From positions 3,152,001-3,216,000 of the forward strand of contig NZ_JAFBBP010000001.1 in the NCBI RefSeq assembly GCF_016907275.1: DNA of 64,000 nucleotides. Reading direction: 5' to 3'. A program made the translations under genes and the position numbers. The DNA is from Micromonospora luteifusca (GTDB taxonomy: Bacteria; Actinomycetota; Actinomycetes; Mycobacteriales; Micromonosporaceae). Shown in pieces: positions 1 to 64,000 of this stretch. Within the stretch, counting starts at the first letter, position 1; every line of letters begins with the position of its first letter. Below the pieces are notes generated by a model. That model searched no databases and was not told the DNA's origin. It was given only the letters and a program-made list of their open reading frames with translations.

Positions 1-1409
1 CACTGGATCGCGGCCAGGACGAGCCCGTCGATGCCTACCTGCCCCGCTGGGCGCTGGAGTCGGGGGTCCGGCACGCTGACGGCGGCGGTCGCCACGCGGC
101 ACCGGACGAGGACGCGGACGACCCTGAACGCGAGCCCGAGCGCCCGAGCGCCGCAGCCGGTCGGCGGTCCATCGAGTCGCCGGGCAGCCGACGGCGGGGC
201 AGCGAGCCGAGTTGGCGGGAGCAAGCGGCCATCGGCGCGGCCCCCGAGTCGGACCACACCCGGGAGTGGACGCTCGACCGTCCGCAGGAGCAGGGGTATG
301 CCGGCCGCCGACGCGCGGACGCGGGGGAGGACGAGCCGGTTTCCGGCGCTGTCCCGGACCGCCGCCCCCGCCGCGCACCCGCTGGCCGTCCGCAGGTGAT
401 CTGGTCGGGTGGGGATCTGGAGCCGACTCCGAGCGAGCCGACACCGGGCCCGGACGTGAGCCGTCCCACCCGGCGCAGCCGCCGTGCGGCGGAGGAGTCC
501 TGGTCCCGCCCGGCGGCCGACCCGTGGGCACGCGGGTCCGATCGGGTGGCTGAGCCCGAGCCTTCGTACCCGCCCGCGGTGGACCCGTGGGACGCCTCCG
601 GAGTGCACGCGTGGCCGCCCGGCCCCGGTGCGGACGGCACGGATCTGAGCGAGCAGTGGTCGGCGGTGGAAGGCGTCGGTGGCTGGGAGCGATCCGACCG
701 CACCGGCCAGTGGGAGCGGTCCGCGATCGAGGACGACCAGTGGGACCGTACGCTTCCGCCGCGCTCCGACCGGTCCGTTGCGGCGGAGGGTTGGCCGACC
801 CGGGACGACGGGTTCTGGTCCGGCACTCGGCTCGCGGACGATGACCCGAGATGGACGGATCCGTCGACGTCAGCGCCCCGCTCGCCGGTGGTGGGCTACA
901 CGGCTCCGCGACCGCGCAGCGCACCTGTGCCCCCTGGGGGTACGCCACGGCGTCGGGCGGACCGGCCGGCGGCCGGGGCGGCGTCGGTGCGTCAGCGCGT
1001 CGAGTCGGCGGCGACGGGTGCCTGGGCTCGCCGCCTGGAAGACGATCTGCTCGACCCCGATCCGGGTGGGCCGTTCCGGCCGTTGCTGTACACGGCCGCC
1101 TGTTACCTGATGCCGGCGATGCTGATCTTCGTCTGGCTGTTGACCTTGGACAGTCAGGCGCCGGCCGGTTGTGTGACCGACATCAGCGGGGGCGGGTGCG
1201 ACTCGCCCCGGTCACGCGCGTTGGAGTCGTTGCTCGCCGGCTCGCCGCGCTTCGGGTTGGCGCTCCTGAGCAGCCTGGTGGTGGCGGCGCTGCTGCGTCG
1301 GGTGGGCACGACCTGGCGCTCGGCCACCATCGCGGTCGCCGCGGCAGTGGTGGGCGGCGGCCTCTCCACGGTGCTGATCAGCGCGGTCACCGGTCAGCCG
1401 ATCGGCTGA
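1..1409 (+). CDS. Membrane protein of unknown function, 5' end outside the window
   Basis: The frame is open from the first complete codon (base 3) to a TGA at 1407-1409, so about 468 C-terminal residues are visible and the start lies upstream of the window. The visible N-terminal three quarters is hydrophilic, rich in Arg, Pro, Asp, Glu and Trp, and looks disordered. Three hydrophobic segments follow, encoded at roughly 1085-1145, 1255-1300 and 1330-1390, with a two-cysteine loop between the first two. This suggests a long cytoplasmic tail on a small membrane anchor. I do not recognise the family. A GTG at 396 is in frame but has no special claim to be the start, because coding continues upstream of it. 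Confidence 0.7.
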   Translation, partial: LDRGQDEPVDAYLPRWALESGVRHADGGGRHAAPDEDADDPEREPERPSAAAGRRSIESPGSRRRGSEPSWREQAAIGAAPESDHTREWTLDRPQEQGYAGRRRADAGEDEPVSGAVPDRRPRRAPAGRPQVIWSGGDLEPTPSEPTPGPDVSRPTRRSRRAAEESWSRPAADPWARGSDRVAEPEPSYPPAVDPWDASGVHAWPPGPGADGTDLSEQWSAVEGVGGWERSDRTGQWERSAIEDDQWDRTLPPRSDRSVAAEGWPTRDDGFWSGTRLADDDPRWTDPSTSAPRSPVVGYTAPRPRSAPVPPGGTPRRRADRPAAGAASVRQRVESAATGAWARRLEDDLLDPDPGGPFRPLLYTAACYLMPAMLIFVWLLTLDSQAPAGCVTDISGGGCDSPRSRALESLLAGSPRFGLALLSSLVVAALLRRVGTTWRSATIAVAAAVVGGGLSTVLISAVTGQPIG

Positions 1410-1460
1410 CCAGCCTGCGGTCGTTCTGCCGGTCTGCCACCGCCGGGTCCGCCCGGTCCG

Positions 1461-1517
1461 CCGGTCCGCCTTTTCGCCGGTCCGCCTTTTCGCCGGTCCG
1501 CCTTTTCGCCGGTCCGC
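1461..1517. repeat. 16-bp tandem repeat, about 3.6 copies
   Basis: The unit CCGGTCCGCCTTTTCG is repeated three times exactly (1461-1476, 1477-1492, 1493-1508) and followed by a partial copy. It lies just downstream of the membrane-protein stop codon in the 378-bp gap before rplI. The T-runs between GC blocks might help termination, but no clear hairpin is formed by the repeat itself. Confidence 0.85.
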
Positions 1518-1548
1518 CCGGGGCGGGCGGGACGGGCGGACCGCGCTT

Positions 1549-1626
1549 GATCAACACCAGATCGCCGACATTGCGGCATCACACCCACCCCGACACCCCC
1601 ACATCGCCGACCTGGAGTGGATCAAC
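1549..1626. repeat. Dispersed imperfect palindrome, copy A
   Basis: The arms TTGATCAACACCAG and, read on the other strand, TTGATCCACTCCAG bracket about 78 bp and extend inward through ATCGCCGAC-type sequence. Related palindromes occur at about 14945-15022 and 33484-33562. All three are intergenic. The arms of this copy are less well conserved than those of the other two. Confidence 0.7.
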
Positions 1627-1732
1627 CCACCTCGACACCCTCGACCTCACCGCCAACCCCCACCCTCGCGTCATCACCAACCCCGAAGAGCCGGGCCAGG
1701 CCAGGCTCGTCGACCTTGCCGGACGACGTACG

Positions 1733-1772
1733 CACGAGGGCCCGCACCGATCGCTCGGTGCGGGCCCTCGTG
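1733..1772. terminator. Strong hairpin terminator downstream of rplI
   Basis: An 18-bp perfect inverted repeat (1733-1750 with 1755-1772) leaves a 4-nt loop. It sits 15 bp past the rplI stop, between convergent genes, and is probably bidirectional. No long U-tract follows, as is common for actinobacterial terminators. Confidence 0.85.
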
Positions 1773-1787
1773 GTGGTGTTGCGGACG

Positions 1788-2234
1788 TCAGCCCTGAACG
1801 ACGTTCAGGTTGAACGACGCGGTCACCTCAGGGTGCAGCTTGATCTTCACCGGGTAGGTGCCGGTCGACTTGATGTGACCGGGCACCTCCAGCCGACGCC
1901 GGTCGAGGACCGGGCCACTGGCCGCCTTGACGGCGTCGACGATCTCGGTCGGGGTGACCGAGCCGAAGAGCCGTCCGCCGTCGCCGGCGCGGACCTTCAG
2001 GTTGACCTTGAGACCCTCGAGCTGAGCCTTGACCTCGTTGGCGTGGTCGAGGTCGCGGATCTCACGGGCCCCACGGGCCCGCTTGATGACCGTGACCTGC
2101 TTTTCCGCGCCCTTGGTCCAGGCGATCGCGAAGCCCTGCGGCAGCAGGTAGTTACGGCCGTAGCCGTTCTTGACCTCGACGATGTCGCCCGGGGCACCGA
2201 GGCCGGACACTTCCTGAGTCAGGATGATCTTCAT
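1788..2234 (-). CDS. rplI: 50S ribosomal protein L9
   Basis: This 148-residue protein is the usual length for bL9, which binds 23S rRNA and bridges neighbouring ribosomes. The N-terminal domain begins MKIILTQEVSGLGAPGDIV and contains the family hallmark GYGRNYLLPQGFA. The C-terminal domain ends in a typical beta-strand pattern around VKIKLHPEVTASF. It is the last gene of the rpsF-ssb-rpsR-rplI operon, starting 14 nt after rpsR, with GAGGAGG-like sequence just upstream of its ATG. A strong hairpin follows the stop. Confidence 0.97.
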   Translation of the reverse strand: MKIILTQEVSGLGAPGDIVEVKNGYGRNYLLPQGFAIAWTKGAEKQVTVIKRARGAREIRDLDHANEVKAQLEGLKVNLKVRAGDGGRLFGSVTPTEIVDAVKAASGPVLDRRRLEVPGHIKSTGTYPVKIKLHPEVTASFNLNVVQG

Positions 2235-2248
2235 ATCGGTGCCTCCTC

Positions 2249-2530
2249 TCAGCGGGTGGTGGCCGTGTACGGCAGGAGCGCCATCTCACGGGCGTTCTTG
2301 ACCGCACGGGCGATCTGCCGCTGCTGCTGCGAGGTCACGCCGGTCACCCGCCGAGCGCGGATCTTGCCGCGATCGGAGATGAACTTGCGCAGCAGCGCGG
2401 TGTCCTTGTAATCGATGTAGGCGATCCCGTCCTTGTCGAGCGGGTTCACCTTCTTCTTGGGCTTGCGCAGTGCCGCAGCCTTGGCCGTTGCACGTGCACC
2501 TGGTTTGCGATCGCGGGCGCTCGGCGCCAT
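2249..2530 (-). CDS. rpsR: 30S ribosomal protein S18, cysteine-free form
   Basis: This 93-residue protein carries the bS18 core [20 protein letters not shown] and the C-terminal [20 protein letters not shown]. bS18 forms a heterodimer with S6 on the small-subunit platform. The positions that hold the zinc cysteines in many actinobacterial S18 proteins read VNPLDKD here, and no cysteine occurs in the protein, so this is the zinc-independent form. It has a basic N-terminal extension of about 20 residues. Its ATG overlaps the ssb stop by one base, suggesting coupled translation. Confidence 0.96.
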
Positions 2531-3048
2531 TAGAAAGGTGGCTCCTCGTCAAAATTGGCACCCGAACCGGCACGCGCGGGAGAGGGAGCAGCCGAAGCCC
2601 AGGGGTCGTCGAAGTTGCCTCCGCCGCCACCCTGGCTGCCACCGCCACCGCCGCCACCGAAGCCGCCGCCAGCGCCGCCGGAGCGGGACATCTTCTGCAC
2701 CTTCGCCGTGGCGTAGCGCAGCGACGGGCCGATCTCGTCGACCTCAAGCTCGATGACTGTGCGCTTCTCACCCTCGCGGGTCTCGTAAGACCGCTGACGC
2801 AGCCGGCCTGACACGATCACCCGAGCGCCACGCTGCAGCGACTCGGCGACGTGCTCGGCGGCCTGCCGCCAGACGGTGCATGCGAGGAACAGCGGCTCGC
2901 CGTCCTTCCATTCGTTCGACGCCTTGTCCATGAATCGGGGCGTCGAAGCGACACGGAACTTGGCGACCGCAGCCCCAGAGGGGGTGAACCGCAACTCGGG
3001 GTCATCGGTCAGATTGCCGATGACCGTGATGGTGGTGTCTCCTGCCAT
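2530..3048 (-). CDS. ssb: Single-stranded DNA-binding protein
   Basis: The 172-residue product has an N-terminal OB fold (residues 1 to about 115; [20 protein letters not shown], then [17 protein letters not shown]), a Gly-rich disordered linker and an acidic tip ending DEEPPF, the usual interaction site for replication and repair proteins. I start it at the ATG at 3048 because GAGGAG lies 6 nt upstream. An in-frame GTG at 3066 would place that Shine-Dalgarno sequence inside the gene. Its location between rpsF and rpsR is the standard bacterial arrangement. Confidence 0.96.
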
Positions 3049-3157
3049 GACCATCTCCTCGCGCACTCAGCGTCTCGTCGTACAGGCTCGCAGAGCCGTA
3101 CGACAGAGTCGCGGAGGCTGATCCGGGCGAACCGGGTTGATTGCCGGACTGAAATGC

Positions 3158-3448
3158 TTAGCGCATCTCCGGCCGGATGACCTTGGTGCGCAGCACGGAC
3201 TCGTTGAGCCGGAGCTGACGGTCCAGCTCGGCCACGGCAGCAGGCGTAGCCTGCAGGTCGACGACGGCGTAGATGCCCTCGGCCTTTTTGTTGATCTCGT
3301 ACGCGAGGCGCCGGCGGCCCCACACATCGGTCTTCTCAACCGAGCCACCCGCAGTCCGAATCACGTTCAGGTACGTGTCGAGCGACGGGGCGACGGTGCG
3401 TTCCTCGAGGCTGGGATCAAGGATCACCATGATCTCGTAATGACGCAA
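3158..3448 (-). CDS. rpsF: 30S ribosomal protein S6
   Basis: This 96-residue bS6 protein starts [19 protein letters not shown] and contains [19 protein letters not shown], the most conserved stretch of the family. It heterodimerises with S18, encoded two genes downstream. It is the first gene of the four-gene operon. The region upstream holds two large inverted repeats that could form a structured mRNA leader. The ATG at 3448 follows a purine-rich GGAGGTGAGC sequence, a good ribosome-binding site. Confidence 0.97.
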
Positions 3449-4086
3449 GACGTGCTCACCTCCTGTGGGCTAAGCGGCCACGGTCCTTCCGTGGCAGGAG
3501 GTCGTGCGTCGCTGCCCGCACGTGCCGGGGGAACCCGGCCGGACGCGGACAACCTGACCAGGATACCCGGTCCGAACGATCACGCCCGGGGCGGTCGGGT
3601 CGGTACCCACACGTGGTGACGGGGGTCCACCGTCCGACCGTGTACCGGCCGGTGGTGGACCCCCGTCTACGAGGCCGCGGGGCGTCCCGTCCGCATTCCT
3701 TGGGTGGGACCTGGGGAGGAACGACCACACCGATGAGGTTGGACCGAAGACGCCCCGCGGAGCTTTATCGTGTTGTTATCTGACGATACAACGGCACTCG
3801 TACCTTGTCGGGGGAAAAGGCACAAATTTCCGAGATTCTTCATCGGCCGGAACCCGGTGTGCGAAGGGGCCGCCCCCGCCGCGCCGGGCCGCGTGGCGGA
3901 GGTGACCTCGCTGTCGTCCGTCGACCACCGGTCGCCGTACGCGGCGCTCACGCCGCCGGCTTACCGGGAACTGGTTGCCGGTTCAAACCCATCAACGATC
4001 GCCGGTCCGTCTGGTGACGTGAACCCCGAGCGACACCGCCCCGACCGTCGCTCCGGCGGTCAGGGTCGCGACGTAGGCTCGCTCGC
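3449..4086. other. Divergent intergenic region with structured rpsF leader
   Basis: This 638-bp gap separates rpsF (minus) from the endonuclease IV gene (plus). It contains two inverted repeats, 3618-3631 with 3654-3667 (14 bp, perfect) and 3675-3686 with 3749-3760 (12 bp, perfect), both in the direction of an rpsF leader. Short open frames here have no coding character that I can support. I could not assign a convincing promoter for either gene. Confidence 0.5.
3618..3667 (-). promoter_or_regulatory. Hairpin in the putative 5' leader of the rpsF operon
   Basis: GACGGGGGTCCACC at 3618-3631 pairs perfectly with GGTGGACCCCCGTC at 3654-3667 across a 22-nt loop. It lies about 170 nt upstream of the rpsF start, with no gene end nearby on either strand, so an ordinary terminator role is unlikely. 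A leader structure or attenuator for the ribosomal protein operon is an inference. Confidence 0.45.
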
Positions 4087-4878
4087 ATGCGTATCGGAGC
4101 CCACGTCGATTCGACCGACCCGCTGGCGGAGGCGGCCGACCGGTCCGCCGACACCGTGCAGTTCTTCCTCTCCGACCCACAGGGGTGGAAGGCGCCCAAG
4201 CCTCGGGAAGATGCCGAGCGGCTGCGCGCGGCCGAGGTCGACCTCTACGTGCATGCGCCGTACGTCATCAACGTGGCGACCCTCAACAACCGCATCCGGA
4301 TCCCCAGCCGGAAGCTGCTGCTCGGGCACGCCAACGCGGCCGCCGACATCGGCGCCAAGGGCGTGATCGTTCACGGCGGGCACGTCAACGCCGGGGACGA
4401 CCTGGCCGTAGGTTTCGACAACTGGCGCAAGACCTTCGCGTACGCAGCCGACTCCGGCGGCTTCGGCGTGGCGGTCCTGATCGAGAACACCGCTGGTGGC
4501 GACAACGCGTGCGCCCGGCGACTGGACGCGCTCGCGCGGCTCTGGGACGCCGTCGGCGACTACGAGGTGGGCTTCTGCCTGGACACCTGCCACGCGTTCG
4601 CGGGCGGCGAGGAACTGCTCGGCCTCGTCGACCGGGTCAAGGCGATCACCGGACGAATCGACCTGGTGCACGCCAACAACTCCAAGGGAGCGTTCAACTC
4701 CGGCCAGGACCGGCACGACAACCTGGACGGCGGGACGATCGACCCCGAGCTGGTGGTGGCGGTCATTCGGGCAGCGGGGGCACCGGTGGTCGTCGAGACA
4801 CCAGGCGGTGCAGCCGGACAGGCCGCCGACATCGACTTTCTCCGTCAGCAGCTCGGGACGGAGAGCCAGACAGCATGA
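4087..4878 (+). CDS. nfo: Deoxyribonuclease IV (AP endonuclease, Nfo family)
   Basis: This 263-residue TIM-barrel protein shows the zinc-ligand motifs of the endonuclease IV family in order: VHAPYVINVA (about residue 57), VHGGHVNAG, IENTAGG, CLDTCHAFAGG and VHANNSKGAFNSGQDRHDN, then GGTI near the C-terminus. Such enzymes cut DNA 5' to abasic sites in base-excision repair. Family length is about 260-285 residues, so it is complete. The ATG at 4087 is the first good start, and its stop overlaps the next gene start (ATGA), implying coupling to the membrane protein downstream. Related xylose-isomerase-like enzymes are the alternative, but the DRHDN block favours Nfo. Confidence 0.88.
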   Translation: MRIGAHVDSTDPLAEAADRSADTVQFFLSDPQGWKAPKPREDAERLRAAEVDLYVHAPYVINVATLNNRIRIPSRKLLLGHANAAADIGAKGVIVHGGHVNAGDDLAVGFDNWRKTFAYAADSGGFGVAVLIENTAGGDNACARRLDALARLWDAVGDYEVGFCLDTCHAFAGGEELLGLVDRVKAITGRIDLVHANNSKGAFNSGQDRHDNLDGGTIDPELVVAVIRAAGAPVVVETPGGAAGQAADIDFLRQQLGTESQTA

Positions 4879-7469
4879 CGACCGGACAACCCGGGACCGG
4901 TAAGGCCCGGCCCGCCCCCGCCCGCGCGGAGGCCGAGACCCAACCTGCCACCGCAGCCGCAGCCGCAACGAGCACCCCCGCCCAACCGGCCCGCACCTCC
5001 GACAAGGCATCCGCGGTGCCGACCCCGGAGAGCGGCGCGCACCGCCCGCGACCGACCGACGGTACGACGACCGGAGCCGCCACGAACGGCACGCCCCACG
5101 GCACCATTGGTGACAACCAGCCCCGCCCCGCGAAGAGCGATGTGGCCGAAGACGGCAACGCGGCAGAGGATGGTGCGACAGCCAAGGCCATCGACGCAGC
5201 CCTCGGCCGGCGTGACCGAGGTCGTGGCCGAGCATGGCGGTGGTGGGCCAAGGACACCGCCGCCACGGACGGCGCGAAGGGCAACGCGACCACGGACGGC
5301 ACTCAGGGCGACACCGCCAACAACGGCGCGAAGGGCGACGCGGCAAAAGCTGGCGAGGCAGCCAAGAACGCTGAGGCAGCCAAAGACGGCGAAACGGCAG
5401 AGGCCGGTGCGGCAACAAAAGCCGGCGACACGGCAAAGACCGGCGACACGGCAAAGACCGCTGCGGCGGCCAAGAACAGCGACACGGCCAAGAACGACAC
5501 AGCCAAGAACGACACAGCCAAGAACGACGCAGCCAAGGCCGGCAGCACCAAGGGCGACGCCGATGAGGTCGGTGACCCGGCCGAGGACGGTGGCACGAAG
5601 GACGCTGCGACCAAGGGCGGCGGCGCGGCCAAGGATGAAAAGGCGGGCGACGCCGACGGTCGGGTGAAGACCGACGGCGAGTCGAAGCCGGTGGCCGCTG
5701 ATCGGTGGGAGGCGTTCGCTTCCGCTCCGGACCCGAAGCCGTCCATCTTTAGCCGGGCGGGCCGGGCCGTCGGCCGGTTCCTGATCCACGAATGGACCCT
5801 GGCAAGTCTCGGTGCGCTGGTACTGGCCGTACTGATGACCTGGCCGACGCTGCGCTACCCGCGTTACACACTCCCGCAGGACTACTGGGACCCGAGCCTG
5901 CAGGCCTGGCAGATGGCCTGGTCCGGGCACATCCTGCTGACCGACCCGGCGCACCTGTGGCAGTCCAACACGTTCTTCCCCGAGCTGTGGAGCTTCGCGT
6001 TCTCCGACACACTGCTCGGGTACGCCCCGGCCGGGATGCTCGGCAGCGGCCCCGAAGACGCGGTGCTGCGCTACAACATCATGTTCGTGCTGGCGCATGC
6101 GCTCGCCACGCTCGGGGCGTACGCGCTGGCTCGTCAGCTCGGGGCCGGCCGAATCGGCGCCGCCGTCGCTGGCGTCAGCTACACCTACGCGCCGTGGTTG
6201 CTGGCCCAGGCCGGGCACCTGCACGTGCTTTCCAACGGCGGGATTCCGCTGGCGCTGGCCATGTTGGCACGCGGACACGGGTGGTCACTGCGGCACGGTT
6301 ACCGACCGGAGCGCCGGCACGACGGTTGGATCTACGCCGGCTGGTTGGTGGCGGCCTGGCAGCTCAGCCTCGGCTTCGGCATCGGGCTGCCGTTCGCGTA
6401 CCTCCTGGGCGGCGCGGTCCTGGTCGCCGTCGTCCTCTTCTACGTGCGGCGGTTGCGCACCCGCCGGGCCATACCGTTCGGTCGCCGGTTGCTCGTCGCC
6501 GACCTGCTCGGCGGCTTGTTGTTCGCGGGTGTGGGTCTGCTGATGGCGATCCCGTTCTTCAAGGTGACCGAGCTGCACCCGTACGCCGAACGCACCATCC
6601 GCGACATCAGCATCTTCTCGCCGCCGGCGTCGGGTTTCGTGACGGCGCCCGCCGAGTCGCGGATCTGGGGTGGACTGCACGAGGGCGCCCGCGCGGCGCT
6701 GCCGTGGCACCCGGAGATGACCCTGTTGCCGGGCTTCGTGCTCTACGCGCTCGCTCTGGGTGGGCTGTTCTTCTCGGTCTGGCGGCTGCGGCACCGACTG
6801 CTGCTGCTCGCCGGGGTGCTGGTGACGATGGTCTTCGCGATGGGCACGCGCTTCTTCGACGGCACTTTCACCTACGTGCCGCTCTTCGAGCACGTGCCGG
6901 GCTGGAGTGCGCTGCGTACCCCTGGTCGGTTGATGCTCTGGACCACGTTGTTGCTCGGCCTGCTCGCGGCGGGCGCGGTCACCGCGCTCACCGACCGGGT
7001 CCGCGAGTTGACCGCGCAGCGGATCCCGTCGTGGCCGGGGCCGTGGCTGCGGACGGCCACCCTGCTGCCGCTGCTGTTGGTCACCCTGGAGGGCCTGAAC
7101 ACCACGCCGCACCCGGTGGTGCCGACCCAACCAGCCGCGATGCGCTCGGCGGAGGGGCCCCTGCTCGTGCTGCCCAGCAACCAGAGCCTGGACCAGCACG
7201 TGATGCTCTGGTCGACCAGTGGGTTCCCCGATGTGGTCAACGGCGGTAGCGGCTTCACCCCGCGCCAGCTCGACGACGTCCGTCGGGTGAGCCAGTCGTT
7301 CCCCAACCAGACCAGCGTCGACTACCTGCGCACGCTCGGCGTCCGCACCGTGGTGTTGTTGCGCGAGCAGGTGGCAGGCACCCCGTGGGAGATCAGCATC
7401 GACGCGCCGGTCGAGTCGCTCGGCATCACCCGTCAGGAAGTCGGCTCGGCCGTGGTTTTCCGGCTGTGA
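4875..7469 (+). CDS. Large multi-pass membrane protein with Ala/Lys/Asp/Thr-rich tail, GT-C-like
   Basis: The 864-residue protein starts at the ATG at 4875, which overlaps the nfo stop; upstream in-frame codons belong to the shadow of nfo. Residues 1 to about 285 are low complexity, with short repeats such as NDTAKNDTAKNDTAK encoded by 15-bp tandem units near 5495-5535. From about residue 300 there are some ten hydrophobic helices. The first is followed by a loop with QDYWDPSLQAWQMAWSGHIL, and the C-terminal domain is soluble. An acidic residue in the first long loop is typical of GT-C glycosyltransferases that use polyprenyl-linked sugars, so an envelope glycosylation role is possible but unproven. 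Confidence 0.75.
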   Translation: MTTGQPGTGKARPAPARAEAETQPATAAAAATSTPAQPARTSDKASAVPTPESGAHRPRPTDGTTTGAATNGTPHGTIGDNQPRPAKSDVAEDGNAAEDGATAKAIDAALGRRDRGRGRAWRWWAKDTAATDGAKGNATTDGTQGDTANNGAKGDAAKAGEAAKNAEAAKDGETAEAGAATKAGDTAKTGDTAKTAAAAKNSDTAKNDTAKNDTAKNDAAKAGSTKGDADEVGDPAEDGGTKDAATKGGGAAKDEKAGDADGRVKTDGESKPVAADRWEAFASAPDPKPSIFSRAGRAVGRFLIHEWTLASLGALVLAVLMTWPTLRYPRYTLPQDYWDPSLQAWQMAWSGHILLTDPAHLWQSNTFFPELWSFAFSDTLLGYAPAGMLGSGPEDAVLRYNIMFVLAHALATLGAYALARQLGAGRIGAAVAGVSYTYAPWLLAQAGHLHVLSNGGIPLALAMLARGHGWSLRHGYRPERRHDGWIYAGWLVAAWQLSLGFGIGLPFAYLLGGAVLVAVVLFYVRRLRTRRAIPFGRRLLVADLLGGLLFAGVGLLMAIPFFKVTELHPYAERTIRDISIFSPPASGFVTAPAESRIWGGLHEGARAALPWHPEMTLLPGFVLYALALGGLFFSVWRLRHRLLLLAGVLVTMVFAMGTRFFDGTFTYVPLFEHVPGWSALRTPGRLMLWTTLLLGLLAAGAVTALTDRVRELTAQRIPSWPGPWLRTATLLPLLLVTLEGLNTTPHPVVPTQPAAMRSAEGPLLVLPSNQSLDQHVMLWSTSGFPDVVNGGSGFTPRQLDDVRRVSQSFPNQTSVDYLRTLGVRTVVLLREQVAGTPWEISIDAPVESLGITRQEVGSAVVFRL

Positions 7470-7490
7470 ACGTGGTTGCTGGTTAGGGCG

Positions 7491-7750
7491 GGTTTGCGGG
7501 GGAGCCCACCCGGCTCCGGGCGGTCAGGCTTGATCCCTGCGCCGGGCGGGCTCCCCCGCAAACCCTCACGCCAGCAAGCCGCGCGAATCCTTGCGGGTCG
7601 CAGGCTTGATCCCTGCGCCGGGCGGGCTCCCCCGCAAACCCTGACGCCAGCAAGCCGCGCGAATCCTTGCGGATCGAAGGCTTGATCCCTGCGCCGGACC
7701 GGCTCCCCCGCAAACCCTCACGCCAGCAAGCCGCGCGAATCCTTGCGGAT
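7491..7750. repeat. 76-bp tandem repeat array with an inverted partial copy
   Basis: Units begin with CTTGATCCCTGCGCC at 7529, 7605 and 7681, an exact 76-bp period, and the third runs up to the stop codon of the convergent gene. The copies differ at a few positions. GGTTTGCGGGGGAGCC at 7491-7506 is the reverse complement of a segment in each unit (first at 7549-7564), so hairpins can form. This fills the whole gap between two convergent genes. There are no unique spacers, so it is not a CRISPR. Confidence 0.9.
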
Positions 7751-9258
7751 CAGGTGGTGGTGGCGGGCTCGCGTGCGGGTTCAAGGGTCGGTGCTTTGCG
7801 GCGCCATCGGTCCAGCCAGGGGGCGTCGGGGGCGCCGTCGAGCACGCCGCCGTCCGGGTCGTCCGGATAGGTGGCTCGCACCGCATCCCGCTCGGGGTGC
7901 AGGATCTCCCGGATGACCAGTACGCAGAGCACCACCACAGTGGTCAGCCGCAGCGTCGAGGCCAGCACGAACACGCCCTCCGGGAAGACCGGACGGCTGG
8001 TCGCCGCGCCGAGCAGCTCACCGTAGAAGGCGACGAAGTAGCAGACCTCGGCGATCTGCCAGGCCAGGAACGCACCCCACTTCGGTCGGGCCAGCACCAC
8101 CAGCGGCAGCAGCCACAGCACGAACTGCTGCGACCAGACCTTGCTGAAGATGAGGAAGGCCGCGACCACCAGGAACGCGAGCTGACCCAGTCGCGGTCGG
8201 CGCGGCGCCCGCAACGCCAGCACGGCCACACCGAGACAGGCCAACCCGAACAGCGCGTACGAGAGGGTGTTGAGGGTGGGGATGTTGGCGTTCAGCCACT
8301 CGAACGGGCCAAGTCGGGCGGGGTCGTTGCCGACCTTGCCGTCCAGATAGCGCCCGATGTACCAGAGCGTGCCCCAGTCGATCGGCCGGGTGGTGTTCAG
8401 CTCGAAGAACCGGTCCCAGTTGTCCGGGTACGCCCGTGCGGCGGGCAGGTTCACCAGCACCACCGCGGCGATCGCCGTACCCGTGGCGACGAGCGCGGCG
8501 CGAAGCCGGTTGGCGCGAAGCGCCAGCACGAGGATCGGCCCGAGCAGGAACAGCGGCCACAGCTTCGCCGCACCGGCCAGTCCGAGCAGCACGCCGGCTG
8601 TCGCTGGTCGTTTTCGGGCCCAGGCCAGCAGGCCGAAGGCCGCCAGCCCGATGGCGAGCAGGTCCCAGTTGACGGTGGCGGTGAGCACCAGCGCCGGGGC
8701 GAGCGCGAACAACGCGGCGTCCCAGGGTCGTCGGCGGCGCAGCGCCAGGATCACCGCCACGGTGGCCACCGCGAGCGCGCCCAGCACCAGCGCGTTGAGG
8801 TTGTAGAACCACTGGCCCTGGTTGATGCTCGGGTCGCCGTCACCGACGGCGTGCACCGGCAGGCCCAGGGCGCCCATGAAGTAGCCGGTCAGCACCGGGT
8901 ACTCGACCGGGTGGTCGCGATAGGGCACCTTGCCCTCGTTGAGTCCCTCGGCGTAGTAGAGGGCGAGGACGTCGGTGTAGCAGAACCGGGTGTACTGGGT
9001 GTTGTTCTGCCAGGCGCCGTCCTGGCAGGGCGACTTCTGCACCCAGTGCAGCGCGAGAGTGAGGCAGGCCAGCGCGAGCACGATCCGGACGGCGGTCCAG
9101 AAGCGCCGCTCCTGGCCGGCCGGCCGGTCCAACGCGGTCGCGTGGTCGCCCAGCGGGCCGCCGATCGCGCCAGAGATGCCGCGGACGAACCCATCCGAGC
9201 GGGACGGGTGGTCAGTGGTTCCGGCGTCGTCGATGCCGGGCGTCGACTGGGTGCTCAT
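7750..9258 (-). CDS. GT87-type membrane mannosyltransferase (DUF2029 family)
   Basis: This 502-residue polytopic membrane protein has about ten hydrophobic helices. Motifs fitting the GT87/DUF2029 group of polyprenyl-phosphate-mannose-dependent transferases include PYRDHPVEYPVLTGYFMG in the first large loop, TVNWDLLAIGLAAFGL, GLAGAAKLWPLFLLGP and FSKVWSQQFVLWLLP. The N-terminal 45 residues are cytoplasmic and polar. It lies next to the class A PBP and near rpsF, the same relative position as the DUF2029 protein beside ponA1 in mycobacteria. The acceptor substrate cannot be told from sequence. The ATG at 9258 is preceded by GGATGCCTCTTC-type sequence without a strong Shine-Dalgarno site. Confidence 0.85.
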   Translation of the reverse strand: MSTQSTPGIDDAGTTDHPSRSDGFVRGISGAIGGPLGDHATALDRPAGQERRFWTAVRIVLALACLTLALHWVQKSPCQDGAWQNNTQYTRFCYTDVLALYYAEGLNEGKVPYRDHPVEYPVLTGYFMGALGLPVHAVGDGDPSINQGQWFYNLNALVLGALAVATVAVILALRRRRPWDAALFALAPALVLTATVNWDLLAIGLAAFGLLAWARKRPATAGVLLGLAGAAKLWPLFLLGPILVLALRANRLRAALVATGTAIAAVVLVNLPAARAYPDNWDRFFELNTTRPIDWGTLWYIGRYLDGKVGNDPARLGPFEWLNANIPTLNTLSYALFGLACLGVAVLALRAPRRPRLGQLAFLVVAAFLIFSKVWSQQFVLWLLPLVVLARPKWGAFLAWQIAEVCYFVAFYGELLGAATSRPVFPEGVFVLASTLRLTTVVVLCVLVIREILHPERDAVRATYPDDPDGGVLDGAPDAPWLDRWRRKAPTLEPAREPATTT

Positions 9259-9384
9259 GAAGAGGCATCCTGCCGTACGACAGGGGTGTCCGTCCCGTCC
9301 CGGCGCGGAGATCCCGGTAGGAAAACGCCGCCGCCGGCCGGAATCGTTCGTCCGGCCGGCGGCGAGGTCATGCGGTGGTGCGGG

Positions 9385-12252
9385 TCAGTCCCGGTTGGGT
9401 GGCAGGCTCGGCAGCACTCCACCGCCGCCGCCACCACCGCCCCCGGGTCCACCGGGGTTACCCCCAGGATTTCCGCCGGGGTTGCCGCCAGGATTGCCGC
9501 CCGGGTTGCCGCCAGGGTTGCCGCCGGGGGTATCGCAGAACGGGGTGGTCAGCGGGTTACAGGTCGGCTGGCCGCCCGGGAAGATCGGCGGTGGCGGCGC
9601 CTGCGTCTCCACGCCGTTGCCCTTCGTGACGTCACCCTCGCCGGTGACGCTGGGCAGGGATATCTCCTCCTGGCCCTTCAGGGCGGCGTTCATGTACTTC
9701 TCCCAGATTGGTCCGGGGAGAGTGGAACCACCGATGTCCTTGCCGCCGGTGAGCCGGATCTGCGGCTTCTTCGGGTCCCGGCTGCCCACCCACACCGCGG
9801 TGGCGATCTGCGGGGTGTAGCCGACCGTCCAGGCGTGCGAGTTGTCGTCGTTGTCGTACTCCCAGGTGCCGGTCTTGGCGGCGGCCTGGCGGCCGTCTTC
9901 CAGGGAGATGTCGTTGGGGCGGGGGATCTGCTTCAGGACGCCGGTGACCTCGTCAGTGATCTTCTTGGGGATCCGCTGCTCGGGCTTGATGCGCTCGCTG
10001 CCGACCACCTTCCACTTACCGGTGTCCTTGTCCTGCTGCTCCACCTTGACGACGAAGTGGGCCTTGATGTATTTGCCGTCGTTGGCGAACGTGGCCATGG
10101 CGTTGGCGTGGTCGAACACGGTGATCGGGTACTTTCCGAAACCGGTGTAGTTGTCGAAGGGGTTCGGCCCCTTCTTCGACAGGTCGAAGGCCTGCGGCGG
10201 GTCGACGCCCCACATCGTGGTCACGCCGGCCTTCCTGGCCATGTCGACGACCTTGTCGGCGCCGATCGTGTCGGCGACCCAGTAGAAGGGCACGTTGTAC
10301 GACTGGACCGTCGACTCTTCAAGGGTGCACCACTTGCCGCACTTGAGGTTGGTGCGGTTTGCGTTTCCGATCGCCACCGCAGAGCCCTTGGGCTTGTACG
10401 GCGTGGGGTCCCAGTGCGACTTGACCGAGATGCCGGCCTCGATCGCGGCGGCCAGGGTGTACACCTTCATCGACGAGCCCGGCTGGTGTCCGCCGGTCAG
10501 GTCGCCGTTCTTGTCGGTGTTCTTGCCGGCGTAGTCGAAGTCGGCGCCGCTGTCACCGCCGTAGTAGGCGAGCACGCGACCCTTCGACGGGTCGATCGAG
10601 ACCACCGCAGCCATCAGGTTCTTCGGCTGCTCGTTGAGCAACGATCCCTTCTTCGACTGCATCGCGATGTTCTCGGCGGCGGTCTGCAACTTCGGGTCGA
10701 TCGTGGTGGTGATCCGGTAGCCGTCGTCCCGCAGCGCGTCCACGCAGCTCTTCTTGCCCTCCGCGCCGTTGTCGGAGCAGAGCTTCATCTCGTCCATCTC
10801 TTGGCGGACGTAGTTGATGACGTTGCCGCGCGGGCTGTCGACACCGAACCCGTTCCCGCCCTTCTTCGGCGGCAGCACCTTCGGGTATTCCGTCGGCGAC
10901 GCGGGCTTGTTGGGGGCGTCCACCCAGCCTTCCTTCTTCATGCCGGTGATGACGTAGTCCCACCGCGACTTAGCGTCCGGCAGGTTGACCGCCGGGTCGA
11001 AGCCCTTGTGGGTCTCGCTCGGCACCGGCTGCTTGATGACCGCCGCGAGCACCGCACCCTCGCCGACGCTCAGGTCCTTCGCCGCCTTGCCGAAGTAGGT
11101 CTGTGCCGCCGCTTCGATGCCGTAGGCGCCGCGTCCGAAGTAGATGACGTTGAGGTAGTGCTGCATGATCTCCGGCTTGCTGTACGCGTCGTTCAGCTTG
11201 GAGGCGAGGATGGCCTCCTTCACCTTCCGGCCGTACGTGTCGTCCTGGAGGTTCTCGAACGCGTTGCGGGCGTACTGCTGGGTGATGGTCGAGGCACCCT
11301 GCTTGTCGCCACCGGAGATGTTGTTCCATCCGGCTCGGACGATGCCCTTGTAGTCGACGCCCGAGTGCCGGTAGAAGTTCCGGTCCTCGGCCGCCGCCAC
11401 GGCATGCTGCACGTGCTCCGGAATCTGGTTGATGGTGACGAAGGTGCGGTTCTCGCTGCCCAGCTTGGCCAACTGGGTCTTGCCGTCCTTGGCGTACACG
11501 GTGGTGGACAGCGGCAACGGCAACTCGTTGGGCATGACCACATTGGTCGAGTAGTAGGTGAACCCGACCACGCCGATACCGGCCAGCATGATGAAGACCG
11601 CGACCCCGGCGATCAGCAGGTTCATCCGCTTGCGCTTCTTGGATCGCGCCGCACCCGCGCCGCCCGCACCACGACCGCCCCGGCCCGGGCCGTTGGGCCC
11701 ACCGGGACCGTTGGGCCCGCCGGGCCCACCCGACCCACCGGAGACCGGAGAGACGCTCGCCCGAGCGACCGCGGCCCGGCCACCCACCGACGCGGAGCCG
11801 ACACTGGCCCGGCCCGCCGACGCGGTGCCGACAGAGGCGGCACCGACCACGGCCCGACCCGCCGGTGCACCCGGCGCCGGGGACACGGGCACCGATGCCC
11901 GGCCCGCTCCGGCGCGACCGGCGGCCACGCCCGGTGCCGGTGACACCGGCACCGATGCCCGCCCTGTTCGGCCCGGGGATGCCGAACCCACCGAGGCGGA
12001 TCCAGCCGCCGCGGCGCCACGCGGTGGCACCGAGGCTGAACCGCCCACCGAGGCCCGCCCACCGGCGGCTCGTGGCGTCACCGAGGCGCGGCCCGGGGTT
12101 GCCGCGTCGCCTTCCGATGCCGACCAGCCACTCCCGCGGGAGTCACCGCCGGGTCGGCGGTACGCGTCGTCCGCTCCCGACCCGGGGTCGCCGTCCGCGC
12201 CCGGGTACTGGGCCCGTCCGCGCGCAGAACTGGGATCGCCGTACGAGTTCAT
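9385..12252 (-). CDS. ponA: Class A penicillin-binding protein (PBP1-type transglycosylase/transpeptidase)
   Basis: The 955-residue bifunctional peptidoglycan synthase has a long cytoplasmic tail (1-208) rich in Gly, Ala, Ser and Pro with repeated GRASVPVSPAPG, one membrane helix (about 209-232), and a GT51 domain with AAEDRNFYRHSGVDYKG and the catalytic-loop region QGASTITQQYARNAF. The transpeptidase domain carries SSMK (Ser593), SYN (651-653) and KTG (793-795). The C-terminus is a Pro/Gly tail with six or more NPGG repeats. It sits beside the GT87 protein and the DUF5318 gene, as in mycobacterial ponA1 loci. The ATG at 12252 starts MNSYGDPSSARG. Confidence 0.95.
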   Translation of the reverse strand: MNSYGDPSSARGRAQYPGADGDPGSGADDAYRRPGGDSRGSGWSASEGDAATPGRASVTPRAAGGRASVGGSASVPPRGAAAAGSASVGSASPGRTGRASVPVSPAPGVAAGRAGAGRASVPVSPAPGAPAGRAVVGAASVGTASAGRASVGSASVGGRAAVARASVSPVSGGSGGPGGPNGPGGPNGPGRGGRGAGGAGAARSKKRKRMNLLIAGVAVFIMLAGIGVVGFTYYSTNVVMPNELPLPLSTTVYAKDGKTQLAKLGSENRTFVTINQIPEHVQHAVAAAEDRNFYRHSGVDYKGIVRAGWNNISGGDKQGASTITQQYARNAFENLQDDTYGRKVKEAILASKLNDAYSKPEIMQHYLNVIYFGRGAYGIEAAAQTYFGKAAKDLSVGEGAVLAAVIKQPVPSETHKGFDPAVNLPDAKSRWDYVITGMKKEGWVDAPNKPASPTEYPKVLPPKKGGNGFGVDSPRGNVINYVRQEMDEMKLCSDNGAEGKKSCVDALRDDGYRITTTIDPKLQTAAENIAMQSKKGSLLNEQPKNLMAAVVSIDPSKGRVLAYYGGDSGADFDYAGKNTDKNGDLTGGHQPGSSMKVYTLAAAIEAGISVKSHWDPTPYKPKGSAVAIGNANRTNLKCGKWCTLEESTVQSYNVPFYWVADTIGADKVVDMARKAGVTTMWGVDPPQAFDLSKKGPNPFDNYTGFGKYPITVFDHANAMATFANDGKYIKAHFVVKVEQQDKDTGKWKVVGSERIKPEQRIPKKITDEVTGVLKQIPRPNDISLEDGRQAAAKTGTWEYDNDDNSHAWTVGYTPQIATAVWVGSRDPKKPQIRLTGGKDIGGSTLPGPIWEKYMNAALKGQEEISLPSVTGEGDVTKGNGVETQAPPPPIFPGGQPTCNPLTTPFCDTPGGNPGGNPGGNPGGNPGGNPGGNPGGPGGGGGGGGGVLPSLPPNRD

Positions 12253-12449
12253 TCCTCACACCCTGCCGGTCGCGGTGGGGCGCAACTGCGCCGCCACCGG
12301 GTTGCCGTGAGTTGCTTCACCCGGGACACCGGCACGGGGGTGCCGTATCACCGAGGTCATTGCCGTATCAATCGGGCCAATCGGACCAACGAGCGGTCGA
12401 CCGTTCCGGGTTTCGTTGATGGCCCCGGGGCCGGTCCAACCAGCTGCGA

Positions 12450-12899
12450 TCACCGTTGCGCCTCTCGCCTCCGCCGACCCGCACCTTCGGCGGACGCCAC
12501 GTCCTGCTCGCCGGTGCCGTCGCTCTCGCCGATCAGACCATCCCGGCCGAGCAGGTACTGCTCGACGAGATGGTTCCAGTCACAGCCGAGGCACACCTCC
12601 ACCACGAAGACCTGGAACTCACGCAGCGTCATCGCCAGCACGGGCAGCTCGGTCAGTGTCCGGGCCTGCCCGGCGGACTGCTTGAGCTCGTCACCGTAAA
12701 TGTAGTGGACGAGCGTCAAGTTCTCACTGCGGCAGATCGGGCAGCGCCGGTCAGTTGGTTCTCCGTGGAACCGGGCGGCGTTCTTCAGGTACGGCGACGC
12801 GTCGCAGACGTCGTACGTGCCGACCCGACCGGCCAGGAGCTCACGCAGCACTGCTCGCTTCTGAAGCGAGTAGTCGACGACCTGGCGCTGCGTACGCAT
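12450..12899 (-). CDS. DUF5318 family protein
   Basis: This 149-residue soluble protein begins MRTQRQVVDYSLQKRAVLRE. It has two cysteine pairs (CPIC near residue 76, and CLGC near residue 122) that could form a small zinc site, with HYIYGDELKQSAGQARTLTE between them. It matches the actinobacterial DUF5318 group encoded next to ponA in mycobacteria and streptomycetes. No enzymatic role is known to me. It lies upstream of the PBP in the same direction, with a 197-bp gap, and its start is divergent from padR. Confidence 0.82.
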   Translation of the reverse strand: MRTQRQVVDYSLQKRAVLRELLAGRVGTYDVCDASPYLKNAARFHGEPTDRRCPICRSENLTLVHYIYGDELKQSAGQARTLTELPVLAMTLREFQVFVVEVCLGCDWNHLVEQYLLGRDGLIGESDGTGEQDVASAEGAGRRRREAQR

Positions 12900-13006
12900 G
12901 CGGAGAAGGGTACGCGGTCCGGCCCGACCAGGCGACCACGCTCACGATCCGTGACGACAGCATCCCGGAACGGGGGTTTGCCCTGGCCCGCGCGACCCGC
13001 TAACGT

Positions 13007-13031
13007 GCGATGTATCGGTCCGATACATCGC
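13007..13031. promoter_or_regulatory. 25-bp palindromic operator upstream of padR-ino1
   Basis: A perfect palindrome with arms GCGATGTATCGG and CCGATACATCGC around a single central base lies 44 bp upstream of the padR start. PadR-family regulators bind dyads with ATGT and ACAT half-sites, and this palindrome contains both. Autoregulation of padR-ino1 by the encoded PadR protein is the natural inference. Confidence 0.75.
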
Positions 13032-13074
13032 GGCGGTTACCACTTCAAGCCGGAGGGTAAAGAGAGGGTGGCCA

Positions 13075-13713
13075 GTGCTTGAGTTCGCCATCCTCGGCCT
13101 CCTGCAGGAGTCTCCGATGCACGGCTATGAGCTGCGCAAGGAGTTGACCGCCAAACTCGGCGCGATCCGGGCGGCAATCAGCTACGGCTCGCTCTACCCG
13201 ACCCTACGCAGGCTGCAGGCGGCGGGATGGATCACCGAAGCTGCTGAGACACCCGTCACCGCCGAGGAGGTTCCCGCGCTGACCAGCCGACGAGGTCGGG
13301 TGGTCTACAAAATCACCGCGGAAGGCAAGGAACGCTTCGGCCAGCTGATCGCACAGGCCGGGCCCGAGACGTATGACGACACGGGTTTCGGAGTGCACTT
13401 CGCGTTCTTCGCCCGGACCGACCAGGCGACCCGACTGCGCATTTTGGAGGGTCGCCGCCGCAAGATCGAGGAGCGTCGCGAAGGGCTTCGCGACGTGCTG
13501 GGCCGAGCGGCCGAGCGCCTCGACGCTTACACCCTGGAACTGCAGCGCCACGGCCTTGACGCCTGTGAGCGCGAGGTCCGCTGGCTGGAGGAGCTCATTG
13601 CCAACGAGCGCTCCGGCCGAGCCCCGACGGTCCCGAACATCGGGACAGCCGGCGGCCGACGAGAAGACAACAGCCCGCCTCCGCCTGGAGAGACCAGGAA
13701 TGAGCGGCCGTGA
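13075..13713 (+). CDS. PadR family transcriptional regulator
   Basis: The 212-residue protein has an N-terminal winged helix ([20 protein letters not shown], then [17 protein letters not shown], then [16 protein letters not shown]) and a C-terminal helical region (about residues 125-185) typical of the larger PadR/Vir-like subgroup that dimerises through it. The GTG start at 13075 follows GAGAGGG. It is co-oriented with, and its end overlaps the extended frame of, the inositol-phosphate synthase gene, an arrangement also seen in mycobacteria (Rv0047c-ino1). The palindrome upstream is its likely operator; the ligand is unknown. Confidence 0.9.
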
Positions 13714-13736
13714 CAGAAAAGAAGGAGGCAGACGCT

Positions 13737-14816
13737 ATGGGCTCCGTCCGCGTCGCCATCGTCGGTGTGGGTAACTGCGCCTCGTCCCTGGTTCAGGGCG
13801 TCGAGTACTACCGGAACGCCGACCCGAACGACCGCGTCCCGGGTCTCATGCACGTCACCTTCGGCGAGTACCACGTCTCTGACGTGCAGTTCGTCGCGGC
13901 GTTCGACGTGGACGCCAAGAAGGTGGGCATGGACCTCGCGGAGGCGATCGTCGCCAGCGAGAACAACACCATCAAGCTCTGCGACGTGCCGCCGACCGGC
14001 GTGTCCGTGCAGCGCGGCCCGACCTTCGATGGTCTGGGTGAGTACTACCGCGAGATCGTCGAGGAGTCCGACGCCACGCCGGTCGACGTGGCGCAGGCAC
14101 TGCGTGACGCGCAGGTCGACGTGGTCGTCTCCTACCTGCCGGTGGGTTCCGAGCAGGCCGACAAGTTCTACGCGCAGGCTGCGATCGACGCCGGCTGCGC
14201 GTTCGTCAACGCCCTGCCGGTCTTCATCGCCTCCGACCCCGAGTGGGCCAAGAAGTTCGAGGACGCGGGCCTGCCGATCGTCGGTGACGACATCAAGAGC
14301 CAGGTCGGTGCCACCATCGTGCACCGCGCGCTCGCGAAGCTCTTCGAGGACCGCGGTGTCGAGCTGCTGCGCACGTACCAGCTCAACTTCGGCGGCAACA
14401 TGGACTTCATGAACATGCTGGAGCGCAAGCGGCTGGTCTCGAAGAAGATCTCGAAGACCCAGTCGGTCACCTCGCAGATCCCGCACGAGATGAGCAAGAG
14501 CGACGTGCACATCGGCCCGTCGGACCACGTGCCGTGGCTGGACGACCGCAAGTGGGCGTACATCCGCCTGGAGGGCCGTTCGTTCGGTGACACCCCCCTG
14601 AACGCCGAGCTCAAGCTCGAGGTGTGGGACTCGCCGAACTCGGCCGGTGTCATCATCGACGCGGTCCGGGCCGCGAAGATCGCGCTGGACCGGAAGATCG
14701 CCGGCCCGATCCTGTCGGCCTCGTCGTACTTCATGAAGTCGCCGCCGGTGCAGTACGCCGACCACGACGCCCACCAGGCTGTCGAGGAGTTCATCGCCGG
14801 CGAGGTCGAGCGCTGA
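13737..14816 (+). CDS. ino1: Inositol-3-phosphate synthase
   Basis: This 359-residue NAD-dependent enzyme converts glucose 6-phosphate to inositol 3-phosphate, the first step toward phosphatidylinositol and mycothiol. The Rossmann motif is [20 protein letters not shown], with family blocks [37 protein letters not shown] and [13 protein letters not shown]. An in-frame GTG at 13710 exists, but AAGGAGG lies 8 nt before the ATG at 13737, so I start there. It is cotranscribed with padR and followed by a strong hairpin. Confidence 0.96.
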
Positions 14817-14838
14817 CCCGCTGAGCAGCAAGCACGGC

Positions 14839-14870
14839 CGAGGGCCGGGTCCGAATGGGCCCGGCCCTCG
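14839..14870 (+). terminator. Hairpin terminator after ino1
   Basis: CGAGGGCCGGG at 14839-14849 pairs with CCCGGCCCTCG at 14860-14870, giving an 11-bp perfect stem 22 bp past the ino1 stop. No U-tract follows. Confidence 0.75.
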
Positions 14871-14944
14871 CCGCGTTCAGCTCGCCATCTTCAGGTACGG
14901 CCGGGGCCGAGTCACCGGCGGCGGTGGCGGTGGCGGTGGCGTGG

Positions 14945-15022
14945 TCGACTCCATATCGCCGACATGGCGGTATCCGAGCGGCCTGACACCGCAACATCGG
15001 CGGTGTGGAGTCGATCATGCGC
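14945..15022. repeat. Dispersed imperfect palindrome, copy B
   Basis: The left arm TCGACTCCATATCGCCGACA and the right arm, which reads TCGACTCCACACCGCCGATG on the other strand, flank a short centre and continue into GCGGTRT. It lies between the convergent genes ino1 and ogt. Related palindromes are at 1549-1626 and 33484-33562, all containing CTCCA and ATCGCCGA-type blocks. Confidence 0.8.
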
Positions 15023-15047
15023 CGGGCCGGGCCGGCCGGGCTGGGGG

Positions 15048-15527
15048 TCAGGACCAGGCGTGTCGCAGGGCGACCCCGGCCTCCAACTCCAGCAGCTTGA
15101 CCTTGCGCGGCAGACCTCCACCGAACCCGACCAGCTTGCCGCCCGCGCCGACGATCCGGTGACACGGCACGATCACCGGGACCGGGTTGCGGTTGCACGC
15201 CACTCCCACCGCCCGCGCCGCCCCGGGGTCGCCAACCAGGCGCGCCACCTCGCCGTACGTCAGCGTCTCCCCGTACGCGATCCGGGTCATCTCCCGCCAG
15301 ACAGCGCGCTCGAAGTCGGAGCCGCGTGGCATCGACACCGGGACGGTGAACGCGGTCAACTCACCCGCGAAGTACGCCCGCAGCTCGGTCGCCACCTGCC
15401 GGGACAACGCGTCACCGGGCTCGTCGACCGCTGCCTCGACCCGTCCGAACGACGCGCCACACACGTTGGTGCCGTCCGTGGCGACGGAGAACTCACCGAT
15501 CGGTGAGTCGAGCACGGTCCAGCGCAT
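15048..15527 (-). CDS. ogt: Methylated-DNA--[protein]-cysteine S-methyltransferase
   Basis: The 159-residue protein starts MRWTVLDSPIGEFSVATDGT. The C-terminal domain contains ARAVGVACNRNPVPVIVPCH followed by R, where the PCHR cysteine is the suicide alkyl acceptor that removes methyl groups from O6-methylguanine. The helix-turn-helix region TLTYGEVARLVGDPGAARAV precedes it. A longer frame extends upstream to 15773 but overlaps the next gene and has no coding character. It is convergent with ino1. Confidence 0.94.
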   Translation of the reverse strand: MRWTVLDSPIGEFSVATDGTNVCGASFGRVEAAVDEPGDALSRQVATELRAYFAGELTAFTVPVSMPRGSDFERAVWREMTRIAYGETLTYGEVARLVGDPGAARAVGVACNRNPVPVIVPCHRIVGAGGKLVGFGGGLPRKVKLLELEAGVALRHAWS

Positions 15528-15561
15528 CAACCCATTCTCCCCGACGCCGCTGCCGGCAGGG

Positions 15562-15912
15562 CTACCAGCGTCGGGCCGAGCGCCACTCCTCGGCGGCCTG
15601 GATCGCCTCTTTCGCCGCGGCCCGTTCGGCGCGGGCCCGGTCGCGGTCGCGGAAACCCAGGTAGAGCTTGCGCCCGGCGTAGAAGGGGAGCAGCAGCGCC
15701 CCGTAGAAGATCGCGACGGTTTCGTCGTTCGAGCTGAGCAGGTAGTAGACATAGTAGCCGGCGAGGGCACCACCGATACCGGCCAGCACCCGGTCGACCC
15801 GGGAGGTGGTGGCGAACGAGGTGATCGCGACGCCCAGCAGCACGACCGCGGTCAACGCCAGGCTGACGATGTAGAAGACGACCACGACGTTCGGGATGAT
15901 TGGGTCGGCCAC
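15562..15912 (-). CDS. Small membrane protein of unknown function
   Basis: I start this at GTG 15912 because GAGAGGA lies 7-8 nt upstream; the longer frame to 16086 runs into the neighbouring promoter region. The 116-residue product has three hydrophobic helices (about residues 8-30, 38-57 and 62-80) and a charged Arg/Ala/Glu-rich C-terminal tail of about 35 residues that looks helical. I do not recognise a family. It sits head-to-head with the NfeD-flotillin pair, so it could share regulation or act at the same membrane, but that is only positional inference. Confidence 0.7.
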   Translation of the reverse strand: MADPIIPNVVVVFYIVSLALTAVVLLGVAITSFATTSRVDRVLAGIGGALAGYYVYYLLSSNDETVAIFYGALLLPFYAGRKLYLGFRDRDRARAERAAAKEAIQAAEEWRSARRW

Positions 15913-16049
15913 GGGCAGGTCCTCTCGATGCGTGTTGACCGGGACGATCTGCCGGCGGCGCAGAAGATAACGCGCCCGAGCCGTCGGGCGCTGCCCCGTT
16001 TTCGATCTACACCAAAACAAGATCACCTTTGATCGAGCGCGATCGTCAG

Positions 16050-16592
16050 ATGTTGCGCCACGTCGATACCGTGCAGGTCGTGGCAACGGGGACGCTCATC
16101 TTTCTGATCATCGGCGCAGCCGGCATCGGGGTGCTCGCGCTCGCGCTGCTCGGCACCGAGCTGTTCCAGTTCGGGCACGCCGACGTGGACGGTCCGATCT
16201 CGGTGGAGACGGTCGCCGGTTTCGCCGGGGCGTTCGGGTTCGGCGGGGCCATCGTCAACGAGCTGCTCGGTGCGCGTACCCCCGGCATGGTCCTCGGCGC
16301 GGCGGTCGGCGGCGTGCTCGCGGCCGTGCCGACCGGCTGGTTGGCGTCCCGGCTGAGCCGGGCGGCTCGGAACATGCGCACCGACCCCACCCCCACCCGC
16401 GACGACCTGGTCGGTGCGATCGGCCTCGTCGTCACCCCGGTGCCGGTCGACGGCTACGGCCAGGTCCGGGTACGCCTCGCCGGCCAACCGGTCAAACTCA
16501 GCGCCCGTGCCGATCAGCCGATACCGATCGGCACCCAGGTCTTCGTCGTGCAGGCGCTCAGCGAGACCAGCGTGCACGTCGAAACCTACTGA
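16050..16592 (+). CDS. NfeD-like membrane protein
   Basis: The protein (180 residues from the ATG at 16050) has hydrophobic helices near residues 10-35, 52-68 and 75-92 and a C-terminal OB-fold-like domain (DLVGAIGLVVTPVPVDGYGQ, then VRLAGQPVKLSARADQPI and GTQVFVVQALSETSVHVE), the pattern of NfeD proteins that partner SPFH proteins. It precedes the flotillin gene by 27 bp in the same direction. The start is uncertain: TTG 16029, ATG 16050 and GTG 16071 are all in frame and none has a good Shine-Dalgarno site. Confidence 0.85.
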   Translation: MLRHVDTVQVVATGTLIFLIIGAAGIGVLALALLGTELFQFGHADVDGPISVETVAGFAGAFGFGGAIVNELLGARTPGMVLGAAVGGVLAAVPTGWLASRLSRAARNMRTDPTPTRDDLVGAIGLVVTPVPVDGYGQVRVRLAGQPVKLSARADQPIPIGTQVFVVQALSETSVHVETY

Positions 16593-16619
16593 CCTCCTCC
16601 TCGCAGAACGGGACTCCTT

Positions 16620-18155
16620 ATGGCCCTGCTAATCGCCATCGGTGGCGCGGTCCTCCTCGCGCTCATCCTGGTGCTCTTCGTGCTCTCCCGGATCAAGGTG
16701 GCCGGGCCGAACGAGGCGTTCATCGTCACCGGCCGCAAGGGCCGCACCACCCAGACCGCCGACGGCGGCCGCTCCACCGACAACTCCGGGCAGAAGGTCG
16801 TGCTGGGCGCCTCGGTCTTCGTGCTGCCGGTGGTGCAGAAGCTCCAGTCGCTGGACCTGTCCAGTCGGCGCATCGACGTCGGCATCCGGGGCGCGGTGAG
16901 CAAGCAGGGCATCCGGGCCGACCTGCACGGTGTGGCGATCGTCAAGGTCGGCGGCACCGAGGACGCGATCCGGGCCGCCGCCCAGCGGTTCCTGCACCAG
17001 CAGGACGAGATCGACAACTTCACCCGGGAGGTGCTGGCCGGCGCGCTGCGCTCGATCGTCGGTCGGCTCACCGTGGAGGAGGTCATCCGGGACCGAGCCG
17101 CGTTCGCCAGCGCCGTCGCCGAGGAAGCCGAGCACTCGATGACCAACCAGGGCCTGGTGCTGGACACCTTCCAGCTGCAGGACATCCTCGCCGAGGGGTC
17201 CTACCTGCAGGACCTGGGCCGGCCCGAGGCCGCCCGGGTGCTCAAGGACGCGGCCATCGCCGAGGCTCGCGCCCGGCAGCAGGCCGAGCAGGAGCGGCTG
17301 CTCGCCGAGGAGGCCATCGCGGAGGCGAACCGGAACCTGGCCCTCAAGCAGGCCGGCATCCAGGCCGAGATCGACGCGGCGAAGGCGAAGTCCGCCGCCG
17401 CCGGGCCACTGGCCCAGGCCGAGCGGGACCAGGCGATCCTCTCCGAGCAGCAGAAGGTCGCCGAGCGCAACGCCGAACTCAAGCAGCGCCAACTGGACAC
17501 CGAGGTGCGCAAGCCGGCCGACGCGGCCCGGTACAAGGTGGAGCAGGAGGCCGAGGCGTCCCGCAACGCGGCGGTGCTGCACGCGGACGCACAGCGGCAG
17601 GCGGTCATCGCCGCCGCGCAGGCCTCCGCCGAGCAGGCCCGACTCACCGGTGAGGGCGAGCGGGCCCGGCGTGCCGCGCTCGCCGAGGCGAACGCGATCG
17701 AGGGTGCCAAGGAAGGTGAGGCCGAGCAGCGTCGACGCTCCGCGATCGCCGAGGCGGTGGAGCGGGAAGGTCAGGCCGAGGCCGCGGCCATCCTCGCCAA
17801 GGGTGAGGCCGAAGCCGACGCGATGGCGCGCAAGGCCGAGGCGTTCGCCGCCTACGGCGAGGCGGCGGTGCTGGACCTGCTGGTCAAGGTGCTGCCGCAG
17901 GTGGTCGAGGCGGCCAGCGCGCCCATCGGGGCGATCGACAAGATGACGGTCATCTCCACCGACGGTGCCTCGTCGCTGACGAAGTCGGTGGCCGGAAACG
18001 TCGCCCAGGGGCTCCAGCTCGGCAGTGACCTCACCGGGATCGATCTGGCCGGTCTGCTGGGCCGGCTCGGTTCGGCGTCCAGCCTGGGCGGCAACAACAC
18101 CTCGGGCGGCAACGGCACCACCGCCGTGGACGGAACGGCCGTCGAGACGCGCTGA
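16620..18155 (+). CDS. Flotillin-like SPFH domain protein
   Basis: This 511-residue protein has an N-terminal membrane helix (residues 2-24), an SPFH/band 7 domain (about 25-200; KVAGPNEAFIVTGRKG, then LSSRRIDVGIRGAVSKQGI) and a long Ala/Glu-rich coiled coil (about 205-420; AIAEARARQQAEQERLLAEE). It ends in a short Gly/Ser/Thr tail. This is the layout of YuaG/FloT flotillins that organise membrane microdomains. It follows an NfeD-like gene, the usual bacterial partner. ATG 16620 is 27 bp after the NfeD stop. Confidence 0.92.
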   Translation: MALLIAIGGAVLLALILVLFVLSRIKVAGPNEAFIVTGRKGRTTQTADGGRSTDNSGQKVVLGASVFVLPVVQKLQSLDLSSRRIDVGIRGAVSKQGIRADLHGVAIVKVGGTEDAIRAAAQRFLHQQDEIDNFTREVLAGALRSIVGRLTVEEVIRDRAAFASAVAEEAEHSMTNQGLVLDTFQLQDILAEGSYLQDLGRPEAARVLKDAAIAEARARQQAEQERLLAEEAIAEANRNLALKQAGIQAEIDAAKAKSAAAGPLAQAERDQAILSEQQKVAERNAELKQRQLDTEVRKPADAARYKVEQEAEASRNAAVLHADAQRQAVIAAAQASAEQARLTGEGERARRAALAEANAIEGAKEGEAEQRRRSAIAEAVEREGQAEAAAILAKGEAEADAMARKAEAFAAYGEAAVLDLLVKVLPQVVEAASAPIGAIDKMTVISTDGASSLTKSVAGNVAQGLQLGSDLTGIDLAGLLGRLGSASSLGGNNTSGGNGTTAVDGTAVETR

Positions 18156-18168
18156 CCCGCCGTACGCC

Positions 18169-18206
18169 GACGGGCGCTGCTCCCAGTCTGGGGGGCGGCG
18201 CCCGTC
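18169..18206. terminator. Bidirectional hairpin between flotillin and cca
   Basis: GACGGGCGC at 18169-18177 pairs with GCGCCCGTC at 18198-18206. The hairpin lies between two convergent genes and its right arm reaches into the cca stop codon. Confidence 0.65.
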
Positions 18207-19665
18207 AGTCGATCAGGCCCTCGGCACGGGCCCAGCGCAGCAGCTCGACCTCGGCGGCGTCCCGGTCCAGTGGGCCGTGCTCGAGGCGCTGCTCCTTGAG
18301 GTGCTTCCAGGCCCGCCCGACCACCGGCCCCGGCGGTACGCCGAGCAGCTCCATGATCGCGTTGCCGTCCAGGTCGGGGCGGACCCGGGCCAGGTCCTCC
18401 TCGGCCTCGATCCGGGCGATCCGCTCCTCCAGCGCGTCGTAGTCCGCGGCGAGCTGGGCGGCCTTGCGCCGGTTACGGGTCGTGCAGTCCGAGCGGGTCA
18501 GCTTGTGCAGTCGGGGCAGCAGGTCGCCGGCATCGGCGACATAGCGGCGCACCGCCGAGTCGGTCCACTCGCCCCGTCCGTACCCGTAGAAGCGCAGATG
18601 CAGCGCGACCAGCGCGGTCACCTTGGCGGTGACGTCCTTCGGGTACCGCATCGCCTTCATCCGAGCCTTGGTCAGCCGGGCGCCGACCACCTCGTGGTGG
18701 TGGAAGCTGACCCGGCCGTCGGACCCGACCGCCTTCGTCGCCGGCTTGCCCGCGTCGTGCAGGAGGGCGGCCATCCGCAGGATGAAGTCGCAGCCCTCCT
18801 CCTCGTAGGAGACGGCATTCTCGACGACCGTCAGCGTGTGCTCGTAGACGTCCTTGTGCTGGGCGTGCTCGTCGATCTCCAGCTTGAGGCCGGTCAGCTC
18901 CGGCAGGAACCGCTCGGCCAGCCCGGTGTCGACAAGCAGCCGCAGCCCGGTGATCGGGTCGGCGCCGCAGAGCAGCTTGGTGAACTCGTCGCGGATCCGC
19001 TCGGCGGTGATCCGATCCAGGTCGGCGGCCATCTCGGTCATCGCCGTATGCACGTCCGGGTGCACGGCAAAGCGCAACTGCGCGGCGAACCGGGCGGCCC
19101 GCAGCATCCGCAACGGGTCGTCGCCGAACGACTCACCGGGCGTGCTCGGGGTGCGGATCACCTTGGCCGAGAGGTCGTCCAGCCCGCCGTGCGGGTCGGT
19201 GAAGCGGTGCTCCGGCAGGCTCACCGCCATCGCGTTGATCGTGAAGTCGCGCCTCTTGAGGTCCTCGTCGAGGCTGGTGCCGTACACCACCACGGGGTTG
19301 CGGCTGACCTGGTCGTACGACTCCGCGCGGAAAGTGGTGATCTCCAACTGGAGGCCGTCGCGCTGAGCGCCGATGGTGCCGAACTCCCGACCGGTCTCCC
19401 AGATCGACTCGGCCCAGCCCTTGAGGATCCGCAGGGTCTCGTCCGGGTGCGCGTCGGTGCAGAAGTCGAGGTCGTCGCCGAGTCGGCCGAGCAGGGCATC
19501 CCGCACCGAACCGCCCACCAGGTGCAATTCGTGGCCGGCACGGACGAACCGGCGGCCCAACTCGTCCGCGACCGGGGAGACCCGGAGCAGTTCGGCAACG
19601 GCGTTGCGCTGCGCGGCGGTGAGTTCGCGGCGGTCGGCGGCGTGGGGAGCGGAGGCTTCGGACAT
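18205..19665 (-). CDS. cca: CCA tRNA nucleotidyltransferase (class II, HD domain)
   Basis: The 486-residue enzyme adds or repairs the CCA end of tRNAs. The polymerase head contains LHLVGGSVRDALLGR and DDLDFCTDAHPDETL (catalytic acidic residues), then EITTFRAESYD, KRRDFTINAMAV and DPLRMLRAARFAAQL. An HD domain follows (MAALLHDAGKPAT, SFHHHEVVGA). The tRNA-Ile in this window does not encode CCA, so the enzyme is needed. It is divergent from murJ, the same neighbourhood as pcnA (Rv3907c) in mycobacteria. Confidence 0.95.
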   Translation of the reverse strand: MSEASAPHAADRRELTAAQRNAVAELLRVSPVADELGRRFVRAGHELHLVGGSVRDALLGRLGDDLDFCTDAHPDETLRILKGWAESIWETGREFGTIGAQRDGLQLEITTFRAESYDQVSRNPVVVYGTSLDEDLKRRDFTINAMAVSLPEHRFTDPHGGLDDLSAKVIRTPSTPGESFGDDPLRMLRAARFAAQLRFAVHPDVHTAMTEMAADLDRITAERIRDEFTKLLCGADPITGLRLLVDTGLAERFLPELTGLKLEIDEHAQHKDVYEHTLTVVENAVSYEEEGCDFILRMAALLHDAGKPATKAVGSDGRVSFHHHEVVGARLTKARMKAMRYPKDVTAKVTALVALHLRFYGYGRGEWTDSAVRRYVADAGDLLPRLHKLTRSDCTTRNRRKAAQLAADYDALEERIARIEAEEDLARVRPDLDGNAIMELLGVPPGPVVGRAWKHLKEQRLEHGPLDRDAAEVELLRWARAEGLID

Positions 19666-19792
19666 GGGATCGCCAGCCTATCGGGCCGAGGTGTGATCGG
19701 ATCCGCCGGGCGCGGGTAACGGGTGGCGGTTGACTAAGGTCTGTGGCGTGCGGGTCGGTGCCCGACTCGACATACCCCCTGGGAGGCTGGAG

Positions 19793-21547
19793 ATGAGCGG
19801 CGGGCTCTACCGCAGCGCCAACGCCACGGAGGGTGGTGCGGGCGCTGGCTTCCGGCCCGGCGACGGCGCCACCTTCATCTCCGCGGAGCCGCTCAACCAG
19901 CCGTCGATGGAGTCGACCGCACCTCCGCAGGAGCAGGTGGGCGAGGCTAGCGCCGCGACCAACAGTGCGGTGATGGCGGTCGGCAGCCTGGTCAGCCGGG
20001 GTACGGGCTTCCTCCGCAACCTGGTGATCGGGGCGGCGCTCGGTGGCGGGTTCGTCGGCAACGCGTACACCACGGCGCAGATCCTGCCCGGGATGGTCTA
20101 CGAGTTCCTGCTGGGCGGCGTCCTCACCAGCGTGCTAATCCCGGTGCTGGTGCGCCGACGCAAGATCGATGCCGACGGCGGCCAGGCGTACGCCCAGCGG
20201 CTGCTGACCCTCGCGGTGCTGGCGCTCGGCGCGGCTGCCGTCCTGGCGGTGGCCCTGGCGTCGCCGCTGACCTGGCTGTATGGCGGCCACGAGTCGACCA
20301 ACGGGTATTCGGGCCTGGTCACCAGCCTGTCGTACCTGACACTGCCAATGATCTTCTTCTCCGGGTTGAGCGCGCTCATCAGCGCGGTGCTCAACACCCG
20401 GGGTCACTTCGCCGCGCCGATGTGGGCGCCGATCCTCAACAACCTGGTGGTCATCGGCACTGCCGGCCTCTACATCGCCGTGTTCGGGGCGAAGATCGTC
20501 CGGCCGGATGACATGACCCCCGGGCGGGTCTTCCTCATCGGTGGCGGCACCCTGCTCGGCGTCGCGGTCCAGGCAATCGGTCTGCTGCCGGCGCTGCGCA
20601 AGGTCGGGTTCCGCTGGAAGCTGCGCTTCGACTTCCGGGCGCTCGGCCTGCGGGAACTGGGTCGACTCGGGGCCTGGATGATCTGCTACGTCGCGGTGAG
20701 CCAGGTCGGCCTGATCGTGCTCTTCAACCTGCTGAACCGGGTGCGCGAGGAGAACGCCGCCGGGCCACTGATCTACAACAACGTCTTCCTGCTGCTGATG
20801 ACCGCACACGGCATCATCGCCGTCTCGATCATCACGGCGCTGATGCCCCGGATGAGCGCGGCCGCCGCCGACGGCCGGTACGCCGACCTCGCCGCCGACC
20901 TTTCCCGGGGCACCCGCACGGTCACCGCGGTGCTCGCGCCGATCGCGGTCTGCTACGCCGTCCTCGCCACGCCGATCGCGTTCACTCTGTTCCGGTTCGG
21001 CGCCTTCAACGAGGACAACGCCACCGCCACCTCCGTCGTGCTGCTCGCCGCAGCGGTGGCGCTGGTTCCGTTCGCGGTGAGCCAGCTCTTCACCTTCGCC
21101 TTCTACGCGCTGCCGGACACCCGCACCCCCGCGCTGATCAACATCCCAGTGGTGGCGCTGCGGGTCGGCGTGCAGATCGTGCTCTTCGTGGCCTTCTCGG
21201 CGACCTTCGCCGGCGCCGGGATGATGATCGGTAACGCGGTCTCCTATCTGGCGGCGGCAATCGGGTCCGCCTGGCTGCTCCGTCCCCGGGTCGGCCGTAT
21301 CGGCCTCGGCGAGATCACTCGCACCGCCGGCCGGGTCCTGCTCGCGGCACTCGGCGCAGCGCTGGTCGGCCTGCTCGTGGTCAAGCTGCTCCCCGGCGAC
21401 GCCACGCCGACCCGTCTCGAGGCCATCGTGCAACTCCTCATCGGCGGCGCGGTGATCGGCGGGACCTACCTGGGTCTGGCCATGCTGCTGCGGATCGGAG
21501 AGATCACCGAGGTGGTCGGCATGGTCCGCCGCCGCCTCGGTCGCTGA
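19793..21547 (+). CDS. murJ: Lipid II flippase MurJ (MviN)
   Basis: The 584-residue polytopic protein has about 14 hydrophobic segments and family blocks NSAVMAVGSLVSRGTGFLRN, VYEFLLGGVLTSVLIPVLVR, NTRGHFAAPMWAPILNN and FYALPDTRTPALINIPVVAL. MurJ translocates lipid II for peptidoglycan synthesis. I start at ATG 19793, 6 nt after GGGAGGC. The first ~60 residues are a polar cytoplasmic tail. In mycobacteria the homologue is fused to a C-terminal pseudokinase; here the protein ends in the transporter domain and the pseudokinase is the next gene. Confidence 0.94.
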   Translation: MSGGLYRSANATEGGAGAGFRPGDGATFISAEPLNQPSMESTAPPQEQVGEASAATNSAVMAVGSLVSRGTGFLRNLVIGAALGGGFVGNAYTTAQILPGMVYEFLLGGVLTSVLIPVLVRRRKIDADGGQAYAQRLLTLAVLALGAAAVLAVALASPLTWLYGGHESTNGYSGLVTSLSYLTLPMIFFSGLSALISAVLNTRGHFAAPMWAPILNNLVVIGTAGLYIAVFGAKIVRPDDMTPGRVFLIGGGTLLGVAVQAIGLLPALRKVGFRWKLRFDFRALGLRELGRLGAWMICYVAVSQVGLIVLFNLLNRVREENAAGPLIYNNVFLLLMTAHGIIAVSIITALMPRMSAAAADGRYADLAADLSRGTRTVTAVLAPIAVCYAVLATPIAFTLFRFGAFNEDNATATSVVLLAAAVALVPFAVSQLFTFAFYALPDTRTPALINIPVVALRVGVQIVLFVAFSATFAGAGMMIGNAVSYLAAAIGSAWLLRPRVGRIGLGEITRTAGRVLLAALGAALVGLLVVKLLPGDATPTRLEAIVQLLIGGAVIGGTYLGLAMLLRIGEITEVVGMVRRRLGR

Positions 21548-22042
21548 CCGGCAGCGGTCGGTCACAAAATTTGCCAACCACACGGACCGTGACGGCGGAT
21601 CACCAGGCTGGGGACACGCCTGTGGATAACTCCGCGATTCGCCGGTCACCCACCGCATCAGCCTGTGGATAACCAACCGTACGGCTGAGCGTGGCAAGCC
21701 GATCGGCGGGAACATGCCTGTTGGCGGGAGTGTCCCAACAGCCCAGCCCCGGCGTCGGTCACTTGCGGTGAAGCCGTAGATTAGCTAGTACATGTGCCAG
21801 CAACGTGGCTGACAACGGTCGTAACCGGACGAGTTCTTCGACTGCCGGAAGCCCGCCGGTTACGGCGGGAAGATGACATGTCGGGGAGACGGGCAACCCA
21901 GGTAAGGTCGCTCTCGACGGGTACGGCAGGGGCCGACGCTGCGCGTCGACACCGGTCGGCCGGTTCCTTCAACGGCAGAGCGGGAAGCCACATGCCCAGC
22001 AGTGCGGGTCCATCGATCGACACGATCACCGAGGGAGGACGG
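21548..22042 (+). other. Intergenic region with two DnaA-box motifs
   Basis: This 495-bp gap between murJ and the pseudokinase gene holds two copies of TGTGGATAAC, at 21621-21630 and 21664-21673, both matching the DnaA box in the same orientation. An open frame upstream of the pseudokinase start reaches back to 21794, so part of this gap might be coding if an earlier start is used. Confidence 0.6.
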
Positions 22043-23599
22043 GTGACTCAGGTCGGCGAGGGTCAGGAGGCGGACGAAAGCGCTCCTCCGGTCATGACCT
22101 TCGGTGCTCCCACGGCCGGTGAAGTCCTCGCCGAGCGTTACGAGCTGGTCGAGCACATCAACAACGACAGCGCGGGTCGACTGGTCTGGCGCGGGGTCGA
22201 TGTCATCCTGCGCCGTCCCGTCGCGGTGGTGCTGCGCTACCCGGGTGGCGACTCCGCCACCGAAATGCTTCAAGCCGCCGTCGCGGCCAGCCGCGTCATC
22301 CACCCCAACCTGGTCGGCGTGTACGACGCGATCGACGAGGCCGACCGGGCGTACGTGGTGCGCGAGTGGGTCGACGGGCAGTCCCTGCGTGACCTGGCGA
22401 CCGATGGTCCGCTGGATCCGGCCCGCGCAACCTCGATCGGCAACGCCGTCGCGAGCGCACTCGCCGCAGTGCACGCCACCGGCATGGTGCACGGCAACGT
22501 CCACCCCGGCACCGTCATGATCAGTGACGAGGGCCGCGTGGTCCTGGCCGACGCGCGCACCGATGGCGCCGACAGCCAGGAGAACGACATCCGGGCAGTC
22601 GGCGGCGTCCTCTACTTCGCCCTGACCGGCTACTGGCCGCACGCCGAGGCACCGCTGCACGGCGCCACCGCCGGCCATGGCCGTGCCGCCATCCCGGACG
22701 CCGTTCGGGATGCCGGGGGCGCCCTCGCGGCGCCCCGTCAGGTCCGGGCGGGTGTGCCCGCGTACCTCGACGACCTGACCATGGATCTGCTCGACGCCGA
22801 GATCGCGCCGCCGTCCTCCGATGTGCTCGCCGCCGAGTTGGCCCGACTGGACGTGCCGGCCGAGGAGGAGCACTACCTCGAAAACAGCGGCCCGCTGCGG
22901 TTCGCTGCCGACACCGGGGAAGAGCCGTCGCCGTTGGCCGCGGCAGGTGGTCGCAAGGTCGCCGTGGGCATCGCCGGTCTGCTGGCGGTCGCCCTGGTCG
23001 GTCTGCTGATCGGGATCAGCACGCTGGGCGACAAGGACCCGCAGGCCGGCCAGAGCCCCGCTCCGTCCGCGACCGCCCCGGCCGGCGATGCCACCCCGGC
23101 CGCCGCCACTGTCCGCAAGCTGCCCGTGAAGGACGTCCGGATCATCGACCCGGACAGCCAGAAGCGCGATGAGCTGGGCGGCGCCGACAAGGTGATCGAC
23201 GGCGACGCGGACAAGGGCTGGGGCACCGATACGTACACGGCCGCCAAGTTCGGCAACCGGAAGTCGGGCATGGGGATCTGGCTGGATCTCGGCGAGCCGC
23301 ACACCGTCAAGTCGGTGCAGGCGGTGCTCTCGGCCCGCGGCGCCTCCGCCCAACTCCTCACCGGCACCATCAACCCGCCGTCGACCTCCAACGGCGACAA
23401 GCAGCTGATGGCCAACTACAAGACCGACAAGACCGCCATTGGGCAGCCGTTCGTGGACCACGATGGCACGACCATGGCGTTCGACGGCTTCGACGCCGAC
23501 GCGAAATACCAGTACCTGCTGTTCTGGATCACCGAGTTGCCGGCCAGCGAGCGGGGCTTCCAGGTCGACGTCCAGGAGATCACGGTCCAGGGGTCGTGA
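22043..23599 (+). CDS. Membrane-anchored pseudokinase, MviN-kinase-homology type
   Basis: From the GTG at 22043, which follows GAGGGAGGAC, the product is 518 residues. A kinase-like fold (about 28-265) begins GEVLAERYELVEHINNDSAG but lacks catalytic residues: the VAIK lysine position reads VAVVLR, the catalytic loop reads VHGNVHPGTVMISDEG (no HRD aspartate) and the DFG position reads ADAR. A membrane helix follows (about 312-332), then an extracytoplasmic domain with DGDADKGWGTDTY and GIWLDLGEPHTVKSV, resembling discoidin/F5-8C folds. Mycobacterial MviN carries the same modules fused behind the flippase; there the pseudokinase recruits FhaA. Longer starts at 21794 or 21878 remain possible. 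Confidence 0.85.
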   Translation: MTQVGEGQEADESAPPVMTFGAPTAGEVLAERYELVEHINNDSAGRLVWRGVDVILRRPVAVVLRYPGGDSATEMLQAAVAASRVIHPNLVGVYDAIDEADRAYVVREWVDGQSLRDLATDGPLDPARATSIGNAVASALAAVHATGMVHGNVHPGTVMISDEGRVVLADARTDGADSQENDIRAVGGVLYFALTGYWPHAEAPLHGATAGHGRAAIPDAVRDAGGALAAPRQVRAGVPAYLDDLTMDLLDAEIAPPSSDVLAAELARLDVPAEEEHYLENSGPLRFAADTGEEPSPLAAAGGRKVAVGIAGLLAVALVGLLIGISTLGDKDPQAGQSPAPSATAPAGDATPAAATVRKLPVKDVRIIDPDSQKRDELGGADKVIDGDADKGWGTDTYTAAKFGNRKSGMGIWLDLGEPHTVKSVQAVLSARGASAQLLTGTINPPSTSNGDKQLMANYKTDKTAIGQPFVDHDGTTMAFDGFDADAKYQYLLFWITELPASERGFQVDVQEITVQGS

Positions 23600-23642
23600 G
23601 CCCGGCACCTACCCCGTGGCACCGCATCCGCAGGGCGTGGTG

Positions 23643-24359
23643 ATGGACGGGCACGCCGCCGCTTCAGATCTGGAGTTGCTGCGTGCCCACGTCGATGGTG
23701 ACCAGCACGCTTTCGCCGAGCTGTTCCACCGGCACCGCGACCGGCTCTGGGCGGTCGCCCTGCGTACGCTCGGTGACCGTGAGGAGGCCGCCGACGCACT
23801 CCAGGACGCGCTGCTCTCCGCGCACCGGGCGGCCGGCCGGTTCCGAGGTGACTCAGCCGTCACGACCTGGCTGCACCGCATCGTGGTGAACGCCTGCCTG
23901 GACCGGATCCGTCGTCGGCAGGCGCACCCGACCGTGCCGCTTCCGGACGGCAACCGTGCGGAGGCCGGCTCGGGCATCGGCGGTGTGGAGCCGACCGCAC
24001 CCGCGCAGGACCACGACACCGCGCTGGTGGTCCGCGAGGCGCTCGCCACGCTGCCCATCGAGCAACGTGCCGCGCTGGTGCTGGTGGACGTACAGGGCTA
24101 CCCGGTCGCCGAGGTCGCCCGGATCCTCGGTGTCGCCGAGGGGACGGTGAAGAGCCGATGTGCCCGGGGGCGGGCCCGGCTCGCGGCGCTGCTCGGGCAT
24201 CTTCGCCCTGCCGTCGCCACGACGCCTTCAGCCCGACCGGACCCGACCGGCTCGACCAGAGAGGTGCCGGGCGTCACGCCGGGGAACCCAGGCCCGGCCG
24301 AGGGCGTCGGATCGGGGTCGGGCCGGTATCGGCGGGACGCCAACCAGGAGGACACGTGA
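23643..24359 (+). CDS. sigM: ECF sigma factor, SigM type
   Basis: This 238-residue sigma-70 family protein has region 2 (about 18-85; FAELFHRHRDRLWAVALRTL, then ALQDALLSAHRAAGRFRG and TWLHRIVVNACLDRIRRR) and region 4 (about 130-185; LPIEQRAALVLVDVQGYPVA, then GVAEGTVKSRCARGRARLA). Region 3 is absent, as in ECF factors. The C-terminal ~45 residues are polar. Position between murJ/pseudokinase and trxB matches sigM in mycobacteria and streptomycetes. Its stop overlaps the start of the anti-sigma gene. The ATG at 23643 has only a weak ribosome-binding site; GTGs lie just upstream. Confidence 0.92.
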   Translation: MDGHAAASDLELLRAHVDGDQHAFAELFHRHRDRLWAVALRTLGDREEAADALQDALLSAHRAAGRFRGDSAVTTWLHRIVVNACLDRIRRRQAHPTVPLPDGNRAEAGSGIGGVEPTAPAQDHDTALVVREALATLPIEQRAALVLVDVQGYPVAEVARILGVAEGTVKSRCARGRARLAALLGHLRPAVATTPSARPDPTGSTREVPGVTPGNPGPAEGVGSGSGRYRRDANQEDT

Positions 24360-25372
24360 CGACCGAGGGGTTCCGGGAGGTCGACGACGACCTCCTCGCT
24401 GACTACCTCGGCGGGGCGTTGGACGGCACCCCGCAGCAGGAGGAGGTCGCCCGGCTGGTGTCCACGGACCCGGCCTGGGCCGAGGCGTACGCGCTGCTCG
24501 CTCCCGCGCTGACGGAGGTCCGCGCGGACCTGGCCCGTTGGGCCGAGCCGTCGCCCGAGATGCCGCAGGCGACCGCCGACCGTCTCTTCGCCGCGCTGGC
24601 CGCCGCAGGAGCGATGCCGAAGGACGCCTCGACCGACGAGGACACCGACGCTCCCGAGGTCGACCGGCACGGCGACGACGCCACGCCGCCGGTCGTTCCG
24701 GTGCAAGGCGGAGCTGGTCGCCGGCCAGCCGTCCCCACACCCGCCGGGTCGAGTCGCTGGGCGCCCACCGGCCCGGGTCGTCGCCGGCGCGGCTGGGTCC
24801 GCCGAGGCGCGCCGGTGGCCGCCGCGGCGATCGCCGTCGTCGCGGTCGCGCTCGGCCTCAACCAGCTCTCGATGAACGCGGCGGACACCGCCGGCAGCGC
24901 CCTGAACCACCCGGCCAGCGCACCCGAGGCCGCCGCGGCGGCGGGGGCGGCCCGCACCACCGGGCCGGCACTGCGCAGCGGTACGGACTACACCCCGCAA
25001 ACCCTCGGCGACGCGCAGGGCGCTGACGCGCAGAGCAGACCGGTCCCCACCCGGGCCACCGGCAGCACGCCTGGCACCCAGCCGGGGGTGGACGCCGAGG
25101 AGGATCGACGTCCCTCGCCCGACGGGCGGGACCAACTGGCCCGGCTGACCGCAGAGGCCGCGCTGACGACCTGCCTGGCCGAGGTGGCGGCGGAGCACGG
25201 ATCCGCCCCGCTGGTGGTCGAGGTGATCGACTACGCGCGGTTCCAGGGCGAGCAGGCGCTAATCATCCGTTTCACCGACGCGACCGGGGCCCGCTGGGCC
25301 TGGGTGAGCGGCCCGGAGTGCGGCGTGCCTGGGTCCGGCTCGGACAGCCGGTATTCAGCGCGGGTAGGGTGA
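24356..25372 (+). CDS. Probable anti-sigma-M factor, single membrane helix
   Basis: This 338-residue protein starts at GTG 24356 behind AGGAGGACAC and overlaps the sigM stop (GTGA), a typical sigma/anti-sigma coupling. An acidic N-terminal helical region (about 1-85; FREVDDDLLADYLGGALDGT) would bind the sigma factor. A Pro/Arg-rich linker leads to one membrane helix (about 158-178), and the outer domain ends with a folded part (ALTTCLAEVAAEHGSAPLVV, then WAWVSGPECG) holding two cysteines. No HxxxCxxC zinc motif is visible. The corresponding mycobacterial gene is Rv3912. Confidence 0.85.
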   Translation: MTTEGFREVDDDLLADYLGGALDGTPQQEEVARLVSTDPAWAEAYALLAPALTEVRADLARWAEPSPEMPQATADRLFAALAAAGAMPKDASTDEDTDAPEVDRHGDDATPPVVPVQGGAGRRPAVPTPAGSSRWAPTGPGRRRRGWVRRGAPVAAAAIAVVAVALGLNQLSMNAADTAGSALNHPASAPEAAAAAGAARTTGPALRSGTDYTPQTLGDAQGADAQSRPVPTRATGSTPGTQPGVDAEEDRRPSPDGRDQLARLTAEAALTTCLAEVAAEHGSAPLVVEVIDYARFQGEQALIIRFTDATGARWAWVSGPECGVPGSGSDSRYSARVG

Positions 25373-25431
25373 ATCCACGGTCAACGGCACGTAGACCGCC
25401 CACGTGACCTGACCCACCGGATGCCCGGCTC

Positions 25432-25459
25432 GGGAATCCCCGGTTCGTACGATGACGTT
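25432..25459 (+). promoter_or_regulatory. Sigma-R/SigH-type promoter upstream of trxB
   Basis: GGGAAT at 25432-25437 is followed after 19 nt by GTT at 25457-25459. This fits the thiol-stress promoter consensus GGAAT-N18/19-GTT known for sigma R in Streptomyces, whose classical target is trxBA. It lies about 97 bp upstream of the trxB start, in the gap after the anti-sigma gene. Confidence 0.75.
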
Positions 25460-25555
25460 CTGGAAGTCAGCTGCCGGCCCCACCCAGGCGTCGGCAACTC
25501 GGATCAGCATCGGTGCTCGCGCCGACGCCGAACACACACAACTCGGGAGACGGCA

Positions 25556-26506
25556 GTGGACGAGGTCCGCAACCTGATCATCATCGGCTCCGGGCCGGCC
25601 GGCTACACGGCGGCGGTCTACGCCGCACGCGCCAACCTGAAGCCGCTGATCATTGAGGGCGTGCAGTCCGGTGGCGCGCTGATGACCACGACCGAGGTGG
25701 AAAACTTCCCCGGCTTCGCGGACGGCATCCTCGGCCCCGAGCTGATGGACAACATGCGCAAGCAGGCCGAGCGGTTCGGTGCGGAGTTCCTCACCGACGA
25801 CGTGACCCGTGTCGAGCTGGTGGACACCGGCGACGCCGGCTCCGGTGCGGTGAGCACCGTCTGGGTCGGCGAGACCGCCTACCGCGCCCGAGCGGTCATC
25901 CTTTCCACCGGTTCGGCCTGGCGTCCGCTGGGCGTGCCTGGTGAGCAGGAGTTCCTCGGCCACGGCGTCTCCGCGTGCGCCACCTGTGACGGCTTCTTCT
26001 TCCGCAACCAGCAGATCGTGGTCGTCGGTGGCGGTGACTCGGCGATGGAGGAGGCCACCTTCCTCACCCGCTTCGCCGAATCGGTCACCATCATCCACCG
26101 GCGCGACTCGTTCCGGGCCAGCAAGATCATGGCCGACCGGGCGCTGAGCAACGAGAAGATCAAGGTCGAGTGGAACAGCACCGTCGAGGAGATCCTCGGC
26201 GATGACGGCAAGGTCACCGGCGTACGGGTCCGAAACGTGCACACCGGCGAAACCAAGGTGCTGGACGTCACCGGAGTCTTCGTGGCCATCGGTCACGACC
26301 CGCGCAGCGAACTCTTCCGTGGCCAGGTCGAGCTGGACGACGAGGGCTACGTGAAGGTCCAGGCCCCCGGCACCAGCACCAACGTGCCCGGCGTCTTCGC
26401 CGCCGGCGACGTGGTCGACCACACCTACCGTCAGGCGATCACCGCGGCCGGCACCGGTTGTGCCGCCGCGCTCGACGCCGAGCGGTTCATCGCGACGCTC
26501 AGCTGA
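25556..26506 (+). CDS. trxB: Thioredoxin-disulfide reductase
   Basis: The 316-residue FAD/NADPH enzyme has the FAD-binding motif [20 protein letters not shown] near its N-terminus, the redox centre CATC in [15 protein letters not shown] (about residue 145), the NADPH motif [16 protein letters not shown] and the C-terminal FAD motif [15 protein letters not shown] 25556 follows GGGAGA. It passes electrons to the thioredoxin encoded 32 bp downstream. A sigma-R-type promoter precedes it. Confidence 0.97.
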
Positions 26507-26538
26507 AGCAACGCAACACATCCCGGAGGAGGGGCATA

Positions 26539-26862
26539 GTGGGAAAGACCAAGGCGGTCACCGACGCGAGTTTCATCGCCGACGTGCTGCAGGCCGACAA
26601 GCCGGTTCTGGTGGACTTCTGGGCCGAGTGGTGCGGGCCGTGCCGCAAGGTGTCGCCGCTGCTCGAGGAGATCGCCGGCGAGATGGGTGACCAGGTCACC
26701 ATCGTCAAGCTCAACATCGACGAGAACCCCGAGACCGCCCGGGCCTACCGGGTGATGTCGGTGCCGACGCTCACCGTCTTCAAGAACGGCGAGCCGGTGC
26801 AGTCGATCGCCGGTGCCAAGCCGAAGGGTGAGCTGGTCCGACTCATCGAATCGGCTCTCTGA
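26539..26862 (+). CDS. trxA: Thioredoxin
   Basis: This 107-residue thioredoxin carries the active site in FWAEWCGPCRKVSPLLEE (about residue 34) and the cis-proline region RVMSVPTLTVFKNGEPV. GTG 26539 follows GGAGGAGGGG closely. It forms an operon with trxB. It corresponds to trxC of mycobacteria by position and to trxA of Streptomyces. A strong hairpin follows 15 bp past the stop. Confidence 0.97.
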   Translation: MGKTKAVTDASFIADVLQADKPVLVDFWAEWCGPCRKVSPLLEEIAGEMGDQVTIVKLNIDENPETARAYRVMSVPTLTVFKNGEPVQSIAGAKPKGELVRLIESAL

Positions 26863-26877
26863 CCAGCAGAAACATCC

Positions 26878-26916
26878 ACTGAACCCCGTACCCGCTCGCC
26901 GGGTGCGGGGTTCAGT
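26878..26916 (+). terminator. Terminator of the trxB-trxA operon
   Basis: A 17-bp inverted repeat with one mismatch (26878-26894 with 26900-26916) forms a stem with a 5-nt loop immediately after trxA. It separates trxA from the cwlM-like gene. Confidence 0.85.
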
Positions 26917-27023
26917 GTCTTCCCGGCCGCGTTTTTCCCGCCCAAGCCACCTCGCCGCCTCGGAACGCATAGCCTCAAGCCTGGGCCGCCCGGCCAGCCA
27001 GCGTCGTGCAGAGGGGGTCGTGC

Positions 27024-28187
27024 GTGCGTCCGATCCGACCCGGTGACCGGGGACCCGCGGTCACCGAGATCCGCAGCATCCTGACCGGCCTCGACCTGCT
27101 CACCGTCGCCGGGCCGCACACCGACGAGTTCAACCTCGACACCGAGCGAGCGGTCCGCGCTTTCCAGCAGTCCCGAGGGCTCAGCGTGGACGGCCGGGTC
27201 GGGGCGGAGACCTGGCGCGCCCTGGACGCCGCCCGCTGGCGGCTCGGCGCCCGCACCCTCTACCACGCGGTCCCCGATCCACTCAGCGGCGAGGACGTCC
27301 GGTCGCTGCAGGAGCGACTGCTGGAGATGGGGTACGACGTGGGCCGGGCGGACGCCATCTACGGCATCCGCACCTCCCGGGCCGTGGCCCAGTTCCAACG
27401 CGAGGTGGGCCTCACCCCCGACGGCTCCTGCGGCCCCCACACCATGAACGCGCTGCGCCGGATCGGCCGCAAGGTGGTCGGCGGCCGCCCGCAGTGGCTA
27501 CGCGAATCTGACGCTATCCGGCAGTCCGGGCCGGCGTTGGTCGGCAAGACGGTGGTCATCGACCCCGGGCACGGGGGCACCGACCCTGGCATGGTGGTGC
27601 CCGACGGGTCGCTGCGCTGGACGGAAGCGGACCTGATGCATGACCTGGCCAGCCGGCTGGAGGGGCGACTCGCCGCAACCGGGGTGCGGGTGCAACTCAC
27701 CCGGGGCCCGTCGCCCGACAGATGCCTGCCGGATGCCGACCGTGCCCTGCTGGCCAATTCGCTGGGCGCCGACGTGTTCATCTCGCTGCACGTGGACGGT
27801 CACGCCAACCCGGCCGCGGAGGGCGTCGCGACCTACCACTACGGCACCGACAACGGGGTGACGTCCGCGACGGGTGAACGCCTGGCCGGGCTGGTGCAGC
27901 GGGAGATCGTCGCCCGGACCGGGCTACGGGACTGCCGCACCCATGCCAAGACCTGGGACCTTCTGCGACTGACGCGGATGCCCGCCGTCCGGGTCGAGGT
28001 CGGCTACCTCACCTCGCCCACGGACCGCGCCCACCTGGTCGACCCCCGCTTCCGGGACCGGGTGGTGGAAGCGATCGTGGCCGCGGTGCAACGGATGTAC
28101 TACCCGATCGAACGGGACGTTCCCACCGGCTCGCTGGACGTCAGCGAACTACGGGCCGTCGTCACCGCCGGCACGGTGCTCGACTGA
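27024..28187 (+). CDS. cwlM: CwlM-like N-acetylmuramoyl-L-alanine amidase-fold protein
   Basis: The 387-residue protein has two peptidoglycan-binding-type helical repeats (about 5-70 and 85-145; FNLDTERAVRAFQQSRGLSV, then TSRAVAQFQREVGLTPDGSC) and an Amidase_3 domain (about 172-365). All four metal or catalytic positions look intact: the His in DPGHGG, the Glu in RWTEADLMHDLA, the His in SLHVDGHA and the Glu in VRVEVGYLTSP. There is no signal peptide. In mycobacteria CwlM, also next to trxC, is a cytoplasmic regulator of MurA, so regulation rather than wall cleavage is possible. GTG 27024 follows GAGGGGG. Confidence 0.88.
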   Translation: MRPIRPGDRGPAVTEIRSILTGLDLLTVAGPHTDEFNLDTERAVRAFQQSRGLSVDGRVGAETWRALDAARWRLGARTLYHAVPDPLSGEDVRSLQERLLEMGYDVGRADAIYGIRTSRAVAQFQREVGLTPDGSCGPHTMNALRRIGRKVVGGRPQWLRESDAIRQSGPALVGKTVVIDPGHGGTDPGMVVPDGSLRWTEADLMHDLASRLEGRLAATGVRVQLTRGPSPDRCLPDADRALLANSLGADVFISLHVDGHANPAAEGVATYHYGTDNGVTSATGERLAGLVQREIVARTGLRDCRTHAKTWDLLRLTRMPAVRVEVGYLTSPTDRAHLVDPRFRDRVVEAIVAAVQRMYYPIERDVPTGSLDVSELRAVVTAGTVLD

Positions 28188-28224
28188 TCCGCTGCGCGGT
28201 GGGCAGTCGCCGCGGGTTCAGTCG

Positions 28225-28890
28225 TCAGCCGTTGGTCGAGCGGGTGGCCGGGGCGGGACGGACCGGGCGGAGCAGGGTCTCCGGGCTCATCGAGCCGAGC
28301 AGCTTTTCCAGCGCGTACTCGACGTCGGACTTCCAGCTCAGCGCGGTCCGCAGCTCAAGGCGCAGCCGGGGGAAACGCGGATGCGGACGTACGGTCTTGA
28401 ACCCCACTGAGAGGAAGAAGTCGACGGGTGCCACGCAGCCACCGGCAGGGTCGTCCGCGTCGCCGAACTTCGCGTCGCCGAACGCCTCGATGGCCTTGAT
28501 CCCCCGCTTGGTCAGGTCCCGGGCGACGCCCTGCACCAGCATCCGGCCCAGCCCGCCACCGGCGAACGCGGCGACCACGTTGGCGGTCATCAGCAGTGCC
28601 GCGTCAGCGGAGACCGGCGAGGTCGGGAACGCCATCGAGCGGGGCACGTAGGCAGGCGGGGCGTACATCACGAAGCCCGCCGGCATGCCGTCGACGTACG
28701 CGAGCTTGCCGCAGGAGCCCCACTCCAGCAACGTCTGGGAGACCCACGCCTCTTTCTCCAGACCCGGGTCGCCGGCGGCGCAGGCCCGGTCCGCGGAGAC
28801 CGGATCAAGCTCCCAGTAGACGCACTGCCGGCACGGGCGAGGAAGGTCTTCCAACGTGTCGAGGGTCAGGCTGACCAGACGTCGCGACAT
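28225..28890 (-). CDS. GNAT family N-acetyltransferase
   Basis: The 221-residue protein begins MSRRLVSLTLDTLEDLPRPC. The acetyl-CoA-binding region reads VVAAFAGGGLGRMLVQGVAR (about residue 108), followed by GIKAIEAFGDAKFG and a C-terminal VDFFLSVGFKTVRPHPRFPR, a typical GNAT end. A CRQC pair occurs near residue 20. Homologues lie between cwlM and parB in other actinobacteria (Rv3916c region). The substrate is unknown. I prefer ATG 28890 over an upstream GTG at 28905. It converges with cwlM. Confidence 0.8.
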   Translation of the reverse strand: MSRRLVSLTLDTLEDLPRPCRQCVYWELDPVSADRACAAGDPGLEKEAWVSQTLLEWGSCGKLAYVDGMPAGFVMYAPPAYVPRSMAFPTSPVSADAALLMTANVVAAFAGGGLGRMLVQGVARDLTKRGIKAIEAFGDAKFGDADDPAGGCVAPVDFFLSVGFKTVRPHPRFPRLRLELRTALSWKSDVEYALEKLLGSMSPETLLRPVRPAPATRSTNG

Positions 28891-29186
28891 ATGGCGCATC
28901 CCCACAATAGGCTCGGTGGTAAGACCGGCATGGAACGACAGCGCCGCCTTCCTGCCCCCCCGACGAGCGATCGTACGCCGCGCATCGGCGCTGCGGGAGG
29001 GGACGCGCAGATGCCCACCACACCGGGGGACGCCCAGGACGGTCCGCCATGTGGTCGATCCGTCTCGGCACGCCGTCAGCGTGGCGCTGGCGGACTAGGA
29101 TCGACAATTGGTGTCCCGCCGCCATGGTCAGCGGTGGATGGGGTACCCGGGGCGGGAGCCACCCGAGCAGCGATCGAGGTGAGGTC

Positions 29187-30500
29187 ATGACCGGCACGAC
29201 GCTCGACGACTACACCGACCGGTACGCCCGGCGGGTACGCGGGATGACCGCCTCCGAGATTCGAGCATTGTTCGCGGTGGCCAGTCGTCCGGAGGTCGTC
29301 TCGCTCGCCGGTGGCGCACCGTACATCGCCGCGCTTCCTCTGGACGCGGTCGGTGAGATGCTCGGCCGGCTCGGCTCCGAACATGGCGTGACCACCCTGC
29401 AGTACGGCATCGGTCAAGGCACCCTCGAGCTGCGCGAACGGATCTGCGAGGTGATGTCGCTTTCCGGGATCGACGCCGCGTGTGGCGCCTCACCGGAGGA
29501 CGTCGTGGTCACCGTCGGCGGGCAGCAGGCACTGGACCTGGTGGCCCGACTCTTCCTCGACCCGGGTGACGTGGTGCTCGCCGAGGGGCCGACGTACGTC
29601 GGTGCGCTCGGAGTGTTCCAGGCAGCCCAGGCGCAGGTCGCGCACGTCGCGATGGATGCGGACGGGCTGATCCCGGAGGCATTGGAGACGGCCATCGCCG
29701 ACCTGGCCCGCGCGGGTCGACGGGTGAAGTTCCTCTACACGATCCCCACCTACCAGAACCCCACCGGCGTGACGCTCAGCGAGGAGCGCCGGGAGCGGGT
29801 GCTCGACATCTGCGAACGCGCCGGCCTGCTCGTCGTCGAGGACGACCCGTACGGTCAGTTGGGGTTCGAGGGTGAGGCGCCAGCGCCGCTGCGGGCCCGC
29901 CGCCGGGACGGCGTCTTCTACCTCAGCACCTTCTCCAAGACCTTTGCCCCGGGGCTGCGGGTCGGCTGGATCCTGGCGCCGCACGCGGTACGCGACAAAC
30001 TGGTCATCGCCAGCGAGGCGCAGATCCTCTGCCCCAGTGGCTACGCCCAGGCCGCAGTGGCCACCTATCTGGGCACCATGCCGTGGCGGCAGCAGCTCAA
30101 GGTCTATCGGGAGGTCTACCGGGAACGCCGGGACGCCCTGCTCGACGCGATGGCCGACCTGATGCCCGAAGGCACCAGCTGGACCACCCCGGCCGGCGGT
30201 CTCTTCGTGTGGGCCACCCTGCCCGACGGGCTCGACTCGAAGGCCATGATGCCGCGGGCGATCGCCGCCCGAGTCGCTTACGTGCCCGGCACCGGCTTCT
30301 ACGCCGACGGCACCGGCACCGGTGCCATGCGGTTGAATTTCAGCTTTCCGCCGCCGGAGCGGATCCGTGAGGGCGTCCGCCGACTCGCCGGTGTGATGGA
30401 GCAGGAGACCGCGATGCGCCGGGTCTTCGGTGCCGTGGGCGGTGCCGCCGGCCGGCGCGGCCAGGCCGGCTCCGACGTGCCAGGGCCCGACTTGGCATGA
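29187..30500 (+). CDS. PLP-dependent aminotransferase, class I/II fold
   Basis: From ATG 29187, behind GAGGTGAGG, the product is 437 residues. It has the fold-type I layout with YGIGQGTLELRERICEVM, VTVGGQQALDLVARLFLDPG, the PLP-ring and NPTG region TIPTYQNPTGVTLSEERR, and the Schiff-base lysine in YLSTFSKTFAPGLRVGW. The sequence is closest in style to 2-aminoadipate/LysN-like or MocR-type aminotransferase domains, but no DNA-binding domain is present. The substrate is not predictable. It is divergent from the GNAT gene and 7 bp upstream of the Ddl-like gene. Confidence 0.85.
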   Translation: MTGTTLDDYTDRYARRVRGMTASEIRALFAVASRPEVVSLAGGAPYIAALPLDAVGEMLGRLGSEHGVTTLQYGIGQGTLELRERICEVMSLSGIDAACGASPEDVVVTVGGQQALDLVARLFLDPGDVVLAEGPTYVGALGVFQAAQAQVAHVAMDADGLIPEALETAIADLARAGRRVKFLYTIPTYQNPTGVTLSEERRERVLDICERAGLLVVEDDPYGQLGFEGEAPAPLRARRRDGVFYLSTFSKTFAPGLRVGWILAPHAVRDKLVIASEAQILCPSGYAQAAVATYLGTMPWRQQLKVYREVYRERRDALLDAMADLMPEGTSWTTPAGGLFVWATLPDGLDSKAMMPRAIAARVAYVPGTGFYADGTGTGAMRLNFSFPPPERIREGVRRLAGVMEQETAMRRVFGAVGGAAGRRGQAGSDVPGPDLA

Positions 30501-30507
30501 TGCCGGC

Positions 30508-31512
30508 ATGGGTACGACCGCCGCCGAGCGCCTCCTCGTGACCAATTCCGCCGTCTCGGCCGACCTCCACGTTGTGGTGCTCGCGGGTGGGCTTTCCTAC
30601 GAACGGGACGTCTCACTGCGCTCCGGTCGCCGGGTGCTCGACGCACTGCGCGCCGTTGGGGTGGAAGCCGAACTGCGGGACGCCGACGTGGCCCTGCTGC
30701 CGGTGCTGGCCGCCGACCCACCGGACGCGGTGGTCATCGCGCTGCACGGTGCCACCGGCGAGGACGGCTCGCTGCGCGGCGTGCTGGACCTGTGCGACAT
30801 CCCGTACGTCGGCTGCGACGCCCGTGCCTCCCGAGTCGCCTGGGACAAGCCGTCGGCCAAGGCGGTGCTCCGCGAGGCTGGCATCCCCACCCCGGACTGG
30901 GTGGCCCTCCCGCACGATCGCTTCTCCGAGCTTGGCGCGGTCGCCGTACTGGACCGGATCGTCGACCGACTGGGCCTACCCCTGATGGTCAAGCCGGCAC
31001 AGGGCGGTTCGGGGCTGGGTGGTGCGGTGGTCCGGGACGCCGCGGCGCTGCCCGCCGCGATGGTGGGTTGCTTCGCGTACGACTCCACGGCCCTGGTGGA
31101 GCGGTACGTGCCCGGCATGGACGTGGCGGTTTCCGTGGTCGATCTCGGCGACGGGCCACAGGCGCTGCCACCGGTGGAGATCGTGCCGCGTAACGGCGTG
31201 TACGACTATGCCGCCCGCTACACGGCTGGACGGACCACCTGGCACGCTCCGGCCCGCCTGGCGCCGGAGGTGGCCGCCACCGTCGCTGACGTGGCCCTCG
31301 CCGCGCACACCGCGCTCGGTCTGCGGGACCTCTCTCGCGTCGACGTGATCGTGGATGCCACCGGCCAACCGCACGTGCTGGAGGTCAACGTCTCGCCCGG
31401 CATGACGGAGACGTCGCTGCTGCCGCTCGCCGTGCAGGCGGCGGGGCTGGACTTTGGCCGACTCCTCGGCACCCTGGTCGCCCGAGCGGCGGCACGCCTC
31501 ACCACTTCCTGA
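30508..31512 (+). CDS. D-alanine--D-alanine ligase family ATP-grasp enzyme
   Basis: The 334-residue protein shows Ddl-type signatures: VVLAGGLSYERDVSLRSGRR, ALHGATGEDGSLRGVLDLCD with IPYVG, the ATP-grasp loop VKPAQGGSGLGGAVV and VLEVNVSPGMTETSLLPLAV. These enzymes ligate D-Ala to D-Ala for peptidoglycan precursors. Whether this is the housekeeping Ddl or a paralogue cannot be told. Metal-binding residues in the last motif are conserved. ATG 30508 is 7 bp after the aminotransferase stop, so the two are likely cotranscribed. Confidence 0.85.
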   Translation: MGTTAAERLLVTNSAVSADLHVVVLAGGLSYERDVSLRSGRRVLDALRAVGVEAELRDADVALLPVLAADPPDAVVIALHGATGEDGSLRGVLDLCDIPYVGCDARASRVAWDKPSAKAVLREAGIPTPDWVALPHDRFSELGAVAVLDRIVDRLGLPLMVKPAQGGSGLGGAVVRDAAALPAAMVGCFAYDSTALVERYVPGMDVAVSVVDLGDGPQALPPVEIVPRNGVYDYAARYTAGRTTWHAPARLAPEVAATVADVALAAHTALGLRDLSRVDVIVDATGQPHVLEVNVSPGMTETSLLPLAVQAAGLDFGRLLGTLVARAAARLTTS

Positions 31513-31609
31513 CCTACTCGCGCATCGGTTGGGGCGCAGCGCTGCCCAGGGCCGACCAAGAGGGTGCGGCCCGTCTGCCGGTGCCACCCCTCATGGTCGG
31601 CCCGCAGTG

Positions 31610-32803
<1,194 letters not shown>

Positions 32804-32922
32804 GACGCTGACCCTAACCGAGTCTGGCACCGCTGTCCCTACCTGTTTGACCGGCCTGGACCGACCGGATCATCGCCCTCCGTCGACCAGGTACGCCGAG
32901 TCACCACTAGCACCAAGAAGCG

Positions 32923-33037
32923 ATATCCACAGGCTGCCGAGATCCTGAACACACGCCGTCATCCACAGGCTTGCACCCGCTCCCACGCGCTGTTTCACGT
33001 GAAACAGGGGGTGCCTGTGGACAACGGGTGTGGATAA
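32923..33037. other. DnaA-box cluster around parS1
   Basis: Near-matches to the DnaA box flank the first parS site: ATATCCACA (32923), TCATCCACA (32959), TGTGGACAA (33016) and TGTGGATAA (33029); the last two are exact. They lie about 10 kb from oriC. Confidence 0.6.
32991..33006. other. parS: parS centromere site 1
   Basis: TGTTTCACGTGAAACA is a perfect 16-bp match to the bacterial parS consensus bound by ParB. It lies in the intergenic region upstream of the HIT-like gene. Confidence 0.95.
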
Positions 33038-33039
33038 CT

Positions 33040-34040
33040 TTTTGGCTCCACGGTCGTTGTCCGCGGACCGCAGAATCGCTCGACGGCGACCCACCTGGGC
33101 GCCGCTGCCGGAACGGTGCGGCCCTGACCTCGTTCTTCCTCAGTGAATGCCCCTCCAGATGAGACGGGCTGCGCCGCCGGGGGCCGGCGCCCACGCCGGC
33201 ACGATTGCCGACACGCTCGCTGGAAGGCTCGACGCGCATGGGCTCACGGGGCGGCGTCCCAGAGATGTTGGCCGGAGCTGCGTGCTCACACGATGGGAGA
33301 GGTATGGCGGCCATCGTGCGGTCAGCGAGGCCGCTGTCCCAAAGCTGGTCGAAAAGGCACCACCACGCGAGCCCGCACGAGGCACATGATCGCGGCGCGG
33401 CGCGGCGCGGCGCGGCACGCCACGGCGCGGCACGCCACGGCGCGGCACGGCACGGCGCACGGTCGGGTCGGGGCGGGCACAAGACCGACTCCATATCGCC
33501 GATATTGCTGCGTCCCGGGCGCTGGGATACCGCAATATCGCGGACATGGAGTCGGTCACGATCGCTTGATTGGCTCGGGGCGGCACGGCCCCACGGCGCA
33601 CAGCGGCTTACCGGCGCGCGGTGGACCGCGCAGGGCGGCGCACGGTGCACGCCGCACTGCCACAGCACACAACGCTCGGGGCGCGAGCCGGAACGGAGCG
33701 CGAGCCGGAACGGAGCGCGAGCCGGGGGGCTCAAGGCACGAGGCACAGGCACAGGCACAAGACTGGCGGCGGGGCACGAGCCAAAAGCGCGGGCGCGAGG
33801 CGGGGGCGCGAGCCGGGGCACGGACCGGGGCGAGGACCGGGGCGAAGGCGAGCGGGGGTAGGAACACGCACGGCACGATCCACCCCCGCACGAGCACTGA
33901 GATGACCGTGGACAGCCCAGGCCGCCCAGAGCCACCCCCAGCGGCATGCAGTGCGGCAGTGGGCCGCTCAGCGGCCCGCAGGGGCACTGCATGCTCACTC
34001 CCGTGAGCCGCGCAGCGTCCTGACGGTCCACAGCGACTCC
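33040..34040. other. GC-rich low-complexity intergenic stretch between parS sites
   Basis: About 1 kb with no gene I can support. It contains GGCGC-type tandem runs (about 33388-33460), two to three copies of a GAGCCGGAACGGAGCGC unit (about 33680-33730), and palindrome copy C at 33484-33562. Open frames in both strands reflect the GC content. It is flanked by parS1 and parS2. Confidence 0.6.
33484..33562. repeat. Dispersed imperfect palindrome, copy C
   Basis: The left arm CCGACTCCATATCGCCGATA and the right arm, which reads CCGACTCCATGTCCGCGATA on the other strand, continue inward through TTGC. It is the best-paired of the three related palindromes in the window (copies A and B at 1549 and 14945). 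Confidence 0.85.
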
Positions 34041-34054
34041 GTTTCACGTGAAAC
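34041..34054. other. parS: parS centromere site 2
   Basis: GTTTCACGTGAAAC, an exact 14-bp parS core, lies 190 bp downstream of the parB stop. Confidence 0.95.
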
Positions 34055-34166
34055 AGAGCTACGCGTTGCCCCTGCACGAGCCGCGACGAGTGGCCAGAGC
34101 GCGGAAACCAGGGACAGTCGGTCGCCTTGAGCCTCTACCCCGCCAGAGGGACGGGAAGCCGCCCCC

Positions 34167-34180
34167 GTTTCACGTGAAAC
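34167..34180. other. parS: parS centromere site 3
   Basis: GTTTCACGTGAAAC, an exact parS core, lies 68 bp downstream of the parB stop codon. Confidence 0.95.
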
Positions 34181-34247
34181 GCACGAGTCGGATGCAGAAC
34201 GGCCGCGCCCCCTCCGGGTAGCGCGGCCGTGGGCGAGAAGGGTGGAC

Positions 34248-35261
34248 TCAGTCCCCGCTCTCCTCCTGCTGAACTCCGATGATCCCGACGATCCGCTCAA
34301 GGTCGTCCACCGTGGCGAACTCAATAGTGATCTTGCCCTTGCTCCGGCCGATGTCCACCTTTACCCGGGTGTCGAACCGGTCGGAAAGCCGATCGGCGAG
34401 ATCGGTCAGCGCCGGCGCGTGCGCCTTCGGTCGCCGTTTCGCGGCTTGACCCTTCGCCGGTCCGTCATTGAGTGCCAGGGCCACAATTTCCTCGGTCGCT
34501 CGAACCGACAGGCCCTCGGCCACGATCCGCAACGCCAGCTGCTCCTGCGCCTCGGCCTCGTCGAGACTCAGCAGGGCGCGGGCGTGGCCTGCCGACAGGA
34601 TCCCCGCAGCAACGCGGCGCTGCACCTGGGCTGGCAGGTTCAGCAGCCGGATGGTGTTGGAGATCTGCGGGCGACTCCGGCCAATCCGGCGGGCCAACTC
34701 CTCGTGAGTGGCCCCGAACTCCTCCAGCAGTTGCTGGTAGGCGGCGGCCTCTTCGAGAGGGTTCAGGTTGGCCCGGTGGATGTTCTCCAACAGGGCGTCA
34801 CGGAGCATGGCGTCGTCACGGGTGTCCCGGATGATCGCGGGGATGCTCTCCCGCCCCACCGCCTGGGCGGCCCGCCAGCGCCGCTCGCCCATCACCAGCT
34901 CGTACTTCTCGTCGTCGAGCTGACGCACCACGATGGGCTGGAGGAAGCCGACCTCCTGGATCGAGGTCTTGAGCTCCTCCAGTGCCTCCTCGTCGAAGAC
35001 CTGGCGGGGCTGCTTCGGGTTGGGCAGGATCGCGTCGACCGAAATCTCGGCGAATCGAGCTCCGGGTACCGGGCTGAGCGTGGGCTCCGGTTCGTGAACC
35101 GGCGCCACGGCGGGCACCGTGGGGACGGCTACGGCACCCGCATCGTCCGGGAGCTCGTTCTCCGGCTCAGCCGTCGCGGTGCCGGCGGCGGTGGGCGCCG
35201 GCCCGGTCGGGATCAGCGCCCCCAGGCCCCTACCCAGACCGCCCCGAGGACGGTTCTTCAT
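34248..35261 (-). CDS. parB: Chromosome-partitioning protein ParB
   Basis: This 337-residue protein begins with the ParA-stimulating basic segment [15 protein letters not shown]. The CTPase/ParB-N domain (about 72-165) contains [20 protein letters not shown] and [12 protein letters not shown], and the helix-turn-helix is in [20 protein letters not shown]. The C-terminal dimerisation domain ends with [17 protein letters not shown]. ParB loads at parS, five copies of which lie within 3.6 kb. It follows parA by 27 bp, the usual order. Confidence 0.97.
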
Positions 35262-35288
35262 GCCACGCCTCCCAGCGACTCGTGCGCA

Positions 35289-36602
35289 CTACGCATTCCG
35301 GCCCACCGGCTCCTTGACGCCCCGCTCGGCGATTTCCTGAGCGGCTTCGAAGTAACTCGTGGCCCCCCGCGATCCGGGATCGTAGGTCATCACCGACTGC
35401 CCGTAGCTGGGTGCCTCGGAAACCCGGACGTTACGGGGGATGACCGCCTGGAGAACCTTGTCTCCGAAGTGGTTCCGGACGTCCTGCTCGACTGCGTCGG
35501 CCAGCCGGGTACGCCGGTCGTACATCGTCAGCAGGATGGTGGAGACGTCGAGCTTCGGGTTGAGGTGTTGGCGCACCAGGTTGATGTTGTTGATCAGCTG
35601 GTTGAGCCCCTCCAGCGCGTAGTACTCACACTGGATCGGGATCAGCACTTCCTGCGCGGCAACCAGGGCGTTGACCGTGAGCAGACCGAGCGAGGGCGGG
35701 CAGTCGATGAAGACGTAGTCGAACTCGCCCGGGTAGGCGGCGATCGCCCGGTCCAGGCGCGACTCCCGCGCCACCACCGACACCAACTCGATCTCCGCGC
35801 CGGCCAGGTCGATGGTCGCGGGCACGCACCACAGGTTGGGGATGCCCTCGACCGCCTGCGCCACCTCGGCCAGCGGCACGCTGTTGATGAGGCAGTCGTA
35901 GACGTCCGGGATCCCGGTGTGGTGCGGGACGTTGAGCCCGGTCGAGGCATTGCCCTGCGGATCGAGGTCCACCACGAGCACCCGGTTGCCGTGCAGGGCG
36001 AGCGCCACCGCAAGGTTGACGGTGGTCGTGGTCTTGCCCACGCCGCCCTTCTGGTTGGCGACGCACATGACCCGGGTCCGGTCCGGCCGAGGCATGGTCA
36101 CCTCGCCACTGGGATTCAGGATCTGCACGGCGCGCATCGCCTCCATAGCCAACGGTGGGTCATCCTCTTCGCGCGTCGGGGTTTCACGTGAAACGTACGT
36201 GGGATCGGCCGCCACGGCAGCCAACGACTCGGTCGAAGCGACCGGGGCGTCGGCGACCACCGGCGCGGCGTCCCGAACAACCGCCGCGCCGGGTTGGTGC
36301 GGGACCGCCGGCTCGAAGCGAACGGCTGCTGCGGTGTTCCGCCGACCCAGCGTCTGCCGCACCTCGGCGGCATTGGCCGGTCGGGTTGACCCTTCCGTTG
36401 TCCGTCGGACAACCGTCGGGTCCGCGCCTTCTGGCCCGGTCGAGTGATCTGCCGGACCTCCGCGCGGCGGCTCGCTGTCCGCGGATTGGGCCGATGGCGC
36501 GGTCGCGCCGGGCGACCAGCTCGGGTAGTCGGTTTCACGTGAAACGGGATCGCTGGTCGACCCGGTCACGCGTGGATCGTCGTACCTGCCGTCGTCATGC
36601 AC
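35289..36602 (-). CDS. parA: Chromosome-partitioning ATPase ParA (Soj) with extended N-terminus
   Basis: The 437-residue protein has an unusual ~165-residue polar N-terminal extension and then a standard ParA ATPase: deviant Walker A in VANQKGGVGKTTTTVNLAVA, Walker A' DLDPQGNASTGLNV and Walker B DYVFIDCPPSLGLLTVNAL. The extension encodes VSRET twice (about residues 21-25 and 139-143); each is a parS site read in frame. A shorter start at the ATG encoding MPRPDRTRVMCVANQKG or at nearby methionines is possible. GTG 36602 has no clear Shine-Dalgarno site. Confidence 0.93.
   Translation of the reverse strand: MHDDGRYDDPRVTGSTSDPVSRETDYPSWSPGATAPSAQSADSEPPRGGPADHSTGPEGADPTVVRRTTEGSTRPANAAEVRQTLGRRNTAAAVRFEPAVPHQPGAAVVRDAAPVVADAPVASTESLAAVAADPTYVSRETPTREEDDPPLAMEAMRAVQILNPSGEVTMPRPDRTRVMCVANQKGGVGKTTTTVNLAVALALHGNRVLVVDLDPQGNASTGLNVPHHTGIPDVYDCLINSVPLAEVAQAVEGIPNLWCVPATIDLAGAEIELVSVVARESRLDRAIAAYPGEFDYVFIDCPPSLGLLTVNALVAAQEVLIPIQCEYYALEGLNQLINNINLVRQHLNPKLDVSTILLTMYDRRTRLADAVEQDVRNHFGDKVLQAVIPRNVRVSEAPSYGQSVMTYDPGSRGATSYFEAAQEIAERGVKEPVGRNA
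36181..36194. other. parS: parS centromere site 4, inside parA
   Basis: GTTTCACGTGAAAC, an exact core, lies in the parA coding frame, where it encodes Val-Ser-Arg-Glu-Thr. Confidence 0.95.
36532..36545. other. parS: parS centromere site 5, inside parA
   Basis: GTTTCACGTGAAAC, an exact core, lies near the 5' end of parA. It again reads VSRET in frame. Confidence 0.95.
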
Positions 36603-36858
36603 CTGTCATCCCTGCCCGCTTCGGATGGTCGGTCCGCGCCCCGGTCAACTTCGCCATACCCACGCTCGCAACCCGGAGCGTACGGCCCTCGGGAGCGGTC
36701 GGAGACCCACGGCGTCCGTCGCCCGCTCCACACTATCGACGCGCGGTCAGCCTACGGCGGACGGGCGCGGCCGGTCCACGTCGGGTTCTCATCCCCTCGT
36801 CCATCCGTACCGGTACAACGAGGCAACCCACCGGCCGGAAGCCCGATGGCGCGAAGTG

Positions 36859-37713
36859 TCAACGTCGGCGGGAACGTCCGCTCCGGGAGTGCTTGCTGGC
36901 CGCCACCCGCGGGGGGCCGATCATCTTCTCGCGCACGATCTCCACGACGGTCGTCGGCGGATCGATCACCCCGACGCCGCAGAGGAGTACGGAGGGCTCC
37001 CCGCCGCCGAGTCGCGCCACCACCCCAGCGTGTTCCTCGATCTCAGCTGCGGCGGATGAGCCTTTGAGTGCCAGCAGACGGCCACCACGGACTGCCAGAG
37101 GAAGGCTCCACCCTGCCAGGCGATCCAGCGGCGCGACCGCGCGAGCAGTCACCACGTCTCCGCTGATCGGTTCCCGGCCACTTGATCCGGTGGCCGCCTC
37201 GTCGGCTCGACCACGGAACACCCGCACCGACTTGGCCAGGCCGAGCCGCTCGACGACCTCAATCAGGAAGGACGTACGTCGAGCGAGGGGCTCGATCAGG
37301 GTGACCGTGAGGTCGGGGCGTGCGATGGCCAGGACCAGACCCGGCAGACCAGCACCGGACCCAACGTCGAGCACCGTGGCGCCGGACGGGATCCGCTCGG
37401 CGACCGCCGCACAGTTGAGCAGGTGCCGATCCCAGATCCGCGGCGCCTCCCGGGGGCCGATCAGACCGCGGACGACCCCGTCGGTGGCCAACAGCTCGGC
37501 GTACGCGGCGGCCAGATCGAGTCGGTCGCCGAAGAGGGTCAACGCGGCCGGAGCCAACTCGGGCGGCAGCGCCGCGTCATCCGGCGACGGGGTGGTGTCG
37601 CGCCGAGTCGAATCGGCGTCGACGTCAGGAGTGGCGGGCTGGACAGCGGACGGCCCGGGCGGCGTGCCGCCCGGGCCCGTCACGGCGTCGGCCGTGAAGT
37701 CGTCGTGGGTCAC
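36859..37713 (-). CDS. rsmG: 16S rRNA (guanine-527-N7)-methyltransferase RsmG (GidB)
   Basis: The 284-residue protein has a ~55-residue polar N-terminal extension and then the RsmG fold: [36 protein letters not shown], the SAM-binding [20 protein letters not shown] and [20 protein letters not shown]. It methylates G527 of 16S rRNA. I start at GTG 37713, four bases after the khpB stop, with GGCGGA upstream. It sits between khpB/jag and parA as in most actinobacteria. Confidence 0.94.
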
Positions 37714-37717
37714 TCGG

Positions 37718-38335
37718 TCAGTCCGCCGGCCGTACGACGATGCGCCGGTTCGGCTCGACACCCTCGGACTCGCTCGCCACGCCAGACATGGCGTTGACCA
37801 CGTCGTGCACGCACTTGCGCTCGAACGCGGACATCGCGTCCAGTCGGACCGGCTCGCCGTACTCCTTGACCTTCTCGACGGCGTTCTTGGCGACCGCGGC
37901 GAGTTCCTTGCGGCGGTTCGTCCGGTAGCCGCCGACGTCGAGCAGCAGGCGGCTCGGGGTCCCGGTCTGCCGGAAAACGGCGAGGCGGGTCAGCTCCTGG
38001 AGCGCCTCCAGCGTGGCTCCTCGCTGACCAACCAGATTCTGCAGCCGCTCGCCGACCACCTCGACCATCGGGCGGCCGGCGGAAACCAGCTCGTCGATGT
38101 CGCCGTCGTAGTCGAGGATGTCGAGCAGCCCTTCGACGTAGTCGGCCGCGATCTCGCTCTGCCGGAACAGGTCGCCCTCGCTCACAGCCTTCTTCACCCG
38201 GCCGCCAGCGGCGGTCTCGGTATCGTCGTCGGCCTCGGTGTCGTCGGCTTCGGTGTCGTCGCCGTCCACCGCGAGCGTCGCGGTCTCCTCCTCGTCCAGG
38301 GACTGCTCGGCGCGGGGGATGCTGGTCTCGGTCAC
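37718..38335 (-). CDS. khpB: KhpB/Jag family RNA-binding protein (KH-R3H)
   Basis: The 205-residue protein starts at GTG 38335 behind GGAGATGAG. It has an acidic N-terminal region (about 1-50), then a KH-type domain around [20 protein letters not shown], and an R3H-type C-terminal segment with [20 protein letters not shown] and [20 protein letters not shown]. Such proteins bind RNA and affect envelope growth in Gram-positives. The longer frame to 38527 is a Pro/Arg-rich extension without its own ribosome-binding site. It lies between yidC and rsmG, the conserved order. Confidence 0.9.
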
Positions 38336-38547
38336 GGTCTCATCTCCGTACTCGCTCGGCCGGACCGCAGGGTCCGACTGGTTTCCCGGGGCCGGCTGGA
38401 GGTCGCCGGTGCCCACGGGCACGTCTGTACGGGCAGTGTCGCCCGCGGCCGCGCGATGCGCGGCCGGTTCCGCCCGGCGCCGACCGTACGGCGGCTGCGC
38501 GGTGCGGAACGGGCCGCCGCCGGTCACCCGGCGACGGCCCTTGGAGG

Positions 38548-39549
38548 TCAGCCCTGCCGCTTGGCGGGACGGCTCTTCTTCGAGTTGTTCACCGGCTTGG
38601 CACCCGGCTTCGGCCCGGCAACCTTGGGGGCGGTCGCCTTGACCGGTGCCGGCGGGGCCGACTTGCCACGACCGAACAGGCCACCGGACTTGGCGGGCTG
38701 CACCGGGCTACGGGTGGCGGAGGGGGCCACGGCCTTCTTGGCGGTCACCGGCGGCGGGAACTTCCGCAGCACCCACTGCTGCTGGCCGAGGGTGAAGAGG
38801 TTGTTGGTGACCCAGTAGATGATCACACCGATCGGGAAGATCGCGCCGGAGATCAGCAGCGACGCGGGGATGCCGTAGAGCATCAGTCGCTGGATCATCC
38901 GCTGCTGCGGGTCTTCCGCCCAGCCGGTCTTGAGGATCATCTGACGGCTGGTCAGGTAGGTGGTGCCGATCATGACCAGAACCAGGAGACCGGCGATGAC
39001 CTTCACGGTGGTGCCGTTGGCGCCGAGGCGGGCCAACTCGTCGGCCGTGGAGCCGAACTTGCCTGACAGCGGTGCGGTGAAGAGCTTCGCGTGCGAAGCG
39101 CTGTTGAACTGGTCGACGGACCAGCCGTAGATCGTCTTCTTGTCTTCGCCCTTGAACGGGTCCAGTCGCCGCAGCACGTGGAAGAGACCGAGGAAGACCG
39201 GGATCTGAAGGAACATCGGAAGGCAACCCATCAGCGGGTTGGCCTTCTCCTTCTTGTAGAGCTCCATCATTTCTTTCTGGAGCGTCTCCCGGTCACCCTT
39301 GTGCTTCTCCTGCAGCTCCTTGACCTTGGGCTGAAGCGCTTGCATCGCCCGCTGGGACTTGATCTGCTTGACGAAGACCGGGAACAGGATCACCCGGACG
39401 GTGACCACCAGGAAGATGATGGCCAGGATCCAGGCGAAGTTGGTGCCGATCACCGCGCCGACCGGCACCCCGATGGCGTCCCAGGCAGAGTGCCAGGTCA
39501 GCAGGATCCACGAAATCGCGTAGTAGATCCAGTCGAGACTCAGACTCAA
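38548..39549 (-). CDS. yidC: Membrane protein insertase YidC
   Basis: This 333-residue Oxa1/YidC protein has an N-terminal helix, the conserved cytoplasmic loop ([20 protein letters not shown]) and helices containing [20 protein letters not shown], then [20 protein letters not shown] with [10 protein letters not shown] basic Lys/Ala/Pro-rich tail (about 285-333) may contact ribosomes. It inserts proteins into the membrane with or without Sec. Its ATG overlaps the yidD stop (ATGA). Confidence 0.96.
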
Positions 39550-39842
39550 TTCGGGGCTCCAGTCACATCAGCACGGCGGCGGCCGCCCGGCTCCGGCACC
39601 GGGTCATATCCACCAGGGTGAAAGGGGTGGCAGCGCAACAACCGCCGGACCGCCAGCGCGGCTCCCCGGAGCGCGCCGTGCTGAGCGAGCGCCTCCTGGG
39701 CGTACGCGCTGCACGACGGGTAGAACCGACAGCGGGCCGGCAGTGCCGGACTTATCCACCGACGGTACGCGATGATGGGCGCGATCAGCACCTTGGCACC
39801 GGTTGTCGAGGGGCGTGGGCTGGTCTGCTCTGTTCCGGTCAT
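39546..39842 (-). CDS. yidD: Membrane protein insertion efficiency factor YidD
   Basis: The 98-residue protein carries the hallmark [15 protein letters not shown] and [17 protein letters not shown] with an amphipathic N-terminal segment ([15 protein letters not shown]). YidD assists YidC-dependent insertion at the inner face of the membrane. Its start overlaps the rnpA stop and its stop overlaps the yidC start, so rnpA-yidD-yidC are translationally coupled. Confidence 0.95.
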
Positions 39843-40255
39843 CGGGATCGCCGCTCGCGGGGCGACCGAGCGACCGCGATGGCGGCGTCCAGGTCGGTGG
39901 CGAGCCGAGGGTACGACGCCTGCGCCGCTGCGGGGAGCGCCCGGACGACCAGGGTGCTGCCGGCCGGCAGGGTGGTCATCCGCTCCCGGACCAGTGCCCG
40001 CAGTCGACGCCGGACCCGGTTGCGGGTTACCGCGTTGCCGACAGCTTTGGACACGACGAAGCCGGCGCGGGACGGCACGGATGTCTGCTCCGCACTGTTG
40101 TCCCGCACCGGCTCCGGCAAGGTCGGTGTGCTGGGGTCGATGGCCGCCGGCACGGTCAGGTGGACCACGACGGCGCCACGTCCGGCGCGTCGGCCACCAC
40201 GAACCGCTGCGGCGAAGTCAGTGCTGCGCCGCAGTCGCTGCGCGGCGGCCAGCAC
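39839..40255 (-). CDS. rnpA: Ribonuclease P protein component
   Basis: The 138-residue protein from GTG 40255 begins [20 protein letters not shown] and has the RNR motif in [20 protein letters not shown]. It is the protein subunit that helps the RNase P RNA mature tRNA 5' ends. An insertion of about 20 residues ([20 protein letters not shown]) precedes the KAVGNA block. It lies 34 bp downstream of rpmH, the universal order. Confidence 0.95.
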
Positions 40256-40289
40256 GACTGCCCACGTCCCCTGGACCGGCCCGGTCGGC

Positions 40290-40427
40290 TCAGGCCGACA
40301 GGGTGGTGCGACCCTTGGCGCGACGGCTCGAGAGGATGGCACGGCCGGCACGGGTGCGCATGCGCAGCCGGAAGCCGTGGGTCTTCGCGCGCCGGCGGTT
40401 GTTCGGCTGGTAGGTGCGCTTGCTCAC
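40290..40427 (-). CDS. rpmH: 50S ribosomal protein L34
   Basis: This 45-residue protein begins [20 protein letters not shown] and is strongly basic, as expected for bL34. I start at GTG 40427 behind GGAGAGCC. The longer frame upstream is non-coding leader. It is the first gene of the rpmH-rnpA-yidD-yidC run, divergent from dnaA. A good sigma-70-type promoter lies about 190 nt upstream. Confidence 0.96.
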
Positions 40428-40615
40428 GTCAGGCTCTCCGTTTTCGTACGCGCCCCGCGCGACGGGATCGCCGGGGTCGTGGGGTGGTCCAGGCCACCTC
40501 GACGGTGGCCCCCGATCGGTGCTGTCCGGTGGTGCGGGACCTCGACGAGGCGGGGATGCGACCGCGGACAGCAAGCACCCATCACCCTAGCAGAGGGCGA
40601 GAAAGCAGCCGTTCC

Positions 40616-40644
40616 AGCCTACGCAGGGGGGCAATGACCGTCAA
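40616..40644 (-). promoter_or_regulatory. Sigma-70-type promoter for rpmH
   Basis: On the minus strand TTGACG (-35, at 40639-40644) is followed after 17 nt by TAGGCT (-10, at 40616-40621). This matches the actinobacterial housekeeping consensus TTGACN-N17-TANNNT and points to rpmH. Confidence 0.7.
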
Positions 40645-40730
40645 ACACCCCGAGTAGCGGACAACAGGACGCGCCCGAGGCCGAAGGGCGGTTTTCGCTG
40701 ATGCCGACAACGGTGTCGCCACGTCGCCGG

Positions 40731-40760
40731 TTGATGGCGCAGGGACAACGCTGTTACCGT
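40731..40760 (+). promoter_or_regulatory. Candidate dnaA promoter
   Basis: TTGATG at 40731-40736, an 18-nt spacer and TACCGT at 40755-40760 fit a housekeeping promoter pointing at dnaA, about 300 nt upstream of its start. The match is moderate. Confidence 0.45.
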
Positions 40761-40924
40761 GCCCGATTGCGGTGAGCGTCGAAAGGCTCCGGTCGTCGCG
40801 CAGGCAAGACCGGACAAGGTAGTGAATCGTTCGGCACGGTGAACCCGCTTCAACGCCCGGCCAGGCAGGGGGCAGGTCCCCACCCGCGTCCGGCGGCGGC
40901 CACAATCGGTCGGTACACACAGGG

Positions 40925-40944
40925 TGTGGATAACTTGTGGATGA
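40925..40944. promoter_or_regulatory. DnaA boxes upstream of dnaA
   Basis: TGTGGATAA (40925-40933, exact) and TTGTGGATGA (40935-40944, near match) lie about 120-140 bp upstream of the dnaA start, downstream of the candidate promoter. This placement suits autoregulation by DnaA. Confidence 0.65.
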
Positions 40945-41062
40945 CCACCGGTCGACCGTCCGGGTGGGTGTTGTTCCACCCCGCGAACGCGGCGGGCCCG
41001 GGACGGCCGGCTGGTCAGACAGCGGCGGCCGGGAGCAGCAGAGGCGAGGGGGTGGCACGACG

Positions 41063-42892
41063 GTGGCCGGTAAGACCGACCTTGCCGCAGTGTGGTTAGC
41101 GGCGACCGACGAGCTCGCCGACGAGATCATCTCCGCTCAGCAGCGTGCCTATCTCCGACTGACCCGGCTGCGGGCGATCGTCGAGGACACCGCGCTGCTG
41201 TCCGTGCCGGACGCGTTCACGCGCGACGTGATCGAGTCACGACTGCGCCCGGCCATCACCGAGGCGCTCACCCGCCGGCTGGGCCGGCCGATCCAGGTCG
41301 CTGTCACCGTTCGGGTGGCCGAGGACGCCGCCGGCCGACCGGCCGGCACCGTCTACCGCAGCGCCCCGGAGACCGGGCCGCTCGACGTCGAGGGCCCGGC
41401 CGCCGCACCACTCGGTGACGACCATGGTGTTCGACCGGTTGCCGACGCGCTGATCCCGGAGCAGTCACACGGGGCACATGCGCCCGAGCCCAGCGGGCCG
41501 CCCGCACCGGCGGGTCCGCCGCTCGCGCCGGCCGTCGACGGGCACCGTTCCGGGCTGATCCCGGCCAGCAGAGACGGGCAGGAGGCGCTGTTCAGCGCCG
41601 CGTTCGCGGAGCCGATGCGGCCGTCCCGACCCGGGCCGGACCGGCGCGGCTACGACGAGCAGACCGCTCGCCTGGAACCGCCGGGCCCGGACACCCGGCC
41701 CTACGAGCCGCGTTACCGGGACGACTCGGCGTCGCCGCGCGACCAGCACGTGATCCGCGCGCTGCCCCGGGACAACGGGACGGACAGCGGCCCGGGTCGC
41801 AGCGGGGTGGACCATCGGGCGGGTGGCCGCGACGACCGCCGGCTGCCCGGTGCCGACACCGGCGGCAACCGGCTCAACCCGAAGTACATGTTCGAGACGT
41901 TCGTCATCGGCTCGTCCAACCGGTTCGCACACGCGGCGAGCGTGGCGGTGGCGGAGTCACCGGCGAAGGCGTACAACCCGCTGTTCATCTACGGTCACTC
42001 GGGGCTGGGCAAGACCCACCTGCTGCATGCCATCGGGCACTACGCCACGACGCTCGGCAACGCCCGCTCGGTCCGGTACGTGTCGACCGAGGAGTTCACC
42101 AACGACTTCATCAACTCGCTCCGGGACGACAAGACCAGTGCGTTCCAGCGGCGCTACCGCGACGTCGACATCCTGCTGATCGACGACATCCAGTTCCTGG
42201 AGAACCGCGAGCGCACGCAGGAGGAGTTCTTCCACACCTTCAACACCCTGCACAACGCCAACAAGCAGATCGTGATCACCTCCGACCGGTCGCCGCGCCA
42301 GCTCGCCACTCTCGAGGACCGGATGCGAACCCGGTTCGAGTGGGGGTTGCTGGCCGACATCCAGCCTCCGGACCTGGAGACCCGGATCGCGATCCTGCAG
42401 AAGAAGGCGGCGCAGGAGCGGATGTACGCCCCGCCGGACGTGTTGGAGTTCATCGCCTCCCGGGTGTCGAACTCGATCCGGGAACTGGAGGGTGCGCTGA
42501 TCCGGGTGACGGCGTTCGCCAGCCTGACCCGATCGACCGTCGAGCTGTCACTGGCCGAGGAGGTGCTCCGGGACTTCATGCCCGACGGCGCCGGGCCAGA
42601 GATCAACGCCGACCAGATCATGGCATCGACCGCCGACTATTTCGGAGTGAGTCTGGAGGACCTCCGCGGTCAGTCCAGGTCTCGGGTGCTGGTCAACGCA
42701 CGGCAGGTGGCCATGTACCTGTGTCGGGAGTTGACCGAGCTGTCGCTGCCGAGGATCGGGCAGGCCTTCGGTGGCCGGGACCACACCACGGTGATGCACG
42801 CCGACCGGAAGATCCGTCAGCAGATGGCCGAGCGCCGCTCGCTCTACAACCAGATCGCCGAGCTGACCAACCGGATCAAGCAGAACAGCTGA
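41063..42892 (+). CDS. dnaA: Chromosomal replication initiator protein DnaA
   Basis: The 609-residue protein is long because domain II (about 100-265) is an extended Pro/Arg/Asp-rich linker, as usual in actinobacteria. Domain I begins [20 protein letters not shown]. The AAA+ domain starts at [20 protein letters not shown], with Walker [20 protein letters not shown] (about 311) and Walker [21 protein letters not shown]. Domain IV carries the DNA-binding signature [22 protein letters not shown] 41063 is the likely start; the frame extends upstream without coding character. A terminator follows, then oriC. Confidence 0.97.
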
Positions 42893-42931
42893 GGCGTACG
42901 CCAGCCGTCGCGACGGCACACAGCTCGGGAC

Positions 42932-42965
42932 ACGCCCGGCCGGATCTCCGGCCGGGCGTCCTTTT
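42932..42965 (+). terminator. Terminator of dnaA
   Basis: ACGCCCGGCCGG at 42932-42943 pairs with CCGGCCGGGCGT at 42948-42959 (12 bp, 4-nt loop), followed by CCTTTTTCTC. It is a canonical Rho-independent terminator. Confidence 0.92.
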
Positions 42966-43034
42966 TCTCGTCCTCAGCTGGACTCTCGACATGGTCTAGA
43001 CCACATCATCGGGGCCGTGACCGCTTCGACGCCC

Positions 43035-43500
43035 AATCGTTGTCCACAGCTCGTTGTCCACCGTCGGTGGACAACTACGGTCCGTCCTCCGCCGGTTACC
43101 CACAGGCTGTGGAGAAACCCTGTGTACGGAGCTGTGGACGCCTGGGGACAACCGTCACGTTATCCACCGATGACCGTCGACCTGTGTACGAGCTGTTGAA
43201 GGTTCTGGGGATGACGGCAATGGTGATCTTCACCGTGATCCACAGGCTTGGGGAGAAAGTCGGTGGATTACCGGTGGACAACCGGTGGACAACGGTGGAC
43301 AACCGGCCGTCCGGATCGGCCTGTGGACACGCAAGCCGGTTGTACCCCCGGTTCTCCACAGCTAAATCACCGGTGGATAACCTGTCTGAGCTGGGCAGAC
43401 CCGGGTTTTCCACAGTTTGCACAGGTGCGATGAAGACGATGAGTTATCTCTTCTAAGAGAACAAAAACCAATCATCACCGTTGGGCTTTCTGTGGATCGT
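43035..43500. other. oriC: Chromosomal replication origin oriC
   Basis: The dnaA-dnaN intergenic region holds at least 15 DnaA-box-like nonamers (TTGTCCACA/TTATCCACA or complements, mostly zero or one mismatch). They include 43040 (exact TTGTCCACA), 43054, 43066, 43096, 43108, 43143, 43160, 43262, 43273, 43284, 43294, 43322, 43352, 43372 and 43406. Three GGTGGACAA boxes at 43273, 43284 and 43294 are spaced 11 and 10 bp. An AT-richer segment at about 43436-43480 borders dnaN and could be the unwinding element. Confidence 0.95.
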
Positions 43501-43668
43501 GCCGAGAGCTGCCGGATCAGCCCGTCAGCACCGACACGATCCATGGGGTCGGACGCACAGCCGATGCCCCCGCGCCCTAAGGTGCGATGGGTACCCGCAC
43601 GGTCGGGCGGGACGGTAGGCAGCGGTCGGCATGAGAGAGTTGTCGCTGACGTCGACGCGGAGGCATTA

Positions 43669-44802
43669 ATGAAGTTCCGAGTGGAGCGCGACGCGCTCGC
43701 CGAGGCTGTGGCGTGGACCGCGAAGAGCCTGCCCAACCGGCCATCCGTTCCGGTGCTCGCCGGGGTGATGCTCCGGGTCACCGACGGCAACCTGCGGGTT
43801 TCCGGGTTCGACTACGAGGTCTCCAGCCAGGTGACCGTTGAGGTGCAGGGTGACGCCGACGGCGCCGCGCTCGTCTCCGGCCGCCTGCTCGCCGAGATCA
43901 CCAAGGCGTTGCCGGCCAAGCCGGTCGACATCGCCGCGGTCGGTGCCCACCTCGAGCTGGTCTGCGGCAGTGCCCGGTTCACCCTGCCCACCATGCCGGT
44001 GGAGGACTACCCCGCGTTGCCGGAGATGCCGCAGAGCGCCGGCACGGTCGACGCGGCCGCGTTCGCCACCGCGGTCTCCCAGGTGGCCATCGCGGCCGGG
44101 CGGGACGAGACGTTGCCGATGATGACCGGCGTCCGCGTCGAGCTCTCCGGCAACACGCTGTCGATGCTCGCCACCGACCGTTACCGGCTGGCGCTGCGCG
44201 AGATCCAGTGGCAGCCGGACGACCCCGAGGTGAGCATCAACGCCCTGGTGCCGGCCCGCACCCTGAACGACACCGCCAAGGCCCTCGGCCCGCTGGGTGG
44301 CGAGGTCACGCTCGCCCTCGCCCAGGGCGCTGCTGGCGAGGGCATGGTCGGCCTGGCCGGCGGCACCCGACGCACCACCAGCCGCCTGCTCGACGGTGCC
44401 AACTACCCGCCGGTGCGTTCGCTCTTCCCGGCCACCCACAACGCCGCTGCCCGGGTGCCGGTGAGCACCCTGATCGAGGTGGTCAAGCGGGTCGCGCTGG
44501 TCGCCGAGCGGGCCACTCCGGTGCTGCTCAGCTTCAGCGCCGACGGCCTGGTGGTCGAGGCCGGCGGTTCCGAGGAGGCGCGGGCCAGCGAGGCGATGGA
44601 GGCCACCTTCACCGGCGATGCGCTGACCATCGGGTTCAACCCGCAGTACCTCATCGACGGCCTGGCCAACCTGGGGTCCCAGACCGCCGTGCTCTCGTTC
44701 GTCGACGCCTTCAAGCCCGCGGTGATCTCTCCCGCCGGCGAGGATGGCGAGGTCATTCCGGGGTACCGGTACCTCATCATGCCGATCCGCGTTTCCCGCT
44801 GA
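43669..44802 (+). CDS. dnaN: DNA polymerase III sliding clamp (beta subunit)
   Basis: This 377-residue protein has the three-fold clamp layout. Recognisable blocks are MKFRVERDALAEAVAWTAKS, the second-domain VDAAAFATAVSQVAIAAGRD, LSMLATDRYRLALREI and the C-terminal PGYRYLIMPIRVSR, which closes the hydrophobic partner-binding cleft. ATG 43669 follows GCGGAGG at a suitable distance; the frame open upstream to 43417 runs into oriC and is not coding. It is followed after 40 bp by gnd. Confidence 0.97.
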   Translation: MKFRVERDALAEAVAWTAKSLPNRPSVPVLAGVMLRVTDGNLRVSGFDYEVSSQVTVEVQGDADGAALVSGRLLAEITKALPAKPVDIAAVGAHLELVCGSARFTLPTMPVEDYPALPEMPQSAGTVDAAAFATAVSQVAIAAGRDETLPMMTGVRVELSGNTLSMLATDRYRLALREIQWQPDDPEVSINALVPARTLNDTAKALGPLGGEVTLALAQGAAGEGMVGLAGGTRRTTSRLLDGANYPPVRSLFPATHNAAARVPVSTLIEVVKRVALVAERATPVLLSFSADGLVVEAGGSEEARASEAMEATFTGDALTIGFNPQYLIDGLANLGSQTAVLSFVDAFKPAVISPAGEDGEVIPGYRYLIMPIRVSR

Positions 44803-44842
44803 TCGCGCCCAGCAACACCCAGATCCACGGAGGTAGAAACAC

Positions 44843-45715
44843 ATGCAGCTCGGCCTTGTAGGACTCGGCCGTATGGGCGGCAACATGCGGGAGCGGTTGC
44901 GTGCCGCTGGTCACGAGGTTGTCGGTTTCGACCACAACGCGCAGATCAGCGACGTTGCGACCATCGCCGGCCTGGCAGAGAAGCTTGAGTCGCCCCGTGC
45001 GGTCTGGGTCATGGTGCCCGCCGGTGTCACCGACGCCACCATCGACGAGCTCGCCGCGGTGCTCGGCGAGGGCGACATCATCATCGACGGCGGCAACTCC
45101 CGCTTCAGCGACGACGCTCCCCGGGCCGAACGGCTCAACGAGCTGGGCATCGGCTACCTCGACGTCGGCGTCTCCGGCGGCGTCTGGGGCCGGCAGAACG
45201 GCTACGGCCTGATGGTCGGCGGTGCTCAGGAGCACGTCGACCGGCTGATGCCGATCTTCAACGCTCTCAAGCCGGAGGGCGAGTTCGGCTTCGTGCACGC
45301 CGGGCCGGTCGGTGCCGGGCACTACTCGAAGATGGTGCACAACGGCATCGAGTACGGCCTGATGCACGCCTACGCCGAGGGCTACGAGCTGATGGCCGCC
45401 TCCGAGCTGGTGACCAACGTGCCGGGGGTCATCAAGTCCTGGCGGGAGGGCACCGTCGTCCGTTCCTGGCTGCTCGACCTGTTGGACCGCGCGCTCGACG
45501 AGGACCCGGAGCTGGCCGACCTGAGCGGCTACACGGAGGACACCGGCGAGGGCCGGTGGACCGTCGACGAGGCGGTCCGCCTGGCGGTGCCGCTGAACGT
45601 CATCACCGCTTCGCTGTTCGCCCGGTTCGCCTCGCGGCAGGACGACTCGCCCGCCATGAAGGCCGTTGCCGCGCTGCGCCAGCAGTTCGGCGGCCACGCC
45701 GTCCACAAGCGCTGA
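44843..45715 (+). CDS. gnd: 6-phosphogluconate dehydrogenase, decarboxylating (short form)
   Basis: The 290-residue enzyme is the short form of about 300 residues, rather than the ~470-residue one. It has the coenzyme-binding motif [20 protein letters not shown], the substrate region [20 protein letters not shown], and the catalytic lysine/histidine region [20 protein letters not shown]. It makes ribulose 5-phosphate and reduced cofactor in the pentose phosphate pathway. A gnd gene between dnaN and recF is common in actinobacteria. Its ATG follows ACGGAGG. Confidence 0.94.
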
Positions 45716-45719
45716 GCGG

Positions 45720-45728
45720 TATCCACAA
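45720..45728. promoter_or_regulatory. DnaA-box-like motif just upstream of recF
   Basis: TATCCACAA at 45720-45728 overlaps an 8/9 match to TTATCCACA and lies in the 16-bp gap between the gnd stop and the recF start, where a ribosome-binding site would be expected. Confidence 0.45.
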
Positions 45729-45731
45729 CCT

Positions 45732-46865
45732 GTGTATGTTCACCGGCTGGAACTGGTCGACTTCCGCTCGTACGAGCGGGTGGCCGTCGACCTCCAGCCG
45801 GGGGCGAACGTCCTGATCGGCGCCAACGGCGTCGGCAAGACCAACCTCGTCGAGGCGCTGGGCTACGTGGCGACCCTGGATTCGCACCGGGTCGCCACCG
45901 ATGCGCCGCTGGTCCGGATGGGCGCCGCGTCCGCGGTGATCCGCTGCGCTGTGGTCCACGACGGGCGGGAGCTCCTGGTCGAGCTGGAGATCGTGCCCGG
46001 CAAGGCCAACCGGGCCCGGCTGGGCCGGTCACCGGCTCGGCGGGCGCGGGACGTGCTCGGCGCTCTGCGACTCGTGCTCTTCGCTCCGGAAGACCTCGAG
46101 TTGGTCCGGGGTGATCCGGCCGAGCGCCGCCGCTACCTGGACGACCTGCTGGTCAACAGACAGCCCCGGTTCGCGGGTGTGCGGGCCGACTACGAGCGGG
46201 TGGTCAAGCAACGCAACGCGCTGCTGCGGACCGCGTACCTGGCGCGTAAGACCGGCGGGTCGCGGGGCGGGGATCTCGGCACCCTCGCCGTCTGGGACAC
46301 CCACCTGGCCCAGCACGGCGCGGAGTTGCTCGCCGGCCGACTGGAACTCGTCGCCGCCCTCACCCCGCACGTCGCCAAGGCGTACGACGCGGTGGCTGCC
46401 GGTCGGGGTGCGGCGAGCATCGCCTACCGGCCCTCGATCGAGCTGGCCGAGCCGACCACCGACCGGGCCGCGCTGGCCGACGCGCTGACCGCCGCCCTGG
46501 CCGCGTCCCGCTCCGCCGAGATCGAACGGGGCACCACCCTGGTCGGCCCACACCGTGACGAACTGGCGCTGACCCTCGGCCCACTGCCCGCCAAGGGGTA
46601 CGCCAGCCACGGCGAGTCGTGGTCGTTCGCGCTGGCGCTGCGACTGGCCGGGTACGACCTGTTGCGCGCCGACGGCATCGAGCCGGTGCTGGTGCTCGAC
46701 GATGTCTTCGCCGAGTTGGACACCGGCCGTCGGGAGCGGTTGGCGGAGCTGGTCGGCGGGGCGAGTCAGCTGCTGGTCACCTGTGCGGTGGACGACGATG
46801 TGCCGGCGGCTCTGCGCGGCACCCGCTACCAGGTTGGCGAAGGGACGGTACGCCGTGTCGGATGA
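45732..46865 (+). CDS. recF: DNA replication and repair protein RecF
   Basis: The 377-residue SMC-like ATPase starts [20 protein letters not shown]. It has Walker [17 protein letters not shown] (about residue 31), the RecF block [20 protein letters not shown], the signature region [13 protein letters not shown] and Walker [21 protein letters not shown]. RecF loads RecA at gaps with RecO and RecR. GTG 45732 lacks a Shine-Dalgarno site; translation may depend on coupling to gnd. The 3' end overlaps the DUF721 gene by 11 bases. Confidence 0.95.
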
Positions 46866-47469
46866 GCCACGCTCCAAACGACCCGAGAGCGCCGGAGGCG
46901 ACGCTGCGGCCGCGCGTACCCCTGGGGTGCAAGCGGCGGGCGGTGCGGCGGCTGCGGCCGCCAGCGGGCCGGAGTTGGCCCGTGCGGTGCTCGATGCGGC
47001 GCTGTCCCGGCGGCAGGCGGCGGCTCGCGCCCGGCGTACCCCTGGCGGCGCAGGAGGCGACGCCGGCGGCTCGGGGCGGCGGTTGCGTGGCTACTCCGGC
47101 CCGGGCCCTGACCCGCGCGATCCGCAGCCGCTCAGCGCCGTGCTGAACCGGTTGGTGAAGGCACGTGGCTGGCAGCAGCCGGCGGCGGAGGCCACCGTGT
47201 TCGGTGCCTGGGAGCGGGTCGTCGGCGCGGAGGTCGCCCAGCACAGTCGCCCGGTCAAGCTGGAGAACGGCGAGCTGACCGTCGAGGCGCGCTCGACCGC
47301 CTGGGCGACCCAGCTGCGGCTGCTGGCGGGCTCGCTGCTCAAGCAGATCGCCAGCGAGGTCGGCCACAACGTGGTGCGCAAGCTGCACATCCACGGCCCG
47401 GCCGCGCCCTCCTGGGGGAAGGGGCCACGCCGGGTGCGCGGTCGGGGCCCACGCGACACGTACGGCTGA
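46855..47469 (+). CDS. DUF721 (DciA-like) family protein
   Basis: The 204-residue protein has a ~95-residue Ala/Arg/Gly-rich N-terminus and a folded C-terminal DUF721 domain ([60 protein letters not shown]). DUF721 includes DciA, the ancestral replicative-helicase operator; the mycobacterial counterpart Rv0004 sits at the same place. The location between recF and gyrB supports a replication role. GTG 46855 overlaps recF by 11 bases. Confidence 0.88.
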
Positions 47470-47479
47470 GCCGGCTCGC

Positions 47480-47707
47480 TCAGCTGCGCCGGCCGGCCTC
47501 GCGGGCGGCCCGCTTCTGTTCGCGCTGTTCCCGGGTGTAGCGCTTGCGCTCGGCCAGGTCGCGTTTCCACGCCTCGCGGGCCTCGGCCGAGCCGCCCTGC
47601 ACCGCACCCTGCACACCCTCGGCCGGGCCGGCGAGGTTCCGGAAGGCCCAACGCATCAATCGGCCACCCTCGCCCGGGGCCCTGGTGATCGCGCCGTCGT
47701 CGCTCAT
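47480..47707 (-). CDS. Small charged protein of unknown function
   Basis: The 75-residue product from ATG 47707, behind GGGGAAGAGGG, is rich in Arg, Glu and Ala. The C-terminal half (EAREAWKRDLAERKRYTREQ) is predicted helical from composition. There is no membrane segment and no family that I recognise. It is divergent from the OhrR-like gene across a 122-bp gap holding an inverted repeat, and convergent with the DUF721 gene, whose stop is 10 bp away. Confidence 0.65.
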   Translation of the reverse strand: MSDDGAITRAPGEGGRLMRWAFRNLAGPAEGVQGAVQGGSAEAREAWKRDLAERKRYTREQREQKRAAREAGRRS

Positions 47708-47782
47708 CTGCCGCCCTCTTCCCCGCGTCGCCTCGCCGGTTCTCGCCGTCGCACGAGCACCTTTGGGGCACCAATGGTTTGT

Positions 47783-47799
47783 GTACCAATGATCGGTAC
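47783..47799. promoter_or_regulatory. Candidate operator of the MarR/OhrR-like regulator
   Basis: The dyad GTACC-N7-GGTAC (47783-47799) lies 31 bp upstream of the regulator start, in the divergent promoter region shared with the small charged protein gene. Placement suggests autoregulation. Confidence 0.55.
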
Positions 47800-47829
47800 G
47801 ATAGCCACCGTGCTGGGGAAGGGCAACAG

Positions 47830-48330
47830 ATGAGCGAACAACCTGAAGGCGTCGACCCGCTGGCGCTGGAGCAGCAGGTCTGCTTCGCCCTTTCGGTGGC
47901 CGCGCGCAGCGTGGTGGCTGTCTACCGGCCACTCCTGGAACCGATGGGGCTGACCCACCCGCAGTACCTGGTCATGCTGGCGCTCTGGCAGCACGCGCCG
48001 TTGTCCGGCCGTGATCTCAGCCGCCTGTTGCAGCTCGACCCGGGCACACTGTCACCCCTGCTCAAGCGGCTTGAAGCGGCGGGCTACCTGCGCCGGGAGC
48101 GCGACCCCAGCGACGAGCGCAGCCTCGCCGTCACCCTCACCGCCAGCGGTGCGGCCCTGCGCGGCCAGGCAGAGCTGATCCCGGCCGCGATCGTGCAGCG
48201 ACTCGGGCTGCCCGTCGAGGACCTGCAACACCTGCACGCGGTGCTCACGCAGGTGATCGCGGCAGCCAACCGGCCGGGCGGCGACCAGACCGCGCCGGAG
48301 GCCGACGCGTCGGCTCAGGCGTCGGCGTAG
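47830..48330 (+). CDS. MarR family regulator, OhrR-like
   Basis: The 166-residue protein has the N-terminal cysteine signature LEQQVCFALSVAARSVVAVY (Cys18), matching the redox-sensing cysteine of OhrR regulators, and LEPMGLTHPQYLVMLALWQ. The winged helix reads SGRDLSRLLQLDPGTLSPLL with KRLEAAGYLRRERDPSDERS. OhrR proteins repress an organic hydroperoxide reductase until the cysteine is oxidised. No ohr gene is adjacent, so the target may be elsewhere or may be its neighbours. ATG 47830 follows GGGGAAGGGC. Confidence 0.86.
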   Translation: MSEQPEGVDPLALEQQVCFALSVAARSVVAVYRPLLEPMGLTHPQYLVMLALWQHAPLSGRDLSRLLQLDPGTLSPLLKRLEAAGYLRRERDPSDERSLAVTLTASGAALRGQAELIPAAIVQRLGLPVEDLQHLHAVLTQVIAAANRPGGDQTAPEADASAQASA

Positions 48331-48869
48331 ACGGCGAACCCACGCTCGGCGCAGCGCCGGTAGAACGCCGCCAGCACGCCCAGCTCGGCGCAGGTGAAAT
48401 TCCACTGCGGCGGGTCGCCGCGCTCGTCACGCAGCGCGTCGAGTCGGCTCTCCAACCACCGCAGCTGCTGCTCGGCCAACCTGCCGTCGCCGAGTAGCGA
48501 GCGCAACACGGTGCTCACCGACTCGAACGTGACCGACTCACCGAACGGCCGGTGCCCGGCCACGAACCTCTCGATGCCGCTGGCGATCCAGGAACAGCCG
48601 TCCGGATCGATCACCGGGTCCTCGTCCTCGGCGGCGGCGTCTGTGGCATACAACACACCTTCGAGGCCGAGGAGCAGGTCCACCAACTCGGTGTACGCGG
48701 TCGCCCGGATGGTGCCGGTCTTCGCGATCAGCTCGGCCAGGGCGGCCGTGGGCGCGGAGATTCGCGGCAGGTCGACGATCTCGCCGAAGTCGACGAACTC
48801 GGCCGGAGCGACCGGGTCGTAGAAGCGGCCGGTCCGCGGCCAGTGCACCGCGACGTTGTCCAGCCCCAT
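48315..48869 (-). CDS. Conserved-looking protein of unknown function
   Basis: The 184-residue soluble protein starts [20 protein letters not shown]. It is acidic, has a mid region [20 protein letters not shown] and a C-terminal [20 protein letters not shown] with two cysteines. I do not recognise a domain. Its 3' end overlaps the OhrR-like gene by 16 bp in convergent orientation. It is transcribed away from gyrB. Possible membership of an oxidative-stress group with the regulator is inferred from proximity only. Confidence 0.72.
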
Positions 48870-49391
48870 CTGTCACCTCTTAAAGAGCACGTGTCGGGTC
48901 GATCGGGTCGATCGTCCCGGTTCCGGCGGGTAAAGATCAAGGCAGGTTCCCGGGGCGCCGCAAACGTACGGCACGGACGCTTCGGCCGCGACCCCCGACC
49001 CGCCCGGCCGCGGGTCAACCCGTTCGGGGACGGCGCGTGCGATCGGAGCCTGGCGTGTGGGGGGAGTCGCGGGCAACGGGGTTCTGCCCGCTACGGACTT
49101 CTCAGCCGCCTCTCTGAGGGTGCCGAGTGGTGGTTCTGTCCTCCACGCACAGTAGGATTGACAGCGAGACGAAGACCCGGTGCGGGAGAGGGACGGGGCC
49201 GGTGGCCCCAAGTTCATTCTCCACGTCGGGTCGAGCCGATCGCGATCCGCGGGCAACCGCGGCGACCGGCGCGTTCGACCCGTTGTCCGGAGCTCTCCGG
49301 CACCGGTCCGCGCGCCGACGTCGCGTCCTGTCCGCCGAACCCGCGCCCGCCGCGCCCTACCGGCGCGGCTGACGCGAGAAAGTGGCCGAGG
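48870..49391 (+). other. Intergenic region upstream of gyrB
   Basis: This 522-bp gap contains no gene I can support; the long open frame in phase with gyrB reaches back through it but shows no protein-like sequence before [16 protein letters not shown] at 49153-49158 is a possible gyrB -10 element. A short GGGTCGATC direct repeat occurs near 48897-48915. Confidence 0.45.
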
Positions 49392-51338
<1,947 letters not shown>

Positions 51339-51392
51339 CGGACCGCGGTGGAGCGGCCGGGCAGCGCTCGGCCGCTCCAGCGGTCCACAGAG

Positions 51393-51432
51393 TTATCCAC
51401 AGCTTGGCCGGTATCCACAGCGGTTATCCACA
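51393..51432. other. DnaA-box cluster between gyrB and gyrA
   Basis: TTATCCACA occurs exactly at 51393-51401 and 51424-51432, with GTATCCACA at 51411-51419 and a partial match GGTCCACAG at about 51382. All are in the same orientation, within the 130-bp gap before gyrA. Confidence 0.75.
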
Positions 51433-51468
51433 GCACGAAAACGACTCTGAGTCTGATAAGGGTATACA

Positions 51469-53991
51469 GTGACCGATTCTCCCGAGTCCACACCGAACGA
51501 GCCCGAGGTCCCCGCCGACGCCATCGCCGCCGTGGTCGCACACGACCGGATCGAGCCGGTCGGGCTCGAGGTGGAGATGCAGCGCTCCTACCTCGACTAC
51601 GCGATGAGCGTCATCGTCGGGCGCGCGCTGCCGGACGTCCGGGACGGGCTCAAGCCGGTCCACCGCAAGATCCTCTACGCCATGTTCGACTCCGGCTACC
51701 GGCCGGACCGCGGCTACGTGAAGTGCTCCCGTGTCGTCGGTGACGTGATGGGTCAGTTCCACCCGCACGGCGACTCGGCGATCTACGACGCGCTCGTCCG
51801 GATGGCGCAGTCCTGGTCGCTGCGCTACCCGCTGGTCGACGGCAACGGCAACTTCGGCTCGCCCGGTAACGACCCGGCTGCCGCGATGCGCTACACCGAG
51901 TGCAAACTCGACCCGCTGGCCATGGAGATGCTGCGGGACATCGACGAGGACACCGTCGACATGCAGGACAACTACGACGGTCGGGCCAAGGAGCCCACGA
52001 TCCTGCCGTCGCGGATCCCCAACCTGCTGGTGAACGGCTCCGAGGGCATCGCGGTCGGCATGGCCACCAAGATCCCGCCGCACAATCTGCGCGAGATCGG
52101 CGCGGCGGTGCAGTGGTGCCTGGAGCACCCGGAGGAGGACGAGGAGACCACCCTCGAGGCGCTGCTCGGCATCGTCAAGGGCCCGGACTTCCCGACCCAC
52201 GGTCTGATCGTCGGCACGACCGCGATTCAGGACGCGTACCGCACGGGCCGTGGCTCGATCCGGATGCGGGCCGTGGTGGAGGTCGAGGAGGACAAGCGGG
52301 GCCGCCCCTGCCTGGTCGTCAGCGAGCTGCCCTACCAGGTCAACCCGGACAACCTCGCCGAGCGCATCGCCGAGCTGATCAAGGAGGGCAAGCTCGCCGG
52401 GATCGCCGACATCCGCGACGAGTCCTCCGGCCGTACCGGCATGCGGATCGTGCTGGTGCTCAAGCGCGACGCGGTCGCGAAGGTCGTGCTGAACAACCTC
52501 TACAAGCACACCCAGCTCCAGGAGACCTTCGGCGCCAACATGCTGGCCCTGGTCGACGGGGTGCCGCGCACGCTCAACCTGGCGCAGTTCATCCGGTACT
52601 ACGTCGAGCACCAGATCGACGTGATCCGCCGGCGGACCGCGTTCCGGCTGCGCAAGGCCGAGGAGCGGGCGCACATCCTGCGCGGTCTGGGTAAGGCGCT
52701 GGACGCGCTGGACGAAGTGATCGCGCTGATCCGGCGTTCGCCGACCGTGGACGACGCCCGGCAGGGCCTGATCCGGTTGCTGGATATCGACGAGATCCAG
52801 GCGACTGCGATCCTGGACATGCAGCTGCGCCGCCTCGCCGCGTTGGAGCGGCAGCGGATCGTGGACGACCTGGCCAAGCTTGAGATCGAGATCGCCGATC
52901 TCAAGGACATCCTGGCCAAGCCGGAGCGGCAGCGGAAGATCGTCTCGGAGGAGCTCGGCGAGATCGTCGCCAAGTGGGGCGACGACCGGCGCACGCAGAT
53001 CATTCCGTTCGACGGCGAGGTCTCGATGGAGGACCTCATCGCCCGCGAGGATGTGGTCGTCACGATCACCCGAACGGGGTACGCCAAGCGGACCAAGGTC
53101 GATCTCTACCGCTCCCAGCGGCGCGGCGGTAAGGGCGTCAGTGGCGCTACGCTGCGGCAGGACGACATCGTCAGCCACTTCTTTGTCTGCTCGACCCACG
53201 ACTGGATCCTGTTCCTGACGAACAAGGGTCGCGTCTACCGGGCCAAGGCGTACGAGTTGCCGGAGGCCAGTAGGGTAGCCAAGGGCCAACACGTGGCCAA
53301 CCTGCTCGCCTTCCAACCCGACGAGCAGATCGCGCAGATCATCGAAATCCCGAATTACCAGGTAGCCCCCTATCTGGTACTGGCCACGAAGAACGGCCTG
53401 GTGAAGAAGACGCGGCTCGAGGAGTTCGACTCCAACCGTTCCGGCGGAATCATCGCGATCAACCTGCGCGACGAGGACGAGCTGGTCGGTGCTGCGCTGG
53501 TTGCACCGGAGAACGACCTGCTGCTGGTCTCCAAGAAGGCACAGGCGATCCGGTTCAACGCCTCGGACGAGGCGTTGCGGCCGATGGGGCGGGCAACCTC
53601 GGGCGTGATCGGCATGCGCTTCACGGACGACGACGTCCTGCTCGCCATGGAGGTCGTTCGGGAGGGCCTGGACGTTCTGGTGGCCACGAACGGGGGATAC
53701 GCGAAGCGGACCCCGATCGAGGAATACCCGGTGCAGGGCCGGGGAGGTAAGGGCGTGTTGACTGCGAAGATCACCGAACGGCGCGGTGGTCTGGTTGGCG
53801 CGGTGGTGATCGATCCGGACGACGAGCTCTTCGCGATCACCAGCAACGGTGGTGTCATTCGGACTCCGGTGAAGCCTGTACGCCGTACGCGTGACCGGAA
53901 CACAATGGGGGTCAAGCTGATGGACCTCCCGGACGGCGTGACTATCGTGGCGATTGCTCGCAATGCCGACGAGCCTGACGAACAGGACTAG
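51469..53991 (+). CDS. gyrA: DNA gyrase subunit A
   Basis: The 840-residue breakage-reunion subunit has the quinolone-resistance region with [20 protein letters not shown] and the catalytic tyrosine in [19 protein letters not shown]. The wild-type-like Ser in HGDSAIYD, rather than Ala, is seen here. The C-terminal beta-pinwheel has the GyrA box QRRGGKG. GTG 51469 has weak AAGGG upstream. It is 130 bp after gyrB and just before the DUF3566 gene. Confidence 0.97.
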
Positions 53992-53995
53992 TTGA

Positions 53996-54907
53996 ATGAC
54001 GGAGACACAGGCGAAGTCGGGGAACACGGGGACCTCGGCCAACCCGGTCGACGAGGAGGCCGCCAAGGGCGGCACACCATCGACCGGCCGCGCGGCCGTG
54101 GGCCGGGCGACGGTCCCCGCTGACGCGCCTGCGCCGAAATTCACGAGGGCCCCGGGCATGACACCCCCACCGGAGCCGTCCGGCGATGATGCCGGCACCG
54201 GCGACAAGACCGAGGCGTCCGCCGCCGAGGCGCCGACGTCTGCTGCCGCCACGCCTCCGGGTGCGGCGGCGGCACCCTCGGCCCGGCCGGCGACCACCCA
54301 GCCGATCAACGTCCGACCCGGCCAGGCGGCGTCGACCGGGGCCACCGGCACCCAGCCACGGATCACACCCGGCATGACCCAGCCGCAGCCGGACACGGCG
54401 CGTACCTCTGCTGCAGGCCGCCCGGCCAGCGGTGGCGGCCTGCCGCCGGGCATCGGCAACGCCTCCGCCGTCGGGGCTGCCCGGGTCGGCGACGCGGTAC
54501 GCGCGGCGCGGACCTCGGTCAGCTCGGCGGCGTCCCGCGGGCCGCGCCGGGCACGGCTGAACCTGAAGCGGATCGACCCGTGGTCTGTGATGAAGTTCGC
54601 GTTCGCCGTCTCGGTGGTGCTCTTCATCGTCGTGGTGGTCGCCACCTCGGTGCTCTACCTGGCGCTGGACGCGATGGGTGTGTTCCAAAGCGTCAACGAC
54701 AGCCTGAGCGACCTGGTCAACGCCGGCGGTGGGCAGGGCACCAGCGGCTTCCAGATCACCGCCAAGGGCGTGATCCTCAGCTCGGCGCTGATCGGCCTGG
54801 TCAACGTGGTGCTGTTCACCGCGCTGGCCACGCTGGGAGCGTTCGTCTACAACGTCTGCGCCGACCTGGTCGGCGGGATCGAGCTGACGCTCGCCGAGCG
54901 GGACTGA
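53996..54907 (+). CDS. DUF3566 transmembrane protein
   Basis: The 303-residue protein has a ~180-residue disordered Pro/Ala/Thr-rich cytoplasmic region. The DUF3566 domain then begins RLNLKRIDPWSVMKFAFAVS, with membrane helices at about 200-225 and 258-285. It ends VGGIELTLAERD. The gene directly after gyrA in many actinobacteria (Rv0007 in M. tuberculosis) encodes this family; the role is not firmly established. ATG 53996 is 4 bp after the gyrA stop. Confidence 0.88.
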   Translation: MTETQAKSGNTGTSANPVDEEAAKGGTPSTGRAAVGRATVPADAPAPKFTRAPGMTPPPEPSGDDAGTGDKTEASAAEAPTSAAATPPGAAAAPSARPATTQPINVRPGQAASTGATGTQPRITPGMTQPQPDTARTSAAGRPASGGGLPPGIGNASAVGAARVGDAVRAARTSVSSAASRGPRRARLNLKRIDPWSVMKFAFAVSVVLFIVVVVATSVLYLALDAMGVFQSVNDSLSDLVNAGGGQGTSGFQITAKGVILSSALIGLVNVVLFTALATLGAFVYNVCADLVGGIELTLAERD

Positions 54908-54912
54908 ACGAC

Positions 54913-54956
54913 CGGGACGCCGGGGCACCGTGAAAAGCGGTCGCTCCGGCGTCCCG
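54913..54956 (+). terminator. Terminator after the DUF3566 gene
   Basis: CGGGACGCCGG at 54913-54923 pairs with CCGGCGTCCCG at 54946-54956 (11 bp, 22-nt loop), just past the stop codon and upstream of the tRNA-Ile gene. Confidence 0.75.
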
Positions 54957-55056
54957 TACCCAGATAGGTTTTGCGGGCGTCGATGGCCCGGCTCATGGTC
55001 CGGACCCCGATTTGGGGCCGGCGGAGCGGATGGGTTAATCTTGCTCGTCGCAACGC

Positions 55057-55130
55057 GGGGCTATAGCTCAGTCGGTTAGAGCGCAGAGCTGATAACTCTG
55101 AGGTCGATGGTTCGATTCCATCTAGCCCCA
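55057..55130 (+). tRNA. tRNA-Ile (GAT)
   Basis: The 74-nt cloverleaf has acceptor GGGGCTA/TAGCCCC, D-arm GCTCAGTCGGTTAGAGC, an anticodon stem CAGAG/CTCTG with loop CTGATAA (anticodon GAT) and T-loop GGTTCGATTCC. The CCA end is not encoded (the discriminator A is followed by CCG). Confidence 0.97.
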
Positions 55131-55173
55131 CCGCATTGTCGTCCGACGGTAGTCGAGCTTGAGGGGTCGCCCC

Positions 55174-55302
55174 ATGTTCAAGAAGCTGCTGATTCTGGCT
55201 GGCGTCGTCGGCGTGGCCGCCGTCGTGTTCAACAAGATCAAGGCGTCGAACGACGAGCGCGCCCTGTGGCACGAGGCGACCACCGCGACCGACCTGCGCT
55301 GA
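55174..55302 (+). CDS. DLW-39 family miniprotein
   Basis: This 42-residue protein starts MFKKLLILAGVVGVAAVVFN and ends in a charged segment with ERALWHEATTATDLR. GAGGGG lies 9 nt upstream of ATG 55174. One N-terminal hydrophobic helix suggests a membrane-anchored peptide. Its length, the (D/A)LWxEAT-like motif and its position between tRNA-Ile and tRNA-Ala match the small actinobacterial DLW-39 family. Function is unknown. Confidence 0.85.
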   Translation: MFKKLLILAGVVGVAAVVFNKIKASNDERALWHEATTATDLR

Positions 55303-55343
55303 CTTCCGGCCGGCGACGAGCGATCGACGCCACGGCCACCCGC

Positions 55344-55419
55344 GGGGCCCTAGCTCAACTGGCAGAGCACTGCCTTTGCAAGGCAGGGGTTAGGGGTTCG
55401 AGTCCCCTGGGCTCCACCA
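55344..55419 (+). tRNA. tRNA-Ala (TGC), integration site
   Basis: Acceptor GGGGCCC/GGGCTCC, D-arm GCTCAACTGGCAGAGC, anticodon loop TTTGCAA (TGC) and T-arm GGGTTCGAGTCCC are all present, and CCA is encoded at 55417-55419. The 3' part, from the anticodon loop onward, is duplicated at 58288, marking it as the attachment site of integrative elements. Confidence 0.97.
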
Positions 55420-55427
55420 GCACTTTC
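55374..55427. repeat. attachment-site direct repeat, copy 1 (in tRNA-Ala)
   Basis: 54 bp, from the anticodon arm of tRNA-Ala to 8 bp past its CCA end, are repeated without mismatch at 58288-58341. Homology continues imperfectly for about 110 bp after each copy, through an integrase 3' end. This is the pattern of a tRNA-integrating element. Confidence 0.92.
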
Positions 55428-55474
55428 CTCGGATGATCTCGGTCCGAGTACAGCCATCCGTACAGCCAAGCCGG

Positions 55475-55534
55475 TCACGCCGTCTCCTCCTGGCCGAGAA
55501 TCCGGTCAATGGCCGAGGCAGCCTGACGAGCCCG
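55475..55534 (-). pseudogene. Tyrosine integrase remnant 1 (C-terminal tail only)
   Basis: On the minus strand about 19 residues, RARQAASAIDRILGQEETA, end in TGA 48 bp from the attachment repeat. The same tail (RVRQAASAIDRVLGEEGTV) ends the integrase remnant next to the second attachment copy. The catalytic domain is gone; sequence upstream is replaced by an unrelated PP2C-like fragment on the other strand. Confidence 0.75.
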
Positions 55535-55539
55535 CGCCG

Positions 55540-55925
55540 GAGCACGATCAAGCCCGACGCGAGTACATCGAAACTCTGCGTGCCCACCGCAACCAGCCCG
55601 GCGGCTTCTGGGTAGCCGCGGGCGACGCTCAGGCAGCATCCGAAGCCCTCATCGGAAGCCGACCAATCCAGGGCCTCACCAGCGCCGTCCTGCTCAGTGA
55701 TGGGGCAAGCCGCATCGCGGATCGCTTCGCACTCGCGGACTGGCCGGAAGTTCTCGCCCTCGTCACTAAGTCGGGACCAGCCGAAGTCATCAGGCAAGTC
55801 CGAGCAGCGGAAGGCAGCGATCCGCAGGTAGGAAGTGGCCGCGTGGCAAGACCCACGACGACGCCACCCTGACCTACTGCACTCAGCTTGGCGAGCCGGT
55901 TTGTCTAGTCCCACCACATGCTTGA
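55540..55925 (+). pseudogene. Frameshifted C-terminal fragment of a PP2C-like protein
   Basis: Frame 1 reads REYIETLRAHRNQPGGFWVA, then TSAVLLSDGASRIADRFALA and AEVIRQVRAAEGSDP. The continuation RKWPRGKTHDDATLTYC is found only after a +1 shift near 55830. The pattern GGFWVAA, LLSDGASR and HDDAT matches the C-terminal part of protein phosphatase 2C-like proteins of actinobacteria. The N-terminal half is absent, cut off at the integrase remnant. The last codons run into a 19-bp repeat at 55884. Confidence 0.65.
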
Positions 55926-56441
55926 CAGATCTGTCCCAGCACATGCTTGCCAGATGGCCTAGTGCCGGCCGGCAGAATCTTCGCGGTCAGTCTCCGTTGA
56001 ACAGGAGCTGTCGGTGGTGGGGGCGTCGAGGCGCGATCTCTAGGAGCGATGCGAGCTGAAGTATCGCCTGGCCGGCTGCTCGCACTCTGTCATCCTTGGA
56101 TCGCTCGATGATCGACTGAAGTTCGATTGCCAGCCTGGCCGTCTGGCGGCTGTTGAACCAGGTGTTGTCGTAGGGATCGACTCCGGAGAGCAACGGGTAA
56201 CGGGACGGCTCCGATGCAGCCAAGGAGCAGAGAGACTCGATGCTCGCGTCCGTAAGTTGCTCTACGACGACACCGGTGTACTCCCAGACCTCCACACTCA
56301 TTCCCACGGCCTCATTGTGCCGGACCGGGTGATCGCCGGGTGAGCCTGGTCCTCGCCGAAAGCGCCCCGATCATGTCAAGCATCTGGTGGGACGCCAGTG
56401 TCAAGCATGTCCCGTGACGGGACAGCTTGGCGAGCCGGTTT
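55884..56441. mobile_element. Small cassette bounded by 19-bp direct repeats, possible IS or MITE derivative
   Basis: CAGCTTGGCGAGCCGGTTT occurs at 55884-55902 and again at 56423-56441. Just inside the left copy is a 25-bp tandem motif (GTCCCACCACATGCTTGACA and GTCCCAGCACATGCTTGCCA, starting at 55908 and 55933). Just inside the right copy the same motif appears inverted (GTCCCACCAGATGCTTGACA read on the minus strand, about 56374-56393). The unit carries one small gene and no transposase. Confidence 0.6.
55987..56301 (-). CDS. Small protein of unknown function carried in the cassette
   Basis: The 104-residue soluble product from ATG 56301 starts MSVEVWEYTGVVVEQLTDAS and contains LLSGVDPYDNTWFNSRQTAR and a helical IIERSKDDRVRAAGQAILQL. 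GAGGCCGTGGGA upstream can serve as ribosome-binding site. I recall similar short proteins in streptomycetes but know no function. It is the only gene within the repeat-bounded cassette, and its codon use is less GC-biased than that of the flanking genes. Confidence 0.65.
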   Translation of the reverse strand: MSVEVWEYTGVVVEQLTDASIESLCSLAASEPSRYPLLSGVDPYDNTWFNSRQTARLAIELQSIIERSKDDRVRAAGQAILQLASLLEIAPRRPHHRQLLFNGD

Positions 56442-56807
56442 CACTGCCGAATTGACCTCTTAAGAATCAAGGCGGCCCGCAAGCGGGCCGCGCCGGCCCG
56501 GCCCCGGCCTGCTGGCGACCTCCGGCCGGCATCGGCCGGGCCGGCCGGCCACGCTGAGGGACGACCAGGATCTAGAAGACCTCGGGGCTCCGCCCCGAAC
56601 CCCGACGCTCCTCAGAGATGCCGCCGCAGATCTCCTCGCCGGGCACCACAAGGGCTACCGGCCTCCCCGGACGGGGACAAGGTGGAGCGCCCTACCGGAC
56701 GAACGACCTTGGCCCCGTCCGGGGAGGCCGGAAGATCGGAGACTGCCCGACGAGGAGATCCGCTCTATCGCTCGCCGTTGGTGTTACTGCCAGAACCAGC
56801 GCGGCCC
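56442..56807. other. Non-coding repeat-rich stretch in the element
   Basis: No gene is supported here. It holds the 85-bp repeat at 56466-56550 (second copy at 58700-58785) and a GGGGCTCCGCCCCGAACC hairpin-like unit at 56584-56601, repeated at 60088-60105 with shared CCTCAGAGAT about 10 bp later. Confidence 0.6.
56466..56550. repeat. 85-bp GC-rich repeat, copy 1
   Basis: It aligns along its length with 58700-58785 at roughly 90% identity by eye. It includes the hairpin GGCCCGCAAGCGGGCC and the shared block GGCCTGCTGGCGACCTCCGG. Confidence 0.8.
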
Positions 56808-57491
56808 TTAGTCAGCTGCCGGATCTGGTGCGTCGGTGCATCTGTCGACAGGTTCCACCGATGAAAGAGCCTTCCTGTCGAAGCGAACTCGCCAGGTGGT
56901 CCCGTCCTTGGCGGACAGCGCGATCTCGTCGTTGTCAACGAAGCTGGCCCGGCCGAAGAGCCATTCCGGGCCGGCGCCAGAGCTTTCCTCAATGAAGCAG
57001 GCCAGACTCTCGCTACCCTCGCGGCTGGCAATGCCCTCCCGGCTTTGCAGCCTCAGCAATACGCTACCGGAGCTGAAGAAGCCGGGAGATCGATACGACA
57101 CGAGCCTGAAATCGGGAGACGCTGCCACGACGGCCTCCCTGGACGCCTCGAACCGGGGACCGAGGGAATCGAGCAGACCGAGAAGCAGGGCTGCGACACC
57201 TACGACCGCCGCGACTGCCTGTGAGGCGACACGTGAAACGCGGTGCCTAACAGCGAGGTGAGCGGCTGCCGCACCTAGGCCGGCGGCGAGCGCGATACCC
57301 AGAAGCGGATGGGCCAATGGCCGCAGGTAGATGTGCCCCCCTCGCTTGGGGCTCATGCATAGCAGCCCATCTCCCTCGCACCAGGCCAGCCCTCCGACCC
57401 CGTCGACGTTCGCGAGGACCGTCACAGCAACTGCCATTGAAGCGACAGCCAGAAGTCCTACTGCGAGCCAACGGCGAAGGGTCAGTTTCAC
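56808..57491 (-). CDS. Membrane protein of unknown function
   Basis: From GTG 57491 the 227-residue product starts MKLTLRRWLAVGLLAVASMA, with hydrophobic helices at about 8-28, 58-78 and 88-108 and a C-terminal soluble domain containing FGRASFVDNDEIALSAKDGT and WRVRFDRKALSSVEPVDRC. A CEGDGLLC loop follows the first helix. I do not recognise the family. It lies inside the tRNA-Ala scar region, so it may be element cargo. A longer frame to 57779 is possible but unlikely. Confidence 0.65.
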   Translation of the reverse strand: MKLTLRRWLAVGLLAVASMAVAVTVLANVDGVGGLAWCEGDGLLCMSPKRGGHIYLRPLAHPLLGIALAAGLGAAAAHLAVRHRVSRVASQAVAAVVGVAALLLGLLDSLGPRFEASREAVVAASPDFRLVSYRSPGFFSSGSVLLRLQSREGIASREGSESLACFIEESSGAGPEWLFGRASFVDNDEIALSAKDGTTWRVRFDRKALSSVEPVDRCTDAPDPAAD

Positions 57492-57713
57492 GGCCGGCAG
57501 TATGCCAGGGGGGGGCGCTGCCCATGGTTGCCCGTAGGCCGCCGTGCCATCCACGTGCCAGTAGCCGGTACCCGGCACGGTCACCCGGGGGCACGAACGG
57601 TCACACGTCTCTTGCCTTGATCTGGCCCACCAGGTCCTCGCTGGCGATGATCTTCGTCCTTCCAAACTGACGGTGCGGTAATTGCCGTCGACACCCACCA
57701 GCTTTCGACCATC

Positions 57714-58286
57714 ATGTTGACCATGGAAGAGCCCTTCGTGCTGCGACCGCTCGAAACGAGTTGCAGTTGGGTACTGCACCCTCCAACCGACCCGTACGGC
57801 GACGGCTACATCTGGGCTGTGCGGTCAGAGATCTCTGACGAGGGCATGACGGCGGAGACGAGCGCCACGATGGCGGGTCGCTGGGCGCCCGAGAACGAGT
57901 CTCTTGGGTGGTTCTTTCAGTCTCTGGCAGACGACTGGCGGGGATGGGAAGGCGGACGAGAGTGGCGTTCGCTTGAAGGTGAGATGGAGATCGATGCGCA
58001 CCACGACGGGCGAGGCCACGTAGCCGTCGGCGTGACGTTGAGGCGTGCCCGGCAGGCGTATGCCGACGATGCTTGGTCGGCTCGGATGGTCTTCATGGTG
58101 GAGGCCGGCGAGGAGATGACCAGACTGGCGGCCGACCTCCGTGATTTCCTAGGCCGAAAGGCCCTATCCGGCTGTCCAGCCATCCGTACAGCCAAGCCCG
58201 CCGACAGACACGGTCCGGCGTCGACGGTAGGCGACCCGGCGAGCAGGTCAGCGGCAGTGACCGACGCCGACCGACAGGAGTCTTGA
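57714..58286 (+). CDS. DUF6228-like protein, C-terminus altered at element end
   Basis: The 190-residue product begins MEEPFVLRPLETSCSWVLHP (second ATG, 57723). It contains FFQSLADDWRGWEGGREWRS, DAHHDGRGHVAVGVTLRRAR and FMVEAGEEMTRLAADLRDFL, which resemble DUF6228 proteins as I remember them. The natural end should be near residue 147. The frame then reads on for about 43 residues through sequence that also occurs near the first attachment site, and stops 2 bp before the second attachment repeat. Confidence 0.55.
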   Translation: MLTMEEPFVLRPLETSCSWVLHPPTDPYGDGYIWAVRSEISDEGMTAETSATMAGRWAPENESLGWFFQSLADDWRGWEGGREWRSLEGEMEIDAHHDGRGHVAVGVTLRRARQAYADDAWSARMVFMVEAGEEMTRLAADLRDFLGRKALSGCPAIRTAKPADRHGPASTVGDPASRSAAVTDADRQES

Positions 58287-58287
58287 T

Positions 58288-58341
58288 CTTTGCAAGGCAG
58301 GGGTTAGGGGTTCGAGTCCCCTGGGCTCCACCAGCACTTTC
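58288..58341. repeat. attachment-site direct repeat, copy 2
   Basis: Identical to 55374-55427 over 54 bp. It contains only the 3' part of tRNA-Ala from the anticodon loop on, with no 5' half before it, so it is not a functional tRNA gene. It marks the far end of the inner element and the near end of a second one. Confidence 0.92.
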
Positions 58342-58376
58342 ACCGGTTGATCTCGGTCCCGAGTACAGCCAAGCAG

Positions 58377-58705
58377 TCACACCGTCCCCTCCTCGCCCAA
58401 CACGCGATCAATGGCCGAGGCAGCCTGACGAACCCGCGCCAGGACGAGCAGCGGCTCCAACCGGTCCCCGGCCCAACCCGACAGAAGCGTCTTGCATTCC
58501 TCAGGAGTCAGAGCACGCCGCTCGGCCCGACTGAGGGCCGGAGGCTTGGCTGCCTTGGCCGCGTTGCGTGGCACCAGGTCCATCCGCTCAGCGTCGGCCA
58601 GGGCGACGCGCAGCACGGCGTGCACCTTGATGATGCTGGCCGGTGCGAGCCTGCCCCGCAGCCCGGAAGGAACCGCTGCACGTCACGAGGCGTCAGCCGA
58701 TCAAA
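58377..58705 (-). pseudogene. Tyrosine integrase remnant 2 (frameshift and internal deletion)
   Basis: Read on the minus strand, FDRLTPRDVQRFL begins a core-binding domain. A frame change follows, and the next segment reads GLRGRLAPASIIKVHAVLRV, then ALADAERMDLVPRNAAKAAK and LTPEECKTLLSGWAGDRLEP. The sequence then jumps directly to the C-terminal tail RVRQAASAIDRVLGEEGTV. The catalytic R-H-R-Y region is missing. The layout is that of a tRNA-site tyrosine recombinase whose end lies 35 bp from the attachment repeat. Confidence 0.85.
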
Positions 58706-58785
58706 GCGGCTCGCAAAGCGGGCCGCGCCGGCCTGGCCTCGGCCTGCTGGCGACCTCCGGCCGGCTACGGCCGGGCAGACCGGCC
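58700..58785. repeat. 85-bp GC-rich repeat, copy 2
   Basis: Counterpart of 56466-56550. It begins inside the 5' end of integrase remnant 2 and ends just before the epoxide hydrolase gene. Confidence 0.8.
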
Positions 58786-58820
58786 GTAGCGATGGATCGC
58801 CCTTGGTGGCGTTGGCCGCG

Positions 58821-60032
58821 TCAGTTGGTGGCCTCGCGGAGTTTCCGGAAGAACGCCCTCATGTCCTCGACCAGGAGCTCCGGTTCCTCCATTGCCGCGA
58901 AGTGCCCGCCCCGGTCGTACTCCGTCCACTGCACGATGTGGTTCGTGCGGTCCGCAATGTGTCGTAGGGGAATGAAGTTGTCCTGCGGGAAGACGGCCAG
59001 CGCGGTTGGTGCCGTCGACGGTTCGGGGGGCTTGCCCCAGTGGTCGGCGTGCGCGCGTTCGTAGTAGATGCGGGCGGACGAGCCGGCCGTGCCGGTCAGC
59101 CAGTAGAGCATCACGTTTGTGAGCATCTGGTCGCGATCGACCGCGTCCTCGGGGCGGTCCTCGGAGTCCGTCCACTCCTTGAACTTTTCGACGATCCAGG
59201 CCAGTTGGCCAACCGGCGAGTCGGTCAAGCCGTACGCCAGCGTCTGTGGCCGTGTGGCCTGGATGTCGGCGTATCCCTGACGCTCGCGGGTCCAGGCCTT
59301 GATGCGTTCCCAGGAGGCCAACGTGCGCTCGCGCTCGTTCGGGCTCATAGCCTCCAACTCGTGCCGGTCGGGCTCTTGGGCCTGGAATGAGTTGGGCAGC
59401 AGGTTGAGATGCACGCCGATGACCTGGTCGGTTCGGGTGCGGCCGAGTTCTCGGGAGATGATTGATCCCCAGTCACCGCCCTGCACCCCATACCGCTCGT
59501 AGCCAAGACGTTCCATCAGCACGGCGAACGCAGCGGCCACCCGCTTGAACTCCCAGCCTGTCTGCGTCGTCGGCCCGGACAGGCCGAATCCCGGGATGCT
59601 CGGGAGCACCAGGTGAAACGCGTCGGCGGGGTCGCCGCCGTGCGCACGGGGGTCAGTGAGCAGGCCGACGACTCCGGCGAACTCGACAATCGATCCCGGC
59701 CAGCCGTGCGTCATGAGCAGTGGAGTCGCGTCCGGTTCGGGCGACCGGAGGTGGGCGAAGTGAATGTTCGCACCGTCGATCGTGGTGACGAACTGCGGCC
59801 ATTGGTTCAGCTTGGCCTCTGCGGCCCGCCAGTCATACCCGTGGCGCCAGTAATGCACGAGCTCCCTGAGGTAGTCCAGCGGGACGCCGTACGCCCAACC
59901 CACACCCGGCAGTTCGTCGGGCCAGCGCGTGCGGTCGAGACGTTCGTGCAGATCGTCCAGATCGCTTTGGGGCATGTCGATACGGAATGGATAGATGCCC
60001 TCGTCGGCGGTCCCCTTGGTCACTCCGCGCAT
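58821..60032 (-). CDS. Epoxide hydrolase family alpha/beta hydrolase
   Basis: The 403-residue protein has the N-terminal epoxide hydrolase domain ([40 protein letters not shown]) and an alpha/beta-hydrolase core with the oxyanion motif [11 protein letters not shown], the nucleophile Asp in [15 protein letters not shown], and the catalytic His in [20 protein letters not shown]. Such enzymes open epoxides to diols; the natural substrate is unknown. ATG 60032 or a GTG nine bases later may be the start. It lies between element-type repeats and could be cargo. Confidence 0.88.
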
Positions 60033-60087
60033 GTTACGTCCAGGCACCCACAACCACGAGTTCGTTACGGGTACCCAGCCAACCGAA

Positions 60088-60124
60088 GGGGCTCCGCCCC
60101 GAACCTCGGCCTTCCCTCAGAGAT
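60088..60124. repeat. Element-associated repeat, copy 2
   Basis: GGGGCTCCGCCCCGAACC at 60088-60105 and CCTCAGAGAT at 60115-60124 match 56584-56601 and 56610-56619. It may mark the outer limit of the second decayed element. Confidence 0.6.
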
Positions 60125-60256
60125 CCGCGACGGACGTGCCGCCCAACCGGACGTGCGAGTCGGGCATCCACCCGGCCCCCAGGCTATTGATGGGGTCGCC
60201 AGATATTGTCGGCGGCTGCGGGGTGGCGGCTGCGTCGATCGTTTGGGCAAGGGCCG

Positions 60257-60637
60257 TCAGAGTGGGTCGAGGCGGCGCTTGAGCAGGCAGAACTCGTTGC
60301 CTTCTGGATCGGCGAGGACGTGCCAGGACGCATCCGCAGGCTGACCGATGTCGACGAGTTTGGCCCCGGCGGCCAGGAGGCGCTCGAGCTCGGCGTCCTG
60401 ATCGCGGTCGGTGGGGTTGACGTCGATGTGCAGGCGGGCATGCCCGTTCTTCGGCTCGTCGTTGCGAATGAGGAAGATCGTTGGCTGCGGGCCGCCGAAC
60501 CCTTCGCGCGGGCCTATCTCGATGTAGACCCCTTCTTCGCGATCGAGCTCTATGAAGTCCAGGACCTCGCACCAGAACCGCGCCAGCACCTCGAGGTCGC
60601 GGCACTTGAGCACGAGCTCACTGATACGGCATGCCAT
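60257..60637 (-). CDS. VOC family (glyoxalase-like) protein
   Basis: The 126-residue protein begins MACRISELVLKCRDLEVLAR and has the paired beta-alpha-beta-beta-beta units of the vicinal oxygen chelate fold: FWCEVLDFIELDREEGVYIE, then ARLHIDVNPTDRDQDAELER and the ending HVLADPEGNEFCLLKRR. The His in the second unit and the Glu in GNEFC are the usual metal-binding positions. The function is not predictable; such proteins often act as dioxygenases or in drug and toxin resistance. Confidence 0.88.
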   Translation of the reverse strand: MACRISELVLKCRDLEVLARFWCEVLDFIELDREEGVYIEIGPREGFGGPQPTIFLIRNDEPKNGHARLHIDVNPTDRDQDAELERLLAAGAKLVDIGQPADASWHVLADPEGNEFCLLKRRLDPL

Positions 60638-60880
60638 TGACGAAACCTACTCTCAGCATGGGAACTCTCGGGGCGGCCGCACGCGGACCTCATGGGCTCC
60701 CTGCAGTGCGAACAAGCTCGCGACCATACCGGGCGAGGCGAGCGGGGCTGGACGAGGGTGCCCGTCGGGCTGAGCCCTGACGGCCGTCAGTCGGCAGGAA
60801 GTCAGCGAGACGCGCGACAACAGCCGTCAACCGTTGGTACGAGACAGCAAAGTCCCGGACGACAACACCAGAAGGGCGGC

Positions 60881-61669
60881 TCACCGCTGCCAGTTGTAGG
60901 GCGTCGTCGTCGACACCTTGATCAGGCCGTAGCGCTCAAGGATCGGGCGCGAGTACTCGGTCGAGTCGCTGTTGATGAGTGTCTTGCCCATACGGAGTGC
61001 TGAGCGGGCCCGCGCCGCGGTCAACGCGCGGTAGATCCCACGGCCGCGCCACTCCGCAAGGGTCGCGCCACCCCAGATCCCGGCGAAGTCGGTCCCGGGC
61101 ACGGGCTCCAGCCGGCCGGCACTGACGATCCGTCCCCCCGCCTCTGCAACCCACAACTCCATTCCGTCATCGCGGGCCAGGCGGCGCAGGAGGGCATTCG
61201 CCATGTCATCGCTTACCGGGTTCTCAAAGGCTTCGTCTTGCATCGCACTCATCGCGCGAACGTCCGCCTCCTCGCTGACCCGACGCAGTGTCACGCCTTC
61301 GGGCAGCGGAACGTCAACGGCTAGCAGCCGCGCCTCGCCAATCATGATCGACTCAGGCTCATCCGCAGTGAACCCATTCTCTAGCAACGCCTCGTGCAAC
61401 CCCGGCGCATGGTCGTGCCCACGCGCCTTCCACTTGACCCGCTCGATCTCGGGGTCTGCCTGATAGTGAGCGAGCGTCTCTGGGACGAGCCGACGAATCG
61501 TATCGGCGTCCGCCCCGCCGAGATCGCGGTACGTGACAAAACCACGACCACCCGCGAAGGTCACGAGACGCAGTGGCCCGTGTCGGGTGACTGAGACCGC
61601 GCTCGGCGTCTCGGCGTCAGTTCGAAGCTGTTCGTCGTAGGCCGCAAGCAGTCCAACCGAATTGATCAT
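60881..61669 (-). CDS. GNAT family N-acetyltransferase
   Basis: From ATG 61669 the product is 262 residues. The C-terminal GNAT domain (about 130-262) has GMELWVAEAGGRIVSAGRLE, the acetyl-CoA loop LAEWRGRGIYRALTAARARS and the ending SRPILERYGLIKVSTTTPYN. The N-terminal half (LVTFAGGRGFVTYRDLGGAD) may be a degenerate second domain. The substrate is unknown. The longer frame to 61765 lacks support. Confidence 0.85.
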   Translation of the reverse strand: MINSVGLLAAYDEQLRTDAETPSAVSVTRHGPLRLVTFAGGRGFVTYRDLGGADADTIRRLVPETLAHYQADPEIERVKWKARGHDHAPGLHEALLENGFTADEPESIMIGEARLLAVDVPLPEGVTLRRVSEEADVRAMSAMQDEAFENPVSDDMANALLRRLARDDGMELWVAEAGGRIVSAGRLEPVPGTDFAGIWGGATLAEWRGRGIYRALTAARARSALRMGKTLINSDSTEYSRPILERYGLIKVSTTTPYNWQR

Positions 61670-61774
61670 GTCCGTACGCTGTAACAACGGGTCCGGAGAA
61701 GCAACTGGTTTCGAGCCACCCCCACGCTGGAGCCCGGTCTTCCCCGCCCTGCCGCGTCCGGCCAAGGTGTGTGT

Positions 61775-62083
61775 ATGGACGAACAGTCAGCACCCGTCAC
61801 CATGCACATCTACTGCCGGGTTGAGGTGCTCGTCACCGACCCGGCGGCGGTCACCGGTCACGCGGTCGCCGACCTACGTGCGGCCGACATCGACTGGTCC
61901 ACCGAGGAAGACGACCTGGAGACGGCGGTAGAGGAGCTTCGCTCGGACCTCGCCACCTCTCTGGCGAACATGGTGGACATCAGCCAACTTGCCGACGATG
62001 TTCCGGGGGTGGAGTTCCGTGGCGGCCTCTGTTGGGCCGAACAGGGACCGGCTCGGGACCCTTTCCGCTCCGACGAGCCGTGA
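61775..62083 (+). CDS. Acidic small protein of unknown function
   Basis: The 102-residue product starts MDEQSAPVTMHIYCRVEVLV and is strongly acidic in its middle (DIDWSTEEDDLETAVEELRS). No membrane segment and no recognised domain are visible. It is upstream of and co-oriented with the CBS-domain gene, 81 bp away. An ATG two codons upstream (61769) is an alternative start. Confidence 0.65.
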   Translation: MDEQSAPVTMHIYCRVEVLVTDPAAVTGHAVADLRAADIDWSTEEDDLETAVEELRSDLATSLANMVDISQLADDVPGVEFRGGLCWAEQGPARDPFRSDEP

Positions 62084-62164
62084 CGACACGGCGGGCGGCA
62101 TGGCAGGAGCCGACCGGGGTAGGAGAAACGGCAACAACCCCCCGGGAAGTGAGGTGTCTTACCA

Positions 62165-62584
62165 ATGCCTACGGCACGCGAGATCATGACGAACGACGTG
62201 ACCTGTGTCCGCGAGCAGGACGACCTGAAGTCGGCCGCGAAGCGGATGGCGGAGCTGGGGGTCGGCGCCCTGCCGATCTGTGGCGACGACAACCGGCTCA
62301 AGGGCATGCTGACCGACCGCGACATCGTGGTGAAGGTGCTGGCCGAGGGCCGTGACCCGGCCAACGTGACCGCTGGTGAGCTGGCCCAGGGCGAGGCGGT
62401 GACCATCGGCGCGGACGACGAGGCGGCCGAGATCCTGCGCACCATGGGCCAGCACAAGGTACGCCGACTGCCGGTGATCGATGGCCACGAGCTGGTGGGC
62501 ATCGTGGCCGTCGCCGACGTGGCCCGGTCCCTGCCGGAACGCCCCGTGGGCGACCTCATCGAGGCCATCTCCGAGCGCAGCTGA
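62165..62584 (+). CDS. CBS domain pair protein
   Basis: The 139-residue protein consists of two CBS domains: MTNDVTCVREQDDLKSAAKR with MLTDRDIVVKVLAEGRDP, then GEAVTIGADDEAAEILRTMG with RRLPVIDGHELVGIVAVADV. Such stand-alone pairs bind adenine nucleotides and are often stress-induced in actinobacteria. ATG 62165 is preceded by GGGAAGTGAGG. A stable hairpin follows. Confidence 0.9.
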   Translation: MPTAREIMTNDVTCVREQDDLKSAAKRMAELGVGALPICGDDNRLKGMLTDRDIVVKVLAEGRDPANVTAGELAQGEAVTIGADDEAAEILRTMGQHKVRRLPVIDGHELVGIVAVADVARSLPERPVGDLIEAISERS

Positions 62585-62606
62585 CCGACCGTCGTACCTG
62601 TCAATG

Positions 62607-62639
62607 ATCGCCGCCGCCGGTTCGCCGGTCGGCGGCGAT
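62607..62639 (+). terminator. Hairpin terminator between the CBS and MBL-fold genes
   Basis: ATCGCCGCCGCCGG (62607-62620) pairs with CCGGTCGGCGGCGAT (62625-62639) around a TTCG loop with one bulged base. It lies between convergent genes and is probably bidirectional. Confidence 0.75.
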
Positions 62640-62694
62640 TCGCGTAGTCCGGCGACCTGTGCCGGCAGTTCGGCTGCCGGGACTGGCAGTGCGG

Positions 62695-63495
62695 TCAGGC
62701 GGGCGGAGTGAGCGGGACGGTCTCACCGCGCGCGATGGTGCGGACCTGTTGGACCCAGCCACGGCGGCGGGCCTCGTCGACGAAGTGCGCCAGTGGGGAG
62801 CGGAAGACCGGGTAGTCGTCGTAGTGGATCGGGACGGTCAGCTGCGGACGGATCAGCTCCACCAGGTCCGCACCCTGGTGGGCGTCCATGGTGAGCAGGA
62901 TCCCGGCGACCTTCGTGCCGCCGAGGTGGATCAGCATCGCGTCGATGTCCGGGTAGCGTTCGGGGATGGCGGTGAGCAGCGGCCGGTTGAGGGTGTCACC
63001 GGTGACGTAGAGGCGGAACTCCCGCCGCCCGGAGCGCTCCACGTCGATCATCGTGCCCATCACGTCGGGCATCAGCCGGTCCAGCGCGCCCGGGCCGTGC
63101 TGGCCGGGCATCGAGGTCAGACGCAGGGTCGTACCGTCGCGGTGCAGCTCCCGGGACGACCAGGTCGGCAGGCCCTGGGCGGCCCGGAAGCCCCAGCGAG
63201 TCAGCTTTCGTTCCGCTGCGGGGGTGGTGACGATGGGCAGCTCGCGGTCCAGTTCCCGGCGGGCCACCCGGTCGAAGTGGTCGCCGTGCAGGTGGGAGAG
63301 GACCACCGCGTCCAGCTCTGGGAGCTGGGCGATCCGCAGCGCCGGGTCCGTGCGTCGGCGCGACCACAACCCCTTGCCGAGGTACGCCCGCTGACCCCGG
63401 TGCAGGAAGTTGGGGTCGGTCAGCAGGGTGAAGCCGCCGATCCGCAGCACCGTCGTCGCGGTACCAATGAACGTCACCTGCGGTTGCTCCGCCAT
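62695..63495 (-). CDS. MBL-fold metallohydrolase (UlaG-like)
   Basis: The 266-residue protein starts MAEQPQVTFIGTATTVLRIG and contains the metal-binding motif LSHLHGDHFDRVARRELDRE, LYVTGDTLN, and HLGGTKVAGILLTMDAHQGA with a later VPIHYDDYPVF histidine. This is the zinc-dependent beta-lactamase fold of the UlaG/RomA-like group. The substrate is unknown. ATG 63495 follows GGAGGTGGG; a GTG at 63504 is less likely. Confidence 0.88.
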   Translation of the reverse strand: MAEQPQVTFIGTATTVLRIGGFTLLTDPNFLHRGQRAYLGKGLWSRRRTDPALRIAQLPELDAVVLSHLHGDHFDRVARRELDRELPIVTTPAAERKLTRWGFRAAQGLPTWSSRELHRDGTTLRLTSMPGQHGPGALDRLMPDVMGTMIDVERSGRREFRLYVTGDTLNRPLLTAIPERYPDIDAMLIHLGGTKVAGILLTMDAHQGADLVELIRPQLTVPIHYDDYPVFRSPLAHFVDEARRRGWVQQVRTIARGETVPLTPPA

Positions 63496-63546
63496 CGTGC
63501 CCACCTCCTCCGGCTCCGGTACCCCGGTGAGGCGTCGGCATGCGGG

Positions 63547-64000
63547 TCAGCCCTCGGCGACCGCACCCGTGGAGTTGGGCGGACGGGCCTCCGGGAGATG
63601 TTCCATCAGCTTGGTCAGCGCTCCGTTGGCGAAGGTGGCGCCGAGCGCCGACCCGGCCCCGATGGTCCAGCCGACCGGCCCGAGCGGGGTGCAGCCGAAG
63701 AACTGGCTCACGCCCGGCGTCTGCACCACCACGACGAGCACGCCCAGTGACGCCGCCGTGGAGGCCAGCACGGCCGGGCTGGTGCCACCGGCCAGGATGG
63801 TCTGCCCGAGTTGGGTGCCGACCAGGGAGACCAGAGCGACCGTTCCGGCCCGCTGGCGACGTCCGGTGTACCGGGCCAACGTCCAGCCCGCGGTCGCGCC
63901 CAGCGTGGTGGCTGCCGCCCGCAGCCCGATCTCCCGGGTGAGGCTCTCGCCGAGCGCCGTGTCCGGGCCCTCGCGGAGCAGCGCGTCGGTGCGGTCGGAC
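63547..64000 (-). CDS. C-terminal part of a cation-transporting P-type ATPase, partial
   Basis: The frame is open to the right edge of the window, so only about 150 C-terminal residues are seen. They read LLREGPDTALGESLTREIGL near the edge, then GWTLARYTGRRQRAGTVALV, TQLGQTILAGGTSPAVLAST and QFFGCTPLGPVGWTIGAGSA, ending TGAVAEG. The paired C-terminal membrane helices match the end of large actinobacterial P-type ATPases (CtpI-like), as far as I can judge from memory. The catalytic DKTGT motif lies outside the window. Confidence 0.7.
   Translation of the reverse strand, partial: SDRTDALLREGPDTALGESLTREIGLRAAATTLGATAGWTLARYTGRRQRAGTVALVSLVGTQLGQTILAGGTSPAVLASTAASLGVLVVVVQTPGVSQFFGCTPLGPVGWTIGAGSALGATFANGALTKLMEHLPEARPPNSTGAVAEG

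Follow-up and report, generated by a model that had tools for sequence, protein, structure and literature searches.

The 6.3 kb between a tRNA-Ala gene and position 61.77 kb of the window are very probably an array of integrative elements that accreted and decayed there, at least three in number and from two integrase families. The window, the whole stretch of DNA that was analysed, is composed of 64,000 nt of Micromonospora luteifusca (GCF_016907275.1, contig NZ_JAFBBP010000001.1, positions 3,152,001-3,216,000 of the forward strand). Accretion and decay of AICEs have already been published, and a possible effect on the encoded CCA of the tRNA end is the less expected part. Sites in other genomes are given by locus numbers (L003 and so on).

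The tRNA-Ala site and its repeated core

The integration site is the gene for tRNA-Ala(TGC), which encodes CCA (55344-55419, + strand; ARAGORN). It is overlapped by the first copy of an exact 54-bp repeat (55374-55427, +), which is attL of element A. The second copy (58288-58341, +) marks the junction of elements A and B. The copies are spaced 2914 bp apart, and the direct repeat extends to 72 nt at 96% identity. ARAGORN finds one tRNA-Ala and one tRNA-Ile gene in the window, so the second copy is a 3' fragment. At up to three mismatches, the core occupies two places in the 7.16-Mb genome and its reversed control none. The exact repeat is no chance event. Each copy is followed by an integrase C-terminal tail in the same orientation (families D1, D4), as the first-pass annotation had stated. 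Its placement of the site ~12 kb from oriC agrees with a DnaA motif at 42002 and a DnaA box at 43040.

Over the 64 kb, a profile of the type I left arm matches at 55420-55540 (E 2e-36) and 58334-58442 (E 1.1e-25), and its third best match is at 58174 (E 0.0095). Strong matches of the arm profiles within the window are confined to the array zone. The R1 right-arm profile, which includes the window sequence, has a stray match at 43915 (E 0.73).

Element A

Element A spans 55374-58287 and keeps both ends. Its type I left arm (55420-55540, +) contains the last ~20 codons of an integrase gene on the - strand and is 97.5% identical to L070 and 96.7% to L030. Fused to this tail is a fragment of a PP2C-like AICE gene (55537-55902, +), whose counterpart in L130 (relative positions 6495-6861) matches PF13672 (E 1.5e-5). 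Over 366 bp it is 98.4% identical to L130, even though identity between the two genomes is 92.6% in the 2 kb before the tRNA. By this resemblance, the parent of A is an L130-like AICE. The fusion point carries CCGG microhomology, and ~6.3 kb, from the integrase body to the transfer genes, looks to have been lost in one microhomology deletion.

The next segment (55903-56422) is an insertion. Its terminal inverted repeats are imperfect and 51 nt long, it carries a 106-aa ORF (55987-56307, -), and it is bordered by an exact 19-bp duplication (55884-55902 and 56423-56441). Beyond it are a GC-rich hairpin block that type I elements also carry (56423-56766, +; 92.7% to L130) and two cargo ORFs. The first (56808-57779, -) has no Pfam match and looks by eye like a membrane protein. 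The second (57714-58286, +) encodes a DUF6228 protein (PF19739, E 5e-30), the C-terminal extension of which is right-arm sequence. The type I right arm itself (58172-58285, +) matches its profile with E 1.6e-29, the window being one of 17 profile rows, and 58170-58352 is 84.8% identical to the right end of L003. Both arms of A are full-length (profile positions 1-121 on the left, 1-114 on the right).

Element B

Element B begins with its left end at 58288 and has a gutted integrase. The type I left arm with integrase tail (58334-58442, +) is 91.6% identical to L135. The integrase relic (58377-58708, -; tblastn) retains residues ~113-203, with a frameshift, beside residues 364-381; the catalytic part, residues 204-363, is gone. 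The hairpin block is present in two parts, the first at 58699-58788 (+, profile E 1.1e-18) and the second a weak match at 60088-60128 (+, 86% over 41 bp, E 3e-4). Between them is an epoxide hydrolase-like cargo gene (58821-60053, -; PF06441, E 7e-43). The junction of B and C probably falls at about 60.13-60.155 kb.

Both core copies lead into left ends of type I that point the same way, which would fit a single element with an end duplicated in tandem by unequal crossing-over. Such an origin is very improbable. The left arms of A and B are closest to different loci and share only 85% identity with each other (65-nt integrase tail, D4), which suggests that A and B are not sisters. Moreover, a type I right arm precedes the second copy and a type II arm follows it. 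Serial arrival of decayed relatives, as first proposed, is supported, but the array contains at least three elements rather than two, the third from another integrase family.

Element C and the return of the chromosome

Element C is represented by its end (60155-60871, +), which is 91.0% identical to L095 and 96.7% to L154; in both loci a core lies 41 bp further on. This end contains a VOC/glyoxalase-like gene (60257-60637, -; PF18029, E 2e-22) and a type II right arm that has lost its core (60788-60871, +). The arm matches a profile built without window sequence (E 1.5e-17) and stops at position 85 of 123. The VOC gene had been taken as the border of the interval. By these matches, it is cargo of a type II element and not a chromosomal border.

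The gene that follows encodes a GNAT protein (60881-61681, -). At ≥83% identity it is found in 7 of 160 genomes, including that of the window, and the match in one of these (G224) spans 125 residues only. In the six other genomes, the gene and the tRNA site are on separate contigs. By its distribution the GNAT gene is accessory too, and the variable zone thus reaches ~61.77 kb. Conserved chromosomal sequence occupies 61771-64000, with an ORF at 61769, CBS and MBL-fold genes, and the C-terminus of a cation ATPase (blastn to L030, L057, L080, and others; Pfam).

Near-empty sites are found in L057, L025, and L089. An empty site had been expected to join the tRNA to sequence near 60.2 kb; instead, the tRNA of L057 runs directly into window position 61772. 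L025 and L089, the closest fetched relatives, have lost chromosomal genes as well, and no perfect same-lineage empty site was therefore seen. L159, in which VOC-block sequence starts 138 bp from the start of the tRNA, would fit the 60.2-kb join. Since its flank resembles that of L106, a type II integrase site, the VOC-block boundary there is read as an element end.

Conserved flanks are the one point in favor of stable chromosomal genes beside a chance or paralogous tRNA repeat. Comparison of the relatives' sites refutes this explanation, which has next to no probability. From the tRNA start to the ATPase match, the distance is 0.5 and 0.85 kb in the closest fetched relatives vs. 8.2 kb in the window, and the GNAT gene has no match at the tRNA-Ala site in any other fetched locus.

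The site across Micromonospora

The survey is made up of 147 sites, including the window, from 160 genomes of the genus; some sites are cut by contig ends. Twelve unfetched genomes and one genome without a core at ≤3 mismatches lie outside it; six second loci, a part of the remote cores, were fetched in addition. A second core is present at 21 of the 147 sites, and at 71 the fetched stretch includes the end of an element. Three integrase families use the same tRNA-Ala core. Full-length members are 24-30% identical between families, and one representative of each matches PF00589. Comparison of L031 with L062 shows an exact insertion, with identities of 97.2% in the 1.8 kb upstream and 93.7% in the 3.16 kb that start at the distal core.

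Four of the 147 sites (L003, L105, L125, L155) are complete, in that they have a second core, a right arm, an integrase ORF of ≥380 aa, and matches to the Rep and Tra proteins of L003. Intact elements with the same core, which the first-pass annotation had called for, therefore exist. The element in L003 is 13.6 kb long, with cores 13575 bp apart, and encodes an integrase (PF00589), Xis (PF12728), RepSA (PF20199, E 2e-99), an FtsK-type Tra (PF01580), and DarTG cargo between tRNA-derived cores. By gene content it is an AICE; its initiator scores 24.8 bits with the stricter NCBIfam RepSA model, below the cut-off of 700. Cargo of the relatives includes DarTG, an RmrT-like gene with an HTH/M78 partner, SUKH and SUFU genes, and DNA methylases, as checked for ~40 proteins, mostly near right arms, with a simple gene finder based on codon composition.

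In the window, the Rep and Tra proteins of L003 have no significant tblastn match at 55.3-60.7 kb, and the AICE descent of A, B, and C therefore rests on relatives; it is putative for C, for which no conjugative relative was seen. Element A has ~20 integrase codons, B lacks residues 204-363, and no integrase is seen in C. Two exact cores are kept by A, one by B, and none by C.

CIMEs are elements that keep attL and attR but lack mobility genes. By sequence, element A is built alike, being flanked by attL and attR without integrase or transfer genes. Such a mini-element might be mobilizable in cis or trans, its cargo moved by a type I integrase from another element. Both full-length arms and the two exact cores favor this, as does the size of the 15 two-armed, two-core type I units: ten are 1.1-3.7 kb (the window, L029, L030, L031, L070, L093, L107, L116, L120, L158), five are 9.8-13.6 kb (L003, L105, L125, L130, L155), and none falls between. 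Yet these sizes are biased, as both ends are required for counting, and at 13 further loci no recognisable core follows the type I right arm, which is often incomplete. The genome of the window has no family I integrase except the relic (other matches are 30-40% identical), and no excised form was seen. Mobility of A is on balance unlikely, though it carries appreciable weight.

The hairpin block

Counting the window, 18 of 153 loci contain the 327-bp hairpin block, and 16 of these have type I arms by profile (the exceptions are L068 and L141). The best match in each locus is always in the same orientation. Folding of 56440-56770 gives a z of -8.4. The block has no match in the plasmid collection, and in Rfam only matches to miRNA families below their thresholds, taken as chance. 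By analogy with rolling-circle elements, it is a candidate single-strand origin or transfer site, which is a guess.

Encoded CCA and the type I footprint

Of the 53 sites that have a type I end, 52 encode CCA, vs. 63 of the 94 others (Fisher test, p 2e-6, relatedness ignored). In 16 of 26 independent contrasts the footprint falls on the CCA side, in none on the other side, and 10 are ties. Parsimony gives 27 changes of CCA state on a 143-taxon flank tree, which rests on 1.8 kb and omits four sites with short upstream sequence; recombination or tree error can inflate this count. In L070, which has a left end of type I, CCA is absent from both copies. At 46 of 115 CCA sites, the tRNA has no type I left arm and no GCAC footprint, so CCA there is from other sources or older. 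We tentatively suggest, at somewhat less than even confidence, that type I elements bring a tRNA-Ala 3' end with encoded CCA to a gene lacking it, that type II elements can remove it again (one case, L079), and that the footprint can outlast the element. The 3' part of the window tRNA-Ala is probably element-derived.

Proposed assembly of the array and known systems

The type I element would be a pSAM2-like AICE encoding its own integrase, a RepSA-type initiator, and an FtsK-type translocase. Its attP, carrying a tRNA-Ala 3' part, would recombine with the tRNA gene, and the old 3' part would move to the far end as the second core. Type I elements, and a type II element with an unrelated integrase, would have arrived repeatedly. 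Because the tRNA-proximal core is the intact one, C and B probably came before A. Element A would have lost ~6.3 kb and retained its cargo and the two ends; of B, the left end and the gutted integrase would remain, and of C, the right arm and VOC cargo alone. Functions would have been lost along the way, and the segment from the hairpin block to the right arm may be where cargo is exchanged.

AICE accretion and decay are described at a tRNA-Arg gene in a Streptomyces population (PMC9513070). As far as the available parts of that paper go, the array likewise has several AICE families with differing integrases at one tRNA, defective or remnant elements, and direct repeats between them. It differs in genus and tRNA, and the window has lost all rep and tra. 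Integrases of different families are 39-88% identical there vs. 24-30% here. The same text describes cis-mobilization, and DAICEs as defective AICEs that keep traB; the window elements have no tra match.

Tandem AICEs are also known as Sav3708/Sav3728 and Fean5518/Fean5534 (PMC3218068). In the parts available, each pair lies in series at a single tRNA, as in the window, and the Sav pair belongs to two integrase subfamilies. Both pairs are described as AICEs, whereas the window elements are relics. Further known systems are pACPL (Actinoplanes) and pMR2 (Micromonospora rosaria; PMC3364876). By its description in the available text, not by sequence, pACPL resembles L003, being 13.6 kb with int, xis, and repSA beside the att site and FtsK-type tra.

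The site is a genus-wide record of conjugative elements stacking, shedding their machinery, and leaving cargo beside a tRNA ~12 kb from oriC. If an encoded CCA alters the route of 3' maturation, these elements would re-engineer a host tRNA gene at every insertion. Near-sister strains that differ in whether this tRNA gene encodes CCA offer a natural comparison for tRNA maturation.

Stacked Element Remnants at the tRNA-Ala Gene

The 54-bp repeat described in the first-pass annotation is exact at 55374-55427 and 58288-58341, and each copy is followed by an integrase tail, as was also proposed. ARAGORN finds a single tRNA-Ala in the window (55344-55419); thus copy 2 is a 3' fragment of that gene. 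Within 3 mismatches, the core occurs at two places in its own genome and the reversed pattern at none. The annotation took the site for two related elements in series. The serial stacking of related elements stands, but the number does not: the type I ends of elements A and B and the type II arm of element C, kinds told apart by arm sequences and integrase family, indicate at least three elements from two integrase families.

Element A is a relative of a complete element. The core is present within 3 mismatches in 159/160 genomes of the genus, and the annotation's expectation that an intact element would use it is borne out by locus L003 (genome G123), where two copies are spaced 13,575 bp apart. 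Between them are int (PF00589), an xis-like HTH_17 protein, RepSA, an FtsK/SpoIIIE protein, and DarT with DarG; GntR and HAD proteins are also found in between. This RepSA matches PF20199 (E 2e-99) and does not reach the stricter NCBIfam RepSA model. The L003 left end is 93.5% identical to window 55343-55540, and its right end with the core is 84.8% identical to 58170-58352. Since both ends match there, 55374-58287 is a two-ended remnant.

A second locus, L130, matches element A in the same order of blocks, at 55374-55540 (94.0%), 55537-55902 (98.4%, a PP2C-like gene), 56423-56766 (92.7%), and 58174-58333 (87.0%). About 6.3 kb separates the first two blocks in L130; in element A, they join at a common CCGG. 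No intact integrase gene remains in L130, where the longest ORF is 336 aa. The 98.4% identity over 366 bp, set against 92.6% between the two genomes across 2 kb upstream of the tRNA, points to recent horizontal transfer, although evidence from a single short stretch is thin. The remnant PP2C-like gene of element A carries a 539-bp net insertion (55884-56441) with an exact 19-bp target duplication, imperfect inverted repeats, and a 106-aa ORF that has no family match. Short stretches resembling the ends of this insertion are found elsewhere in the genome.

Type I elements share a GC-rich hairpin block of 327 bp. At 56626-56763, the head of the long hairpin is inverted relative to eight other aligned copies (alignment read by eye) and looks as though it had flipped via its palindrome. 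A second copy of the block (77%) is located at C1:5795271-5795574 of the same genome, with integrase-like fragments ~16 and 34 kb away. The sole RepSA-family match in the genome, in a 606-aa open frame at C1:2482305-2483843, possibly marks a complete AICE (integrative conjugative element) elsewhere.

Core copy 2 leads into a second type I left end, that of element B. Its integrase keeps residues about 113-203 and 364-381. Next come a portion of the hairpin block and an epoxide hydrolase gene, and beyond these a further portion of the block is matched weakly.

What is left of element C is a block with a VOC gene at 60155-60871. In L095 and L154, this block immediately precedes a right arm and core of a kind other than type I. 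The two kinds are distinguished by right-arm profiles, one made from 17 type I arms and the other from 9 type II arms. The window sequence did not enter the type II profile, which matches 60788-60871 (E 1.5e-17) and gives no other hit in the 64 kb at E values up to 10. Type II arms accompany a 427-aa integrase in L076, L079, and L157 and truncated forms in L124 and L158; no ORF for this type of integrase was found in L095, L096, L107, L131, or L154, which also have type II arms.

Border of the Variable Zone

The GNAT gene after element C has matches of at least 83% identity in 7/160 genomes, window genome included; in the other six it is on a different contig from the tRNA site. Alignment with many loci resumes from window 61771. 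The annotation placed the empty-site join near 60.2 kb, which is not upheld, as in L057 the sequence from 61771 onward begins 109 bp past the tRNA gene start. In L159, VOC-block sequence lies at 138 bp, which at face value fits the earlier join. Its 12-nt flank resembles that of L106, which has a type II integrase, and L159 is therefore read as a probable element remnant rather than an empty site.

Elements and Cargo Across the Genus

The survey is composed of 147 sites with the tRNA, window included. A second core (up to 6 mismatches) is found in the fetched stretch at 21 sites, a type I left arm at the tRNA (E below 1e-5) at 53, any arm within the stretch at 71, and at least two elements, judged by arms, at 13. 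Integrases belong to families I, II, and III; family I has 8 ORFs of 382-383 aa as well as truncated ones. Between families, full-length integrases are 24-30% identical, with short partial alignments up to 40%. L083, a family III element, also matches the L003 rep (29%) and tra (34%) proteins.

The type II elements L076 and L157 encode an AAA_25 protein as well as a long + strand ORF close to the right end; the ORF of L076 has no Pfam match. L157 also encodes a sigma-70-like protein. The L003 RepSA has no match in either, so by sequence they may be another class of element.

About 40 cargo proteins were scanned. They include DarTG, SUFU, SUKH-6, SUKH-4, and an RmrT-like gene with an HTH/M78 partner. 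SUKH and SUFU cargo we take to be immunity-type proteins, in part from their Pfam names. Other members are DUF1963, DUF3800, DUF7677, and DUF4259; GNAT, HNH, SDR, HAD, cytosine methylases, a beta-lactamase-family (PF00144) protein, and a PNPOx protein; and a transposase and a signal-peptidase-like protein, while several proteins have no family match. Of 10 proteins submitted to PADLOC, it recognized DarG, DarT, and RmrT and none of the three from the window. In L155 (12540-14370), the RmrT-like protein (PADLOC E 2.8e-60) and the HTH/M78 protein lie side by side, next to where a complete type I element has its right end.

Cores with right arms that lack the tRNA 5' half are found in L154, L136, L131, L127, and L118, either on a different contig from the tRNA or at a great distance from it, which suggests rearrangement or secondary integration. 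In G276 and G260, such cores are on the same contig as the tRNA, megabases away.

Encoded CCA at the tRNA 3' End

Positions 74-76 of tRNA-Ala are CCA at 115/147 sites and one of nine other triplets at 32. In the tRNA-Ile just upstream, the same positions are CCG at 137 sites, CCA at 3, and CTT at 1 (not found at 6). CCA is encoded at 52/53 sites with a type I left arm at the tRNA versus 63/94 without. GCAC, with which type I left ends begin, directly follows the tRNA at 67/147 sites, 66 of which have CCA. Type I elements are not the sole source of CCA, because 46 of the 115 sites with CCA show neither the arm nor GCAC.

On a tree of 143 taxa built from the 1.8 kb upstream of the tRNA, parsimony requires 27 changes of CCA state, compared with a mean of 29.1 and a minimum of 24 for shuffled labels. 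Of 26 edge-disjoint pairs that differ in CCA, 16 have the GCAC footprint in the CCA member alone, none has it in the other member alone, and 10 are ties.

The pair L062 and L031 is a direct case. In L062, the tRNA-Ala ends in CTC and no element arm is present. L031, whose upstream sequence is 97.2% identical, contains a type I remnant of 3.7 kb; here the tRNA ends in CCA and the displaced copy in CTC. L125, which has a complete element, reads CCA at the tRNA but CGC in the distal copy, and L105 has CCA and CCG, respectively. L079, which has a type II element, reads CTT at the tRNA, and its distal copy, with CCA, starts a type I end. Both core copies in the window end in CCA. These comparisons indicate that integration can rewrite the end of the tRNA gene, in both directions.

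An encoded CCA bears on tRNA 3' processing. Archaeal RNase Z and CCA-containing precursors are the subject of PMC7479834. Tandem AICEs (PMC3218068) and AICE accretion and decay (PMC9513070) are already published. Among the open-licence papers searched, none was found that describes elements donating a CCA to a tRNA gene. The repeat and array in the window are real, well explained, and of an already known kind; the rewriting of the tRNA end is the part that deserves a second look.
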